DNA from: Axinella damicornis
Lineage: Eukaryota; Porifera; Demospongiae; Axinellida; Axinellidae
Reading direction: 5' to 3'
DNA length: 64,000 nt
Assembly: GCA_963931865.1 (NCBI GenBank)
Contig: OZ007512.1
Coordinates: forward strand, 6,036,883 to 6,100,882
Shown: positions 1 through 64,000 of the stretch, in pieces
Layout: each line of letters opens with the position of its first letter
How positions within the stretch are numbered: position 1 is the stretch's first letter
Notes under the pieces: generated by a model
Databases searched by the model: none
The model's input: only the letters and a program-made list of their open reading frames with translations
Told to the model about the DNA's origin: nothing
Translations under genes and position numbers: made by a program

Positions 1-825
1 TGGGAAGGTATCCAGTGCAGTGTTTTCTGATCTACACTAATTGGTATAATTTAGTTATAGCATGGTTTGCTTTGAAGTACATTTTGGGAATATTAGTAAT
101 GTTTGTGAAGCTTTGAAGTACAGTCTGGGAATGTTAGTAAGGTTTGTGAAGCTCGAGATTGTGCAAGACACTGCGCAATCTCGAGATCGCAATCTCGAGA
201 TCGCAATCTCGAGACTGCTCATGCAGAATCTGCGAACTTCGTAAGCACTTTGTCTTCTAGTTGGCTGCCTCTCCTCGTGTTCGCTGACAGTACAGTTCAC
301 ATGAAAGATCGACGACGATTCTGACCAAGCTGATTTCCTGGAAAGCCCCCCCCCCCCACTGTCGCTTACCGTGGGCCCGGGACGAAGTTGTAAGTGCTGT
401 AATAGTTTCTTTCACGGATGCTCTGCTCTCTTTTGCTCGACTCACCTAAGCCAGTACTGGTAGCCTCGTTCTCCAGACCTTCTCATCCCAGCGTTTGTCA
501 CTTGCAGTACTAATAGTACGACAAGCGCTGGGGTGAACTGCAGCCTGGCACGAGCCTACCGTTCCAGTCGCAATCTTGACATTGTGCAAATGTCTTGTGC
601 AATCTCTAGATTGGCACGGATTCCGAGAATGCCCAGCGCAATCTTGAGATTGCACAAATTCCTAAATTGCATGGAACACGCAGCTGCGTGTCAGTCCTTT
701 ATTATGTAGGCACGAGGTCACTTTCTTCGCGTTATAACAGGTGTTGACACTGTGGTATATATATAGTACTGCTTGCTTATTGTGACCAGCACTAGCCCTC
801 AGGCAGTGGCACTGTGATGGCACAC
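1..825. other. Non-coding: palindromic gcaatctcgagattgc-type repeats
   Basis: No gene seen. 150-222 holds tandem palindromic units (aatctcgagatcgc), with diverged relatives at 565-660. A poly-C run is at 347-357. Confidence 0.6.
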
Positions 826-1213
826 TGTTGTTTGCCGCATCTCAACCTGCGGTATGGTACGTGCCCAAGTTGTTGGTGCTCATGTCGGTATCCTTCAGGC
901 TGTGCTGCCACTCTTGCATGGGCATTGTAAACAAAACATGAGGATTGTAGGGGGCGGAGCAGTGAGTGTGGCAGTATGCGTTCATTGAGTTACGCCTGTT
1001 CCCCACCACCTGTTGTTTGCCGCATCTCAACCTGTGGTACGTGCCCAAGCTGGTGGTGCTCATGTCGGTATCCTTCAGGCCGTACTGCCACTCATGGCCT
1101 TTGCTGGGGGTACACAAAGTGTGAGGCTCGTAGAGGCGGAGCAGTGGGTGTGGCAGCATTGCCTTTGCTGTGTACAGCAGTATGCGTTCGTTGAGTTCCA
1201 CCTGTTCCCAACC
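826..1213 (+). repeat. Direct tandem duplication, about 185-bp unit
   Basis: Unit 1 (826-1010) and unit 2 (1011-1213) both run from tgttgtttgccgcatctcaa through tcatgtcggtatccttcagg to the ccaaccacctg or ccccaccacctg end. Unit 2 has about 20 extra bases. Confidence 0.85.
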
Positions 1214-1535
1214 ACCTGTGTTTTCACATTAACAAGAAACTGAGATGGCAAAATTCACTTGGACAGTAGCTACCCTCTGCCATGTCGCTTAGTTACCACC
1301 ATAGCCTTTATTTGGAAACTAGTTACTATTATGTGATTATCACAATTGCCATCTATGTAGTCTGAAGTAGCTAGTAGTCTGAAGTAGCTAGTCCTCTGCA
1401 TTGGTAGGTGGTAATTGCTCTGGTAATCATGTATTGCTTAATTAGTATTGTTTTACAATGTACCAATTCATTGCTGAGCGTGCATAGTAGTATCATGACC
1501 ACACTCCCGTATGTGATCTCCCCCTCTCACTGCAG

Positions 1536-1703
1536 GACTACATCATCAACTCAGAGGAGCTGACTCTCACGCAGTTGGTGGAGAAACACCAGGAGAGCTT
1601 CCCGCTGTGCGTTCGGGTGTGCAAGGGATTCTACGGGTCTAGCGACAGGACATCCGTGTCAGAGGGAGACTCCTTTAATATCCACTTCGTCAAGAAATCT
1701 AAG
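1536..1703 (+). CDS. CABIT exon 1 of the GAREM-like gene (start of domain)
   Basis: The exon has 56 codons in phase 0/0. Acceptor is ctcactgcag and donor is aag|gtactg. It contains [25 protein letters not shown] and [11 protein letters not shown], the usual opening strands of a CABIT domain (a Leu-rich lead, FPL.VRV.xG, then GD...IhFvk). There is no ATG before these motifs, so an upstream exon is expected. None is recognisable in 1-1535. Confidence 0.75.
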
Positions 1704-4700
1704 GTACTGTACTTCAATCAGAAATTGGTGCACGTTTTTAAATATGATGCTTATCTTTGGAACGGCTTTCCAGCATGCGTTTGCAGTGCAGCTTCGCCAC
1801 GAATTGAAATGCAAATATCTGAAAGCTGCTTTTGTACGTAGCAGCAGCTGCAGCTGTTGTGGAGAGTGGTGGATCCTAACTGACACTGCCTGAGTGCAAA
1901 CCACAAACATGGGCCCATACAGTACAAGCGTCTTTAAAATGACACCAGTTTGTGGAACTATTTCTGCCACTGTGCCGGATTTAAGCTGCGGAAGACGGAC
2001 ACAGCTCCAGAAGACCTGCAAGCGAAGCTCCGCTGTTCACATACAAAGCCAACACTCTTCGCTGATGCTTTCCGATTCTCAGAAGAAGCCTCTAGCCTCC
2101 ATTTCTTCCATTACACACTCTTCCTCTGCCGACTCAATGAAGAGACTGTCATTTTGCGCTCTTGGTGGTAACCCCACAGACCTGCATAATACATTTTACT
2201 AACGTGTAGCGTCGTTCCCATGCCCAACTTTTGTTGCTTGCAGTACGAAAAGCAGGGGAAAGTATAGGATCTACATTGGCTCGGAGGTTATGCGATTTAT
2301 CTTCTGCGGGAAAGTTTGGCTGAGGCGAAGCCGAGGCTAAGCTTTCCCAAGGAGGATAAACCGCATAACCTCCGAGTCGACGTAGTAGATCCGGCTTCTA
2401 CCACAGACATAACCTCCAAGTCAAGTTAGTAGCTGGATCTCAGCACAGCGTGGCGATCCTTTGATGTACCGCGGAGGATAAATCGGTTATCCTCCGCTAT
2501 GACGTCATAGCGGAGGATAACCGATTTATCCTCGCAGTACATCAAAGGAACGCCCACGCACTGTGGTAGAAGGCCTGGTAGATCTCGTCACCTGATAGTT
2601 GCCACGACTGACATCACGGATTCAGTTAATATGTGCGTATTGTTCAACTGGCTATCGCCTGTTCCAGAGGCGCTGCTGAGACCAGACAAACTCCAGATGC
2701 GAGGCAGATCCTATGTACCTATACAGCATACATCGATTTGAATCAAGTTGGCTGTAATACAAAGGTTATAACTTAGATGTGCTTTAACTGTTCGCTCCAT
2801 GCAGTGAGCTATCGCTCTGGAAAGTACAACACTTGCAGCTCAGCACTGTACACTAGAGTATACAATGTATGTACTGTACTTGCTCATCAAGGAGCATGGG
2901 GGACAGCATGAAACATGCACACTAGAGTATACAATGTATGTACTGGTACTTGCTCATCAAGGAGCATGGGGGACAGCATGAAACATGCACACTAGAGTAT
3001 ACAATGTATGTACTGTACTTGCTCATCAAGGAGCATGGGGGACAGCATGAAACATGCACACTAGAGTATACAATGTATGTACTGTACTTGCTCATCAAGG
3101 AGCATGGGGGACAGCATGAAACATGCACACTAGAGTATACAATGTATGTACTGGTACTTGCTCATCAAGGAGCATGCGCTCATACCTCTACACGAAGGAA
3201 ATATGTAGCCTCGTTCCCAGGCCTCCACCACAGCTTTTGTCGCTTGCAGTACGAAAATCGCGGAGAAGGCCTGGAAGGGTTTTGCACGCTTACGTCACGG
3301 ATTCCATTAATACATACTCACAGTATTCAACTGGCTATCGCCTGTTCCAGAGACGCTACAGAGACCAGACAAACTCCAGAGGAGAGGCAGGTCCTACCTA
3401 TACAACATACCTCGATTTGCAAACAAAACCGCTGAGAGATGGCTGCAATACAATGGTTATAACTTCGAAGCGCATGAAGCGCTTTGACTGTTCACTCCGC
3501 CATTGCTCTGGAAAGTACAACACTTGCAGCTCAGCACTACTTCGAAGGTACGATTTCTAGCTTGGATAAGCTCTCTTCTTGCCGTTGACTTGTCTTCGTA
3601 AGCGATTGTACATGTGCTGCTATACTTGTCTTGAAAGGATGACGCTTCATGACGGTCGTGGCACATATCACGTGACGAGATCTACCAGGCCTTGCCCCCG
3701 CTTTTAGTAGTGCAAGCGACAAAAGCTGGGTGTGGAGGCCTGGGAATGAGGCTAGACACGTACGTCCACATGCACATGAAGACGCTCACGCAAACACACT
3801 CTCACTCTCACACACCCTTATTCACATACACACACATACTCACACACAACACAGGTGGTGAACGTCACTGATGGTGCTGGGAGTCACTACAAGATAGCAA
3901 TGAACTCCGCTATTGAGTTTGGAGTGCTCTACAACCCCAACAACAACAGAAAGGAAGCCCAGGTTAGTAAGTCATGATCACCATAGTGCAGTCAGGTACA
4001 GTCACCACAAGTACAAGGTTGCATTAGCCTCACTCCCAGGCATACCCCGTGTTAATTTTTCTGTTCTTTGGTTTCCGTTGACAATAATACACAGATGCGG
4101 AAGGGCGGCAAAAAACGCTTTCGCCGCCCTTCCACATCTGTGTGTTAACGCAAACCGAAGAACAGAAAAAACGGGGTAGGCCTGGGAACGAGGCTGAGGT
4201 TGCATGCTCCTCCTCAACCACAAGGCTGTACATTCCTAGTCATTACTGTTGTACCTGACATGAATACACAATAGAACTAATTTGTGTCATAATGCAAACA
4301 CACTGTGGGTTTGAACACAAGTGTGTGGTAGCTGCCAAAGTCATCTTAGAGCAGCTATTTTTTCTGGGGGGAGGCAGTAATTGGAACCCCTGTCCTCAGA
4401 CCCGATTGAATATCGTACATGCCTAGTACACATTTTTGAAAATCACAGCCCTTGGCAGAAGCGTTTCTGTCACAGCGCTGCATTTACACTGCAAACAAAG
4501 CTCCAGAAGACCTAAACTGAGCTCCTGAACCATCCATAAGCGGAGCTCCACCGTTTTCCGGAAGAAATTTCCCGATTCTCAGAAGAAGCCTTCTGAAGAA
4601 GCCTTCTGATTTGTGGTGAAGCCACACTGCAAACATGTGAGAAAAATTCCAAAAGTCGACGTAACTTTCAAAGATGTGTATCGTACATGCTGTTCATGCT

Positions 4701-7700
4701 GCAAATGTGTACACTGTATATGTGCACGTTTTGCACACATCTGTACCGTAGTACCGTATACCCTGACCTCTGCACCTTTGACCACTGCACCTTGGTATCC
4801 ACCAATCTCGTTCCTCTTATCCATTACAGAAGGGATTCATTTTCGAGAAAGTGTCGGATGTCCTTGCAAACAAGAAGCTGCCGAGGGCCGTCCGTGCCGG
4901 CCAGGCGTGGAAAGGCAGTGGCCCTGATAGCTCTGTGGATGCCAACGAGCTCTTGCTGGTGAGAGGGACAAAAACAAAACTAAAGACAAAGTACCTCAAA
5001 GTGTTCAGCCCTGCTGCGAACAAAAAGAAAGTGCTTCCTGAGCACTGCATAGGGAGATTCTCAACACGTCCCTACGATGTTCGGGTATATCTCCCAGAAA
5101 TTGTGCATCATTTGAAAGACCCGTTTCCTCTCCAAGCCGTTCTCTTCATCAACTCTGAAACAGCGCAAGACATTCCCGTATTTCTCATGTCTTCCATCAT
5201 AACACTCAAGAGCCAGTCGGTGGACACCTCTCTGATTGCAACCAGCACATTGAACGATGACATTTCAAAGGGTCAAATCGTTGACATCCCATTCGACCTG
5301 GACATTGAGGTCAGCATTGTATTTGTATTGAGACTCTGTAGGTTATCGACATATGCACAGCATGGCAGTCGGTGCTGTATGGTGTATATAGTACCAAACC
5401 TGAGGGGCGCAGCCCCAAGGCTGAAGGACTGTTTGTATAAACCGTACTATATATGCGTTATATTGCAAGGGTCGGGTGCGTGTGCATTGCTAAGTAGCAA
5501 CAGTTGATGATGCCTGTTAATGCACGTCCTAGCACTTCAAGATCACAAACTCCACTAAATAAGTAATGAGGGGCAACCACACTCCTGGTAGCCATTGCAA
5601 CCCTGGTTGCAAAGTTAAGTAATGCAGTTCGTTCCGATTAACGCACATGTCGCATGGCAACCACGCTCAGTTGATTACTAGCAATGGCAGCCAAAGGGAG
5701 GCACTCATAACATCACCAGCATGGTGCGTTTCGGCATGTAAGGGTCAGTGAACGACAGCCGTGTTGTCAGAATGTTTGTGGGCCCTTCGTAAGAGCTGTA
5801 CTGGCAGTGAAAGTCAACGAGAGTGCTCGAGCAATGGCAGCCAACAGCATGACAAAAGTGCGTGTATCTTCACCACCGAGGTGAGTTTCAGCACCAAAAT
5901 TGTACGCTTGGGTCACTGCATGATAGCGATCATGACAGTGTAGGCAACTTCTTTGCAGGGCCATTCCTAAGGTAGTCAAAGGTTAATTTATTTATCCCAT
6001 ACCAGGAGTGTAATAATTATATTGTTCTTCTATACGTGTTCGTGCACAGGTGCAGGTGATGACTCCGAAAGACACAAGTGAGACCAAGCAGCTGCATCAA
6101 GACACACGGCAACTGCTGGAGACCTTTGACCCCTCACGCCTCTGTCCCTACCTCAACACCACCACGTCAGATGCTTACGATGCACAGGCAGCCTTCTACA
6201 ATATCATCAGAGAGGGAGATGAGTTGGAAGGTGTGTGCATGCTTGTGGTCTGGTGTGTGTCCTTAAACATGTTAGCGGACCTGCTTCTGTCACGGTGCCG
6301 GCTTTGTGTAAAAAACACAGCTCTGAAAGAGTACAGATGTTTGCAGGTCACTTGTCGCGTGCAGGAACTTGAATCGTCCAAACAGCGTTCAAAACCACCA
6401 CATGGTTATTCCAACTGCCATTATGCCTTGTTTAAAGGTAATTATGACATCATACTTTTTGGCGGGGGGAGATCCCAGTGTGTCCTCCCCCTGAATGAAA
6501 CCCTGGCTGCGCAAAAAAAAAAATTTAGCCGAGTGCAGTGATCTATGTTGCTGCTGCTCGTCTCCCACTGGCTAAGCCTCACTGAAGTCCCTTCGTCATC
6601 ATTGCATGCAGTATCAGTGGCAACCACTCTCCTAGTAGCTGTTGCAACCCCGATTGCAACTCGTAGGTAGCTTATTACAGCTTGTTCCAATTAATACACA
6701 TGTCACGCAAGGGCCATGCTCATTCCATCGAGTCAGTGATGGCAGCCAAAGAGAAGACAAGAAGTTATTACAGCACTCACAAATTTGCCAGCATTATGAA
6801 TTTCCGCAGGTAAGCATCAGTGTACTACAGACCGTGCCGTCAGAATCTTCATGTGCATCTCCTGAAAGCTGTACTGCCAACGAAAGTCAAAGAGAAAGCT
6901 TGAGCAATGGCGGCCCGTGGCAAGTGCCCATTATAACTCTGCTTGCGTAAGTCCCATTGATAAAACTAGGAGGGCGAGCCTGAGCGAAGTGCATGCACCG
7001 GGACATGCAAGGAACAGTTGCATTCAAAGTCATGACTGTCATCACAATGTGACTGGGCAATGAGCATACATGTATATAGGCCACAGAAATTATGGCACTA
7101 AACATACACTCGTACACATCACAGCAACTGTGAGTCAGGCTAGCGTTTATAGCTGAAGCAGTCTAGCAGCAACATCACCGGCCATGGCGGTAGGCCCACC
7201 GTAGCAGTCCGGCACCGTCATTGTCCGAGTGTCGCCACCGAGGAGGCAGAATGTTTGTGGTGCTGTAGCCAATGTCCACGAGTGGTCTCTCCGTCTTTGT
7301 TGTCGCCATCGTCTGTTGAACACCTTGCATCATGTGCGTAGCTTAGAATTTGAATATTATTGTGCACGTGCAAGTGAAATTCGCTGATTTCAAATTTACA
7401 GTATTTGCAAGATCCACACAAGACACATACACACGCACAGTGCAATGAAGTCACGCTAGTGTGGGGCTCGCTCAGGCTCGCCCCAATAAAGCTACCATTG
7501 TGATCAGCAATAAACGTGCTCTCTGTTGGTATACTAATCTCAAAATGCGGTGAATCGGTGGTTTATGCTGACAGGGTCACATATGCAAGGGTAGCTACCA
7601 AAGTGATACCCTATCCCATACGTATGATACACCTCTCTAAAATTACCTGTGTTTGCAGAACCGCTTCCATTGCGGCGCTGACAAACACAGCTCCGGAAGA

Positions 7701-8433
7701 CTTAAACGCAGCTATGGAAGGCCTAAGCGAAGCTCTGGAAGATATGTAAGTGAAGCTTTTCGGAAGAAGCCTTCCGGTTTGCGGTGATGCTGTGCCACAA
7801 AAGCATGTTGGAAAACCATTCCAAATCGTGGCATTAATTTTAAAGACACATACGTACTGTAACAAGTCGTATGTGTACACGTAGGTCACAGTGCCAGAGA
7901 AGATTTGATGTGCAGTCTTACACTCTTATACCACTCTGATACACCTCAGGTGTTGATCTGGTGAAGCCATCCTCAATATACGTCAACCTGTGTATCGAGC
8001 AAGATGATTCAGCATTCATCTCAGCCGATTCCCCTCCCCCCACCCCCAGAAGAAGACCGAGCCCGCAGACCTCTCTGTCTACTTCCAACTCCTCTGAGGA
8101 CATCCTCGAGGAGGTCAAGCAGGTGGGAAAGCTGAGTGAGGCTCTCGAAAAGCGTGTTGAGGATGTGGAGACCACAGTGAAGAAGCTGCATCATTTCACA
8201 CTGTTTAATGGCGATATTACCAAGGTGGGTCGTGATGTTACCTCCGCCAGGGCCGACATGAAGCGGATGGAGGGGCGTGTCGTGAAGGCTTCTGAGGAGA
8301 TTGCACACATCAAGAATGATATGGGCCAACTGGGTGAGGCATTGAATGTTTAATTACTTGGGCTCTAGTTTAGTCCTGAAGAGAGTGTTTAATTTATTAA
8401 GTGGGGATGAGATTCATAGTGTGGTGAAGTAAG

Positions 8434-8468
<35 letters not shown>

Positions 8469-11400
8469 TTAAGTTGCCTTGCATACACAAGTATTTCTTG
8501 GGTATACGGAATGCCCCTCCCCGAATGAAACCCTGTACAAGTATAGATTGATCACTTTGCAGTATGGAAACTCCTCATGGGAAGTGGGTGACTGTGAAAG
8601 CCAGAATGCTAGAACATGGAACAGAATGCGGAAATGACGTACAAAGGTCAAATTTGGTAGCTGTAGCGTAAGGCAGAACACTATGATTAAATAGCACGAG
8701 AAAGCAGGTCAGACCTGTACTTGCTTTTGTACCAGAGTTGGAGAAGCTAGCTATGGTTGCCGCGCGTTCCTCCAAAGTCGTCATTGATATGGCTCAGGTC
8801 AGGTCTACAGAGTGATCATTTCATCTAAGATTGTTGTAATCTGCAAGTCCTGCCAAAGCACGTAAGTCTTCTTCCAGAAATTCGATCTTACGGAGTGGAA
8901 AAGCTACAATTCAAATGAGGCACACTTCCTATTCAAGGAATGTCATTCTAATGTTGATTGCATCTTGCTTATACGCACATATTTCCTAGCCTCGTTCCCA
9001 GGCCTCTACCACAGCTTTTGTCGCTTGCAGTACGAAAATCGCAGAGAAGGCCTGGAAGGGTTTCGCACGTGATGCGTGCCGCGACCGTCATAAAACGTCA
9101 TCCGTTCGAGACCACTATGTACTAGTACACTAGCTACGATCGCTGTACGGAGACAAGTCAACGGCCAGAGAGAGAGCCACACCGACTTATCCAAGCTAGA
9201 AGTCTTACCCTTCGAAGTAGTGCTGAGCTGCAAGTGTTGTACTTTCCAGAAGCAATGGCGGAGTGAACAGTCAAAGCGCTTCATGCGCTTCGAAGTTATA
9301 ACCATTGTATTGCAGCCATCTCCTCAGCGGTTTTGTTTGCAAATCGAGGTATGTTGTATAGGTAGTGACCTGCCTCTCCTCTGGAGTTTTGTCTGGTCTC
9401 TGTAGCGTCTCTGGAACAGGCGATAGCCAGTTGAATACTGTGAGTAAGTATTAACGGAATCCCGTGACGTAAGCGGCGGCACGCATCACGTGCGAAACCC
9501 TTCCAGGCCTTCTCCGCGATTTTCGTACTGCAAGCGACAAAAGCTGTGTGGAGGCCTGGGAAGCGAGGCTACATATTTCCTTCGTGTAGAGGTATGAGCG
9601 CATGCTCCTTGATGAGCAAGTACAGTACATACATTGTATACTCTAGTGTGCATGTTTCATGCTGTCCCCCCATGCTCGTTGATGAGCAAGTACCAGTACA
9701 TACATTGTATACTCTAGTGTGCATGTTTCATGCTGTCCTCCAGCCTCTGGTGCTCCTTGATGAGCAATGTACAGTACGTATACTCTAGTGTGCATGTTTC
9801 ATGCTGTCCTCCAGCCCCTGGTGTGGAGCGACTGCTGAAGTGGTTTGTGGAGGAGATGCAGGGTGAGATAAGGGAGCTACAGAGGCGGCAGATGGAGGCT
9901 TGTAGTCCACGGAGCACTCCCTCCCACCCCCCACCTCCCCACAGTCAACCACTGGCATCCATGAAGCAACGTGGGAAGTGAACAAGCATACCTCACACAA
10001 CTGGATTGCGCCCCAGGTAGCAGACCTTAATCGTCACAGTACCTCTCCCCTCCCCTCTCTCTCCTTCCTTCCTCTCTCCTTCTTCCTCTCTCCTCTCCTC
10101 CTTCTTCTCCCTCTCCTCACCCTCATCCTCTCGACTCCTCCTCACCTCCCTCTCTCCCTTCTTGTAGCAGACGTGTACTTTATCACGGGAAATTTGCACG
10201 GTACATTTTTTCACCACAAATTGCATAAAGAAAACACTCAGACCTCTGAAAATCTCCTGCATTCCAGTCCATTCAATTTTCCATTCCATTTATCAGTCAG
10301 TGACTAGACACTAGAACACCTGACAGAATGTTTTCTGGAACACGTGTTGGTGTTTGATCGTGAAAAACACAAAATTTGTACCTTGCAAAAATGTGACCCT
10401 CTTTGGGAAACCCAACCATTGAATATACAGTGTCTAGGCGTGCCGAGCATGACAAAACTCAGTCCGTTTTCTGGTCTGTTTCCCGGTCCAATCCGTGTTT
10501 TAGTCACGTCCCATTCCTGATTCTCAATGCATCAGCAGTAAAGTTGCTGGAGGGTAGTTATGTATTGTGAGTTTTGTGATGGCTCTTCTGAATGATTACA
10601 ATTACTTTCCTCTCTCCTCTCCCCCNNNNNNNNNNNNNNNNNNNNNNNNNNNNNNNNNNNNNNNNNNNNNNNNNNNNNNNNNNNNNNNNNNNNNNNNNNN
10701 NNNNNNNNNNNNNNNNNNNNNNNNNNNNNNNNNNNNNNNNNNNNNNNNNNNNNNNNNNNNNNNNNNNNNNNNNNNNNNNNNNNNNNNNNNNNNNNNNNNN
10801 NNNNNNNNNNNNNNNNNNNNNNNNNTATCCGTTGTAAATAAATTTCGTGCGTTAAATTCTCGTGGTTGATGGCAACTATGAAAATAATTTAACAACAAAT
10901 CTACAGAAGCATATAACTCCTGCCATAACCCTGGACCATTCCATTGGTCTCTTCTTCGGTCAAACATGCAGAGGGAGGGGATTACAGGACAAATCAGACA
11001 ATGACGACAGCAACATGGATACAAAAGGTACAGGCGGAGATGGCCTGCTCAAAGTCTCGACATTGTAGGTTAAAGTCACCCGGTCACTCATAACAAAGAC
11101 CGCCGTAGTCAAAAGTCTCAGAACACGTCTCCAGCACAAAACTAGCACTCGGGAGCTGCCACCTCTGTCATACACATCTCCAGGCAGCCGTTCTCAAGCC
11201 CCCGTGCCAGGGACTTCAGGGGAGTAGCTCCCTTCCTCTGAGTCATGGTACAGGCACAGACTTCTCATGACTTGTTGAGCGCCCTGAGTCAATGTTTCTT
11301 CCCTTCAGTCACAAGCTCTCACCTCGCTGTTGGTGCATGCGCACTATGCTTAAAGTGTGAAGACTATAACGACGGTGTACGACTGTCTGGTCACGGCAGT

Positions 11401-11611
11401 GCTCTGTTTCCTTGTCATGCTTGCTAGGTGTATGCACGTGGTATGTGGCTATATGCTCTCGTACATGGAGTTGTGCCACCTGTCATGGTGGGACGGCTAT
11501 CCCCTTCGGTGTGCACTGCCGACAAGCATGGGATGCCATCTTGGGGAGGTGTATGCAGAGTCAACACCGACTGGACAGCTCCTGAAAACATGTTCTCTGT
11601 CACTGTTCTAC

Positions 11612-11647
<36 letters not shown>

Positions 11648-14600
11648 ACCCCAATTTATCCTAACGATGGAGGTGGCAGCTCCTGAAAATGTGTACGTGG
11701 AGGTGGCAACTCCAAAACAAGTATATATCAGACTCAGACAAGAGGTGGAGATGTCAACATGATCTGGTGTGGTGCTCCAGTACTATGCTTGCTAGGTGTA
11801 TGCACGTGGCATGTGGCCACAATGCTCTCGATCTCGTATGGAGTCAGTGTGTCAGCTGTCATGGTGGGAGGGGTACCGTAGGCGCTCTAATTATGCGTCG
11901 CTCAAAAAATAATTATTTTTGAAATGCAACGCAATAATAGAAATTCGGTCAGCAAAACGGCGACAAACTTCGACGCATGATTAGAAAACACCTCGCTAAG
12001 GTACTGAAGTCAGACGAGTGTAGACAAGGCTATTGCATAGCGGTTGTGTTTGTTCCCGGTTGTCGGACTGTCGCTGCCTTTTCCCCTGCATGGGGCGTCC
12101 GTATCCTGGGGTACAGAGTACATAAGTGAGTTGCTGTCTCGTACCTTCACTGATGTCCCAGCCATATCGCAACTGTGTCTTTATATACATCAACGTTCAC
12201 AGGCAGTGATGTGATGAGTCCTCTTCGCCGTTCAATGGTACTGTGTGCGCTTCGAGCTAGCTGCCATGCTGCCGTTATAATCGTGTTACGCAAATAATTT
12301 AGTCCGAGTGCGACGCATTATTGGAAATTATCGGTTTGAGATATTGAATTTTGATGCAGAATTAGAAAGGACGCATAATTAGAGCGCCCACGGTATCCCC
12401 TTTGGTGTGCGCTGCCGACCTGTATGCACTACTCAGATTTGCTCATGTCTAAACCTCGGGGCGAGCCTGAGTGAGCCCCACATAGACAAGTTTGCTGTGA
12501 ATTTTCCATATATTTCTGTCGTACCTCGTGCCGTAAATCACTTCCTGCTCGTATTTTGCGTGTGATTGCATCATGTGTTAATTCAAAACACAAACGAACT
12601 CACCACTGCAACGTCAACGACTGAGACACGAACTATGAACACGAACTATGAACGGTCTACCATGGAGACTATAGCGCGCGGTGAGGGGCCAAAGCATTTC
12701 ATGAAAACGGGGAAAGAGCTTCAAGCGATCGCATGTCCTGCATGCAGAGCACATCACAGTACAGCATACATAGCTAGCATGCATGCAGGCTTAGCTATAC
12801 ACCATCACGGTGTGTTATATTAGACTGCTGCTTCAGCTATTGCCAGAGGATGGGAAGTTGACTGGCCTGCGCTCGGAAACACTTAACTCACTGTGACCAG
12901 TCATGACACAGATCTGGCATCAGCAGAGAATGATATAAAGTCGCCATCCAGTGTCGACAACAAAGACAGAGAGCGCTCCTGGACCTATAGCTACCTACCT
13001 GACTGCTTCGGCTAACCTAACTCACAGTTGCTGTGAAGTGCACGGGTGTACTTTTAGTGTCATAACTTCTGGTGTGATCTGTGTCCTTAAGTTGTGCTAC
13101 GCTCTCCATCACATTCTGATCACATGCATTGACAGTCATTTGAATTCATTATTATAACCACCCCGTAACAAAAGAAACCATTAACTTATTTTTTATTGCT
13201 GGATACCTGACCTTGAGAATCATGCACATGCATCTGCTCCATGTAGCACATGTGCAAGCAACTGCTCCATGCACATTTGACAACTGTACTCGCACAGGCT
13301 CGCCCCTCAATGTTCTGCATTCGTCTAGTAGTTATGTATGAATTCATGTATGTATGTGTGTGTATGTATGTATGTGTGTGTATGTATGTGTCAGCCACAG
13401 TCCCATAGCCTATGGATCCGTGCTTATAATGCACTTTGAAAACTTTTAGGTACTTCCCGCAAGACCAATATCCACCTCTAAATGCTAGTATACTCACAGT
13501 AAAGGCAACGTGGATGGGAAACATAATTCTCTACACAGAAAACTGCTACACATTGGCTCACCAGTTTCGGCTACGCCTGCTGCTATGCTGGTGAGGATGA
13601 ACTTGAGGACTAAAGCTTCTTCCCTTCCAGATTCCAGACGTGGTCGTCACGGCGCTTCTGTTGCGCAATTGCAGCTAGAAGGTCAGGTTCACGCGCACGT
13701 GTTGCAAATAAACTGACCTTTGTAATTGAGGGGTCAGGAAGTAGGTGTGGCCAGGTTAACAAAGATCTCTGTGTACAATGCAATGGTGCAAGTGCTGAGC
13801 TCCAGTGAAGGGAGGCGGAGAGGAGAGGCCTAGCAGAAGAGGAGTACCACCATGCCTCGTGCCTCCAAGGGGAGGAAGGGAAGATCTTTTGTCCTGAATA
13901 TCTCCTCAGTCACATTAATCACAGCAGCAGCCGTAGCTGAAACTAGTGAGGGATCGAAGGGTGTGAGAGAGAGTCAGTAGTGCTCAACTCAGGCTCTGTC
14001 CTGGGTTTGAATCCCACTAAAGCCCTTGGTTGTTCTGTTGAAGTGTGGTGCTCCTCAGATTGTTGGTTGTTCTGTAAAAATGGAATTTGCCATGCCCTTC
14101 CTGAAAAACAAGCTTGAACATTGCTATTATGGTAACTCAAGTGAGTTCAGTGCTGATGTCATATCGCCACCCCCCTTAATGTGTACTGTGCTACAGTGTG
14201 TTTTGATTTGTCTCATCAGTCCCTTCCTCACCAATGTTTGGTTCCTTGTTCCCTTCACTCCTTCCCCTCTGTCATCCATTCACCCCTTCCCTCCATCACC
14301 ACCTCCCTCCGTCATCTCCTGCACTCTTTCCCCCCTGGCATGCCCCTCACCCCACCCCTCTGACATCCCTTCACCCCCTCCCTCCATCACCCCCCTGTCT
14401 ACCCTTCACCCCCTCCCCTCTGTCATCTCCTTACTGACCTCGTGTATTTCCATGGACACCTGCAAATGGTGGTCTAAATCGTACTAATAGTGTGGTGTTT
14501 ATCATAGGAAAAACTGTCTGTTGATGCGGGTTTGGACGGCCACTATAACCGTCAGACCTGCTTCGTGTCGTTGCCGTCTGTGGTGGGAACACTTGAGTGT

Positions 14601-17600
14601 CCCTACGTACCACGGACTCAAACTGATGAGTGCCCGGGGAGCAACTTCTGCGAGGTTGGAGCCCGGGACGGAGGGGAAGGAGTACTCTACCCACCAAATC
14701 TGAGATGATATCAAATTATATAATTATAATAGACAAACCCAACTTGGCACTTCCAAGTTCCGTGCCATTCATAGGATCACGATAATATTTCCAAACGCAA
14801 CAACCAAAATACCAGTGTGATCCCCACTATGGGACTGGACGCCTCTGTCATCTCCTTCACCTGCTCCCCTCTGTCAATCCCTCAATCATTGCTTTCCATT
14901 CTCGTTTGTTCATCCCCATTTCTTTTCTTCCCATCTTCTGTTGCAGTGACCTTCCCCCTCGACATCACCAAAACCCATCCCAGATTCAGGGTCAGTTTGC
15001 GAAAGGAGGGCTACCGTACAGGGGAATGCTCTGGACAGCTTTTGGAATTGGTACGTCACGAGTGACTAGCCACAGATTCACAGGAGTGTCCTCTTATTGG
15101 GGCGAGCCTGAGCGAGCCCTACATAGTCGTGTTCTCAGGGTGTCTGTCTGGCGGATTGTCTGTTTGCTGTATGTTTGGCGTATGACCGTATATCCAAGTG
15201 GAAAATTGTAATGTTGCGCCCCGCCCGCATGCTGGTCATATTAAATGCATGACAGTGGCAAGTTGAGCCTGCTATGTTTTATTCCGGTGCTACAATCTAC
15301 GTAGAGTAAGTGCGGGGGTGTCCGGACGGGGGGAGTTATCCGGACATCTGCAAATTTCTTCGCGGAGCGTCCGGACAATAGAATTAGCGGGGTGTCCGGG
15401 ATACCCCTTCACCGTCCGGACACCCCCGCACTTACTCTACTACAAACTCTAGATCGCTGTGAACGAATGGGCTCAGTACGGAAGCAACGAAAAGCTTGGC
15501 ATAGGACTGGGAAGGAGGCTACCACAAACTTGAAACTCAGTGCAGACAGCAATGAACGACAATTGGCTCAACGTAGTGTCGTAGTCTACGTACAACAAAC
15601 TTGACACGTACTCCACACTGAATGGAGCATGAGCTACGAACTTGAAACTGCAGACCGTCATCAAGCTGTTGCCCAAGGTATACACCTACCGCGTACCGGT
15701 AGTCTACATCGCAAAACTTATGCTCAGACCCCACCCCTAGCCCAGCTTCCCTTATAAGCTGCGCCGCGCCGCCTGGGCCTACCATGTACCAGCCTATGAT
15801 CACTTAACAGTGCAAATCCACAATATGCAATGCAAAGTGATAGTGCAAATCACTTAGACAACAAAGTGAAACAATTTGATAGCCTAGATCCAGAGAATAT
15901 ACAATGTCATACTAAAAATCGTCTTTCAGCAACGGGTAGTACTAAAACCGGAATTAACAGAACGAACGGAACAGTCATTTTTCGTCGCTGAGACCGAGGT
16001 AAAACCAAATTTCTGTCTAGCGCTGCACCGGCGGTACTGAAACGGCGGTACTGAAACGAATCCTCAAAGGTTAGTGCATTGCAGATTTCGTATGCACTTA
16101 GCCTCGTACCCAGGCCCCGCCCGGGTACGAGGCTAGTATGCACTGTACCGTGTACGGTAATGCACATGAGTCAGTGAGCTCGATGCCCGGGCTAGCATAG
16201 TGAAACCAAAGTACGACTTCCTTTCTGCCAGTAGACGGGCACCTCAGGGCTTTAGGATAGGCAGGTAGTCTGGCCTGTGAGACGAACGTAGTACAGTAGA
16301 TATACAGGCTGAACGGTACCGGTACCGGTACCGTACACGCGCTCACATACTATTCATGTATGTAGCCTCGTTCTTGCAGTGACACCTACTGCACTGCATG
16401 TACTTTACCTTGGCAGCTACATGTAATTTACGGTACCGCCCGTGCAACACTAGTCGTCTTACCTTGGTCTCAGCAACGAAAAATGACTGTCCGTTCGTTC
16501 CGTTCATTCCGTTCCGTTCTGTTCCGGGTTTAAGTACTACCCTTCAGCAACTTCATGGTCTTTCAGCCAACTAACTTTCACGGCTAACGCGTACAACAAC
16601 ATTGCTAGCGGAAACACAAACACTGAATAGCCCCTCTTCGGTCACACACTTGCTTCCAAAAATGCTGATCAATGCTTTGACCGTTTTCATATACTGCCCA
16701 ACCTCATTACTATATTGACATGCAGTACGTCAGGCAAGCCCCACTATGGCCTGCATTCTCCTAGTTGATATCTCGATTTTACCTCCATTAATTGGTTAAG
16801 ATCTCTATATCAATCTATATATTGGTTATTGGTCACAACTCTAGGTATCCACCAATCTCGTTTCTCTTATCCATTACAGACGGGATGCGTTTCTGAGAAA
16901 GTGTCAGATGTCCTTGCAAACAAGAAGCTGCCGAGGGCCGTCCGTGCCGGCCAGGCGTGGAAAGGCAGTGGCCCTGATAGCTCTGTGGATGCCAACGAGC
17001 TCTTGCTGGTGAGAGGGACAAGAACAAAACTAAAGACAAAGTACCTCAAAGTGTTCAGCCCTGCTGCAAACAAAAAGAAAGCGCTTCCTGAGCACTGCAT
17101 AGGGAGATTCTCAACACGTCCCTACGATGTTCGGGTATATCTCGTGCATCATTTGAAAGACCTGTTTCCTCTCCAAGCCGTTCTCTTCATCAACTCTGAA
17201 ACAGCGCAATACATTCCCGTGTTTCTCATGTCTTCCATCATAACACTCAAGAGCCAGTCAGTGGACACTTCTTTGATTGCGACCAGCACATTGAACGATG
17301 ACATTTCAAAGGGTCAAATCGTCGACATCCCTTTCGACCTGGACGTTGAGGTCAGCAGTGTATTTGTATTGTGGTTGGCTGAGCCTCTGTAGGTTATAAA
17401 CATAGCATGGTAATCATATACAGTATGTGGCAAACCCAAGGGGCGCAGCCCTGAGGCTGAAGGGCTGTGTAAGCCATACAGCTCGCAACTGCCATGCTAT
17501 GTGTTATATTGCAAGGGTTGGATGCATGGCGCATTGCTAATATAAGTAGCAACAGTTGATGTTGCCTGTTAATGCACGTCCTAGCACTTCAAGATCCCAA

Positions 17601-20600
17601 ACTCCACTAATTAAATAATGAGGGGCAACCACACTCCTGGTAGCCATTGCAACCCTGGTTGCAAAGTTAAGTAATGCAGTTCGTTCCAATTAACGCACAT
17701 GTCGCATGGCAACCATGCTCAGTTGATTGCTAGCAATGGCAGCCAAAGGGAAGCACTCATAATATCACCAGCATAGTGCGTTTCGGCATGTAAGGGTCAG
17801 TGAACGACAGCCGTGTTGTCAGAATGTTTGTGGGCCCTTCGTAAGAGCTGTACTGGCAGTGAAAGTCAACGAGAGTGCTCGAGCAATGGCAGCCAACAGC
17901 ATGACAAAAGTGCTTCACCACCAAGGTGAGTTTCAGCACCAAAATTGTACGCTTGGGTCACTGCATGATAGCGATCATGACAGTGTAGGCGACTTCTTTG
18001 CAGGGCCACTCCTAAGGTAGTCAAAGGTTAATTTATTTATCCCCTACCAGGAGTGTACAACCTAGTTGTTCTTCTATACGTGTTCGTGCACAGGTGCAGG
18101 TGATGACTCCGAAAGACACAAGTGAGACCAAGCAACTGTATCAAGACACGCGGCAGCTGCTGGAGACCTTTGACCCCTCACGCCTCTGTCCCTACCTCAA
18201 CACCACCACGTCAGATGCTTATGACGCACAGGCAGCCTTCTACAACATCATCAGAGAGGGAGATGAGTTGGAAGGTGTGTGCATGCTTGTGGTCCGGTAT
18301 GTGTCCTTAAAAATGACGCATGTTAGCGGACCTGCTTCTGTCACGGTGCCGGCTTTGTATAAAAAAACACAGCTCTGAAAGAGTACAGATGTTTGCAGGT
18401 CACTTGTCGCGTGCAGGAACTTGAATCGTCCAAACACTTGCATTCAAAACCACCGCATGGTTATTCCAACTGCCATTATGCCTGGTTTAAAGGTAATTAT
18501 GACATCATACTTTTTGGCGGGGGAGGCGGGGGGAGATCCCAGTGTGTCCTCCCCCTGAATGAAACCCTGGCTGCACAAAACATTTTTAGCCGAGTGCAGT
18601 GATCTGTGTTGCTGCTGGTCGTCTCCCACTGGCTAAGCCTCACTGAAGTCCCTTCGTCATCATTGCATGCAGTATCAGTGGCAACCACTCTCCTAGTAGC
18701 TGTTGCAACCCCGATTGCAACTCGCCGGTAGCTTATTACAGCTTGTTCCAATTAATGCACATGTCACGTGAGGGCCATGCTCATTCCATCGAGTCAGCGA
18801 TGGCAGCCAAAGAGAAGACAAGAAGTTATTACAGCACTCACAAATTCGCCAGCATTATGAATTTCGGCAGGTAAGCATCAGTGTACTACAGACCCGGTGT
18901 AGTCAGAATCTTCATGTGCGTCTCCTGAAAGCTGTACTGCCAATGAAAGTCAAACAAAACGCTCGAGCAATGGCGGCCCATGGCATGACAAAAGCACTTG
19001 TATCTCCATCACCAAGGTTCCAAAGTCCGTCCGAATGGGAGGGCTCCATCTTACGAAGACATACTGATTTTGATGATGGATATTGTATTAGGGCTTTTAC
19101 GTTCATAGACCATTAGCACCCTGAGGAATGCCTCAACCGGAAAGCTTCCTCCTCATTTATATTATGTGACCCTCTCATCATAAACCTCCCATTCACCACA
19201 AACATTGAAATTACGTTACGTGGGTTCAAAGTTCAATGGTTCCTACACGATTACTGATTGCTTGCGCTACTTCTAATGTGCGTAACAACTGAACACGTAG
19301 GACTTCCCGTTCGTAACTCGAGATTATTGTACGCATACTTGCTAGCTAATGTTTGATGGCGTATACGTAGCAAATCGGAGGTCGTATGCATTTGGAATTT
19401 ATGCGCATTGTAAGTACTGCATACGATAGTAATGACCTTGTGTATCGAGAACATTCAAGCGCCCATAACTTTGCTTACGTAAGTCCCAATAAAGCTACCA
19501 TTGTGACCAGCAATAAACGTGCTCTCTGATGGTATACTAATCTCAAAATGCGGTGAATGGGTGGTTTATGCTGACAGGGTCACATATGCAAGGGTAGCTA
19601 CCAAAGTGATAGCCTATTACATACGTACGTACGTACATATGATACACCTCTCTAAAAATTACATGTGTTTGTAGAACCGCTTCCATTGCGGTGCTGACAA
19701 ACACAGCTCCGGAAGACTTAAACGCAGCTATGGAAGATCTGTGAGTGAAGCTTTTCGGAAGAAGCCTTCCAGTTTGCGGTGATGCTGTATGACAGACGCT
19801 TGTTGGAAAACCATTCCAAATCGTGGCATTAATTTTAAAGACACATACGTACTGTAACAAGACGTGTACACGTAGGTCACAGTGCCAGAGAAGATTTGAT
19901 GTGCAGTCTTACACTCCTATACCACTCTGATCTGCCCCAGGTGTTGATCTGGTGAAGCCGTCCTCAATATACGTCAACCTGTGTATCGAACAAGATGATT
20001 CAGCATTCATCTCAGCCGACTCCCCTCCCCCCACCCCCAGAAGAAGACCAAGCCCGCAGACCTCTCTGTCTACTTCCAACTCCTCTGAGGACATCCTCGA
20101 GGAGGTCAAGCAGGTGGGAAAGATGAGTGAGGCTCTCGAAAAGCGTGTTGAGGATGTGGAGACCACAGTGAAGAAGCTGCATCATTTCACACTGTTTAAT
20201 GGCGATATTACCAAGGTGGGTCGTGACGTTACCTCCGCCAGGGCTGACATGAAGCGGATGGAGGGGCACATCGTGAAGGCTTCTGAGGAGATTGCACACA
20301 TCAAGAATGACATGGGCCAACTGGGTGAGGCGTTGAATGTTTAATTACCATGATATTGGGGTCTAGTTTAGTCCTGAAGATGTACATCAGTGTTTAATTC
20401 TGAAAATCGTTAAGGGGGGATGAGATTCATAGTGCATACACAAGTATTTGGATATATGGAATGCCCCTCCCAGAATGAAACCCTGTACAAGTATAGAGTG
20501 ATCACTTTGCAGTATGGAAACTACTCAGGAGTAGTGGGTGACTGTGAAAGCCAGAATGCTAGAACATGGAACAGAATGCGGAAATGAAGTACAAAGGTCA

Positions 20601-22995
20601 AATTTGGTAGCTGTAGCGTAAGGCAGAGCACTATGATTAAATGGTGCGAGAAAGCAGGTCAGACCTGTACTTGTTTTTGTACCAGAGTTGGAGAAGCTAG
20701 CGATGGTTGCCACGCGTTCCTCCGAAGTCGTCATTGATATGGCTCAGGTCAGGTCTACAGAATGATCATTTCATCTAAGATTGTTGTAATCTGCAAGTCC
20801 TGCCAAAGCACTTAAAGTCTTCTTCCAGAAATTTGATCTTACGGAATGGAAAAGCTACAATTCAAATGAGGCACACTTCCTATTCAAGGAATGTCATTCT
20901 AATTTTTATTGCATCTTGCTTATACGCTCATATTTCCTTCGTGTAGAGGTATGAGCGCATGCTCCTTGATGAGCAAGTGCAGTACATACATTGTATACTC
21001 AAATGCGCATGTTTCATGTTGTCCTCCAGCCCCTGGTGTGGAGCGACTGCTGAAGTGGTGCGAAGAGATGCAGGGTGAGATAAGGGAGCTACAGAGGCGG
21101 CAGATGGAGGCCGTAGTCCACGGACCACTCCCTCCCACCCCCACCTCCCCACAGTCACCACTGGGCATCCATGAAGCAACGTGGGACGTGAACAAGCAGT
21201 ACCTTGCACAACTGGATTGCGCCCAGGTGAACAAACCTTAATTGCCAGTACATGTACCTCTCTCCCTCTCCTCTCCTCCCTTGTCCCCCTCTCCTCTCCT
21301 CCCTTCTCCCTCTCTCCTCTCCTCCCTTTTCCATCTCTCCTCTCCCTCCCCTCTTCTTCTGTGCTCGATCCTCTCTCCCTCCCTCTCTCCTCTCGTGTAG
21401 CAGACGTGTACTGTATCACGGGAAATTTGCACGGGTACATTTTTCACCACAAATTTGCATAAAAGAAAACACGTCAGACCTCTGAACATTCTCCTGCATT
21501 CCAGTCCATTCCATTTTCCATTCCACCTTTCCATTCCATTTATCAGTCCAGTGACTAGACACACCTGACAGAATGTTTTCTGGAACACGTGTTGGCGTTT
21601 GATCGTGAAGAACACAAAATTTGTACCTTGCAAAAATGTGACCCTCTTTGGGAAAACCAACCAAATAGATGGTGTCTAGGGCGCCCAAGCATGAAAAAAC
21701 TCAGTCCGTTTTCTGGTCTGTTTCCCGGTCCAATCTGTGTTTTAGTCACGTCCCATTAATTCCATTCTCAATGCATCCAGCAGTAAAGTTGCTGGAGGGT
21801 AGTTATGTATTGTGAGTTTTGTGATGGCTCTTCTAAATGATTACAATTACTTCCTCTCTCCTCTCCCCCTCTCTTCTTTTCTCTCTCTCCTCTCTTGATC
21901 CTCTCCCTCCCTCTCTCCTCTCCCTCCCATCTTCTCTCTCTCTCTCGATCCTCTCCCTCCCTCTTCTCCCTCTCTCCTCTCCCTCCCTGTTCTCCCTCTC
22001 TCCTCTTCCTCCCTCTTCCTCTCCTCTCCCTCCCCTCTTCTGCCCTCGATTCTCTCCCTCACTCTCTCCTCGCCCTATCTCCCCTCCCCTCTCTATCTCT
22101 CCCCTACTTCACTCTCTCTCCTCTCCTCCCTCCTCTCCCTCAGGTGATCAACCTGCTGGATGCAATGGGACTGAAGCAGCATCACAACTTCTTCATGCAA
22201 GAGCGGATCAGTGGGGAGATCCTCCTGGAGTGTGACGACAAGATCCTTGAGAAAGAAATCAAGGTGGGAACAATTACACATGTAGTAGGTGCCAAATTTT
22301 CAGGCCATATGGTATCATTACATCGTTTGATTTGGGGGATGATTCTGGTCGCTGTTTGACACTTCCACTTCAGTTTTGTATATCGTGTATGGATCTAGTC
22401 CGTAACAACAAATTATTACAAGTAGCTTCGCTCACTCAGCTACTTCCCCCTCGTTCATCTACGTCAGTAATCCGGCGCTGGACAGCAGTGCTGCTGCTCC
22501 CTGATTGTGTCCGCTTCAGCTGTTAGCTACTCCCCGATTGCATCGATCCGCTTCAACTGCTGCTCCCCTTTTGTGTCTGCTTCAGCTGCTGCTCCCTGAT
22601 TGCATCCACTTCAGCTGCTGCTCCCCAATTGCATCCGCTTCAGCTGCTGCTCCTCGATTGCATCTGCTTCAGCTGCTGCTCGCCGCTTGCATCCACATCA
22701 GCTGCTGCTCCCTGATTGCGTCCGCTTCAACTGCTTCCCGATTGTGCCAGCTTCGGCTGCTGCTCCCTGATCGCGTCCAATTCAACTGCTGCTCCCCAAT
22801 TGCGTCCACTTTGACTGTTGCTCTCCGATTGCATGCATCTGCTTGTAGCCCCAGCTGGGTTCCAGCCCATGCCTGGGCCCAATTTTCTCAAACATTCTTC
22901 GCAGAGTTCGAGGTTCAATAAATTGAAGTATGAAGGTCGCATGTCACTAGTCCAATCCTGCCCCACGAACTTCCTACTTCCATCACGCATGGACA

Positions 22996-23052
<57 letters not shown>

Positions 23053-23060
23053 GCACACAT

Positions 23061-23116
<56 letters not shown>

Positions 23117-25209
23117 TATTGACTGGACAGTGTTCTTGCTAGGGCTCTACTGAAGGGCACTGTGCCCTTTGGGCTTCTAATATGCCCTTTGTGGTCTGGT
23201 CCTACTTTTTAGCAACCACTTGAAGTACATGCCTTCACAGGGTTACTGACCAGCATGAATCTCATTATGTGCCCTCTTAAACAAATTTCTGGCAAGAACA
23301 CTGATCTAACTTGATACTTTTCATATCACTGAACCCAATGTTTCGTCACAGAATCAATCGTACAGCTTTTGCCATATCTATTCAGCTTTCCACATGACCG
23401 GAATGGCCGTTGCTCAGTTACCAAGGCACTAGCTGTTTTATTATTTCTGCTCAAGCCAATGGATACAGCTGAAAGCAGACCTGCAAGAGAGCGCCTCGAG
23501 TTTTATTATCAAGACGAAGGCTTCTCGGAATCATTTGATGGAGGTTTGATGCTACCATAACAACTGCCGTGCCTGTTGATCAAAGAAGCAAGCACTGGAT
23601 GACCATGAGTCATATGTTTCACTCCTTATGTGTGTGTGGAGAGGGATGGGAGGGGGGGATGCGGGGGAGATGGTAGAGGAGGGGGGAAGGGTTATGGGAT
23701 GAAGGGAAGGAGGGGGAGGGAGAATACCCCCTGCAGGTGGCAGGACTCCATTAGTACCTTCTTTGTAGACTGGCTGACTAGCACCATGGTCAACAAATAC
23801 GGAGAATGTGTATGTATGTACATTGCATGTATGTGTGTGTGTGTGTGTGCATGTGTGCGTGTGTGCGTGGCTACCCAGCTCTACTCTGTGCCCTACATAT
23901 CTTCTCCTGAGTGCAGGCAAGGGGGTGATGGGAGGAGTGGCTGAAGGAGCTCTTTCTGTTTGACCACCTCCTTTACGTTTTATTGGGGAAACTGTCTGGA
24001 GGAGAGAGGAACTAGGGTATGTATATCACCCTCAGTCGGGAATGTTCTTCTGTATTGCACCAGTCTTGAACCAAATATTCCCCTCTACTTCCCTCCCACT
24101 TGTGCAATATTACACTCCTGGTAGGGGAAAAATTGTGCCGCGTAAACAATTCAATGTAAAAAAATCAAACCTCATAGCTCTCAGGAAATGCCTCCAGGGA
24201 TTCTGACTTCACTGTCATGATTACTATCATGCAGTGACACAAACAATAATTGTGGTGAAACTCACCTTGGTGGTGGAGTTAGGGGCGCTTTTGTCTTCCC
24301 ATCGGCTGCCATTGCTCGAGCGCTCTCCGACTTTCGTTGCCAGTACAGCTCTGACGAAGGGCCCACAAAGATTCTGACCACACGGTCGTGATCACTCTCC
24401 TTCACGCTTATATACCAGTCGTGATGCTTACATGCCGAAACTCACCGTGCTGGCAAAGCTGTAATATTTCTTACCTTCCCTTTGACCGCCATTGCTAGCG
24501 ATTGACTGAGCATGGTTGCCACATGGCACATGCAATGTTTGGCTTGCGCTAAAGCGAGTCGCATCTGGGGTTGCAACGGCTACCAGGAGTGCATATAATG
24601 GTATTTCAATCTAACTGGCAGCACATGGCTGGGCAACACCGCCAGGTGACTCACCTAGCCTGCTCAATCAGTGGTTTCTGAGTAGGACCTGAAAGAGCTG
24701 GGAACTGTGATTCAGGAGGACACTGTGGTACTTGATAGCCACAGTGGTGTAGTTGGCTCATGTACATGTAGGCCTGTATATAATAGTGTCAAGAGTTCAT
24801 AACTCTTGATAGTGCTGTGAAGACTCGAATACAGGTCAAACTATTTTCATACCATGTGATTGAACCAAATCAACATTCCCGTCCTCATGCAAGGTATATG
24901 ATTGCTGAGCAAGCCCCACAAAAGCTGTGCACTTATCAGTGTTAGGCCCCACCTCCCCCTGCCCCGTACATGATTCAGCAGTCCGGCTTTTACACAAGCC
25001 CCCGTCCGTAGCTATATGTAGGCCCATGGTGTGTATAGTGTTGCAGATCAAACTATATTCACACCATGTCAGTGAACGTAATTATTGAATCAAAAAGTGC
25101 TTCATAGTTCTAATCAACTTATGGGTAAGGTATAGAGTCAACTTGTGTGTATTGCTTCCTCCAGATCACGTCATGGTTGCACCGAGTCCGTCTCTTGAAG
25201 CTACTGTAG
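1536..25209 (+). CDS. GAREM-like adaptor gene: CABIT - Pro-rich - coiled coil - SAM (5' incomplete, internal block duplicated)
   Basis: Reconstructed exons: 1536-1703, 3855-3962, then copy A 4830-5309, 6050-6230, 7950-8333, 9815-10016 and copy B 16880-17350, 18094-18274, 19941-20324, 21030-21226, then 22144-22263 and 25165-25209. Phases match at every junction except the damaged copy-A exon 6. Using copy B the product is about 555 aa plus a missing N-terminus. The first three exons read as a CABIT domain: FPLCVRV, then [11 protein letters not shown], then CIGRFSTR, close to the GRFSTR of vertebrate GAREM proteins. A YVN motif, PTPRRRPSP and a coiled coil follow. The last two exons form a SAM domain. 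GAREM proteins couple receptor tyrosine kinases to GRB2/ERK, and CABIT plus C-terminal SAM is their layout. The alternative family is THEMIS, which has CABIT but no SAM. The start codon must lie upstream. Whether both copies enter one mRNA is unknown. Confidence 0.8.
1710..2110. mobile_element. Interspersed repeat family A (acagctcc-gaagac / gaagaagcc)
   Basis: Shares blocks ttaaagacg.., acagctccagaagac, tctcagaagaagcc and ttcggaa-type motifs with copies at 4430-4680, 7600-7870, 19640-19870 and 59520-59760, and fragments at 6250-6330, 18300-18400 and 59195-59235. It is non-coding and its class is unknown. Confidence 0.6.
2220..2870. mobile_element. Nested foldback sequences in intron 1-2
   Basis: Two hairpins are visible. 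One is at 2262-2395 (ggatctacattggctcgga against tccgagtcgacgtagtagatcc). One is at 2458-2552 (ctttgatgtaccgcggaggat against its complement, centred on tgacgtca). The flanks resemble the tagcctcgttcccaggc family (ttgcttgcagtacgaaaa, ggctatcgcctgttccagag). Confidence 0.65.
2848..3178 (+). repeat. Tandem array, about 70-bp unit, near five copies
   Basis: The unit contains cactagagtatacaatgtat, then cttgctcatcaaggagcat, then gacagcatgaaacatgc. The reverse complement occurs before both copies of exon 6 (9596-9810 with about three units, 20946-21027 with one). Confidence 0.9.
3206..3754. mobile_element. Foldback element, tagcctcgttcccaggc family, full length
   Basis: Ends are inverted (tagcctcgttcccaggcctc and its complement with one mismatch). 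The subterminal cagcttttgtcgcttgcag is also inverted. The internal region (ggtatgttgtataggt-like, ttataacttcgaagcgcatg) is shared in opposite orientation with 8987-9571. Confidence 0.85.
3855..3962 (+). CDS. CABIT exon 2 of the GAREM-like gene
   Basis: The exon has 36 codons in phase 0/0. Acceptor is acaacacag after a CA-rich tract and donor is cag|gttagt. It encodes [22 protein letters not shown], abbreviated here to its key residues HYKI.MNS...FGVLY. This is typical of the CABIT strand that ends in a Phe-Gly/Glu hydrophobic run. It joins in frame to both 4830 and 16880. Confidence 0.75.
4026..4196. mobile_element. Small foldback element, tagcctcgttcccaggc-type ends
   Basis: Arms of about 80 bp: agcctcactcccaggc, then ttctgttctttggtttccgt, then gatgcggaagggcggc, each repeated inverted. 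It ends in gcctgggaacgaggct. Confidence 0.85.
4430..4680. mobile_element. Repeat family A copy
   Basis: Contains agctccagaagacctaaac and gattctcagaagaagccttc as in the other copies. It ends just before copy A of the segmental duplication. Confidence 0.55.
4830..5309 (+). CDS. CABIT exon 3, copy A
   Basis: The exon has 160 codons in phase 0/0. Acceptor is ccattacag and donor is gag|gtcagc. It contains [17 protein letters not shown] at residues 8-24 and CIGRFSTR at residues 73-80, the most GAREM-like motif in the window. The frame stays open about 200 nt past the donor, but copy B shares the same donor and its downstream frame diverges. Relative to copy B it has three extra residues (PEI) after VYL. 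Confidence 0.85.
5572..6018 (+). mobile_element. MITE family B (cactcctggtag ends)
   Basis: Begins gcaaccacactcctggtag and ends cataccaggagtgtaataat, an imperfect inverted repeat. The body contains agcaatggcagccaa and a repeated gtcagaatgttt. Other copies: 6615-6950 (partial), 17620-18056, 18676-19000 (partial), 24111-24593 (reverse), 45738-46196, and a diverged reverse piece at 30840-31080. It sits in the intron between exons 3 and 4. Confidence 0.75.
6050..6230 (+). CDS. GAREM-like exon 4, copy A
   Basis: This 181-bp exon enters at phase 0 and leaves at phase 1. Acceptor is gtgcacag and donor is gaag|gtgtgt. It encodes a polar helix-rich piece ([23 protein letters not shown]) shortened here to [12 protein letters not shown]. 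Copy B is nearly identical with the same boundaries. Confidence 0.8.
7950..8333 (+). CDS. GAREM-like exon 5, copy A: YVN site, Pro-rich stretch, coiled coil
   Basis: This 384-bp exon is in phase 1/1. Acceptor is acacctcag and donor is ctgg|gtgagg. It starts with [14 protein letters not shown], where Y-V-N fits the pYxN consensus for GRB2 SH2. [12 protein letters not shown] follows, and then a long heptad-like helix ([19 protein letters not shown] and onward). Reading through the donor gives a stop 19 nt later (8350-8352), so intron retention would end the protein before SAM. Confidence 0.85.
8435..8467 (+). repeat. Poly-G tract, 33 nt
   Basis: Uninterrupted G run just after exon 5 of copy A, absent from copy B. 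It is a likely sequencing-error hotspot. Confidence 0.95.
8987..9571. mobile_element. Foldback element, tagcctcgttcccaggc family, in copy A only
   Basis: Long inverted ends: tagcctcgttcccaggcctc, cagcttttgtcgcttgcag and aggcctggaagggtttcgca, each inverted at the right end. Copy B has an uninterrupted sequence here (…cgctcatatttccttcgtg), so this insertion is polymorphic between the copies. Confidence 0.88.
9596..9810 (-). repeat. 70-bp units preceding exon 6 of copy A
   Basis: About three units of atgctccttgatgagcaagt … gtgtgcatgtttcatgctgt. Each ends in a pyrimidine-rich gctgtcc, and the last one supplies the exon 6 acceptor (ctgtcctccag). Confidence 0.85.
9815..10016 (+). pseudogene. GAREM-like exon 6, copy A: frameshifted
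   Basis: The exon opens correctly from phase 1 ([16 protein letters not shown]) and matches copy B up to RRQMEA. It then differs by several single-base insertions or deletions, in a C run, near agtcaacc, near acaagcatacc, and as gcgcccc instead of gcgccc. Its length of 202 bp does not fit the required phase, and its frame hits TGA at 9979-9981. Copy B is 197 bp and intact. Either copy A is decaying or the assembly is unpolished here. Confidence 0.65.
10036..10166 (+). repeat. CT-rich low-complexity tract
   Basis: Dense ctctcc/ttcctc sequence right after the exon 6 donor. The equivalent in copy B is at 21255-21400. Confidence 0.9.
10626..10825. other. Assembly gap of 200 N
   Basis: Exactly 200 N, probably a fixed-size placeholder. 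It interrupts the CT-rich intron after copy-A exon 6, at the point matching about 21862 in copy B. The sequence after it does not resemble copy B. Confidence 0.98.
10826..11423. other. No gene recognised after the gap
   Basis: Short open frames exist on both strands, but none has domain features or matching splice sites. I see nothing further here. Confidence 0.5.
11424..11540 (+). repeat. Direct repeat unit with empty insertion site
   Basis: Contains tgcttgctaggtgtatgcac, then tgtcatggtggga, then tatccccttcggtgtgc. The same sequence recurs from 11788, interrupted by a MITE. Confidence 0.85.
11613..11647 (+). repeat. Poly-C tract
   Basis: Uninterrupted C run of about 35 nt. Confidence 0.95.
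11876..12393. mobile_element. Tc1/mariner-like MITE with TA target-site duplication
   Basis: Inverted ends ccgtaggcgctctaattatg and cataattagagcgcccacgg, flanked by TA on both sides. Comparison with the empty copy at 11424-11540 shows a single TA there (gctatcccc), so TA was duplicated on insertion. There is no coding capacity. Confidence 0.88.
12400..15300. other. Non-coding spacer with microsatellites and pyrimidine tracts
   Basis: No supported gene. A tatgtatgtgtg microsatellite lies at 13338-13390. A cctccct/accccc-rich tract lies at 14240-14440. The sequence gggtttgaatcccac at 14007-14021 resembles a Pol III B box but has no tRNA fold around it. Confidence 0.5.
15301..15440. mobile_element. 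140-bp hairpin MITE
   Basis: Inverted ends gtagagtaagtgcgggggtg and its exact complement, with further inverted tccggac units inside. Confidence 0.88.
15441..16843. other. Spacer before duplication copy B
   Basis: No gene seen. A short foldback (ttagcctcgtacccaggcc and its complement) occupies 16099-16135. A ggtaccggtaccggtac run lies near 16315-16333. Two patches rich in cgttccgttc and its complement (15950-15990, 16485-16530) form a distant inverted pair. Confidence 0.5.
16880..17350 (+). CDS. CABIT exon 3, copy B
   Basis: The exon has 157 codons in phase 0/0 with the same splice signals as copy A. It keeps CIGRFSTR. It differs by a 9-bp in-frame deletion after VYL and by a changed first few residues (TGCVSEK instead of KGFIFEK). 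No copy of exons 1-2 precedes it between 10826 and 16843. Confidence 0.85.
17620..18056 (+). mobile_element. MITE family B in copy B
   Basis: Orthologous position to 5572-6018 within the segmental duplication, so it was inserted before the duplication. Confidence 0.75.
18094..18274 (+). CDS. GAREM-like exon 4, copy B
   Basis: This 181-bp exon has the same phases and splice sites as copy A, with only scattered substitutions such as LYQDTR for LHQDTR. Confidence 0.8.
19941..20324 (+). CDS. GAREM-like exon 5, copy B: YVN site, Pro-rich stretch, coiled coil
   Basis: This 384-bp exon is in phase 1/1. It keeps SSIYVNL, the Pro/Arg stretch and the coiled coil. Only a few residues differ from copy A (for example KMSEAL for KLSEAL and GHIVKA for GRVVKA), which indicates constraint or very recent duplication. 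Confidence 0.85.
21030..21226 (+). CDS. GAREM-like exon 6, copy B
   Basis: This 197-bp exon enters at phase 1 and leaves at phase 0. Acceptor is gttgtcctccag and donor is cag|gtgaac. It encodes [18 protein letters not shown], a Pro-rich linker and [12 protein letters not shown]. The last part is the first helix of the SAM domain completed by the next exon. Confidence 0.8.
21850..22143 (+). repeat. Long CT-rich tract serving as polypyrimidine run of the SAM exon
   Basis: About 290 nt of almost pure pyrimidine ending in the acceptor ctccctcag at 22143. Copy A is cut by the N gap inside the equivalent tract. Confidence 0.9.
22144..22263 (+). CDS. SAM domain exon of the GAREM-like gene
   Basis: The exon has 40 codons in phase 0/0. 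The acceptor follows a very long CT tract and the donor is aag|gtggga. It contains [17 protein letters not shown], then ISGEILLEC and KILEKEIK. These match the SAM pattern V..WL..igL..Y...F....I.G..LL.l....L...gI. It occurs once in the window. The copy-A equivalent, if any, would lie in or past the N gap. Confidence 0.85.
22415..22960. mobile_element. Repeat family D with minisatellite core
   Basis: Left flank gtagcttcgctcactcagct … tccggcgctggacagc. Core of about 30-bp units (gctgctccccgattgcatcc gcttcag). Right flank attcttcgcagagttcgagg. Two other copies lie at 33695-34145 and 35040-35430 in reverse orientation. Confidence 0.8.
22997..23114 (+). repeat. (CA)n microsatellite
   Basis: Nearly uninterrupted ca dinucleotides with a few g/t variants in the middle. 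Confidence 0.97.
23115..24110. other. Intron sequence without recognisable features
   Basis: Part of the last intron of the GAREM-like gene. A purine-rich ggagggggga patch lies at 23640-23730 and a tg microsatellite at 23833-23868. Nothing else is seen. Confidence 0.5.
24111..24593 (-). mobile_element. MITE family B, reverse orientation
   Basis: Starts tacactcctggtaggggaaa and ends ggctaccaggagtgc. The body is the reverse complement of 45738-46196. It lies in the last intron of the GAREM-like gene. Confidence 0.75.
25165..25209 (+). CDS. Terminal exon: last SAM helix and stop
   Basis: The exon has 15 codons: [14 protein letters not shown] then TAG. Acceptor is attgcttcctccag. [11 protein letters not shown] resembles the closing SAM helix (usually GHR..LL..I) and joins in frame after KEIK. 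The preceding intron is 2.9 kb and full of repeats. Confidence 0.7.
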   Translation: MTSWLHRVRLLKLL

Positions 25210-25461
25210 TCTCTTGATTCAGAAGCTAATCTCGGGCCAGCACTCAGCAGAGAGCATCCTCAAGGGAAATGACCCGTATGTCTACGCATCCAAAGCCGCA
25301 TACTGATGATCATTCATTTGTCGCAATAATATTATTATAACTATTCACAACATTACTGAAAACTGTAATTTTTGATCATTCCAGTTCTATTACCATATTG
25401 CATAAACAAGTTTTGAATCATTAGTCATCACATACAAGTGCTGCATATACCATGCATTGAC

Positions 25462-25590
25462 ATTGGGTACTGACTGTCCTCCTTGCCACACCTCCATGCA
25501 TGGCCGTACACCAATCCATTGGGTGCTGAATGTCCTCCTTGCCACGCCTCCATGCTTGGCCATACCACCAATCCATTGGGTGCTGACTGT
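25462..25590. repeat. Tandem repeat, about 62-bp unit
   Basis: Two full units plus a partial: gtcctccttgccac(a/g)cc tccatgc … accaatccattgggtgct. The open frame across it is repeat-derived. Confidence 0.75.
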
Positions 25591-26429
25591 CTGTGAGTTG
25601 GCCTCCGCCTCTATGGCCACACACCATGCAATAACAAACTCACTGAAGGTGGAGAGTAAGGGGTTCACAGTAATACATCTCTGAGTGTGCAAGGATACAT
25701 CATATTGGTCGCATGCATGCATGAGCTGTACTGCTTCAAAACCAGATTTGCGAGGTAGATGTCCTTTACAATGCATATGTTTACATGCAGTCACACAACA
25801 AACAACACAGCCACTTCTTGCGGTAACGTCCACGTAAACTTGTCAACCGTGGTCGACTGGACGTTCTACTCCACAACATCAGATCTGGCCTGCAGGCTAC
25901 TACGTAACACCACCAGTTCTCCCTTCTCACTACCCACTTGCTCTCTCTTCAGGATCTCCTTGTCCAACTGGCAAGGGAGGTACATATTCACCTGCACTGT
26001 ACTGCACGTGTTTCTTGGGTCACTAGAGACTTAGCAACATCCAACAGAATCTGATTATACATCCACAGAGACTTAGCAACATCCACAGATATACAGTTTA
26101 GCTCACAAGACATTCATTCCTGCGGGTCCTATTTTCTTTGAGGTCTGACAGAGGTCTGGGCCATCCCAACCTATACTATCTGTATCCTAGGTGACCTATT
26201 TCCACTGTAGACAGGTCACCTGCACGCAAATTTATCCTGTCTACACTCATAACTAGCCAGCAATGCTGCATGTTCATCTCTGATTAACCCCCATAACGCG
26301 TAGAGAGTTGACATCTGTGCTCCTATGTACCAGCGTTGCTTGTCCTCTTCTCCACCCGCCATTCTTCCCTCCTATATACTCACCTTCAACGAGATGGAGA
26401 AATGGAGCTCAAGTCCAGAAACACCATAA

Positions 26430-26975
26430 GGGTGCAGTATCGGTCAATTAGACAAATTAGACGACATTATACCAAGTTATACTGTATAATGTCAAACTTG
26501 CAAGATTAGATAACTTTTACCAAGTTGCACAATTTATTTAAAAACTGTTTAAAGTGTATAAATTGCAAGTTAGACACAAATTATATTGAAATTATACATT
26601 ACAGAGAGTTATACAATATATTTGCACACAGTATAAAGTGTATAATTTCGAAGTTAGACAAAAAAAATTATACTTCGTGAGAGTTACACTTGAAAACTGT
26701 ATAAAATGTATAAATTGCAAGTTAGACACAAATTACATTGAAATTATACATTACAAAGAGTTATACAATATATTTGCACAAAGTATAAAGTGTATAATTT
26801 CCAAGTTAGACAAAATTAATAATATAATATTATTGAAATTATACATTGTGAAAGTTACACTTGAAAACTGTATAAAATTTAATGTATAAATTGCAAATTA
26901 GACACAAATTATATTGAAATCATACATTGCAAAAAGTTATAGAATATAATTGCACACAGTACAAAGTTAGACACA
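26430..26975. repeat. AT-rich tandem repeat, about 155-170-bp period
   Basis: Three diverged units of actgtataaaatgtataaat, tgcaagttagacacaaatta and aattatacattacaaagagt. It lies between the 3' ends of the two convergent signalling genes. Confidence 0.75.
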
Positions 26976-27062
26976 CATAATAATGTTTGTAAAATCATCT
27001 TAATATCTATGAAGGTGGCACCCTCGAAACTTTATATATAGACATACATGTCTGTATGCCTG

Positions 27063-27110
27063 CATTTTAACACAGCGCCAGCCCCAGGCACAGCGACTGG
27101 CTTAAAGGTG
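27063..27110 (+). repeat. 46-bp direct repeat, unit 1
   Basis: ttttaacacagcgccagccc … gcgactggcttaaa recurs at 27757-27800 with three mismatches. No tandem connection is seen between the units. Confidence 0.7.
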
Positions 27111-27411
27111 GCGGGCAAGCAATTGATACGCGTGACCGCGCAATAATTGGAGGCGTGGTTCCGAATCACCGCTTTCGAGCGCTCCAGCAGCAGCCATCCA
27201 AGATGCTGTGCCACCTTTCTTCTTCCAAGGCTGTTGGGCATCCATTGACAGCGTGTCTAGTTGAGCGCTACGTTATACGTACTTCGTACCGTGACAACGC
27301 CAGCTGCAAATCTCGGCGAAATACAGCACTGTTTTTTCTGTACGTCTCAAAAATCAGCTGAACGTATTTAGTTAAAATGCTCTTCGCAGGCAGCTCTTCC
27401 ACTGGTTACTC

Positions 27412-27572
27412 GAGGGGGCTACGTTGTCATATGGCGTCGAACGAACGTCTCATCGTGGTTTCTCCCCTACAAGATGAACAAAAAACAGGAAAATTGGCCT
27501 CGCGATAACACTGTTAACTCCGTATCCGGCTAGTTCGGAAGCGTACTTACATGAACTCAACGTAGCCCCCTC
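27412..27572. mobile_element. Small MITE with agggggctacgttg ends
   Basis: gagggggctacgttg at the left and caacgtagccccctc at the right form a 15-bp inverted repeat around about 130 bp. Confidence 0.7.
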
Positions 27573-28814
27573 CAGACTGGGCCTGTCTTGATCCTGAGAA
27601 AAAAACAGAACCAGTAGCTTGCGTACAATAAAACTGAGACGTACAGAAAATTTATTAATTCCATCAATACTGAATAATTCGCTGTCTCCGTTGTTTGCTG
27701 CTCCAGAACATCCTGGCTTGGTACATAAGTAGCACTTACCATGAAGTGTTTGATTTTAACACAGCACCAGCCCCAGGCATAGCGACTGGCTTAAAACTCT
27801 TTGCACGCCACGGGCACATTTATGTGCCCGCAATACATCGTTCATACTATGGCTTCTCACTTCGTGGTGACGGACGGACTTCGACTAGCACTGCTCCTGG
27901 AGACTTGTCAGTAGTCACCCTCTGTATAACTACAGACTTAAGGGCGCCAAGCGTCTGGGCTGGCAGCTATTACGGGCAGAAACAAGTCCGCCATTGTAAG
28001 TCGATCGAACGGTAAAGGTAAGAAGCCTTATCTCGCTCGTCAATAAACGCTTACTTGCAATAACGCTCCTGCTTTGACTTACTGTTGCGCTGCCCTCTCC
28101 AGAGATAAAGTAAGTAGCGATGGTCGTTCGCGTATGGCAAGACAACAGTCGAGTTTTAGCAGACTCCACCCAGTGCCTCCGCCTCTTCCTGCCTTGGTCA
28201 ACGGTGAGCGTAATCATTGCTGCTAACAGCCAGGGGCACTCTCCCGAGTTTTGTTGGACGCTGCGCGCCCCAAGCAACGCTAACCGCTGTATGCAGATGC
28301 CAATTTATGCTGTGGGGGGAGATTTCAATAAACTTGGACCCCAAAGAATTAAGGTGCCTATCCCCTTGACATGATGTCTGTCCAAGTACTAGCAAGATAC
28401 GACTGGATCAGGCTTAGAAATTAAAATCACCTGTACAGCAGACCAACCATCCTCTTAGTTTTGGAGCAAATGGCATTTATACGTATGTGATTCATGGTTG
28501 ACGTCAGAGTATGTAGCTATAGGAGTACACTCTGTCTTGAGTAGAGGAACCGATTTTCAGGGCAGATCGAGGGCTGCGATGGGTTTTTCTTTCTGGAGAG
28601 CAGCATGCACTCACATTTTGAAGCTGAAGGTAAAGTGGTTGGCATTCACCCAATTGTTCAAACTGTAGCTAGCTAAATATCATTTTGCAAGTCTGTGTAG
28701 TCAGCACTTGACTGGATGATCTTAATTGAACAGCGTCATGTATAATCATATATGATTATAATAATCATCTTGGAACCTGAAGATAAGTTAGTGTCAATAC
28801 AAGCTAGTGAGAAA

Positions 28815-29130
28815 CAATAGAGGTCCCAAGACTGGAACCTGGGGTACACCTGACTCAACAGATAATGGTATCAGAGGACTCGCCGTCCGCAACAACTCTT
28901 TGTCTACGGTAGCTGCAAATCCATCTAGTCAGGGTTGAGGTTCAGCTGTTTGAGCTTAATTCTCGAGTAGTGCCCTGTGGGGAACAGAATCAAAGGCTTT
29001 TTGTATGTCGAAACACACGGCGCACACCTCCCTTAATTCCTGCATCCACCTGTTGAAGCCACTCATGAGTAGATGTTAGTAGTGCAGAGACTGTTGATTT
29101 TCCGGACTGGAAACCCCAAGTACTGACTAG
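28815..29130 (-). pseudogene. LINE-type reverse transcriptase fragment
   Basis: Minus-strand frames give FQSGKSTVSALLTSTHEWLQ, then after a shift VCAVCFDIQKAFDSVPHRAL, then VPQVPVLGPLL. These match the order of RT motifs in CR1/L2/Rex-like LINEs (G...STvsALL, fDi.KAFDsVpH, GVPQGSVLGPLLF). Frameshifts show it is dead. Confidence 0.75.
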
Positions 29131-29151
29131 GAACTTATATTCAGGACGTGT

Positions 29152-29203
29152 TAGCCTCGTTCCCAGGCACTCGATAATTACCGAGCGCCTGGGAACGAGG
29201 CTA
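29152..29203. mobile_element. Minimal foldback of the tagcctcgttcccaggc family
   Basis: Perfect inverted ends tagcctcgttcccaggc with a short AT-rich loop. Confidence 0.85.
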
Positions 29204-29549
29204 GACATGTGTTACTAGCTAGATTGTACACCGCGTGAGGAGACTGAGCAGTCATGCAGGTTTCATGTTTATAATCTCAATCTCTTTGACAGCAGAAAAT
29301 ATATACATGTGAACACATCAAGTAAAAAGGAAACATCAGGCACAAAATCCCAGTTGGCACCCCCAGAGTAGGAGTCCTTGCAAAATGTGTTTAGAAGGTT
29401 CTGAATTTAGGTGTTTTTCAAATTTGAGGCATTTTTTCAAAGGGGGTGTACAAGTATTTTTACACAATTTGGACCATTCCCCATGTTAAGATAGCTAGTT
29501 GTGCCTAATGTTCATACATGCAAAGAAAAAAAGAAAAAGGTGAAGATGA

Positions 29550-30101
29550 CTACACATCTGTTATGACCTCTTGTGATCCCACACACTGCTGGTTCACATG
29601 TACTCTATACTTCAGTATCTCTCCGATCCTAAATCGCTTATTGCACAAGGGACACGTGAGGTTTGGGTCATACGGAACGTGCTGCATCGTCAACCGATGA
29701 CCGCTTTCATCACCAACCTCTGTTGCAACAGACTCGGTGTGAATAATAGAGTCAAGATTTTGATCAAGATAAGTCCATGAGTATGACTCACGGACTTCAA
29801 ATGGCTCGGGATTTTGCTGGATTTGGGAATCCACCCTTGGGAGCACTGCAGACAAAGAGTGTTGATCTGTTGAGTGCTCGTTCTGAGGGCAGGCATGAGC
29901 CTGTGGTGGAATCTCTGGAGCACCCAAATGGGGAGGGGGTAGTTGGCGACATATTCTGGAACCACTGGGAGACATTGTGAGAGGACTTGGACTTGGTTTT
30001 GGTGGGCGTGGTGGTGGAGGCTGCTGGTTGTCCAGCTGTTCGGGGTGGCTTGCCATAGGCAGATCATGTACTGGAAATGTCAGTGGTGACTGTGATGTCT
30101 C
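29550..30101 (-). CDS. Last exon: Pro-rich linker and C-terminal CCHC zinc finger
   Basis: The exon has 183 codons plus TAG. Acceptor is tgtttacttacag. It is Pro-rich (QPPPPRPPKPSPSP), then acidic and polar. It ends in CPLC...H-x4-C: C783, C786, H801, C806 in the assembled protein. NEMO and optineurin end in a similar CxxC...HxxxC ubiquitin-binding finger, here with slightly longer spacing. Confidence 0.85.
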   Translation of the reverse strand, partial: ETSQSPLTFPVHDLPMASHPEQLDNQQPPPPRPPKPSPSPLTMSPSGSRICRQLPPPHLGAPEIPPQAHACPQNEHSTDQHSLSAVLPRVDSQIQQNPEPFEVRESYSWTYLDQNLDSIIHTESVATEVGDESGHRLTMQHVPYDPNLTCPLCNKRFRIGEILKYRVHVNQQCVGSQEVITDV

Positions 30102-33100
30102 CTGTAAGTAAACAGAGCATTGATGAGTATGTTAACAGTTACTAGTTCTGATGGACGTGTATTATACCAACGTACTTACATAGTGAAACTAATACCAAAC
30201 CTAGCCTCATTCCCAGGCAGCATCCACTAGTATACTGCAAGCGACAAACCCTGGGGTGAGAAGGCCTGGGAACGAGGCTATACCACAATCATTAATACCA
30301 AACTCCATCAATCAAACAACATTGCTACTAGCTAATTATTTCATCGTGGAGTTTCTGCAGCTATTCAAGAGCAGAGACAATTCAAGGGTGGCATTTACGT
30401 ATTATACTCAGCATGACAGGCGAATCATGTACAGTAAGCCAGTCGAGCATGCAATACCGTTATAATTGATACCCTTATTAATTCGTTGTAGTAACTAGCT
30501 AGCTAACAGCCTAGCCTAGCTACACTTCCAATGGATGGATTTTAATACGAAATATAGTGGAAACCAACACACGCACTGGTAGGTGTGGCATAACTCAAGT
30601 TTATAAGGGGTACAAGACAAAAGGGAACAAAAGGGGCCTCATGGAGAGCAGGCCTCCACTGGACAAAAGGCCTTACAAACTTAGAACAAAAGGCTTCTAT
30701 GCAATGATACAAAGACATATGAAATCTTTCTCTGAAAAGGGGCGTGTACGAATGCAATAAAGTGTACATTTCTGCATGCACTGTTATGGTTTTTGTACTC
30801 TAATCAATTCATACACGTAAATATTCTAATATTCATACAGCGGGTCGGTTTGAGTTTTATCATGGCTGATGGTGGCGACGGTGGAGCCGGAGGAGGCGAA
30901 CGGCCCTTGGGTTTCTTGTAGAAAGACACCAGCACAGCCATTTACGTTGTCCAGGTGTACTTCACACGTTCGACTGTCAGCTCTCAGGAAAGGCCTATGA
31001 AGATTCTGACCGCACCGTTTGATCGCCGTCCTGTACAGGCTCTTACACTGGTGGTGAAACTGTGAGCACTGCAATAATTTTTTGTTTTCCATTCGGCATC
31101 CCCTTTGCTCACTTCGACAGCTTGTGGAGGTCCAGGCATCTCGTGCCTCGGCCTTCTACCAGTACGTACCACGATTCCTCTATTTATTCATACACCCTAG
31201 CCTCGTTCCCAGTCCCACACCCAGCTTTTCGTCGCTTGCAGTATGTACTGCAAGCGACGAAAAGCTGGGCGATGGCCTGGGAATGAGGCTACATACACCC
31301 ACCATTTCCGGAAATATTATGTACTCTAATCAGCTAAAAAGTGTGCGAAAATTATACGGTAAAGGGTCTGTGCCATAGCTAATATCATTCAAGGCAGTAA
31401 AGTTTGTCTTTTGCTATCTGGCTACAGCTGTAACTAAACGGTATGCGGAAACAGATTCCTTTGATGAGGATCAATGAAAATGAACACAACTGTTTGCCAG
31501 CAGTAGTACACTCCAGACTGTTCTTGACTGCATGACCATCAGCTACCTATTTGCTTTCTACTTGGCTGTCACGAGGTTTGTACCACAATTCAAGACTAGC
31601 CTTGACTACTATTCAGGGGGTTCGATGGTACCCCCTTACATGAAATACATCTCAATCCAATATCTAGGCAGTAGAACTCCCAGGATCTAGTCTAGTGGTT
31701 AGGGATAAGCCTGGCTTACTATTCAAGCCAATAATAATATGAAGGTCTGAGAACCAGTGGCCTAACCCACAAACATTGAACTAGCCCCCCATAAACTTGA
31801 CAATACTGTTAAAAGATGCTTCAGGAGCTGCTGGAATTTCAAGAATTTCAAAATTTCGGTCATATGCTCATACCCACTGCATATTTTTATTCCATTTTTG
31901 TGCAATTCATGCAATTTCCAGTACTTGATTTTGGGTTAGGCCACTCTGGTTCTCAGCCCTTCAATTATTTACGAGGTAAAACGTTTTTACACACACACAC
32001 CATGGTTGTGGAGTTATCAGACTTTTGTGTTCATTAAGGCCGCCATATTCGGCTGTTTTCATTAATTTCACGCTTGCTTGGGCTTTCCGTTCCATCTGAC
32101 AGAATTGGTCTGGGCTGCGGCAGTTGCAAACAATACAGCAGTGGGAGTATGCATAATGCCGTAGGTTCAAGGCGGTGGCTGCAATCAGAGCCTATATACT
32201 GAAGTGTAGAAGAGGTCCCTGACCCTTCATTCGAAAACGTGAGTCTGGCCTTCAGCTTGCAGTTTCCGGGCTGTGTGAATATTGTGACTTGTTTACTCAG
32301 TGTGTGTTAATTGGGGCAGCCATCAGCTAGCCAGCTCAGTTCATCGGGTCTGAAGTGCCTGGCTGGTGAGAGCACAACCCTAGGATGTCGCTATCTTGGG
32401 AAGCAGTCCACTCGATAGCAAAGAGGAAAATAGCATGGGGCTGGTTTCATCTTTCATCTTCATCAATATGGCTGACAAACTCTTGCATTGCCTCCCTGAA
32501 GAGTGAACACATCCATCTCTCCCTGCCTCCTGACTGATAGTCATACGTCTTGTTTCTAAAGCCAACTGGTCCTGTAATTTAATACCGGTTAAAATTTTCA
32601 GTTAGCACACTACACTTTTATGGGTTTAGCCATCATACCCTTCTAAGCTCCTCATACAGATGCTCCCTTTCCGCTATATTAGTTTTAGACACCTCAATTG
32701 GTTCAGGAGATGTAGCACCCTTGTCCGACTGCTTCTCCTTCCTTCCTTTCTCAGCATCCTTGGGTTTTTCTGCCTCTGCTTTCTTCTCCTTTGCAAGCTC
32801 TTTTCGCGTTTTGTCAAGCTCTCTGAAGAGCTTATCCCTCTCTTTTGACAGTTCCCAGTTGGGAACTTCCAGTTCAGCAAGCTGAAACAAGATGCACACA
32901 ATAATCAATTAGGAATCTAGCTGCAAGCTCCTGTCCAATACACTTATACCTACACGTTACAAATTCACTAACAATAGCTGAAGTCAAACCTTTGAATGGT
33001 CATCTGTATCAGGGGGCTTTATCTTGGGCTTGCCAGATTTCACTTTCACCAATTCCATCCTTACTCTGTCCATCTCCTGAGTCAGGTCTTCATTGTGCTT

Positions 33101-36100
33101 TGTAAGCTCAGCAACCTGTGCAAGCAAGGAAGACAAGTCTCACACCACTATACATGAAACAATCTACACGAGTTGTCAGTCACCAACAATACTCATGCCC
33201 AACGCGGAGTCATCATAACATTACAACACAAAGCATATACTATCTAGTATCCGACGACTTAGTTTAGCATTCTTCCATTCCTCATTGACCCCAACATGCA
33301 CTTTCCATGCACTTAATCGCCAGTGTAGGTCAAGCATAAACTGCCGCTCAAATTCTATACACAGGAGCGGCAACACGGAGTCACACAAGCAACTACCTTA
33401 CTCCGATTGTTTTTACACTGCCATTATCAGATTCTTTCTCCATGCACTACATATGTATGTAACTACTTCCGCACATTCTCTGTGCAACGCAAGTTCTTGA
33501 TCCGTGCAATGCAAATAGAATGACCCATGCATGCCCTAAGCAGTCAAGTCAATAATATTGTATAAAGGCTTGGGCTTCCTAAATTTCTGAATCAGATCTG
33601 CATACTGGTATTAAGATTTTAACTTGTGTCTGTCTGTGTGTATGAGTGACGGAAGTGGGATGTTCATGGGGATGGACTAGACTATAGTGACGCGCGACCT
33701 TCGTTTATTTACTGAACCTCGAACTCTGCGAAGAATGTTCGAGAACTTTGGGTCCGGGCATGGGCTGGAATCCAGCAAGCGCAATTAGGGAGCAGCAGTC
33801 GAAGCAGACGTAATCGGGGGAGCAGCAGTTGAAGCGGACGCAATCAGGGAGTAGCAGCCGAAGTGGATGTGATCGGGAGCAGCAGCTGAAGCGGATGCAA
33901 GTGACGAGCAGCAGATGAAGCGGGCACAATCGGGGAGCAGCAGCTGGAAGCGGAGGCAAAGGGGGAGCAGCAGTTGAAGCGGATGCCGCAATCGGGCCCG
34001 GGAGCAGCAGCTGAAGCGGACGCAAGCGGCGAGCAGCAGCTGAAGCGGACGCAATCGGGGAGCAGCTCTGCAGTCTGCACAGAGAGCTGTCCGGCGCCAG
34101 ATTATGCACGTAGGCGAACGAGGGGGAAGAGCGAAGCGAGCTCATAGTATACATATATATATATAAATCAGTCTCCATCACATTTCACAGAATAACTGGT
34201 CACACAGGATTCTGAGTAAGCGTTAGACAACCTGGTCTTTCAGTGATGCCACCTGCTTCTTGTACTTCTTGTTGCGGTCTTCCAACTCAGCAAGCTGGAA
34301 CAACAAACAATAGTGTACACAAGTGATCACACAAAGGTTCTTCAATTCCAGCCAGAATTCACTTAGCTAGTTAGCTTCGACAACAGTACCATAGTACCAC
34401 AGATTAAATTTTATTACTGCACGACTGCAGTTTCGGCCTAAACAGGCCTCATCAGGTACACATACAGCATGCATACAGAGCTACTTATATACGACTTAGT
34501 GATCTAAAGCTCAACGATAGATACCATCAGGTTTCTATCCTCTACAGTACACCTATTCATGTTTGAAAACTCATTGGTTCACTATAGCCACACCCAACTC
34601 AAGCTTGTGGGGAGAGTTGTACTTAGGCACAGTGGTGCAGCTATTTTTGTGTACATAGAAGCATTTGCTTGGTTAGAGTGTCCCTTGAAAGCACCGTTCT
34701 ACAAGTCCACTATTATTACTCTATACCTTACCACTTTATTGCGTTGTTCCTGCATCCGAAGTTGTTCGGTCTCCAACCTTTCGGCCTCCTCTGCATGTTG
34801 TCTTGCAAGGTAAGCTATTTTCTTATGTGCCTGTTCTCGATCATGGCGCTCTGATTCGAAATCCTCCTTATAGAGTTGAGCCTAATTGAAGATACACAGA
34901 ATGATAAGACTGCAGGCAGAGGTTCAATTAGCCCTCACATACAGGATTGTATGCTGAGGCGGAAGAACCTTCTTTGGAACAGTACCGGTTTCTATAGATT
35001 GTGTGCAAACTACGAATAAATCAATATATTAAGATTTTAATGTGCGTGTGTGTGTGACGGAAGTGGGATGTTCGTGTGACCTTCGTACTTCAATTTACTG
35101 AACCTCCACAAATAATGTTCGAGAACATGATTAGGCATGGGCTCGAATCTTCCAGAACAGATGAGGCTACGCGTTAAGCGGATGCAATCGGGGAGCAGTA
35201 GTCGAAGCGGACGCAATCGGGGAGCAGCAGCCGAAGCAGACGCAAGCTAGCGGCGAGCAGCAGCTGAAGCGGACGGAAACGGGGAACAGCAGTCATGAAG
35301 CGGATCGATGCAATCGGGGAGCAGCAGCTCTGCACAGAGAGCTGTCTGGCGCCGGATTACTCACGTAGGCGAACGAGGGGGAAGTAGCTGAGCGAGCGAA
35401 GCGAGCGAAGCTACTTGTATTAATTATTCAGCTAAAAATCACACTCTGTTGTCCAATGCATGGTACTCAGTCTTAGTGGTGGATGCCTGATCTGAAAACC
35501 ATGCACGAACAGCCGAAGGGAAGGTGAGCTCTGTCATTTCAATGCGAGCCATGCTGGGGACACTGACGCTATCAGTTGCCAAAACTCCCCAGACAGGTAA
35601 TTTGATGTGCCTTAAAAGAATGACCTCAATAATAAGTTATATCGGCAATTCAGATACTACAGTACATGAGTGTGTTGTAGTGCTAAACTAATATTATGCT
35701 ATACCGGGTGTTCAACTCAAAATGTATAGGGAGCACCACGCTCTGACATTTCCTTGACATCACACTATAATGTGCACAGTGCGCACCTTGACACATCACA
35801 TCACTCTGGGCAATCTCAGTAGTCAGCTTCCGCATAAGTTCAACGTCAATTGGTCTTCCATCTCACTAAACACCCTATCTCATCAGCTTACTCAAGTTGA
35901 CCTTGCTTACTGCCTTCTTCCTGGCCTTGCTGTGAAATTTGTCCATTACGAGCTAGGTGGTTTGATGTTTGTACATATAGTGAAGACAGCTCAATTGAGG
36001 ACCTTTAATGATTGCATAGCGCCATACGGAAGTTACAACTCAATCTGGCTTTTATTTTAATGTCATTATGTGTAATAATTATGGGAAGCCGAACATTCCT

Positions 36101-39100
36101 TCATTGCTCCACCGGGAGAGGGGTGGGTAGGTTAGATCCACGGAAACAGCACTACTTCAGTTTCAGCGGCAAACTCTTCCATTTACGCTTGGCCATCTTT
36201 TTTACAATATAGCGTAAACCACCAATTATCGGCATGACTTTATTATCGGCACCCGACATACCAATTATTGGCGCTTAGTAAAGGGAGAGTACACGGCGAA
36301 AATACGGATTCCGTTCGCCCTACGTCATCGTCACGCAAGCTGTTTACAAGACTAAAGCTTTGCAGATGGTTTAAAACGTTATAACTGGGTGTTATTTACT
36401 GTCCTTTTAGCCATTTTATGTTGTAGGGCTGTTCATGTCTAATCAAAAGAAGGGTAGGGGGAGACCACGACCTTGGATCCTCTCCTGCGACTGGTTCAGA
36501 CTTTTGAGGACGACTAGTATGACTGTGCTGGATCAGAATGGGGGAGTGCGTGTGCAAGAGATGGCTCCACGAATGTGCCAAGTACTGGATGTGGAAGAAA
36601 GAGAATTGTTTTGCTTTTACTGTGTAGTGTGATGAACGAATTTTATTCAAAAATTCATATATTGAAGGGGTTGCATGCTTTGGTGTTTTTTTTTCACTGG
36701 GTGATAGATAGAATGGTCATGAACCTGGGGGATTTGTGGTGGATTTTTGTGGCCTTCAAGGAATGGAGGTGAGTCGATGCCATCAGCATGTGCCGATAAT
36801 TGACACAGGATTATCTATGGGAGTACTAGGCAGTGACGATAATACGTACAGGGTGCCGATAATTGATTTGCGTGAGGTTGCATTCGCTAGTGCACCACTA
36901 TAAGCCGGAAATACGTAACAGCTTTAAAGGTGGTAGGGCTTATAGAGGGCGTGACGGTCTATAGGTCAGTGCAAGTTTGGTGTCCTGGAACCGTTCCTGG
37001 ACGATGCTGCAAATCATGCAAATTCAGGTGACGATAATTGGTTGTTTACTCTACATACTGACTACACATGGCCTACTATACATGAGGCCTAACTTGCTCA
37101 TGTGAGCAAGAAATACTCTTGCATCTCTAAATTAACTTGTACACTCTCCACTCAGTCGTTCATTCGCGTACGTAGAATGCATCAAGATAATATCACACAG
37201 GTGTAGTGATATAGATGGCAGGGCTTTTACACCTCCAGTCTCACAGCATGCATAAAAATGGAGGGAGAAGGCGGCCTGGTGAATCATCTTACCACGTGAA
37301 CCGAGGCACCGATGATGTTATAATAGTATTGGCTTATTCACAATCTTATCCACAGCTACAAAGAAGTAAGACTACCAACACAAGTTTCAGGGAAGAGCCT
37401 GCCTCTAAAACATATCCAGGTTCACATAACCACTGAGGGATGGCTGTGATACAAGTGGTGCAAACCCCAAATAGTGCTTATTATTGTTCACTGCATGAGA
37501 TGATTAAATCACTGGATTTGTCACTCAGTGGCCCTTTGCAGCCGTGATTCAGCCTGGGTAGCTATACACTGTATACACTCGGTGTAGTGGCATCTTCTTA
37601 GCTCTCATATCACTGTAAAAAGTAATCGGTTGTTTTAACCACAGAGTGGTTACCTTGAATTGGTTGCAGAGAACCCTGGAGACAGTGGTTATGGGAAGTT
37701 TACTCATGCAAGTTGGGCTTATAGAGTTATAATTGCATAAGACAACCTGTGAAGGCAAAACTGGCCCAGATCATCTTACTGCTGATCTTGGAACATCTGC
37801 AAGCTCACTACAACTGGTTGTCATGGAAATTTTTCATGCCCTGATGGCAGCATGTCCCTCACAGATGTTTAGTGGTTACGATCACACAACTGTGGTTGTA
37901 GATAATCTGGACCATCATCCTCTCAAGTTCCCTAATGCAATTAGTCTCTGAACCCCTTCTAACCACCAGCTCCAGCTTGTCTGCAACCAGGGTAACCACT
38001 CTGGGTTGAAACAACTGATTTGTTTTTGCTGCACACACGGAATGCATGATCAGACTCATACACCTAAACGACATAATTATGCAGTCTGTGCCATGGATCA
38101 CATGGTAAGACTTCTTAGGCCTTCTACCTCCATTTTTACATACCGTGAGTGAAGGCGGAATTAGGCTGGGTCACTAGCTACAGAGAAACCTGTCAGTGAT
38201 GACATGCACTCATGTGACAAAAGTTACCACAAATTCACCCCGCTTATCCGTACTGTTGGCTACAGAAGCCTGGGTTGCCTGGGAACAAGGCTAGGAAGGT
38301 TTGGCTAAACTAAACCAAAAGATTAAACTCTCTACTAGTAGCTACTGAAGTTAAGTCCTATCTTATAGCTAGTGAGAAAATATAGCCTCGTTCCCAGGCC
38401 ACACGGAGTAGGGAAAAGTGGCTTGGTCTTGAAATGTCACATCGACGCCACATGTATACGGATACCTCAGTCTTGGAAATCTGTACTTGATTCTGCAGAG
38501 CTTCCTTCTCCTGTTCCAGCCTCCTGGCTATTGGGCCCTCGACACATTAACTAGTGTGATATTCTCATTATTGAACCTATTCATCTTCTTCATCTGTTCA
38601 GAGAGCTGCATATTCTCTGTCTCTAGTTTCTGACACTTCTGATAGGTCATTCTGCTGTCTTCTGCCACCCATTGAGCCCATTCCTCTTTCTGGGTCATTT
38701 TGTCCAGTCGAACCTGCAATCGGTTGAATACATAAAGACATGTCCAGCTATTACTTTAGCTACGTACTAATTTTGGTATGACTGCCTTAGTAAGGAAGAC
38801 AAATTAATAGCCTCGTTCCCAGGCAGCGTCCGGCCTGGGAACGAGGCTAACAAAATAATGGCTGATATCAGATATACCGTAGTGTACGTATCAAGCGCCC
38901 ACCACGTATCAAGCGCCCACCCCCCTCTTTACGCGAAAGTTACTGCACAGGGTCCAAAAGCAGTGTAGTAAGGGCCCACCCATCACAATAGTTTTCAGCA
39001 GCATTTCTTAACCTCTGGGCGAGGTTGTGCATTCAAAAAGGCCGTTTTACAGTGAACTACAGCGTGCTTAAAGACGCATGATCAATTTCTTAGTGTGAAA

Positions 39101-42100
39101 AATGGACTTATATATTCATAGCCGGTCATTGATATTCACAGCTTACCGCACTGCTTGTTGTTTATACAGTGCTGAATGGGTGGGCGGATACTACATGCCT
39201 AAGTAGTCTGAGTACGCATCTAGCGCCCACCCCCCTGTCCAGCGGCATTCTATTGTCCCCAAACCCTGGGCGCTTAATACGTACTCTACTCTACGGTATG
39301 TGACCATCTCTGGGAAAATCATCCATCTGGGATGAACATTGAATATAGATTATGCAAGTTTAATCTTCGTGCTTGTACTTCGATTACATGCTTTACTTCT
39401 AGCGATTAAATGCATGGGACTTCCCACCTTAGTACACAATATACGTGCATGCTCTGAAGTGTTTTCAGAAGCCCTACACATTTCAGATTTACGCACTATT
39501 TAAATGCCCCGTATGATCGAAACAGTATATAGGCATATGTATTGACCACATTTAGATGACCATAACCCTGGAATTGTAAGTCCAAATTGAAAGAGACTGA
39601 TGTGATCAACAAGGAATGGAGCGCTCTGGTGGTGCAACTTTTCACAAAGGTACCAGATGAGTTGGTTTTCCCAGAGAGGTTCACATATTCCGAATTAAGA
39701 CCATGTGGAATGGAACAAAAGGCAGGCCCATATATGTACGTACTATAGGTACTAGGATAATTTCTGCATCACTATGAAGGTTCCCCATTAGTCAGACTAG
39801 GCTTGTATCTAGTTTATGACGTGGTTTCCTATTTCCTTTTCAACAGTAGTGATGTGCCCTGACTAACCTTCAATTTTTGGGCACATGCTTCTAATTCTTC
39901 ATTTCTAGCATCAACGGCATCCATTGACTTCTCCAAGGACTTCTTGTCTCGCTGTAACACCCCCACATCCATTGACAACTTCCTGTTCTCTCCCTATAAT
40001 TACCAAAAGATCATGAAGTAAAGATTGATCCCACGAGCAGCATCATAATCCACACACTGCATGCACATCAAACTGAGTTTTTAAGGAAAGTGATTTTGCG
40101 ACTCTATACCAAGTGGAGAAAATATGTCTCAGACCACATCAGAGAGGCATGGCTGGTGGAAGCATAATTACCATGAAGAACTCTGTCGCAACAGCATGCA
40201 CCTTCCACAGAGGTCGAAATAAGGATTACATGTTGAGCGGTCAAAATGTCCTAGCACTTTAGATTTTGATTGGACATTTACAAAATATGAAATATGTTAG
40301 GTCATGCCCGCGCCCGTCACCAAAAAGAAATCACAAGAGCATCAATGTGTATTCTCCAAGCTAGATTCAAATCCATGTTGGTTGTGTGTATATGTGTATT
40401 GGAAAAAAAAGAATTTGGTTGACTAGAACTCATGCATAAAGAAAGAGAGAAAAAGAAATTGGCAGATTCGAACCAGGTACAGTCATTATGGGTCATGCAC
40501 TTAGATGATTGTATTCATGCATGTTGTTCGGTGACGCCTACCGAACAAGTGCATTAGTGTGTGGTCATTTTAGCTAAATGCACGGAAATTGACCGATGAC
40601 CGCATGTTATTTCGACCTCAGCTTCCATATACCTGAGAAACGATGGTAAGCTTTAGCCTCATTCCAATGCTCCTCCCAAGCAATCATTCCGACTAATAAC
40701 CTTTGATTTACACTTCAAAAGTTGGGTATGGTCAGCTTAATGTACACACACACACCTCAAGCTTGTCCACCATGCTTCTCCACACTGCATCAGTCTCTTC
40801 GGCTACCTGTTAACAATTGTGAAATAAATTGACATTCACTGTACTGAACTAAACAGTTGTTTTTATGCCCTCTAATGTGACTTGCACCACAGTGTGTGGG
40901 CATTTGAAAGGCACTGCTACAGTGGACAAATCCCATGTATACTAAGCGTTGCCTTTGAAGCCCAATATACCCTACCGTATATCAAATTGAATATACCCTG
41001 AGCATTGCTAGGCAGCTGTCAGTTGACACTGATTGTTACAAGTCAGCTTTACCATGGCTTCGCTAGGGTGTATGAGATTTGCAAAATGTTTGGAGGGAAA
41101 TAGAGAAAGTTATCAATTATCGGACACCATCTATATTCGGACGCGCTAGCGCGGAAGTTGTGCAATTGCGGAAGTGGGCGTGACCTTCCGTCGATAGTGC
41201 ACATCCCTCTCACTGTGCGTTGCAAGTTTGGTGTTGCTCTCTTGTTTGGCTCTGGAGTTATAATCTGTCAAAGACAAAACTCTGAAACAGCTATTATCGG
41301 ACAATTGTATGCATTATCGGACGCCGCTCTTCGTTGCTTCCTCTGAACCAGTTTTCGGCAGGATTTCTGCAACGTGGTGGAGCCCCAAGACCCTTCTGCT
41401 GCACACTTGATTTTTGGTGTTGTAGCTGCCTCAGGCGCTGAGAGGTGTCATTGGAATTTTGACCAAGTCTCGCCCTCTTTGATCGGACAGTGGATTTTGC
41501 CGTGTTTTAGTATGGACGCTGCCAACACCGCTTTGGGGCCATGATGCGGACATCACTGGAATGTGCAGCTTCTCAGCAACACAACGGTACAAGTCCGGTG
41601 TTCATACGTCGTATAGTTTTTAGAGCTGTTTTTCGTCTTTCCATCCAGTATTACTTGCTACATACTAGTCTATCGAACATGATGCTGATGTATACAAGTA
41701 ATACTGGATGGAAAGACGAAAAACAGCTCTATCTCGAAAACTAAACAATGTATGAACACCGGACTTGTACCGTTGTGTTGCTGAGAAGCTGCACATTCCA
41801 GTGATGTCCACATCGAGGCCCCAAAGAGGTGTTGGTGGCGTCCATACTAAAACACGGCAAAATCCACTGTCCGGTCAAAGAGGGCGAAACTTGGTCAACA
41901 TTCCAATGACACCTCTCAGCGCCTGAGGCAGCTACAACACCAAAAATCAGGTGTGCAGCAGAAGGGTCTTGGGGCTCCACCACGTTGCAGAAATCCCGCC
42001 GAAAACTGGTTCAGAGGAAGCAACGAAGAGCGGCGTCCGATAATGCATACAATTGTCCGATTATAGCTGTTTCAGAGTTTTATCTTTGACAGATTATAAC

Positions 42101-45100
42101 TCCAGAGCCAAACAAGAGAGCAACACCAAACTTGCAACGCACGGTGAGATGGATGTGCACTATCGACGGAAGGTCACGCCCACTTCCGCAATTGCACAAC
42201 TTCCGCGCTAGCGCATCCGAATATGGGTGGTGTCCGATAATTGATAACTTTCTCTATAAGGCAATTAGGAGTGACATACATTAACCGTGCATGTGGCAAT
42301 TGCGCAAACAAATGGAATCACAAAAACATTTGAACAGCATCCATAGGCCATGCAGTCAGTACAGAAACATCAACACCGTATTCAAATTGAATGTTGTACA
42401 GTACACATACACACAGTTAACTAGTTACGGTCGTAGTCCTGGAGCTTGCTGCTCTTGCCCTTGGTGAATGCAATACAGATTGGGCCGCGACTTGTTTTCG
42501 GAAATGGAGGAGTGCCAGGAATATAAACCAAGCACTGGTGCTCAGAAGATCTTGAGAATCCTGTCGTCGGCAAGTTGAATAACTCGATATTGCACTGTTG
42601 CAGAGGTTCGAGACAAGGGGAAAGCCTTACTTCCCGAGGCCTACATGTTGTCAAGAATCCTAGCGGCAGTAGCGCTGTGATGTCGGAGACGTCTTTCAGA
42701 AATTCGTGGCACCTGCGATACTGTTTCTCGGGAACTCTGTCCAAAACGAATAGGAGTGGAGATTTTTGACGCTCCGGTTATCACACCAGAAGAGCAGGAT
42801 AAGCTGTGGCTGTCCAGCGTGTTGTCGCTTACTAGTTTTGGGTATTTGGCAGAATCAGGAGCACATCAAGCAGGCGGAATATACCCTTTCGATGTCACAG
42901 TCATCTGAGCATCACTTACTGTGCCTACAAACGCTTTCGGATGCCAAATCTTGCGTTGGAGGGGTTTAAAATCGGAATCTGTCTCGGTCATCTCTCCGGC
43001 GCCGGCTAGCTAGCTTTTGTCAACTGAACTACTGAAAACGCGCGCCGTCCAGTCATCTCAATCACAACGCGAGGGACAGCTGGTGATAGAGGATCCTGTC
43101 AATCGAGGACACTGTCAACGGCCGGATGCAGTCACGCAGGTACATGTACAGCTACGAAGAGCCGTACAGTGTACTTAAACGACGGCACCTAGCTACGTGT
43201 TGCACAGCGCGATTATGGGTTGAAAATTTCGTGGGTGGAAATTTTCGTGACTTGTCGATGAGTCACGAAAATAACAAAATTTGGCACCCCACGAAAATAA
43301 CCCGCTATACGGTATGATGCAGTTTAATGTATTCCCTCGGGCTTCACCCTCGTGAATACATAAAGTGCACTCAGGGTACAAATCCCATATACCCATGGTA
43401 CAACTATTACTTATTGGGCGAGCGTAAGTGAGCCCCACACTAGTCGTAGTCGCGGCTCGAGCTGTTGTCGATATGTCTCCAATACCGTAAATCTGGCGCA
43501 TGCAATATAACGTACGAAACTTTGCACTCATTTCAGGACGTTTTACCGTAAATCTCTGCCGTGTCTGGTACTGAGACTAAGGACAATGGCGACAACAAGG
43601 ACGCAGACCGCCGCTCGTGACCTACCTACGTACGTATTCATTGCCTAGAGGCTTAGAGCGAACAGTCTACCTCTGTACCTCTTCACTGAATCAGTGGCAA
43701 CAGCAAAGACGAACACTGCTACTGGACCTACCTATGCATCAAACTCCATGAACTCTGAGCTGTAGCCAGCTACGTATACAAACAGGTCTGCAGGTCCTAC
43801 AGAACACATGGTGTCCTGGACCAGCTGCTTCAGCTAGCCTGACTCGTAGTTCCTGTAGTGTGTTGCCAGCTTTGTTAGTCTAGCCAAGAATTTGTGCCAT
43901 TACTCAGCCGAGTATCACGGATGCCTCTGCCACTGATCGGTGAGTGTCTACACCATACGTAGTATCTATTTCTACACAGCGTACTCAGCCAAGCGGGATG
44001 TAGGACCTGTTACACCCCTTGGAAAAGGACAGTGCTTTTCGTTACACTTCGGAAGTGCCTCAGGCTCCTCCTATGGTGTCTATATGTGTTGGCTTGCCTG
44101 TGAAGACAAAGTTACATTGCCCCTTGACCTCCACGTGGGACCTCAGCGAGCGTTTGATGGCAGTGAATGTGACATTGTGAGCGGTGATATTGCTAGTGAC
44201 TCCAGCGACGTAGAAGTGCTAGGAGGGCTCTGATACATGCGCTCTCGCTGCTGCTTGTGCTTGATATAAAGGTGGGCACTCTTTGGGTGGAAAACACTTG
44301 ACACTGACCATCACCCGTCTAGACGGGGAAAAAGCTTCACTGCCAGAAATGGAGGCCCTACAAGGCGAGAGGTCTATTTTCTCAGCCCATTTGTGCAGAG
44401 GAGAGAAATGGCCGGTTCAGCTCCCAACCAAGGGCCACAAGCAGCCATGTTACCTTGGCCAATTGCCTAAACCCACCCACCTTCCCCTTGTCCCACCCTT
44501 TCTGATGGTGAAGAGCCTAAGTCTCAAAGACACAACATCAAAGTCTCATGCCGTCTGTAGACGGCTTTATCGGTTAAAGTGTTGAGTCTTCTCCGCTGAT
44601 CTCGACGTCTTGGACTGGTACCAACACAATGAAGTGTCAAGAGCAATTCTGTCTAGGTAGACTTTGCCTGTGGCTTTAAGCACTTCAAGTATCAGTTGAG
44701 TTCACGTGTTCTGTGCATTCTGCGCACAAGGCACGATACAGGTACGTACGCATTCCTAGTAGATAATATATAAACTTTGTTTACAGGTAACACTATAGTG
44801 ACAAGCAAGGTACACTTTATTGACAAGCATTTAAGTAGTGAGTAGCCTCTTAGTGACAAGTAGCCTAATAGTGACAAGCATTTAAGTAGCCTCTCACTTG
44901 TAATGGGCACTTTGGTAACAAGCAACAGGGATTATTACCATGACCTCCGGACCACTCTTGAGCTGCATGGGATAGTATTTTAGCTTGCATAGCTTTCTCC
45001 AAGTAGTCCAGTCCCATGAACAATGAATCCTAAAGCTATTACCTTGCTCTCACCTAGTAGGACAGTTATGTGACGTCATAATATTTAATGCTATAAATAC

Positions 45101-47463
45101 TAGTGTTTGTGGGTTCAAAATTCCACTAATATTAGTACCCGCAAATAATGGTGACCCCCCGGTAAGTACAATAACGTATACTGTGCTCTTCTAGAGTGCA
45201 ACATAGTGTTAGTTAGTTTGGCTGATCACAGAGCAGTGATTGCTGTACGATGAAGTAAACTGTCACTATAGGAGTGGTATGCACGTATGCATAGTCTGAA
45301 CTTTCTAGAAGTACCAGATCACAGATCTTATTCATCACTGCTATTGAGTTAACCATATATTAAACATCATTACAATCAGGCCGTCAGACCTGATAAAACA
45401 ACTTCAAACAAATACTACAGTATCATCTAGCCTCAAACCCAGGCACAGAGGACTAATGCTTGCACATGCGCTTAATGAACCGCGTGGACTTTAAGAAGAG
45501 GAGACTTTCCGGGCGTGAATAGTGATGTCTATACCACACAACGAATTCACGAAGACATGATTGCAGCTTTTACTCTCACGCTTGGAACTTGGTCTGTCAT
45601 CAATGCTATGAGGGATGAGACTACAGTGACTACGCTGTCATCTCGGGCAAGCTTCACATCAAACACGAACGGTATGACACAATAACTTACCATAACCAGT
45701 GCGTATACGTAGCCAGTCTTTATGCATACCTACTATCAAGGGGCAACCGCACTCCTGTTGCAACCCCGGTTTGCGACTCGCCGTAGCGCAAGCGCAGTTA
45801 GTTCCAATTAACGCACATGCCACGTGGCAACCATGCTCTGTCGATTGCTAGCAATGGCGGCCAAAGGAAGTTATTACAGCACTTGTGAGTTTTGGCATGT
45901 AAGCGTCAGTGAACGACAGCGATTACGGCTGTGTGGTCAAAATCTTTGTGAGTCCTTTGTAAGACTGTACTGGCAACCAACGTCAAAGAAAGCGATCGAG
46001 CAATGGCGGCCGACGGCACGACAAAAGCGCTTGTATCTCCACCACCAAGGTGAGTTTCAGCACAATTATTATGGGTTTGTCTAACTGCATGATAGCGATC
46101 ACGACAGTGTAGTCAGAATCTTTGTAGGCCTTTCCTGCAAGCTATGAGGTTTACATTAATTACGCGGCACAATTTTTCCCCTACCAGGAGTGTAACAAAG
46201 ATGCCCTCCGCTCGGATTCCAGCATTATCGCTGCACATCTAAGTCACCAATATTGACAGAATACGATTGTGATACAGGTACATACATGTGTCCGACGTCA
46301 ACAAGCCATGGGGATGCACGGTCTTGTCCGGGAATCCCGGAATGTCGGGAAATTAAGTACATGTGCAAACAGTGAATACCAGGTGCTTTCGCCCCCTCCC
46401 CCGTGCCTGGGCTTGAGGCTACTGTAACATCATGTTCATACCCACATCTACGTACACAATATTAGTTGCCCCTCTGCCACCCACTTGGTTAAGATCAAAC
46501 ATAAAGTTAACACATTACCTTCTCTGATTCACCAGAAAATTGCAAAACTTCTGCCACTCTTCGGGGATGCATGGTACACTGCTCTTTCAAACTTTCATTC
46601 AACCTAATGGTGCTTGGTCGTTGCTCTGGTTTGTCTTGCAGACACTGAAGTACTAGAGGGTGCAGGCAGTGTTGCTCACCACCCATCTGGTCAATGGCCT
46701 TCTTCCGCTTCACAATCTGAACAGTGCCCTGATGAAGATCGGCAGGAGTCAGGGCCACTTCGTGTACACCAGGAAACTCCTGTGTGGCTGTGTAGAGCAT
46801 GAGATGACCAAAGGAAAAAATATCAAGTTCCAAGCCATAGTGCGGATTCTCTGTTAGAGCTTCAGGGGGCATGTAGTTCTGTGAGCCTGGCACTTTCGTC
46901 TGCGCAATTTTGGTTTGCATTTGAAGATCAAGCAACTTTGATACCCCAAGGTCGGCTATTTTTGCTTGTAAGCCATCTGCAGATAGCAGAATGTTGTTAG
47001 CACTCAGGTCTCGGTGAATGACAGGAGGGGTGAGTGTGTGGAGGTACAAAAGACCGTAGGATACATCCAGCAGAATCGACAGTTTGATCGACAATGGGAT
47101 GTCCACCCCCTTCCCTTGATGCTCTTCCAAGAACTTGGCTAGGTCAGTGTGAAGACACTCCATAACAAGGGACAGATCACTCGGACTTGGTCCATAACGT
47201 ACCCCCACGAAGTGCACAATATGGGGGTGCCTCAACTTGCTGAGAATGATGCATTCCTCGCGGAACTTATCCCGTAATAGCAATCTTTGTCTGGGAGGGA
47301 CCTCCGGGTTGACTAAAATGTCGTGTAGTCGCTTATCAATACAAACAACCCCTTTCACTGTTACTTTGTAAACGGCTCCATACGCACCTGAGCCTTTCTT
47401 CTCATCAGATTTAAGTCCTTTTACATTCTCCAGAACAAAAGGAGCAAGCACATCATCAGCCAT
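29550..47463 (-). CDS. Kinase - coiled coil - UBAN - CCHC zinc finger protein (NEMO/optineurin-like body fused to a TKL-type kinase)
   Basis: Exons in transcription order: 47463-46519, 40806-40756, 39993-39868, 38713-38577, 38523-38466, 34881-34732, 34294-34232, 33115-32990, 32881-32639 and 30101-29550. All have GT-AG borders, and the lengths total 2451 nt (816 aa plus stop) without a frame break. Residues 1-315 hold a kinase domain. Residues about 316-439 are coiled coil. Residues 440-489 carry a UBAN motif (AQLYKEDFESERHDRE, compare the DF..ER..RE core in NEMO, optineurin and ABINs). More coil follows, then a Lys/Glu-rich stretch, a Pro-rich stretch (634 onward) and a CCHC finger at 783-806. 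In known proteins UBAN and such fingers bind Met1- or Lys63-linked ubiquitin. A role as a ubiquitin-directed kinase is inference. The introns are rich in MITEs. Confidence 0.85.
30202..30280. mobile_element. Short foldback of the tagcctcgttcccaggc family
   Basis: tagcctcattcccaggc and gcctgggaacgaggcta enclose a ctgcaagcgacaaa core. Confidence 0.8.
31198..31292. mobile_element. Foldback of the tagcctcgttcccaggc family
   Basis: tagcctcgttcccag and agcttttcgtcgcttgcagt are repeated inverted to form a near-complete hairpin. Confidence 0.85.
31300..32387. other. Intron of the kinase-UBAN gene, no other gene seen
   Basis: Holds scattered short frames and no recognisable element apart from unannotated repeats. 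Confidence 0.5.
32388..32571 (-). CDS. Candidate alternative exon 10 (coil then early stop)
   Basis: A good acceptor (taaattacag) opens at 32571. The phase-0 frame DQLALETRRMTISQE extends the heptads of exon 9 and continues to TAG at 32388-32390. If used as a terminal exon it gives an isoform without the Pro-rich and zinc-finger part. A weak in-frame donor (tgt|gttcac) could instead make it internal. Skipping it also keeps frame. Confidence 0.4.
32639..32881 (-). CDS. Exon 9: coiled coil with Lys/Glu-rich charged stretch
   Basis: The exon has 81 codons in phase 0/0. Acceptor is cttgtttcag and donor is agg|gtatga. It opens LAELEVPNWELSKERDKLF, passes a strongly charged section, and ends EREHLYEELRR. 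Exons 7, 8 and 9 start with LAELE, VAELT and LAELE, which suggests exon multiplication. Confidence 0.8.
32990..33115 (-). CDS. Exon 8: coiled coil
   Basis: The exon has 42 codons in phase 0/0. Acceptor is cttgcacag and donor is aag|gtttga. It starts VAELTKHNEDLTQEMDRVR and ends in a Lys/Pro-rich linker (KSGKPKIKPPDTDD). Confidence 0.75.
33695..34145 (-). mobile_element. Repeat family D, reverse copy
   Basis: Core units gagcagcagctgaagcggac gcaatcggg. Flanks are aacctcgaactctgcgaaga and cgtaggcgaacgagggggaa. It lies in the intron between exons 8 and 7 of the kinase-UBAN gene. Confidence 0.8.
34232..34294 (-). CDS. Exon 7: coiled coil
   Basis: The exon has 21 codons (LAELEDRNKKYKKQVASLKD and one more) in phase 0/0. 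Acceptor is tgttgttccag and donor is cag|gttgtc. Confidence 0.72.
34732..34881 (-). CDS. Exon 6: UBAN ubiquitin-binding coiled coil
   Basis: The exon has 50 codons in phase 0/0. Acceptor is cttcaattag and donor is gtg|gtaagg. It begins AQLYKEDFESERHDREQAHK. The order Q..Y..DF..ER..RE is the conserved core of UBAN domains of NEMO, optineurin and ABIN proteins. The Asp-Phe and Glu-Arg pairs are the residues known there to contact linear di-ubiquitin. Confidence 0.85.
35040..35430 (-). mobile_element. Repeat family D, reverse copy 2
   Basis: Same core and flanks with fewer units. It ends gcgagcgaagctacttg. Confidence 0.78.
35439..35610 (-). CDS. Uncharacterised coding-like fragment
   Basis: An open stretch includes PVWGVLATDSVSVPSMARIE and FPSAVRAWFSDQASTTKTEY, ending in TGA. 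Phase does not fit the surrounding kinase gene. It may be a retroelement remnant. I do not recognise it. Confidence 0.2.
36210..37052. mobile_element. MITE-like element with agcgtaaaccaccaattatcg ends
   Basis: The left end agcgtaaaccaccaattatc matches the complement of the right end gataattggttgtttactct with a few mismatches. Internal ccaattatcggc/gccgataattg copies recur. It contains a 65-codon frame opening MSNQKKGRGRPRPW of unknown value. Confidence 0.6.
38466..38523 (-). CDS. Exon 5: coiled coil
   Basis: This 58-bp exon enters at phase 2 and leaves at phase 0. Acceptor is aatagccag and donor is gag|gtatcc. It encodes RLEQEKEALQNQVQISKTE, a clear heptad pattern. Confidence 0.7.
38577..38713 (-). 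CDS. Exon 4: coiled coil
   Basis: This 137-bp exon enters at phase 0 and leaves at phase 2. Acceptor is ccgattgcag and donor is aatag|gttcaa. It encodes VRLDKMTQKEEWAQWVAED and KLETENMQLSEQMKKM. The next intron would be only about 53 nt, and the frame stays open into part of it, so the exact donor is uncertain. Confidence 0.7.
38808..38849. mobile_element. Minimal foldback of the tagcctcgttcccaggc family
   Basis: Perfect 17-bp arms around a very short loop. Confidence 0.85.
38875..39298. mobile_element. MITE with taccgtag … ctacggta ends
   Basis: Left taccgtagtgtacgtatcaa gcgcccacc and right gggcgcttaatacgtactct ... ctacggta are inverted with mismatches. gcgcccacccccctg is repeated inside. 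Confidence 0.7.
39868..39993 (-). CDS. Exon 3: coiled coil
   Basis: The exon has 42 codons in phase 0/0. Donor is aag|gttagt and acceptor is taattatag. It is rich in Glu, Lys and Leu (RKLSMDVGVLQRDKKSLEK). Third-position and splice structure support a real exon. Confidence 0.75.
40756..40806 (-). CDS. Exon 2: short coiled-coil exon
   Basis: The exon has 17 codons (VAEETDAVWRSMVDKLE) in phase 0/0. Acceptor is gttaacag and donor is gag|gtgtgt. It is separated from the kinase exon by a 5.7-kb intron, so further coil exons could have been missed in between. Confidence 0.65.
41101..42256. mobile_element. 1.16-kb foldback element with arms of about 555 bp
   Basis: tagagaaagttatcaattat at the left is the exact complement of the right end. 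The arms pair almost perfectly to the centre near 41654-41692. There is no transposase. TA at both ends is compatible with a mariner-type target. It lies in intron 1 of the kinase gene. Confidence 0.92.
42421..42991 (-). CDS. Nested two-exon gene, 140 aa, unknown function
   Basis: Exon 1 is 42991-42920 (24 codons, MTETDSDFKPLQRKIWHPKA...) with a strong donor aca|gtaagt. Exon 2 is 42771-42421 (116 codons and TAG) after an acceptor with a CT-rich tract (ttatcctgctcttctgg...ggag). Both junctions are phase 0. The product has hydrophobic stretches (LLFVLDRVPE, ITALLPLGFL) and several Cys, with no signal peptide or motif I recognise. It lies inside intron 1 of the kinase gene on the same strand, next to a foldback element. 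It could be a transposon remnant or alternative exons of the host gene. Confidence 0.45.
43196..43320. repeat. Inverted gtgggtggaaattttcgtg-type motif cluster
   Basis: gcgcgattatgggttgaaaa and cacgaaaataacccgctata enclose internal inverted tcgtgac/gtcacga. It looks like a decayed MITE. Confidence 0.5.
43321..45737. other. Intron 1 of the kinase gene, low-information stretch
   Basis: Contains plus-strand open frames at 43940-44233 and 44283-44585 without recognised domains, and an agtgacaag/tagcctc repeat patch at 44795-44890. No supported gene. Confidence 0.45.
45738..46196 (+). mobile_element. MITE family B in kinase intron 1
   Basis: Starts ggggcaaccgcactcctgtt and ends cccctaccaggagtgtaac. 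Confidence 0.75.
46519..47463 (-). CDS. Exon 1: protein kinase domain (TKL/RIPK-like)
   Basis: The exon has 315 codons. ATG at 47463 and donor gag aag|gtaatg. The Gly loop GSGAYGAVY is at 24-32. The likely ATP lysine is K44 in VCIDKRLH. FREECIILSKLRHPHIV supplies the alpha-C Glu, and M101 is the likely gatekeeper. The catalytic loop HRDLSANNILL is at 150-160. The metal motif is DLG (171-173) instead of DFG, and MPPEAL replaces APE. All catalytic residues are present, so activity is likely. HRDLxxxN and the LRHPHIV style suggest a tyrosine-kinase-like serine/threonine kinase. Confidence 0.92.
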
Positions 47464-47592
47464 TTTCAGAGGCGCGTCCAGCTAATAGACCTTATTCGGC
47501 TAACGCGCGCGCCGACACTAGCGGCAAATATAATTCCAATTACTTGCGTGGGCGTTCAGCACAGCTATGCATCGGCGGCGGAACATCGCGAA

Positions 47593-49344
47593 GTGAATAT
47601 TGGTCCGGCAGGAAGTAGGTTAGGTATAATTTATTGGCCGAGGTTATTGACACCGATCGTCGGTGTCAACAATCGCCACAAATCAGCTATTGACACCGAT
47701 TCGGTGTCAACAATCGCCACAAATCGTCTATTGACACCGACCAACGATTCATTTCACCTTTTGAGCGCTGAGATGCGTCGACGCGGTACGCACGCTAGCC
47801 TGGACTTCCTCTGCGATGGTTCCGCGCTGATCAGACCTCGCTCTCAGCGACTGCTTGTTTCTGCTGGCACGGGCAGCGTACTGATGAGATTCACAATGGT
47901 ATGCAGGAATGTTCGGGGAGTATACGATGCTACCGTACTGTCGCTAGGTCTCGCGATCCCAACCCCAGCACGGAATGGGTTTCGGACAGAGACTACTCTG
48001 AGCCATAGATGTTTACACAACATGTACATGAGAATGCAGGTCAATAAGAATAAAATAGTTCATGTGCCTTTACATGTAATACACCTCCATTCTTCAGCAT
48101 CTTGTTCTACTCCAACTTGCTGTTGCACCTCGGGAAAAGGTGAGATAGATGTAGGTTTGATGCAGGTTCAGCAATGAAGCTATCACTCCTTAGTACTGAG
48201 TGGGATGTCTCCAGTGTGCATACTGTGATAAACTTTCATCTCATTTGACTTGCTGTTCTTCTTCGTCACACAGATCCAGTGGGAATGGTGACAGTTCAAT
48301 AGCTGCAAAAAGTGAACATCGTGCACTTGAAATGTGCATGTATCACTACCCAACATCTTGTAGCCCTGACTCATTAGGGAACTTTTCCTTTGTCAAGGTT
48401 TGCCCAGCATTGATTAATCTCTCAATAATAAACTCTTCAGAATAACAACATCAGACTGCAGGAGTTTCTCGCCAGAAATTTGTAGACAAACTTGTCCCTC
48501 ACTGACACATTCTTCACCTGAGCTAATGGTACCACCACTGCAATCTGTGGTATCATCATGGCTTCCTACTGCCTTCTCCCTCCTCATTCGGATTCAATTT
48601 GCAGCTGTCCCAGGTTGAACTGTTATACTCGCCTCCTTGGACTTTTGGAGCCTCATGGGAGTCATCTCTTCCATCTTCACATGGTGGTTCTCTATTCTGT
48701 TTCCTTTAGCCTTGGTGCTCTTTGAAGGCCACAACTTAGAAGTGTTTAGGTCTACCTTTGCACTTAATATGCAGCTTGAGCTTGAGATTTTCTCGAAGCA
48801 CTGAAAGCTGAAGACGATCCTGTATTGTATGTGTGTGTGTGTGTGCATGTGCGCATATGTGTGTGCATGTGTGTGTAATGAGACATGTATGATTGCGCTG
48901 TGAATGTACATATGCACAGAGAATGCATCACGCATGCAAGCATAATTAGTAGGTGTGGCTAGGCTGGCTACGTAGCTAGTTACGTTGGAAGAGTTCACAG
49001 AGGTAGTGTATTCGACTTCCATAGATTATTGTCGACACAAACCGAAGAACAAGAAATGGGGCTAACAAAACACATGGTGCCTGGGATTTAAACTTACTTC
49101 AAGGGTGCCACAGTCGGCATGTGCAATGCTGCATCCCGATGAGCACAGAGGTCCTAGAGTCCATGGTATCATCAAGGGGATCACGTGATACTGCAGGATA
49201 TCGATCGGTGTCAATAGCTCGTTCGTGGCCGTTATCGACACCGATGATCGGTGTCAATAGTCACTGCGTAATTTATTAGGGCCAGGGCGGTTACCGGTTC
49301 TAGATGCGCGATGTACTTCCTGCCGGACCAATATCAATATCCAC
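47593..49344. mobile_element. 1.75-kb element with inverted ends beside the kinase start
   Basis: tattggtccggcaggaagta at the left matches the complement at the right (tacttcctgccggaccaata). Subterminal palindromes of ttgacaccga/tcggtgtcaa occur at both ends (47645-47745, 49200-49262). It encloses a plus-strand frame to 48177 and other unexplained sequence, with no transposase seen. Confidence 0.6.
48829..48878 (+). repeat. GT-rich microsatellite
   Basis: tatgtgtgtgtgtgtgcatg repeats with interruptions. Confidence 0.85.
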
Positions 49345-49617
49345 GTCGTTAATATTGAGCATGAGCCATGCTAGGGGTGGGTGGGGCTGATCACAATGAT
49401 TACCTAATCGCTGAATCACCGGAAGTAGTCTACCACACAGCTCCTACAGAGCGAATAAAGCAAAGCGAAGCCAAGGTACGTTCTTTCCCCGGCATCTTGG
49501 AGATCATAGTAGATCTAGGGTGATCGTGATTCGTAAATTTCACTTTCGTCTGCAGGCTGTGGAACGCTCACTGTGTAACTGCGAGCATATAACTTATTGC
49601 AGACACACACAATCAGC

Positions 49618-52090
49618 CATGACCTCTGAAGAGCCACTGTCTTCTACCAAAATCCTCCCAAGCCAGCTCCAACTAACTCCCCACACCACCTACTACAGCA
49701 GCTTCTTCCCGCTGAGTACACCAGTCACCATCAACGGCCAACCTGCTCAAGTTGGGTGCATGCTCCAGTGAGGGAGAACTCACCCTCAGCTGCCACTACC
49801 CCTCAGCTGCCACTACCCCAGCCTCTGTCTCCCCCTCCACTCCATCCGAGCCTCCCTGGAAGAGGTGGTGAAGACTGGTGGGGTCTCTCGAGTCGGTGAT
49901 GTCCACTGCGAGGAAGTGCCTCTGTTCCCATTCTCCTTCTCCTCTGAGCACAATCTGAGGAAATTTCTGATTAATAGAGGATCTGCTCAGCAGCAACTGG
50001 AGTCTCTATTCCCTGTAGGGATTCCCCGCTCATGGCCAGCAGCCAGGTAGTTTCCAGCCCACCTCTGACCGGAAGCCAGTAGTGTCCAGCCCACCTCTGA
50101 CCAGAAGCCCGGTAGTGTCCAGAGCAATCAGATCCCCACTCATGTCCAGCTGCAGCTGTCTCTTGTCCATCCTGATGCAGTGACGAAGGATGCCAGAGTT
50201 GGTTGAAGTGATCCTGTAGAACCACTCTGCCTGCATGGCTCTCTTCAAGGAGAGTGAAATGTTTGACTACTGGTCCCTCTTTTGGGCGTACAGGACAAAG
50301 ATCAAAGAAACACTCACTCAAGGTATAGGAGGCGGTGTCTGAGAGTGTGAAGTGGAGGATGTAGTTTCATTCCAATGGTATAAAACGGGTCAAGGGTTCG
50401 AAATCTGGCCATAACATGCATAATCTCTTATTTAGAACCTGGCCGCTCAATGGACTTCTAAACTGACCATGCAGCCTTAACATTATTGTGATTGGGTTTG
50501 TGACTGGTACATACTCCGGGATAAAAGTGTCAGAACAATTCCCGATTATTCACAATACTGAAGAGATGTTGTTTACTAACCCTTTCTCAAACAAGCTTGT
50601 TGACAAATGCATTGCAGATCGAGAAGGTCGTCTATTGAAGTATTCATGAGCTGTATAGTGTATACACTATACAGCTCATGAATATGCACTAGCTGTGCTA
50701 TGACTATTCAGTGACATGCCTGGACTTGTGACCGCAAGAATAACTTGACTGACCAGTAGTGAAATTTTGCTTTGTACCGGGTTTGCTGATGCAACTTCTG
50801 CACTCATGAATCACTGTCACTCCAGTATTCGGCCTGGTTTTAAGCATACTGTCTTAAAACAACTTTTTCCTTACCAAATTTAGTGGTTGCTAGATACTAC
50901 ATGTCAGACTGTGAGTGTGTTAGTCTCGTACCCTGACCCCGAACGCGCACCATTGAAAGGGGTCTGGTGACAATGTGACATTTTACTTGGTCCTGTGATG
51001 TTGATGTCTGGAATGTGGGATGGCCAATCAGAGTTTAGCTAGAGCAATAAATTAGCTACTTCGCAGTTTCCATGTCGGTTATGTAGACCTGGTAGACAAA
51101 GCTATGTGAAGAAGAGTGCTACCTTTGTTGGTACAAAGAATTATCTATTTCCTTTCTCGCCGCTGCTACAGTACCGGGCATCAGCAAATTTTCCGTTTTT
51201 TGCCTGGACTCTACTGATTACGTCATCATAGTAACATGCATCGAAGGTCAGCCACCATGTCATATTGTCACCAGACCCTTTTTTGCAGGTGCGTGTTCGG
51301 GGTCTGGGAACGAGACGATGAGTGTGCAGACATTTCATGAAGTTTTTCGCAGAAGCGTTTACAACTCCTATTATGGTTTATATGATAAAGCCAGCTATGG
51401 GAAGGTAACTCCATATTGGACCACAGGCAATATGCTAATGCTCCTCCGAGTGTGTATGTATGAATAGGCTATTTGGAATTTACAAAATTAATAACAGGCA
51501 CACTCTAGCTCAACTAATCATAAAAGATCTCGTCTGTGAGCTTCAGGTGGTTCCAGCTGGGGATCTACCTGGACCTCCACCTGAGCTGAGGACTGCAAGA
51601 CCGAGATGCTTGTGACGTGGCTGAGGCAGACCAGGGAGGCCTCATGGTCCACTGTGGTCAGGGCTCTGGTGGGGATCAGGATGGGAGCCCTCGCTCAGAA
51701 AGTCGCACTGAAATATGGTGACACCACATAATTATAATATTCATGTCTGATCTGAACTTCTTGTGCTGTGAGAGACACCGCCAGTGTAAAGACTGCTGCA
51801 TGAATGACTGGACCAGCCTACATGTAACCTACATGTAAACTAGCCTCGTTCCCAGTCCCACGCCCAGCTTTCTGTCGGTTGCAGAGCTGCAGACACTGCA
51901 AGCGCAACTGCAGCTGGGGGGTGAGCAGGTGTCAATCGTCGTCGGAGGAAGGGGAACTGCACAGGCTGATGGTGGAGACCTCAGAACTGAGGGCCAAGTT
52001 GGCGGAAGCTGAGGATGAGAAACAGGAGGGGAAGAGACAGCTGGAGGCTGCCCACCAACAAATCGAATCCTTCCAGCAGCTGAGCTCAGG
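49618..52090 (+). pseudogene. Death-domain/coiled-coil gene, copy 1 (degenerate)
   Basis: ATG at 49618 opens MTSEEPLSSTKILPSQ and runs to TPVTINGQPAQVGC, then a 4-nt insertion relative to copy 2 leads to TGA. Matching pieces follow in other frames (SRVGDVHCEEVPLFP, NLRKFLINRGSAQQQLESLF). The Death-domain exon near 51545-51711 lacks about 40 nt covering helices 2-3, yet ends in the frame ALVGIRMGALAQKVALKYG that copy 2 has lost. Coiled-coil remnants (ELRAKLAEAEDEKQEG) lie at 51880-52090. Death domains mediate homotypic signalling assemblies. This copy is unlikely to make a full product. Confidence 0.65.
50921..51315. mobile_element. MITE within Death-domain pseudogene copy 1
   Basis: Inverted ends tagtctcgtaccctgacccc and ggggtctgggaacgagac, with subterminal ggtctggtgacaatgtgaca/tgtcatattgtcaccagacc. 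It separates the N-terminal region from the Death-domain exon, in intron position. Confidence 0.8.
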
Positions 52091-52099
52091 GAGAAGAAA

Positions 52100-55000
52100 A
52101 ATGCTGCATCTCAGATTGTTTTGGAATGTATGTGTCACATCATATATACGTGTACCTGTTTGTATAATGCTACCCGGCTCCTTGTCACATGCGAGTACTT
52201 GTTTCCCAAGTCTCACAACAAACACGGTAGCCACAAATGCTGCCTGCTATTTCAAACTGTGTTTCGTAACGTGCCAAATCAAAAAGCCTGTGTGTGAGGT
52301 CAAACATATTTTAATGGCTAGCTCTCCGACCCATTAAAATCTACATGAATCTTGGATCAGGGAGATCACTCTGCTAGGATTTTGATTTTTGTCAAATAAT
52401 ATTAAACAAGCATGTATCACTGCACGGTGAGGGTGGCAAGACAGGACAGTTTGGCTATATATCCCAGTGGCATTGCTCTCAGTCAGAATAACAAGCTCTT
52501 TGTTTGTGACACCTGCAATTAATGTTGCTGAGTATGGGAACGATACAATATCACATCAGGAGCATTCATCACCTCATTTGGCAGGAGGGGCAGGGGAAAA
52601 GGAGAACTGGCCTAATCACGTGGGATCTCCACTGACCAGGATGTATACTATTGCTGTATGTCTGTGACAGTGGCAATATATGATCGCATTCATGAACATG
52701 CATTCATCATTATGTATTATGTAGCATAATAGTACTGCTTGCCACATTATGGTTCTGTGACAGCAGCATTGTACAAGCCACTCGCAATAAGACCTTTAAA
52801 TTTGATGCATGTATCTGTCTTTGTATCGATCATTTTTAAGCTTTTGTTGCTGGTTCATGCGGAGTGCTGTAACCACAAACCCACCCAAATTTCATGTCAA
52901 TCTAATAATTCAATGATTGTTCTGAATGTGGCATCTGCTGAGGTCCTGCAGTCAAACCCTCGATCAGGTACGTAGGGCTGTGTAGGTGCATTGGAGTGGG
53001 GGGGGGGGGGGGGGGGGGGGGGGGGAGCAAAATGATGAAGGAAATTATACATTACTAGCAATAGTATGCTTGCATGCTTTCTCCCCACAAGAGAAGATAG
53101 AGTTGGTGAAAGTGGGTAATGCATGACTTCCTCATGCACGCAAAGTTGGTATACTACAAACCAATACACCACCAAATTTTCTCTATGGGTAGTTAACAAG
53201 AATGTTCATCGGTTGGTAAAGTGTTAAATGAACTACAACCATGGAAACTATGGGACCAGCTGAGAACCAAACTCAAGACCTTCTGAACACTAGCTAGTGA
53301 TATACTCTCACCACTGAGTCACTGGATAGAGGATTGGAAGACCTGATGATATGACTACTGTCTACTCAAGCAAACGGAATTTCCAAGCTTTTGTTTTTAG
53401 CATTCATTATCTAGACCTCTGTCTACCTACCAGGTTCATCAGTGAATCACCACGTGGTAGCTAGTTGCTGTTGGTCATGTCGGTACCTCCGGAGTGCAAG
53501 GAGCTGTACTGGGAGTGAATGAAGGCGTGCAAGAGTGGCTGTAGGAATTATGGTCTTAAGTACACTGAGTCTCAGTGTGTGTACAGAATAGCATCAATAC
53601 TACATGGAAGGCATCACTATGAGTATCAGTGGAGGTGGCCTCATTCCCAGGCATCTGGGAACGAGGCTACAATGGAAGGAGGGATAGCTTCACTGTCATC
53701 ACTGACTGCCAGCATACCTTCTTGCCATGTTCACCAGATGTACAGAGCTTCATGTTCAGGGAGGATTAGGAGAGAGAGAGAAGTTCTCCACCAATTGCCA
53801 AATCTGAAGAGGATGCAGGTGGAGGAGGAGGAGGCGGGTGGGGGTGGGGGTGTGGGTGGGGTGGGGGGAGGGGAGGAGGAGGAGGAGGAGGAGGAGGAGG
53901 AGGAGGAGGGGAGGGGAGGAGGAGGGGGAGGGGGACTTCTTACAGGGTGATAACTTTATTCAAAGCTTATATTAACTTCAAGTTAAATTTTTACAGAGTA
54001 CAGTGTACTCTATGCAGTATGAGTATATACTCATGTTCGGCATATAAAAAGGGTATCTCTGTCTCTGTGAACATCTCTATCTCTACGATGCATGCACAAT
54101 GCATCAGTATATAAGGCCTACCGTGTTCACCAGGAGGTAGTTGCTGTTGGTGCTGTACACAAAGTGTGTCATGCAGAGATCAAGTGTTACATCCATAGTG
54201 TAAAATGCTGTAGCTACACTGCACTGTTACAAGTACCGTACCTATGACTTACGCTGATTGACTATGTCATTCGTGTTCTGCCATCTGATTCGAGCTTTAA
54301 AATCCGAGAGCAACCACGCTCCATGCGCCAAGAAATATTGCTCGGAACACCAGACCCTCTTTCCGCATTTCGGGAGGGTCTGGGAGACTACATTTCCAGT
54401 TACAGTATGGAATGGAGCCTGGATAGAACAGTGTGGGAACCAGACCCTCTGTGGGCTGTGGAAATCCGACTTAGCTAACAAGACTGCAGCCATGCACACC
54501 TAGAGTATAATAATATAGTGTTTTTCATCGGTCGGAGATAGCTAGGCAGCTGCATGCGGTAGAAACAAGGATGGTTCATCTGTAGCCTCTATGTTCCAAA
54601 CAGAGGGAAGGGGTCAGGGACACTGCCTTGGATTGGCTCGTCACTCAGGAATTTAATCAGTTACATGTATGTAAGTCATGGCATTATCAGTAGCACGAGA
54701 TAATGAAGACTGTGACCTCGCCACACTTGTACTTTCCAATTCTACCGTGTTCCAACTAATGGCAAAGGATACTAGCTATTTTGCTCTCACCCTACACTTC
54801 ACTCACATTGCCAAATATCCGTTAATCACAGATCGCATGTGCTGAACACTTGGCTGTGATTGGTACACACTCCGTGGTACGGGTGACAAAATGCTCCATG
54901 GCTGTGTCTCAGACTCCTTCCCTTGCTACGGAATGGGATCTGACCACGGAATAGGATCTCACCACGGAATGGGATCTCGCCACGCACTGGTTTGACTATC

Positions 55001-55480
55001 ATTGTTTCGACTCTACTGCTATTGGTCTCGTCACATTAGTCGTGATCTGAGAAGTGAGGATTATCCACATAGTTATTGAGTAGCCGAACCTGGTTCCCAG
55101 ACGGGTCGGGTTACATACCAGGGTCTGGGAACCGGACTAAATCTGGAGTAGACATATCGGTATATTATATGGTAAGCAACTAAGGTAGATCACCATGGTG
55201 ATACAACCAAAATAGTGCAAACTTTTTTGGAGAGCACTTCCAATCTAGCTTGGTTTTCAGGTTGCCACACCCACTGTCTCCCCTCACGGGTGTGGCTGTT
55301 GGGAACAAGGTCAAACTCGGTCCAAGACTGCATGGTGTAAACGAACACACTCTCACTTGCAAGAACGAGTACGAGTAGTCAACCACATACGCTCACATTC
55401 TCCACGCAGTCTCGCGGGCCAAACGTTCGCCTGCGAGAGTACACTCACCGTAGGTACAAGTTGTGTCTATTGACCAGCAG
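52100..55480. other. Spacer between the two Death-domain loci
   Basis: Holds a poly-G run (52998-53025), a small foldback (53638-53669), a GGA-rich tract (53818-53936) and ccagaccctc/gagggtctgg hairpins near 54345-54450 and 55095-55133. No gene is supported. Confidence 0.55.
53818..53936 (+). repeat. (GGA)n-rich purine tract
   Basis: Nearly pure G/A. The open frame across it (Glu/Gly only) is an artefact of composition. Confidence 0.93.
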
Positions 55481-55487
55481 AGTAGAG

Positions 55488-55721
55488 ATGGAAAGTAGTT
55501 TTATCACGCTGCCATCCGCACCGTCTGCCTCTGGAGCTGCAAGGATGGGTTCGCACATGCCAGACTACTTCCAATCGACAATCGAAACTGAAAGAGATAT
55601 TGATGCTAATGGTAGCGGATTATTAGAACATGCGGCTGAGACATGGGTGGGGCTGGTTTCACAGTGCAAGCGGAAATACGTCGGAGCATGCAAAATACCA
55701 AGTGAGCGACACAGTAGGCAG
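55488..55721 (+). CDS. Possible first exon of a gene upstream of Death-domain copy 2
   Basis: An open frame from ATG (context agagatgg) gives 78 codons: MESSFITLPSAPSASGAARM to HSRQ, ending at a consensus-like donor cag|gtacgc in phase 0. No domain is recognised. It may be a 5' exon of the Death-domain gene or an unrelated short gene. No partner exon was found. Confidence 0.3.
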
Positions 55722-55871
55722 GTACGCAATTGACGATTAATCCATCCACGGTTGTAGCTACACTGGAATGTATTCAGACCAAACAATGCTGTTTTGATGT
55801 TACATTAGTAAGCTTAGCTATCAGGATATAATATACAGGGGAGTAGCAACCAATATTGATCTAGTAAGGCC

Positions 55872-56471
55872 AGTGACGTAGCCAGGATTATTGAATTGGT
55901 AGGGACTGTTTATGCACGCTGCCGAAGGCAGTGCATAGAGGCGCGGAGCGCCGATCAGTCCGCGCGAAGCGCGGAAAAAATTTTTCACGTTAACTTTTCA
56001 GTTATCAGGATGGGCTCTCGTGGCACCTTCGTGCTTTGCACTTCAAGTTCAATATGTACGAGGATCGATGCTGCAGAGAGACGTTTTGTCCGGTGAAGGG
56101 GGGCCTGAACCGGAGCACCTGTAGTCGCAATATCAGCTGGTGGACCGCTGGGCCGGGACGAGTCGCTCCGGATGTCTCTTCACAACTGACACGAGGTTTT
56201 TTTTACTGGCTGCTCATCTTCAGTCACGTGTTCCACTAGCCTCGTCCCCCGGCCCTATTGAAACTGGGAACGAGGGTAGTGCATGGCTAGTCTCGTACCC
56301 AGGGACGAGACTACGCATGACGGGCTGGGAACGAGGCTAGTCGAATGGCACGCGTGCTAGCGAGCAGCACAGCTCAGGCGTCTGCGGAGAGTTTTCCAAA
56401 CAAAAAAGTAAGATACTGAAAAATCTAGTACGGCCATGGCCGTACTAGCCGTACTGGCTCCTACGCCCCTG
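55872..56471. mobile_element. hAT-like non-autonomous element
   Basis: Starts cagtgacgtagccaggatta and ends ggctcctacgcccctg, so the ends are cag(t/g)g-c-gtag type inverted repeats as in many hAT elements. The left 240 bp recur inverted at 63785-64000. A small foldback of the tagcctcgt family lies inside (56236-56340). Confidence 0.6.
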
Positions 56472-56566
56472 ATATATCTGTAGATATCGGTACACCGTGC
56501 TGTCATACCCGCCGAAGCACTGCGTAGTTGCAATAAGAAGCTTAGCTACCAGCTAAAAAATCAGCC

Positions 56567-59190
56567 ATGTCTACTGAGGAGCCTCTGTGTCATACCAAAA
56601 TGTTTTCCGACTAACTCCCCACACCACCTAGTACAGCAGCTTCTTCTTGCTGAGAACACCAGTCACCATCAACGGCCAACCTGTTAAAGTTGGGTGCTCC
56701 AGTGAGGGAGAACTCACCCTCAGCTGCCGCTACCCCAGCCCCAGTCTTCCGCTCCACTCCATCCGAGCCTCCCTGGAAGATCTAGAGGTGCACGTGGTGA
56801 AGATTTGTGGGGCCTCTCGAGTCGGTGATGTCCACTGCGAGGAAGTGCCACTGTTCCCAGTCTCCTCTGAGCACAATCTGAGGAAATTTCTCATTCATAG
56901 AGGATCAGTGCTATGCAGCAACTGGAATCTCTATTCCCTGCGAAATTCCCCACTCATGGCCAGCAGCATGGTAGTGTCCAGCCAACCCCTGACCAGCAAC
57001 CCAGTAGTGACCACCAGCAGCCCGCTAGCAGCCAGCAGCCAGCTAGTGATCAGCCCCCCACTCGTGTCCAGCTGGAGCTGTTTCTTGTCCGTCCTGATGC
57101 AGTGACGAAGGATGCTCAGGTGGTGGAAGTGACCCTGGAGAACCACTCTGCTTGCATGGCTCTCTTCAAGGAGAGTGAAATGTTTGAGTACCGGTCCCTC
57201 TTTCATGCATACAGGACAGAGATCAAGATGACACCCATTCAAGGTATAGGGGACCATGTATGTTAGCATGATACCATACACTTATAATAACTGAATGTAG
57301 CTATAGTCTTATCGGCCCATGCCAAATGAAAGGGTACTACAACTTCTCTGCTAGCAGCAAGATTGTCCACATGACAGGCAGAGACACTTGCCACAATAGT
57401 GCCTCAGGCTATTTGAAATGCCAAATCATGCCTAATTTATTTGGTTAGGTAGTTCCGACCTAATATACCATTTGGAGTGTTGGTTGTACACAATAGCTGC
57501 ATGGCTACAGATTACTTGCTATAATTTATAGAACTACTAGACTATAGAGAGAGTATCAATACTGCATGGTCATTCTGAAAGCAATAAGAGGCCTGCTCAC
57601 TGTCCTTTCTTCAGCTCAACTGACCATTTTAAAGATCTCGCCTGTGAGCTTCAGGTGGTTCCAGCTGGGGAACTACCTGGACATCTCTCCACCTGAGCTG
57701 ATGAAGATCAGGGCAGACCACAGGGAGAAGACAGAGGACTGCAAGACCGAGATGCTTGTGACGTGGCTGAGGCATACCAGGGAGACCTCATGGTCCACTG
57801 TAGTCAGCGCTCTGGTGGGGATATCAGGATGGGAGCCCTCGCTCAGATAGTCGCACTGAAGTATGGTGAGCCACACCACATATACTATGTGATCTTCATG
57901 TATGAACTTCTTGTGGTGTGAGAGACACCGACGCTGTAAAGAGTGCTGCATGTGTGACTTCAATGGAATTATAAATCAGTGTACTATTGTTCAGTGGACA
58001 AGCCACTCATTGTTCTTTCACATGTGCAGGAGTGGCAGTCCCCCCTACAGTGGAGAGAAAGGAGCTACTGCAGTTCCCTGTTGTGAAAGAGATACGTAGA
58101 AATTCATTATCAACACAATTTGTAAATTCATTCTTTATGTTATTTCTCTGCAGTAAGTGTCATCCCTATATACAGTCTCAACTACTTGGTCATGCTCAGC
58201 AGCTGCACCATGAACTGGAGGGGGATGACAAGCGACTGAGTAGGATAAACCACGCCCTTGAGCAGGCTACAAAGGAGAGAGTGTCTTCACACCAGACGGG
58301 AGGCTGATGGTGCCTATATGTGAGAGTGAAGGTGCTGCTGGAGAGAAGGAAGTGGAGAAGCAGCTACAGTTTCGGCAAAGGGAACTGAAGTTTCTGCAGC
58401 AGTTGCAGGGACAGCAGAGGGAGAGGGAGGAGGAGAGGGAGAGGGGGGAGCTAAAGGCAGTTTTGATGAACAAGGATGCAGAAGTGAGGCAGTTGCAGGA
58501 TCAGTTGAGGGAGGTGGAGAGGGAGCTGGGGTGTGCGAGAGAAGAGGCCCGAAATTTGAAAGAGGAGTTCCAGAGGGTGTGAGAGGAGTTGCAGAGAAGT
58601 CGGCACATGTACGTACGTCAACTGGAGCGGGAAAGGGACAGCTAGGTTGGAGATCTGCCTGGATAGGGAGAATAAGAAGGTGGAGATGCTACTGGTTCAG
58701 AGTGCCACTAGCTCCAAAGAAGCTCTTCAAAAGGAAATTAAGGTGCTTGTACATTAATTTTGCAGGCTGATCTTGATTATAGCTGTCATGCGCCCTACAA
58801 ATTGAATAATTCACATACACAACAAAATGGTTAGTGTGCACCACACTAAATGTTGTCAACAAAACAATGGTGTATCAGCTGCTGGGTGTGCATATCTTTT
58901 TCTTTTCAAGGATCAACTAGCATCTGCCGAGAAGGAGTATAACGCAATGCCAGGATCTGAAGTTGAAGGTTTCAAGCAGACCATTGCAGAGAGGGGGAGG
59001 GAGATTGAGATTGAGAGGAGCTGCAGTCGACACTGCAAGCTCAACTTCAGGGGGTGAGCAGGTGCCAATTGGAGGAGGAGGAAGAGGAACTGTACAGGCT
59101 GATGGTGGAGATCTCGGAGCTGAGGGCCAAGTTGGTGGAGGCTGAGGATGAGATACAGGAGGGGAAGAGATGGCTGGAGGCTACCCAGCG
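56567..59190 (+). pseudogene. Death-domain/coiled-coil gene, copy 2 (frameshifted)
   Basis: First exon 56567-57243: an early stop after KMFSD, then the long frame TPVTINGQPVKVGC...NLRKFLIHRGS, then a +1 shift to a Gln/Pro-rich linker and VQLELFLVRPDAV. Donor is caag|gtatag. Exon 57615-57865 holds a good Death domain (FRWFQLGNYLDISPPELMKI, TEMLVTWLRHTRETSW) joined in phase 1, but a 2-nt insertion near its end causes a stop. Coiled-coil segments at 58030-58095, 58150-58580 and 58910-59190 continue with several shifts. The many small indels suggest a pseudogene or uncorrected read errors. Confidence 0.65.
57615..57865 (+). CDS. Death-domain exon of copy 2
   Basis: Acceptor is ctttcttcag and donor is tatg|gtgagc. 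The pattern VSFRWFQLGNYLDI, then ML..WL, then SWSTVVSAL matches helices 1 to 5-6 of a Death domain (W..LG..L, then eML..W......tW..Lv.AL). A 2-nt excess (ggggatatcagg against ggggatcagg in copy 1) breaks the frame near the last helix. Confidence 0.7.
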
Positions 59191-59519
59191 ACATGCATGG
59201 TTTAGGCCTTCCATAGCTGCGTTTAGGTCTTCTGGAGATGCAATTGTAACGGAAACCCAGACCAGTGACAAAAAGGTTTCCAAACCTCGGCATGAATTTT
59301 AAACACGAGTACCATAAGAACAGATCATTTGGAACATGCAGAAGCAAAACTATGTTTACCAACTCGTACCTCTGGAGCCATCCAGGCATATGTACCAACA
59401 GCCATGATCTGCTGTGCCGTGTGCTCTAAAGTCAGAGATCACAGATCTGAAACAGAACGGTTGATGTATGTACACAGGGACTTCGTGACTTTATACCTAA
59501 AATGAGACAGTCACATGCT

Positions 59520-59760
59520 ATAATGTTGTAGTTTGTTACCTTTGCATTCAGTGTGGCTGTAGCTCCAGAAGATCCCTAAGCAAAGCTGCACCATTTTTTG
59601 GAGAGGTATGGAACGCTGTTCGGAAGAAACAACCTGCCTCTTCTGAATAAACCGTCCGATTCTCATAAGAAGCCTTCTGGATTTCAGAAGAACCCTTCCG
59701 GTTTGTGGTGAATAGCATTCTGAATCTTGGCAGCAATTTAAAGACGCTTACTGTACTTCA
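59520..59760. mobile_element. Repeat family A copy
   Basis: Contains agctccagaagatccctaag and gattctcataagaagccttc, followed by ttccggtttgtggtg. Confidence 0.5.
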
Positions 59761-60414
59761 CTTAGTGCAGTATCTCAATCAGTGGCTTTTCTTCCTCACA
59801 TGTTGGAAAGAAAGGAAGTCTCCAAATCCTGTGATATGAACTCGTATGGTGTATACTGCTCTTGAGATAGTAACCCACAAGTTCCATTCCAGGTGTGCTT
59901 TCTTTCAAGGCAAAGCACTCTGGCTGAAGTCATGGAGCACTGGCTAAAGGACGAAGCGGTGGACAACGTATGCAGTGCAATGCAGAGTTTAATTACATTC
60001 ACTGAACACACAAACATCACTGCCAGCTGGAAAAGAGTATTTTAGGTGCTATAACGTGACTTCATAACATTCACCACAGACATCAACTCTCTTAGTCTCT
60101 CAATCTCGGACTCCAGACAGGTCCCCCTGTACACCGGGTATGAAATGAATAATGTATACAAGACTCACTTTGTGGCATATTAATTTTTTATGATCATCAT
60201 TATGTTAACTAATACATGTACCGGTAACATGTTGTGCAATTAACATCTAAATGTATATCACTCTAATGGCTACAACACCTTTTATTACCCCGGAAAATTC
60301 ATGCACAAGTAGTTTTGCAACTGAACGCATGCATGTGCAGGTACGGCACTTTCATGTGATTGGCATAATTCAATTTTCTGTGATGATTGTGTGTTGACTT
60401 GCATGTGCAAACAA

Positions 60415-60655
60415 CCTCCCCTCCCACCCACACACCCACCCCACACAGCCCCACCCCCTCCCTCCCACCCACCCAGTCCCACCCCCTCCCTCCCTCCCAC
60501 CCCAGCCCCGACCCCCATGCTCCCCCCAGCCCCACCCCCAATGCTCCCCCCTCCCCACCCCACCCCCCCAATGCTCTCCCCCTAGCCCCACCCCCCCAAT
60601 GCTCCCCCAGCCCCACCCCCCCCCCCCCCAATGCTCCCACCCCACCCAGCGGCGA
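60415..60655 (+). repeat. C-rich minisatellite (ccccaccccc / aatgctccc)
   Basis: Degenerate units of ccccagccccacccccaatg. Open frames of Gly or Pro repeats on either strand are composition artefacts. Confidence 0.92.
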
Positions 60656-60660
60656 AAGGT

Positions 60661-60722
60661 ATTGAGCTCAGGTAAGGTTAGGGTGAGGGCTCACCTCACC
60701 TAAACCTCACCTGAGCTAAACC
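60661..60722. repeat. Short hairpin
   Basis: gagctcaggtaaggttaggg with tcaccta-aacctcacctgagct forms an inverted repeat. Confidence 0.7.
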
Positions 60723-61127
60723 TAACCCGAATGGCTTGGACACAGCTTTGCTCGGTTTATATACTCGCAGAACCTCTGCCGTAGCGCGTGCGAGTACCTG
60801 TGCACGCGCCGGTAATGCAATGATCTGATTGGTTGACAACCGTGGCCAAACATGTTTTGGCGGTAAACGATCAGTGCACGCGTAAACTGTGGACAATGGT
60901 GAGCGTGCTCCCGTCTCTGTCGTTTTTCTTCGGTCTCCGATGGCGTTAGCCTCCTCGGGTAGGCCCTTTGCCATTGGCGCTCCCTCTGTTGATGCACTTC
61001 TAGTTGACTCTGTAGACAAGCGTAGACAAGCCTGAAACTAAAGTAAAGTACTGATTAGCCAGTGGCTGTCCAGGTTAGCTAGGTATTATTATTGAGCGGG
61101 GATGACAGTTTACAAATCAGCTGGAAA

Positions 61128-61382
61128 ATGGTTGTTACTACAAGTGCCATACTACCAGCCTCAATGAAACAAGGGAGTGAGACACTCCACAGCGCAGTCA
61201 AACGGTCAGAGTCTTTTTGCGATGCGGTCAAGCGGTCAAGCAGCATAAATGACGGTCAAGATTTCTTGACCCCGGTCGCAGCTCTTACTACGATGGTGCC
61301 CAGACCCCATGCCGCTTTGCATGACAAGTCTTGGCTTCGGAACCAGACCGAGATTGTTCAACAAAGGCAGACGATGATGTGA
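61128..61382 (+). CDS. Short hypothetical frame, 84 aa
   Basis: ATG in a favourable context (gaaaatgg) opens MVVTTSAILPASMKQGSETL and continues to TGA. Possible donors lie at its end (gat|gtgagc and gaag|gtaagt), so it could be a first exon. Nothing is recognised in it, and it lies in repeat-rich sequence. Confidence 0.2.
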   Translation: MVVTTSAILPASMKQGSETLHSAVKRSESFCDAVKRSSSINDGQDFLTPVAALTTMVPRPHAALHDKSWLRNQTEIVQQRQTMM

Positions 61383-61399
61383 GCTTGCGAAGGTAAGTG

Positions 61400-62190
61400 A
61401 AGAGAGAGAACTGAGCGGAGCGGGAGGGAAGGAAAGAGATTGAGAATTAAGCTGTCACTGTCCTGTTTGCTTAGGGAATTCACAAGAAACGACCCTGCAT
61501 TTTATGGTCATGTAGCTAGTTGTTACACAGGGCTTGCTACATGAAGTAGCTGGCCGGGAGAAGACGGGGCTAGCAGCTAGACTGGGGAGATTCTAGTACT
61601 TTGGGTGGGGTTTCAGCAGTGCCATCTGTATCCCTGATTCTGTGAAAGCTGTGGACACAGAACAAAGACAGATCCAGGCCTAAGACAGCTAGCTATTACA
61701 TATTATTGCCCAAACATGGATGTGGGCAGAAGCTGAGGAGTCACATGATATCTACATGTATGTGCTAGCTTACTTTCTAGCTGCTGGTCATGTGCTTGAC
61801 TCTTCTCTCAAATCACCACCCAGCAAATCTCTCAAAAAAGTGCTCAGAAGGCTAGGCATGAAGGCCCTGGACATGTGCCTCATCTCCCACTCCAACCTTT
61901 GAAACATCAAGTGCATGTGCGGTCCAGAAAGTGGAGTGGGAGACGGGGCTAGCTGATAGTACGCTGCGCTCAAGTGGAAATAATTACATTCTTAACCTCA
62001 ACAGCCTCATTCCCATGTCAACATATCCTGGGACCGAAGGCAACCGAGTTGCGAGTTTGAAAGGTATGAGTGCCTTGAAGACGCTTCAGGTTTGGCAGGA
62101 GTTGGAGGACCAGGAGGCCTTGTAGTGTGGGGTTCATGCCATATTTGGAATTCATTCCACTAGATTTTTTTAGTGATATTGATACGTTAT
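61400..62190. other. No supported gene
   Basis: Two short plus-strand frames (61720-61902, 61931-62125) look weakly coding, but neither has domain or clear splice support. Confidence 0.4.
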
Positions 62191-62192
62191 AA

Positions 62193-62484
62193 TACCGTAG
62201 TCGCGCGTTATTAGGCGCATCTCACTTATAGGTGCATATTCGCTGTTAGGCGCATGTTCAACTCTCGTCCCAGGTACTCGCTGTTAAGCACTGCAGTCTT
62301 CTTCCAAAAACTCTGCCGTTTTCATATGGAGTGGAAAACAGGTATAATTCGAATTGAAGCGCACTTCCTATTCGAGGAATGTCATTATTATTATATTCCT
62401 TATTAGGCGCATCTCGCTTATAGGCGCATATTTCCTTCCTGTGGAGTTATAGGCGCATGCGCCTAATAACGCGCGACTACGGTA
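62193..62484. mobile_element. MITE with taccgtagtcgcgcgttatt ends
   Basis: Near-perfect inverted ends (taccgtagtcgcgcgttatt and its complement) and internal ttaggcgcat repeats. The interior (gaggaatgtcatt, cgcacttcctattc) matches remnants at 8860-8990 and 20805-20940 in the GAREM introns. Confidence 0.88.
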
Positions 62485-62626
62485 TTATTGACTACTGAGA
62501 ACATGCTTTAGTGCACTCCATATATACATTTGCTACATGCATAATTATGTCACGTGACCATGTCCAACCTCCTTTGCTTGGGCATCTACATTGTGACACA
62601 CATGAGGTGTGTGTGAAGGTCTATGA

Positions 62627-62735
62627 CCTCCTCCCTTCACCTCTCTCCCCACCCTCTCCCCTCCCTCCCCCCTCCCCCTCTCTCCTCTCTCCACCCTCTC
62701 CCCTCCCTCTCCCCTCTCCTCACCCTCTCCCCAGG
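62627..62735 (+). repeat. CT-rich tract
   Basis: Pyrimidine-only ctccctcccc runs ending in ctccccag, which could serve as a splice acceptor. The following frame (VKDIKRNTPEANHLSEQKTL) is only weakly coding-like. Confidence 0.8.
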
Positions 62736-63490
62736 CTGCATGCGTGACCCAGGAGCGGTTAGAGCACCCAGCATGTGGTGAAGGACATCAAGAGGAACAC
62801 TCCTGAGGCCAACCACCTTTCTGAGCAGAAGACACTGGATTATGATCTTCAGGTGCAGACACAGGGACTTCAGGGGAGGGGCCACCTTGTAGTAATCTCT
62901 GTCACTGGTTATTACACTGGCAGTAGTAGGTCATGATATCCCAGGCTGTTCCCACCGCCAATATTTGATCACTTGTGGTATGCAAATATGCTGGGGGAGG
63001 TCTGGGAGATCTAGTCATGTGCGGTGCCATCATGGAGACAGATGGTAGACACACAGGGTGCACCGCCCAACAAATTGAATGTTCTCCTTTCAAAGGCTGG
63101 ATGTCAGAGTTTTCGCAAGGCAGACGATATCAATACCGTTCGTTGTTCACAAAACCAGGGATGGATCAACATGAACCAGTAGTGTAACAATTAGGCACCG
63201 CCCCCCGTGTGTCTACTTGACCTCATCGCACGTGAAAAGATCTCCCAGGCCTCCCACCCACTTTGGTTGCATACTGCAAGCAATCAAATACAGTGTACAA
63301 TGTACTGGCAGTGAGAAAGGCCATGGGAACTGTAGTAGCTAGTTGCCATGCATACTGTTGCCTTGGTTACTGTACAGCCCCTTTTGTGGCTAATGCAGAA
63401 GTGTTTTGTGCAGTCATAATATATTGGTATTTCCTGTGCATATTCAGATGCTAGTAACTGATGGCAGTGCTGGCTAGCCGTAGTGTAGCC

Positions 63491-64000
63491 AGTGGCGTAG
63501 CCAAGGGCGGGCCTGGCCGGGCACGTGCCCGGCCAATCCTATCTGGTTCTTCGATTGCACACAGGAACACAGTCAGACAGCGGAAGCCTATTCACAGTCC
63601 TGATTATGTTTTCACAGCATATATTTTAAGTATATTCATGAAGCACCAAAACTAAAACCCATAATCAGTTTTGTATCAGTGCTATCGATAAGGCTTCTCA
63701 GGACCAAAGGATCAGCTACATCTATGGCTACACCATGACTGCAGAAGGCACTGACCTGTCGACAGACGCGCTGCCGATAGATGGTGACTAACCTTCACCA
63801 GAACGTCTCTCTGCAGCATCGATCCTCAAACATCTGGAACGCGCAGTGCAAAGCACAAAGGTGCCACGAGAGCCAATCCTGACAACTGAAAAATGAAGGC
63901 GAAAAAATTTTCCACGCTTCGCGCAGACTGATCAGTACTACACACCTCTATGCACTGCCTTCAGCAGCATGCGTATCCGCCCGTGCCCTGCCAATTCAAT
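63491..64000. mobile_element. hAT-like element, truncated by window end
   Basis: A cagtggcgtagccaaggg end is at 63491. From 63785 the sequence is the reverse complement of the left part of 55872-56471 (ctctctgcagcatcgatcct, gtgccacgagagccaatcct, atgcactgcctt) and runs off the window. Confidence 0.6.

Follow-up and report, generated by a model that had tools for sequence, protein, structure and literature searches.

In NEMO, optineurin and ABIN, the UBAN coil binds linear and Lys63-linked ubiquitin as a dimer, and to our knowledge known animals divide kinase and ubiquitin-reading functions between two proteins. Optineurin, for example, has no kinase domain, and its partner kinase, TBK1, is a separate protein. 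Could both functions reside in one chain? The gene family described here, one copy of which lies in the 64-kb stretch of sponge DNA that was analyzed (hereafter the window), resembles optineurin in its order of coil, UBAN core and C-terminal finger and in its PDB sequence matches, while it differs from optineurin in a TKL-like kinase that appears to be encoded by the same gene. NEMO, to which the coil body has its best match (PDB 2v4h, E 2e-4), also places its UBAN before a C-terminal zinc finger (layout as given in part of PMC10245932). NEMO, however, binds IKK-beta via its N-terminal region, and it is at that end that the family has a kinase domain; NEMO and optineurin are scaffolds without a catalytic domain, whereas the family has a kinase exon in what we infer to be the same gene. 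TNIP1 (ABIN-1) is closest to another UBAN exon of this genome, on contig C9 (LKVFQEDFEAERRDRERMSNEKD), but the C9 gene, unlike TNIP1, continues into a kinase domain. On the side of the kinase, TNNI3K and other TKL kinases are the nearest solved structures by sequence among the best 60 of 602 matches, but TNNI3K carries ankyrin repeats and not a UBAN coil.

We consider it likely that genes of this family encode, in one polypeptide, a catalytically complete TKL-like kinase, a UBAN-like coil, a proline-rich stretch and a UBZ-like C2HC finger, and that such a protein would be clustered on ubiquitin chains. This is said of the family and not of the window's own copy. Each of the modules is already known; in the open-access literature we found neither their combination, or any other kinase-UBAN fusion, nor a UBAN protein of sponges.

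The window gene and its modules

The gene is a chain of exons on the minus strand, running from 47463 down to 29550: a 315-aa kinase exon is followed by coiled-coil exons, the UBAN exon, more coil and a last exon (Table 1), and the joined exons give a conceptual protein of 799 aa. Junctions have AG/GT borders and are in phase 0 at all but one, the exception being inside the third exon. Kinase, coils, UBAN core and finger are all at the places given by the first-pass annotation. Its frame-consistent chain of ten exons is reduced to nine supported ones, whose frame is consistent only if a 52-nt intron is assumed. The candidate exon 32383-32601 was left out, having no supportable donor or conserved frame. 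Intron 1 is 6.5 kb long, partly because of an inverted repeat whose 521-nt arms are 96% complementary and 116 nt apart, and which looks like a transposon or foldback element.

Table 1. Positions of exons and other features of the window gene
Feature	Position	Strand	Remarks
Exon 1	46519..47463	-	ATG and complete TKL-like kinase, 315 aa; donor AAG/GTAATG
Inverted repeat in intron 1, transposon-like	41100..42257		arms 41100-41620 and 41737-42257
Exon 2	39868..39993	-	coiled coil; acceptor conserved in paralogues
Exon 3, first part	38577..38713	-	coiled coil; open frame continues to stop at 38528
Two extra bases relative to sister copy	38530..38531	-	probable frameshift
Exon 3, second part (counted as "exon 4" if the 52-nt intron exists)	38466..38523	-	coiled coil
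UBAN exon	34732..34881	-	AQLYKEDFESERHDRE...; phase 0 on both sides
UBAN core	34834..34863	-	DFESERHDRE
Coiled-coil exon	34232..34294	-	
Coiled-coil exon	32990..33115	-	
Coiled-coil exon	32639..32881	-	
Last exon	29550..30101	-	proline-rich stretch, finger, stop codon
C2HC finger region	29553..29720	-	UBZ-like beta-beta-alpha in model

The kinase frame of the window is recognized by the Pfam family Pkinase with an E-value of 4.5e-33 (115 bits). In the PDB its closest chains by sequence are TNNI3K and plant CTR1, which we take to be TKL kinases, then WNK and CDK2, and the best 60 of 602 matches consist of TNNI3K, CTR1, WNK, CDK2, roco4 and ScRIPK; judged from these nearest chains, the window kinase is TKL-like. 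Kinship to IKK or TBK1 is argued against, as neither occurs among those best 60 of 602 matches, and no IKK-specific Pfam family was found in the pieces scanned. The window kinase was aligned with 26 loci, giving 27 rows in which the window appears a second time as L021. His and Asp of the HRD motif, the Asn, and Asp and Gly of the DLG motif are present in all rows, and the catalytic Lys and the Glu of helix alpha-C in 26, the odd row having a gap in the fragment L027. By the residues of an active kinase, which are all retained, the family kinases are predicted to be catalytically complete, in agreement with the apparently active TKL-type kinase that had been annotated in the window. Their dN/dS against paralogues was 0.07-0.27 in nine of ten comparisons, of which six are rough since dS is over 1.5 and saturated, and three, with dS about 0.3, give 0.24-0.27; L025 is absent from this set because its glycine loop is outside the search pattern. 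By these ratios the kinases look to be under purifying selection. A single-sequence structure prediction of the kinase reached a pLDDT of 33 and was set aside. TKL-like kinases are very numerous in this genome, with runs of neighbors on at least C1, C5, C8, C10 and C12.

For the coil, HMM support in the UBAN exon had been named as a point to check, and it was found below the curated level. Scanned by itself, the exon matches CC2-LZ better than any other Pfam family (18.6-19.2 bits), and joining the exons of the window raises the match to 24.5 bits (E 3.7e-5), which then covers profile positions 14-94 of 100. The curated Pfam cut-off of 35.3 bits is reached by no copy, the best in the genome being 31.8, and we therefore call the coil UBAN-like. 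Thus, of the UBAN core annotated in the window, the motif is present, DFESERHDRE fitting DFxxERxxRE, and CC2-LZ is the best family, but the cut-off is missed. In a scan of the whole 226-Mb genome with this profile (E <= 10), 21 matches were obtained, 14 of them in C8:11.39-11.94 Mb, two in the window and its sister copy, one in the C9 kinase gene and four elsewhere; the window exon itself has an E-value of only 1.4 there. The profile also gives matches in two of 14 control genomes, none over the cut-off. When the window coil body (residues 316-600) was searched against the protein database, none of 6415 candidates passed E 0.01, and dN/dS of the UBAN exons, over 40 codons, is mostly saturated (0.12-0.61 where computed) and is given no weight.

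The finger, of C2HC type, is located in the last exon, where the first reading had a C-terminal CxxC...HxxxxC finger. Its model is beta-beta-alpha (pLDDT 74.7), and the structural neighbors found by Foldseek and VIA-align include the UBZ fingers of FAAP20, NDP52 and TAX1BP1, none of them significant. The best Pfam family is Zn_ribbon_4, with E 0.005, below its cut-off. As modelled, the finger appears UBZ-like.

A family that appears to be reshuffled

Loci of the window kinase type number 26, with 48-95% identity, after which the kinase score drops from 283.6 to 216.3 bits: they are the window, a sister copy about 94% identical to it at C8:6.89-6.91 Mb on the same chromosome, a single locus on C50, which is a short contig, and a tandem array of 23 at C8:11.39-11.94 Mb. 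The array also holds 20 UBAN-like places, several of which are weak alone (E 0.05 to 3), and its kinase and UBAN exons alternate, so that the pairing of a kinase with a unit is not always certain. In L052 and L053, the borders of the kinase, coil and UBAN exons are AG/GT and in phase, and the chain reads without a stop through UBAN, the 3' ends of these genes being outside the resolved part. Exon 2 was not found in L053, and a spacer exon such as that of L052 was sought in intron 1 of the window and none was found. Other units have lost parts. The UBAN exons of L051, L054 and L057 open at AG/GCTGA without the seven-residue start QLYKEDF, which removes the D-F of the core; L063 has no UBAN core, and L064 none in the stretch read. 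In L054 (6845-7501), the coil runs into about three repeats, YQLMSTQKWMNWYVYM...GWKGDPGPQGHW, recognized by no Pfam family. Another gene, at L055/L061, has exon 2, UBAN and finger; the 19 kb covered by L055 and L056 contain no kinase of the window type, and this gene may be kinase-less.

There are also other layouts. On the minus strand of the array, the window-type kinase exon opens at an AG without ATG in four of eight loci (L039, L040, L043 and L045) and for this reason looks internal there; of the other loci, L038 has the ATG, L044 and L046 have the AG nine bases earlier, and L041 has neither. A second type of kinase has coil and kinase in one exon downstream of UBAN exons, as seen in L056-L055, where the order is UBAN, coil, kinase and stop, and on C9, where a TNIP1-like UBAN exon (TNIP1 E 2.9e-4) is followed by a 656-nt intron and then by the coil-kinase exon in phase. 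A Neuralized (NHR) exon (1.1e-24; minus strand 1613-2230 of L065, C9:3436500-3443500) lies on the same strand as the C9 UBAN exon, about 2.4 kb upstream; it ends near a possible donor and might belong to the same gene. A relative of the second kinase type on C7 has a long coil and no UBAN in the 0.7 kb read. On C4, a weak CC2-LZ match of 20.5 bits (C4:19813835-19813954, minus strand) lies about 9 kb downstream of two relatives of the second kinase type (C4:19823276-19827699) on the same strand, and this locus is possibly a further kinase-UBAN gene. Taken together, the family seems to be reshuffled with gain and loss of UBAN, kinase and finger exons, and would be a candidate for a diversified immune family in sponges.

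A probable single gene, a UBAN-like coil, and the state of the window copy

The window alone cannot decide between one gene and two, because intron 1 takes up 6.5 kb, a stop follows in the kinase frame three codons after the donor, and exon 2 holds an in-frame ATG. All this would suit two neighboring genes duplicated as a pair, a single-exon kinase and a kinase-less NEMO/optineurin-like scaffold, and the gene of L055/L061, with UBAN and finger but without window-type kinase, looks like such a scaffold. Paralogues speak otherwise. In the window, in its sister and in all 16 plus-strand copies, kinase similarity ends at a phase-0 GT, whereas in those 16 the in-frame stop that follows lies anywhere from one to about 60 codons further on; the donor is conserved and the position of the stop is not. 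Exon 2 and the UBAN exon begin at acceptors that are conserved; the ATG of exon 2 is present in just four of seven copies, and the ATG of the kinase exon stands 20-25 codons before the glycine loop in all 14 copies readable by pattern. From kinase to exon 2 the distance is merely about 1.4-1.6 kb in the compact copies L051 and L063. In the C9 gene a single exon encodes both coil and kinase and is 656 nt away from the UBAN exon, and an Ephydatia protein unites kinase, coil and finger. We therefore find a pair of genes unlikely. Because of the start exon, the conserved donor without a conserved stop, the conserved UBAN acceptor, the stop-free paralogues, the reverse layout on C9 and the Ephydatia protein, a single gene with kinase, coil, UBAN-like core and finger appears well supported for the family. 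Is its coil, then, a UBAN at all? The likeness could have arisen by chance within a fast-evolving coiled coil, in a family that does not read ubiquitin: CC2-LZ stays below the cut-off everywhere, the core is lost in several copies, and the coil body matches other coil families as well as unrelated chains (of 22 PDB matches at E <= 1, five are chains of complex I B18/NDUB7 or of Homer3, the best at E 6e-4). The other 17, however, are NEMO, optineurin or TNIP1/2, and the best of them is aligned on YKxDFxxERHxRE. CC2-LZ (NEMO), never above its cut-off, is also the sole Pfam family matched by all eight UBAN exons scanned. Among eight aligned UBAN exons, which were picked for an intact core, E-D-F, E-R and D-R-E are invariant columns at identities to the window down to 22%, and it is the exon at just 22%, that of C9, which independently picks TNIP1. 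PDB matches, clustering in the genome and invariant core columns thus argue against chance; a fortuitous resemblance strikes us as very improbable, and the UBAN reading of the coil holds at the level of sequence.

The condition of the window's own copy is another matter. Compared with its sister, L058, it has two extra bases that introduce an in-frame stop into a stretch which the sister reads straight through as one open coding exon. The chain can be kept in frame by a 52-nt intron (38524-38576 plus border), and a GT-AG pair could in principle excise it, but in the sister the sequence of this assumed intron belongs to the coding exon. A real 52-nt intron appears less likely than a frameshift or an assembly error, and the frame of the window copy is probably broken between kinase and UBAN. 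Its kinase exon is intact and the two bases could be an assembly error; the kinase of the sister, on the other hand, is split over two frames, so that both copies near 6-7 Mb look worn. On balance we lean toward the window copy being a pseudogene, or yielding only a kinase-coil protein that ends before UBAN. This concerns the copy and is compatible with the reading of the family as single-chain kinase-UBAN genes. Since the likely frameshift makes the fusion in the window's copy insecure, the kinase-UBAN claim should rest on members of the array, and the one protein with kinase, UBAN and finger that the first-pass annotation had proposed for the window is well supported for the gene family and insecure for this copy.

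A possible mechanism and relatives in other sponges

How might such a protein work? The UBAN coil, aided by the finger, would dimerize and dock on ubiquitin chains linked through Met1 or Lys63, on an activated complex or a marked cargo. Docking would gather the kinase domains, which might then activate one another in trans and phosphorylate proteins close by. Translated from one transcript, a single chain would thus do in cis what NEMO with IKK, or optineurin with TBK1, do as two, and might be described as a self-scaffolded, ubiquitin-directed kinase. The copy number and the turnover of modules would suit an immune role. In a wider and more tentative picture, in which our doubt slightly outweighs our confidence, sponges may have evolved kinases that sense ubiquitin within a single chain, and may still be reshuffling them in a tandem array that changes fast. 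Built as kinase-coil-UBAN-finger, as UBAN-coil-kinase and perhaps as a UBAN with a pair of kinases, these would be diversified innate-immune sensors, the cis counterpart of the NEMO-IKK and optineurin-TBK1 pairs. If transcripts confirm the fusion, ubiquitin reading and phosphorylation would be hard-wired in one protein of an early-branching animal, which would offer a minimal model, in a single chain, of kinase signalling activated by ubiquitin and would raise the question of whether the NEMO-IKK and optineurin-TBK1 pairs and the fusion are alternative solutions.

In other species, no protein with the kinase-UBAN architecture was seen among the 193 collected from the kinase searches. A first search gave 73 proteins, with sponge matches from Ephydatia, Halichondria and Dysidea; in a second, 7995 candidates were scored and 1679 matched, of which 120 were listed. 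The UBAN motif was found by pattern in none of the 193 (120 of the 1679 matches in the case of the second search). Most of these proteins look like intron-blind predictions, which could not include a UBAN exon that lies apart. An annotated protein of Ephydatia muelleri, P0033 (EMCRGX_G007056, 568 aa), is like the family in having kinase (52% identity over 95%), coil motif (QVKQYQKQV) and finger type together: its C-terminal DPNLKYPLCGTMFKKGEIQKLKCH aligns with the family finger at 54% over 24 aa (pairwise E 2e-7). It is unlike the family in that there is no UBAN motif or CC2-LZ match and the first cysteine of the finger is replaced. By joining kinase, coil and finger, P0033 independently supports kinase and coil-finger body as one protein. 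In P0040, from Halichondria, a related kinase stands at the C-terminal end, after a coil. In the predicted protein P0001 (1289 aa), relatives of the window kinase form a row of several kinase domains, and in P0032 (554 aa) a relative is joined to a GTPase-like domain.
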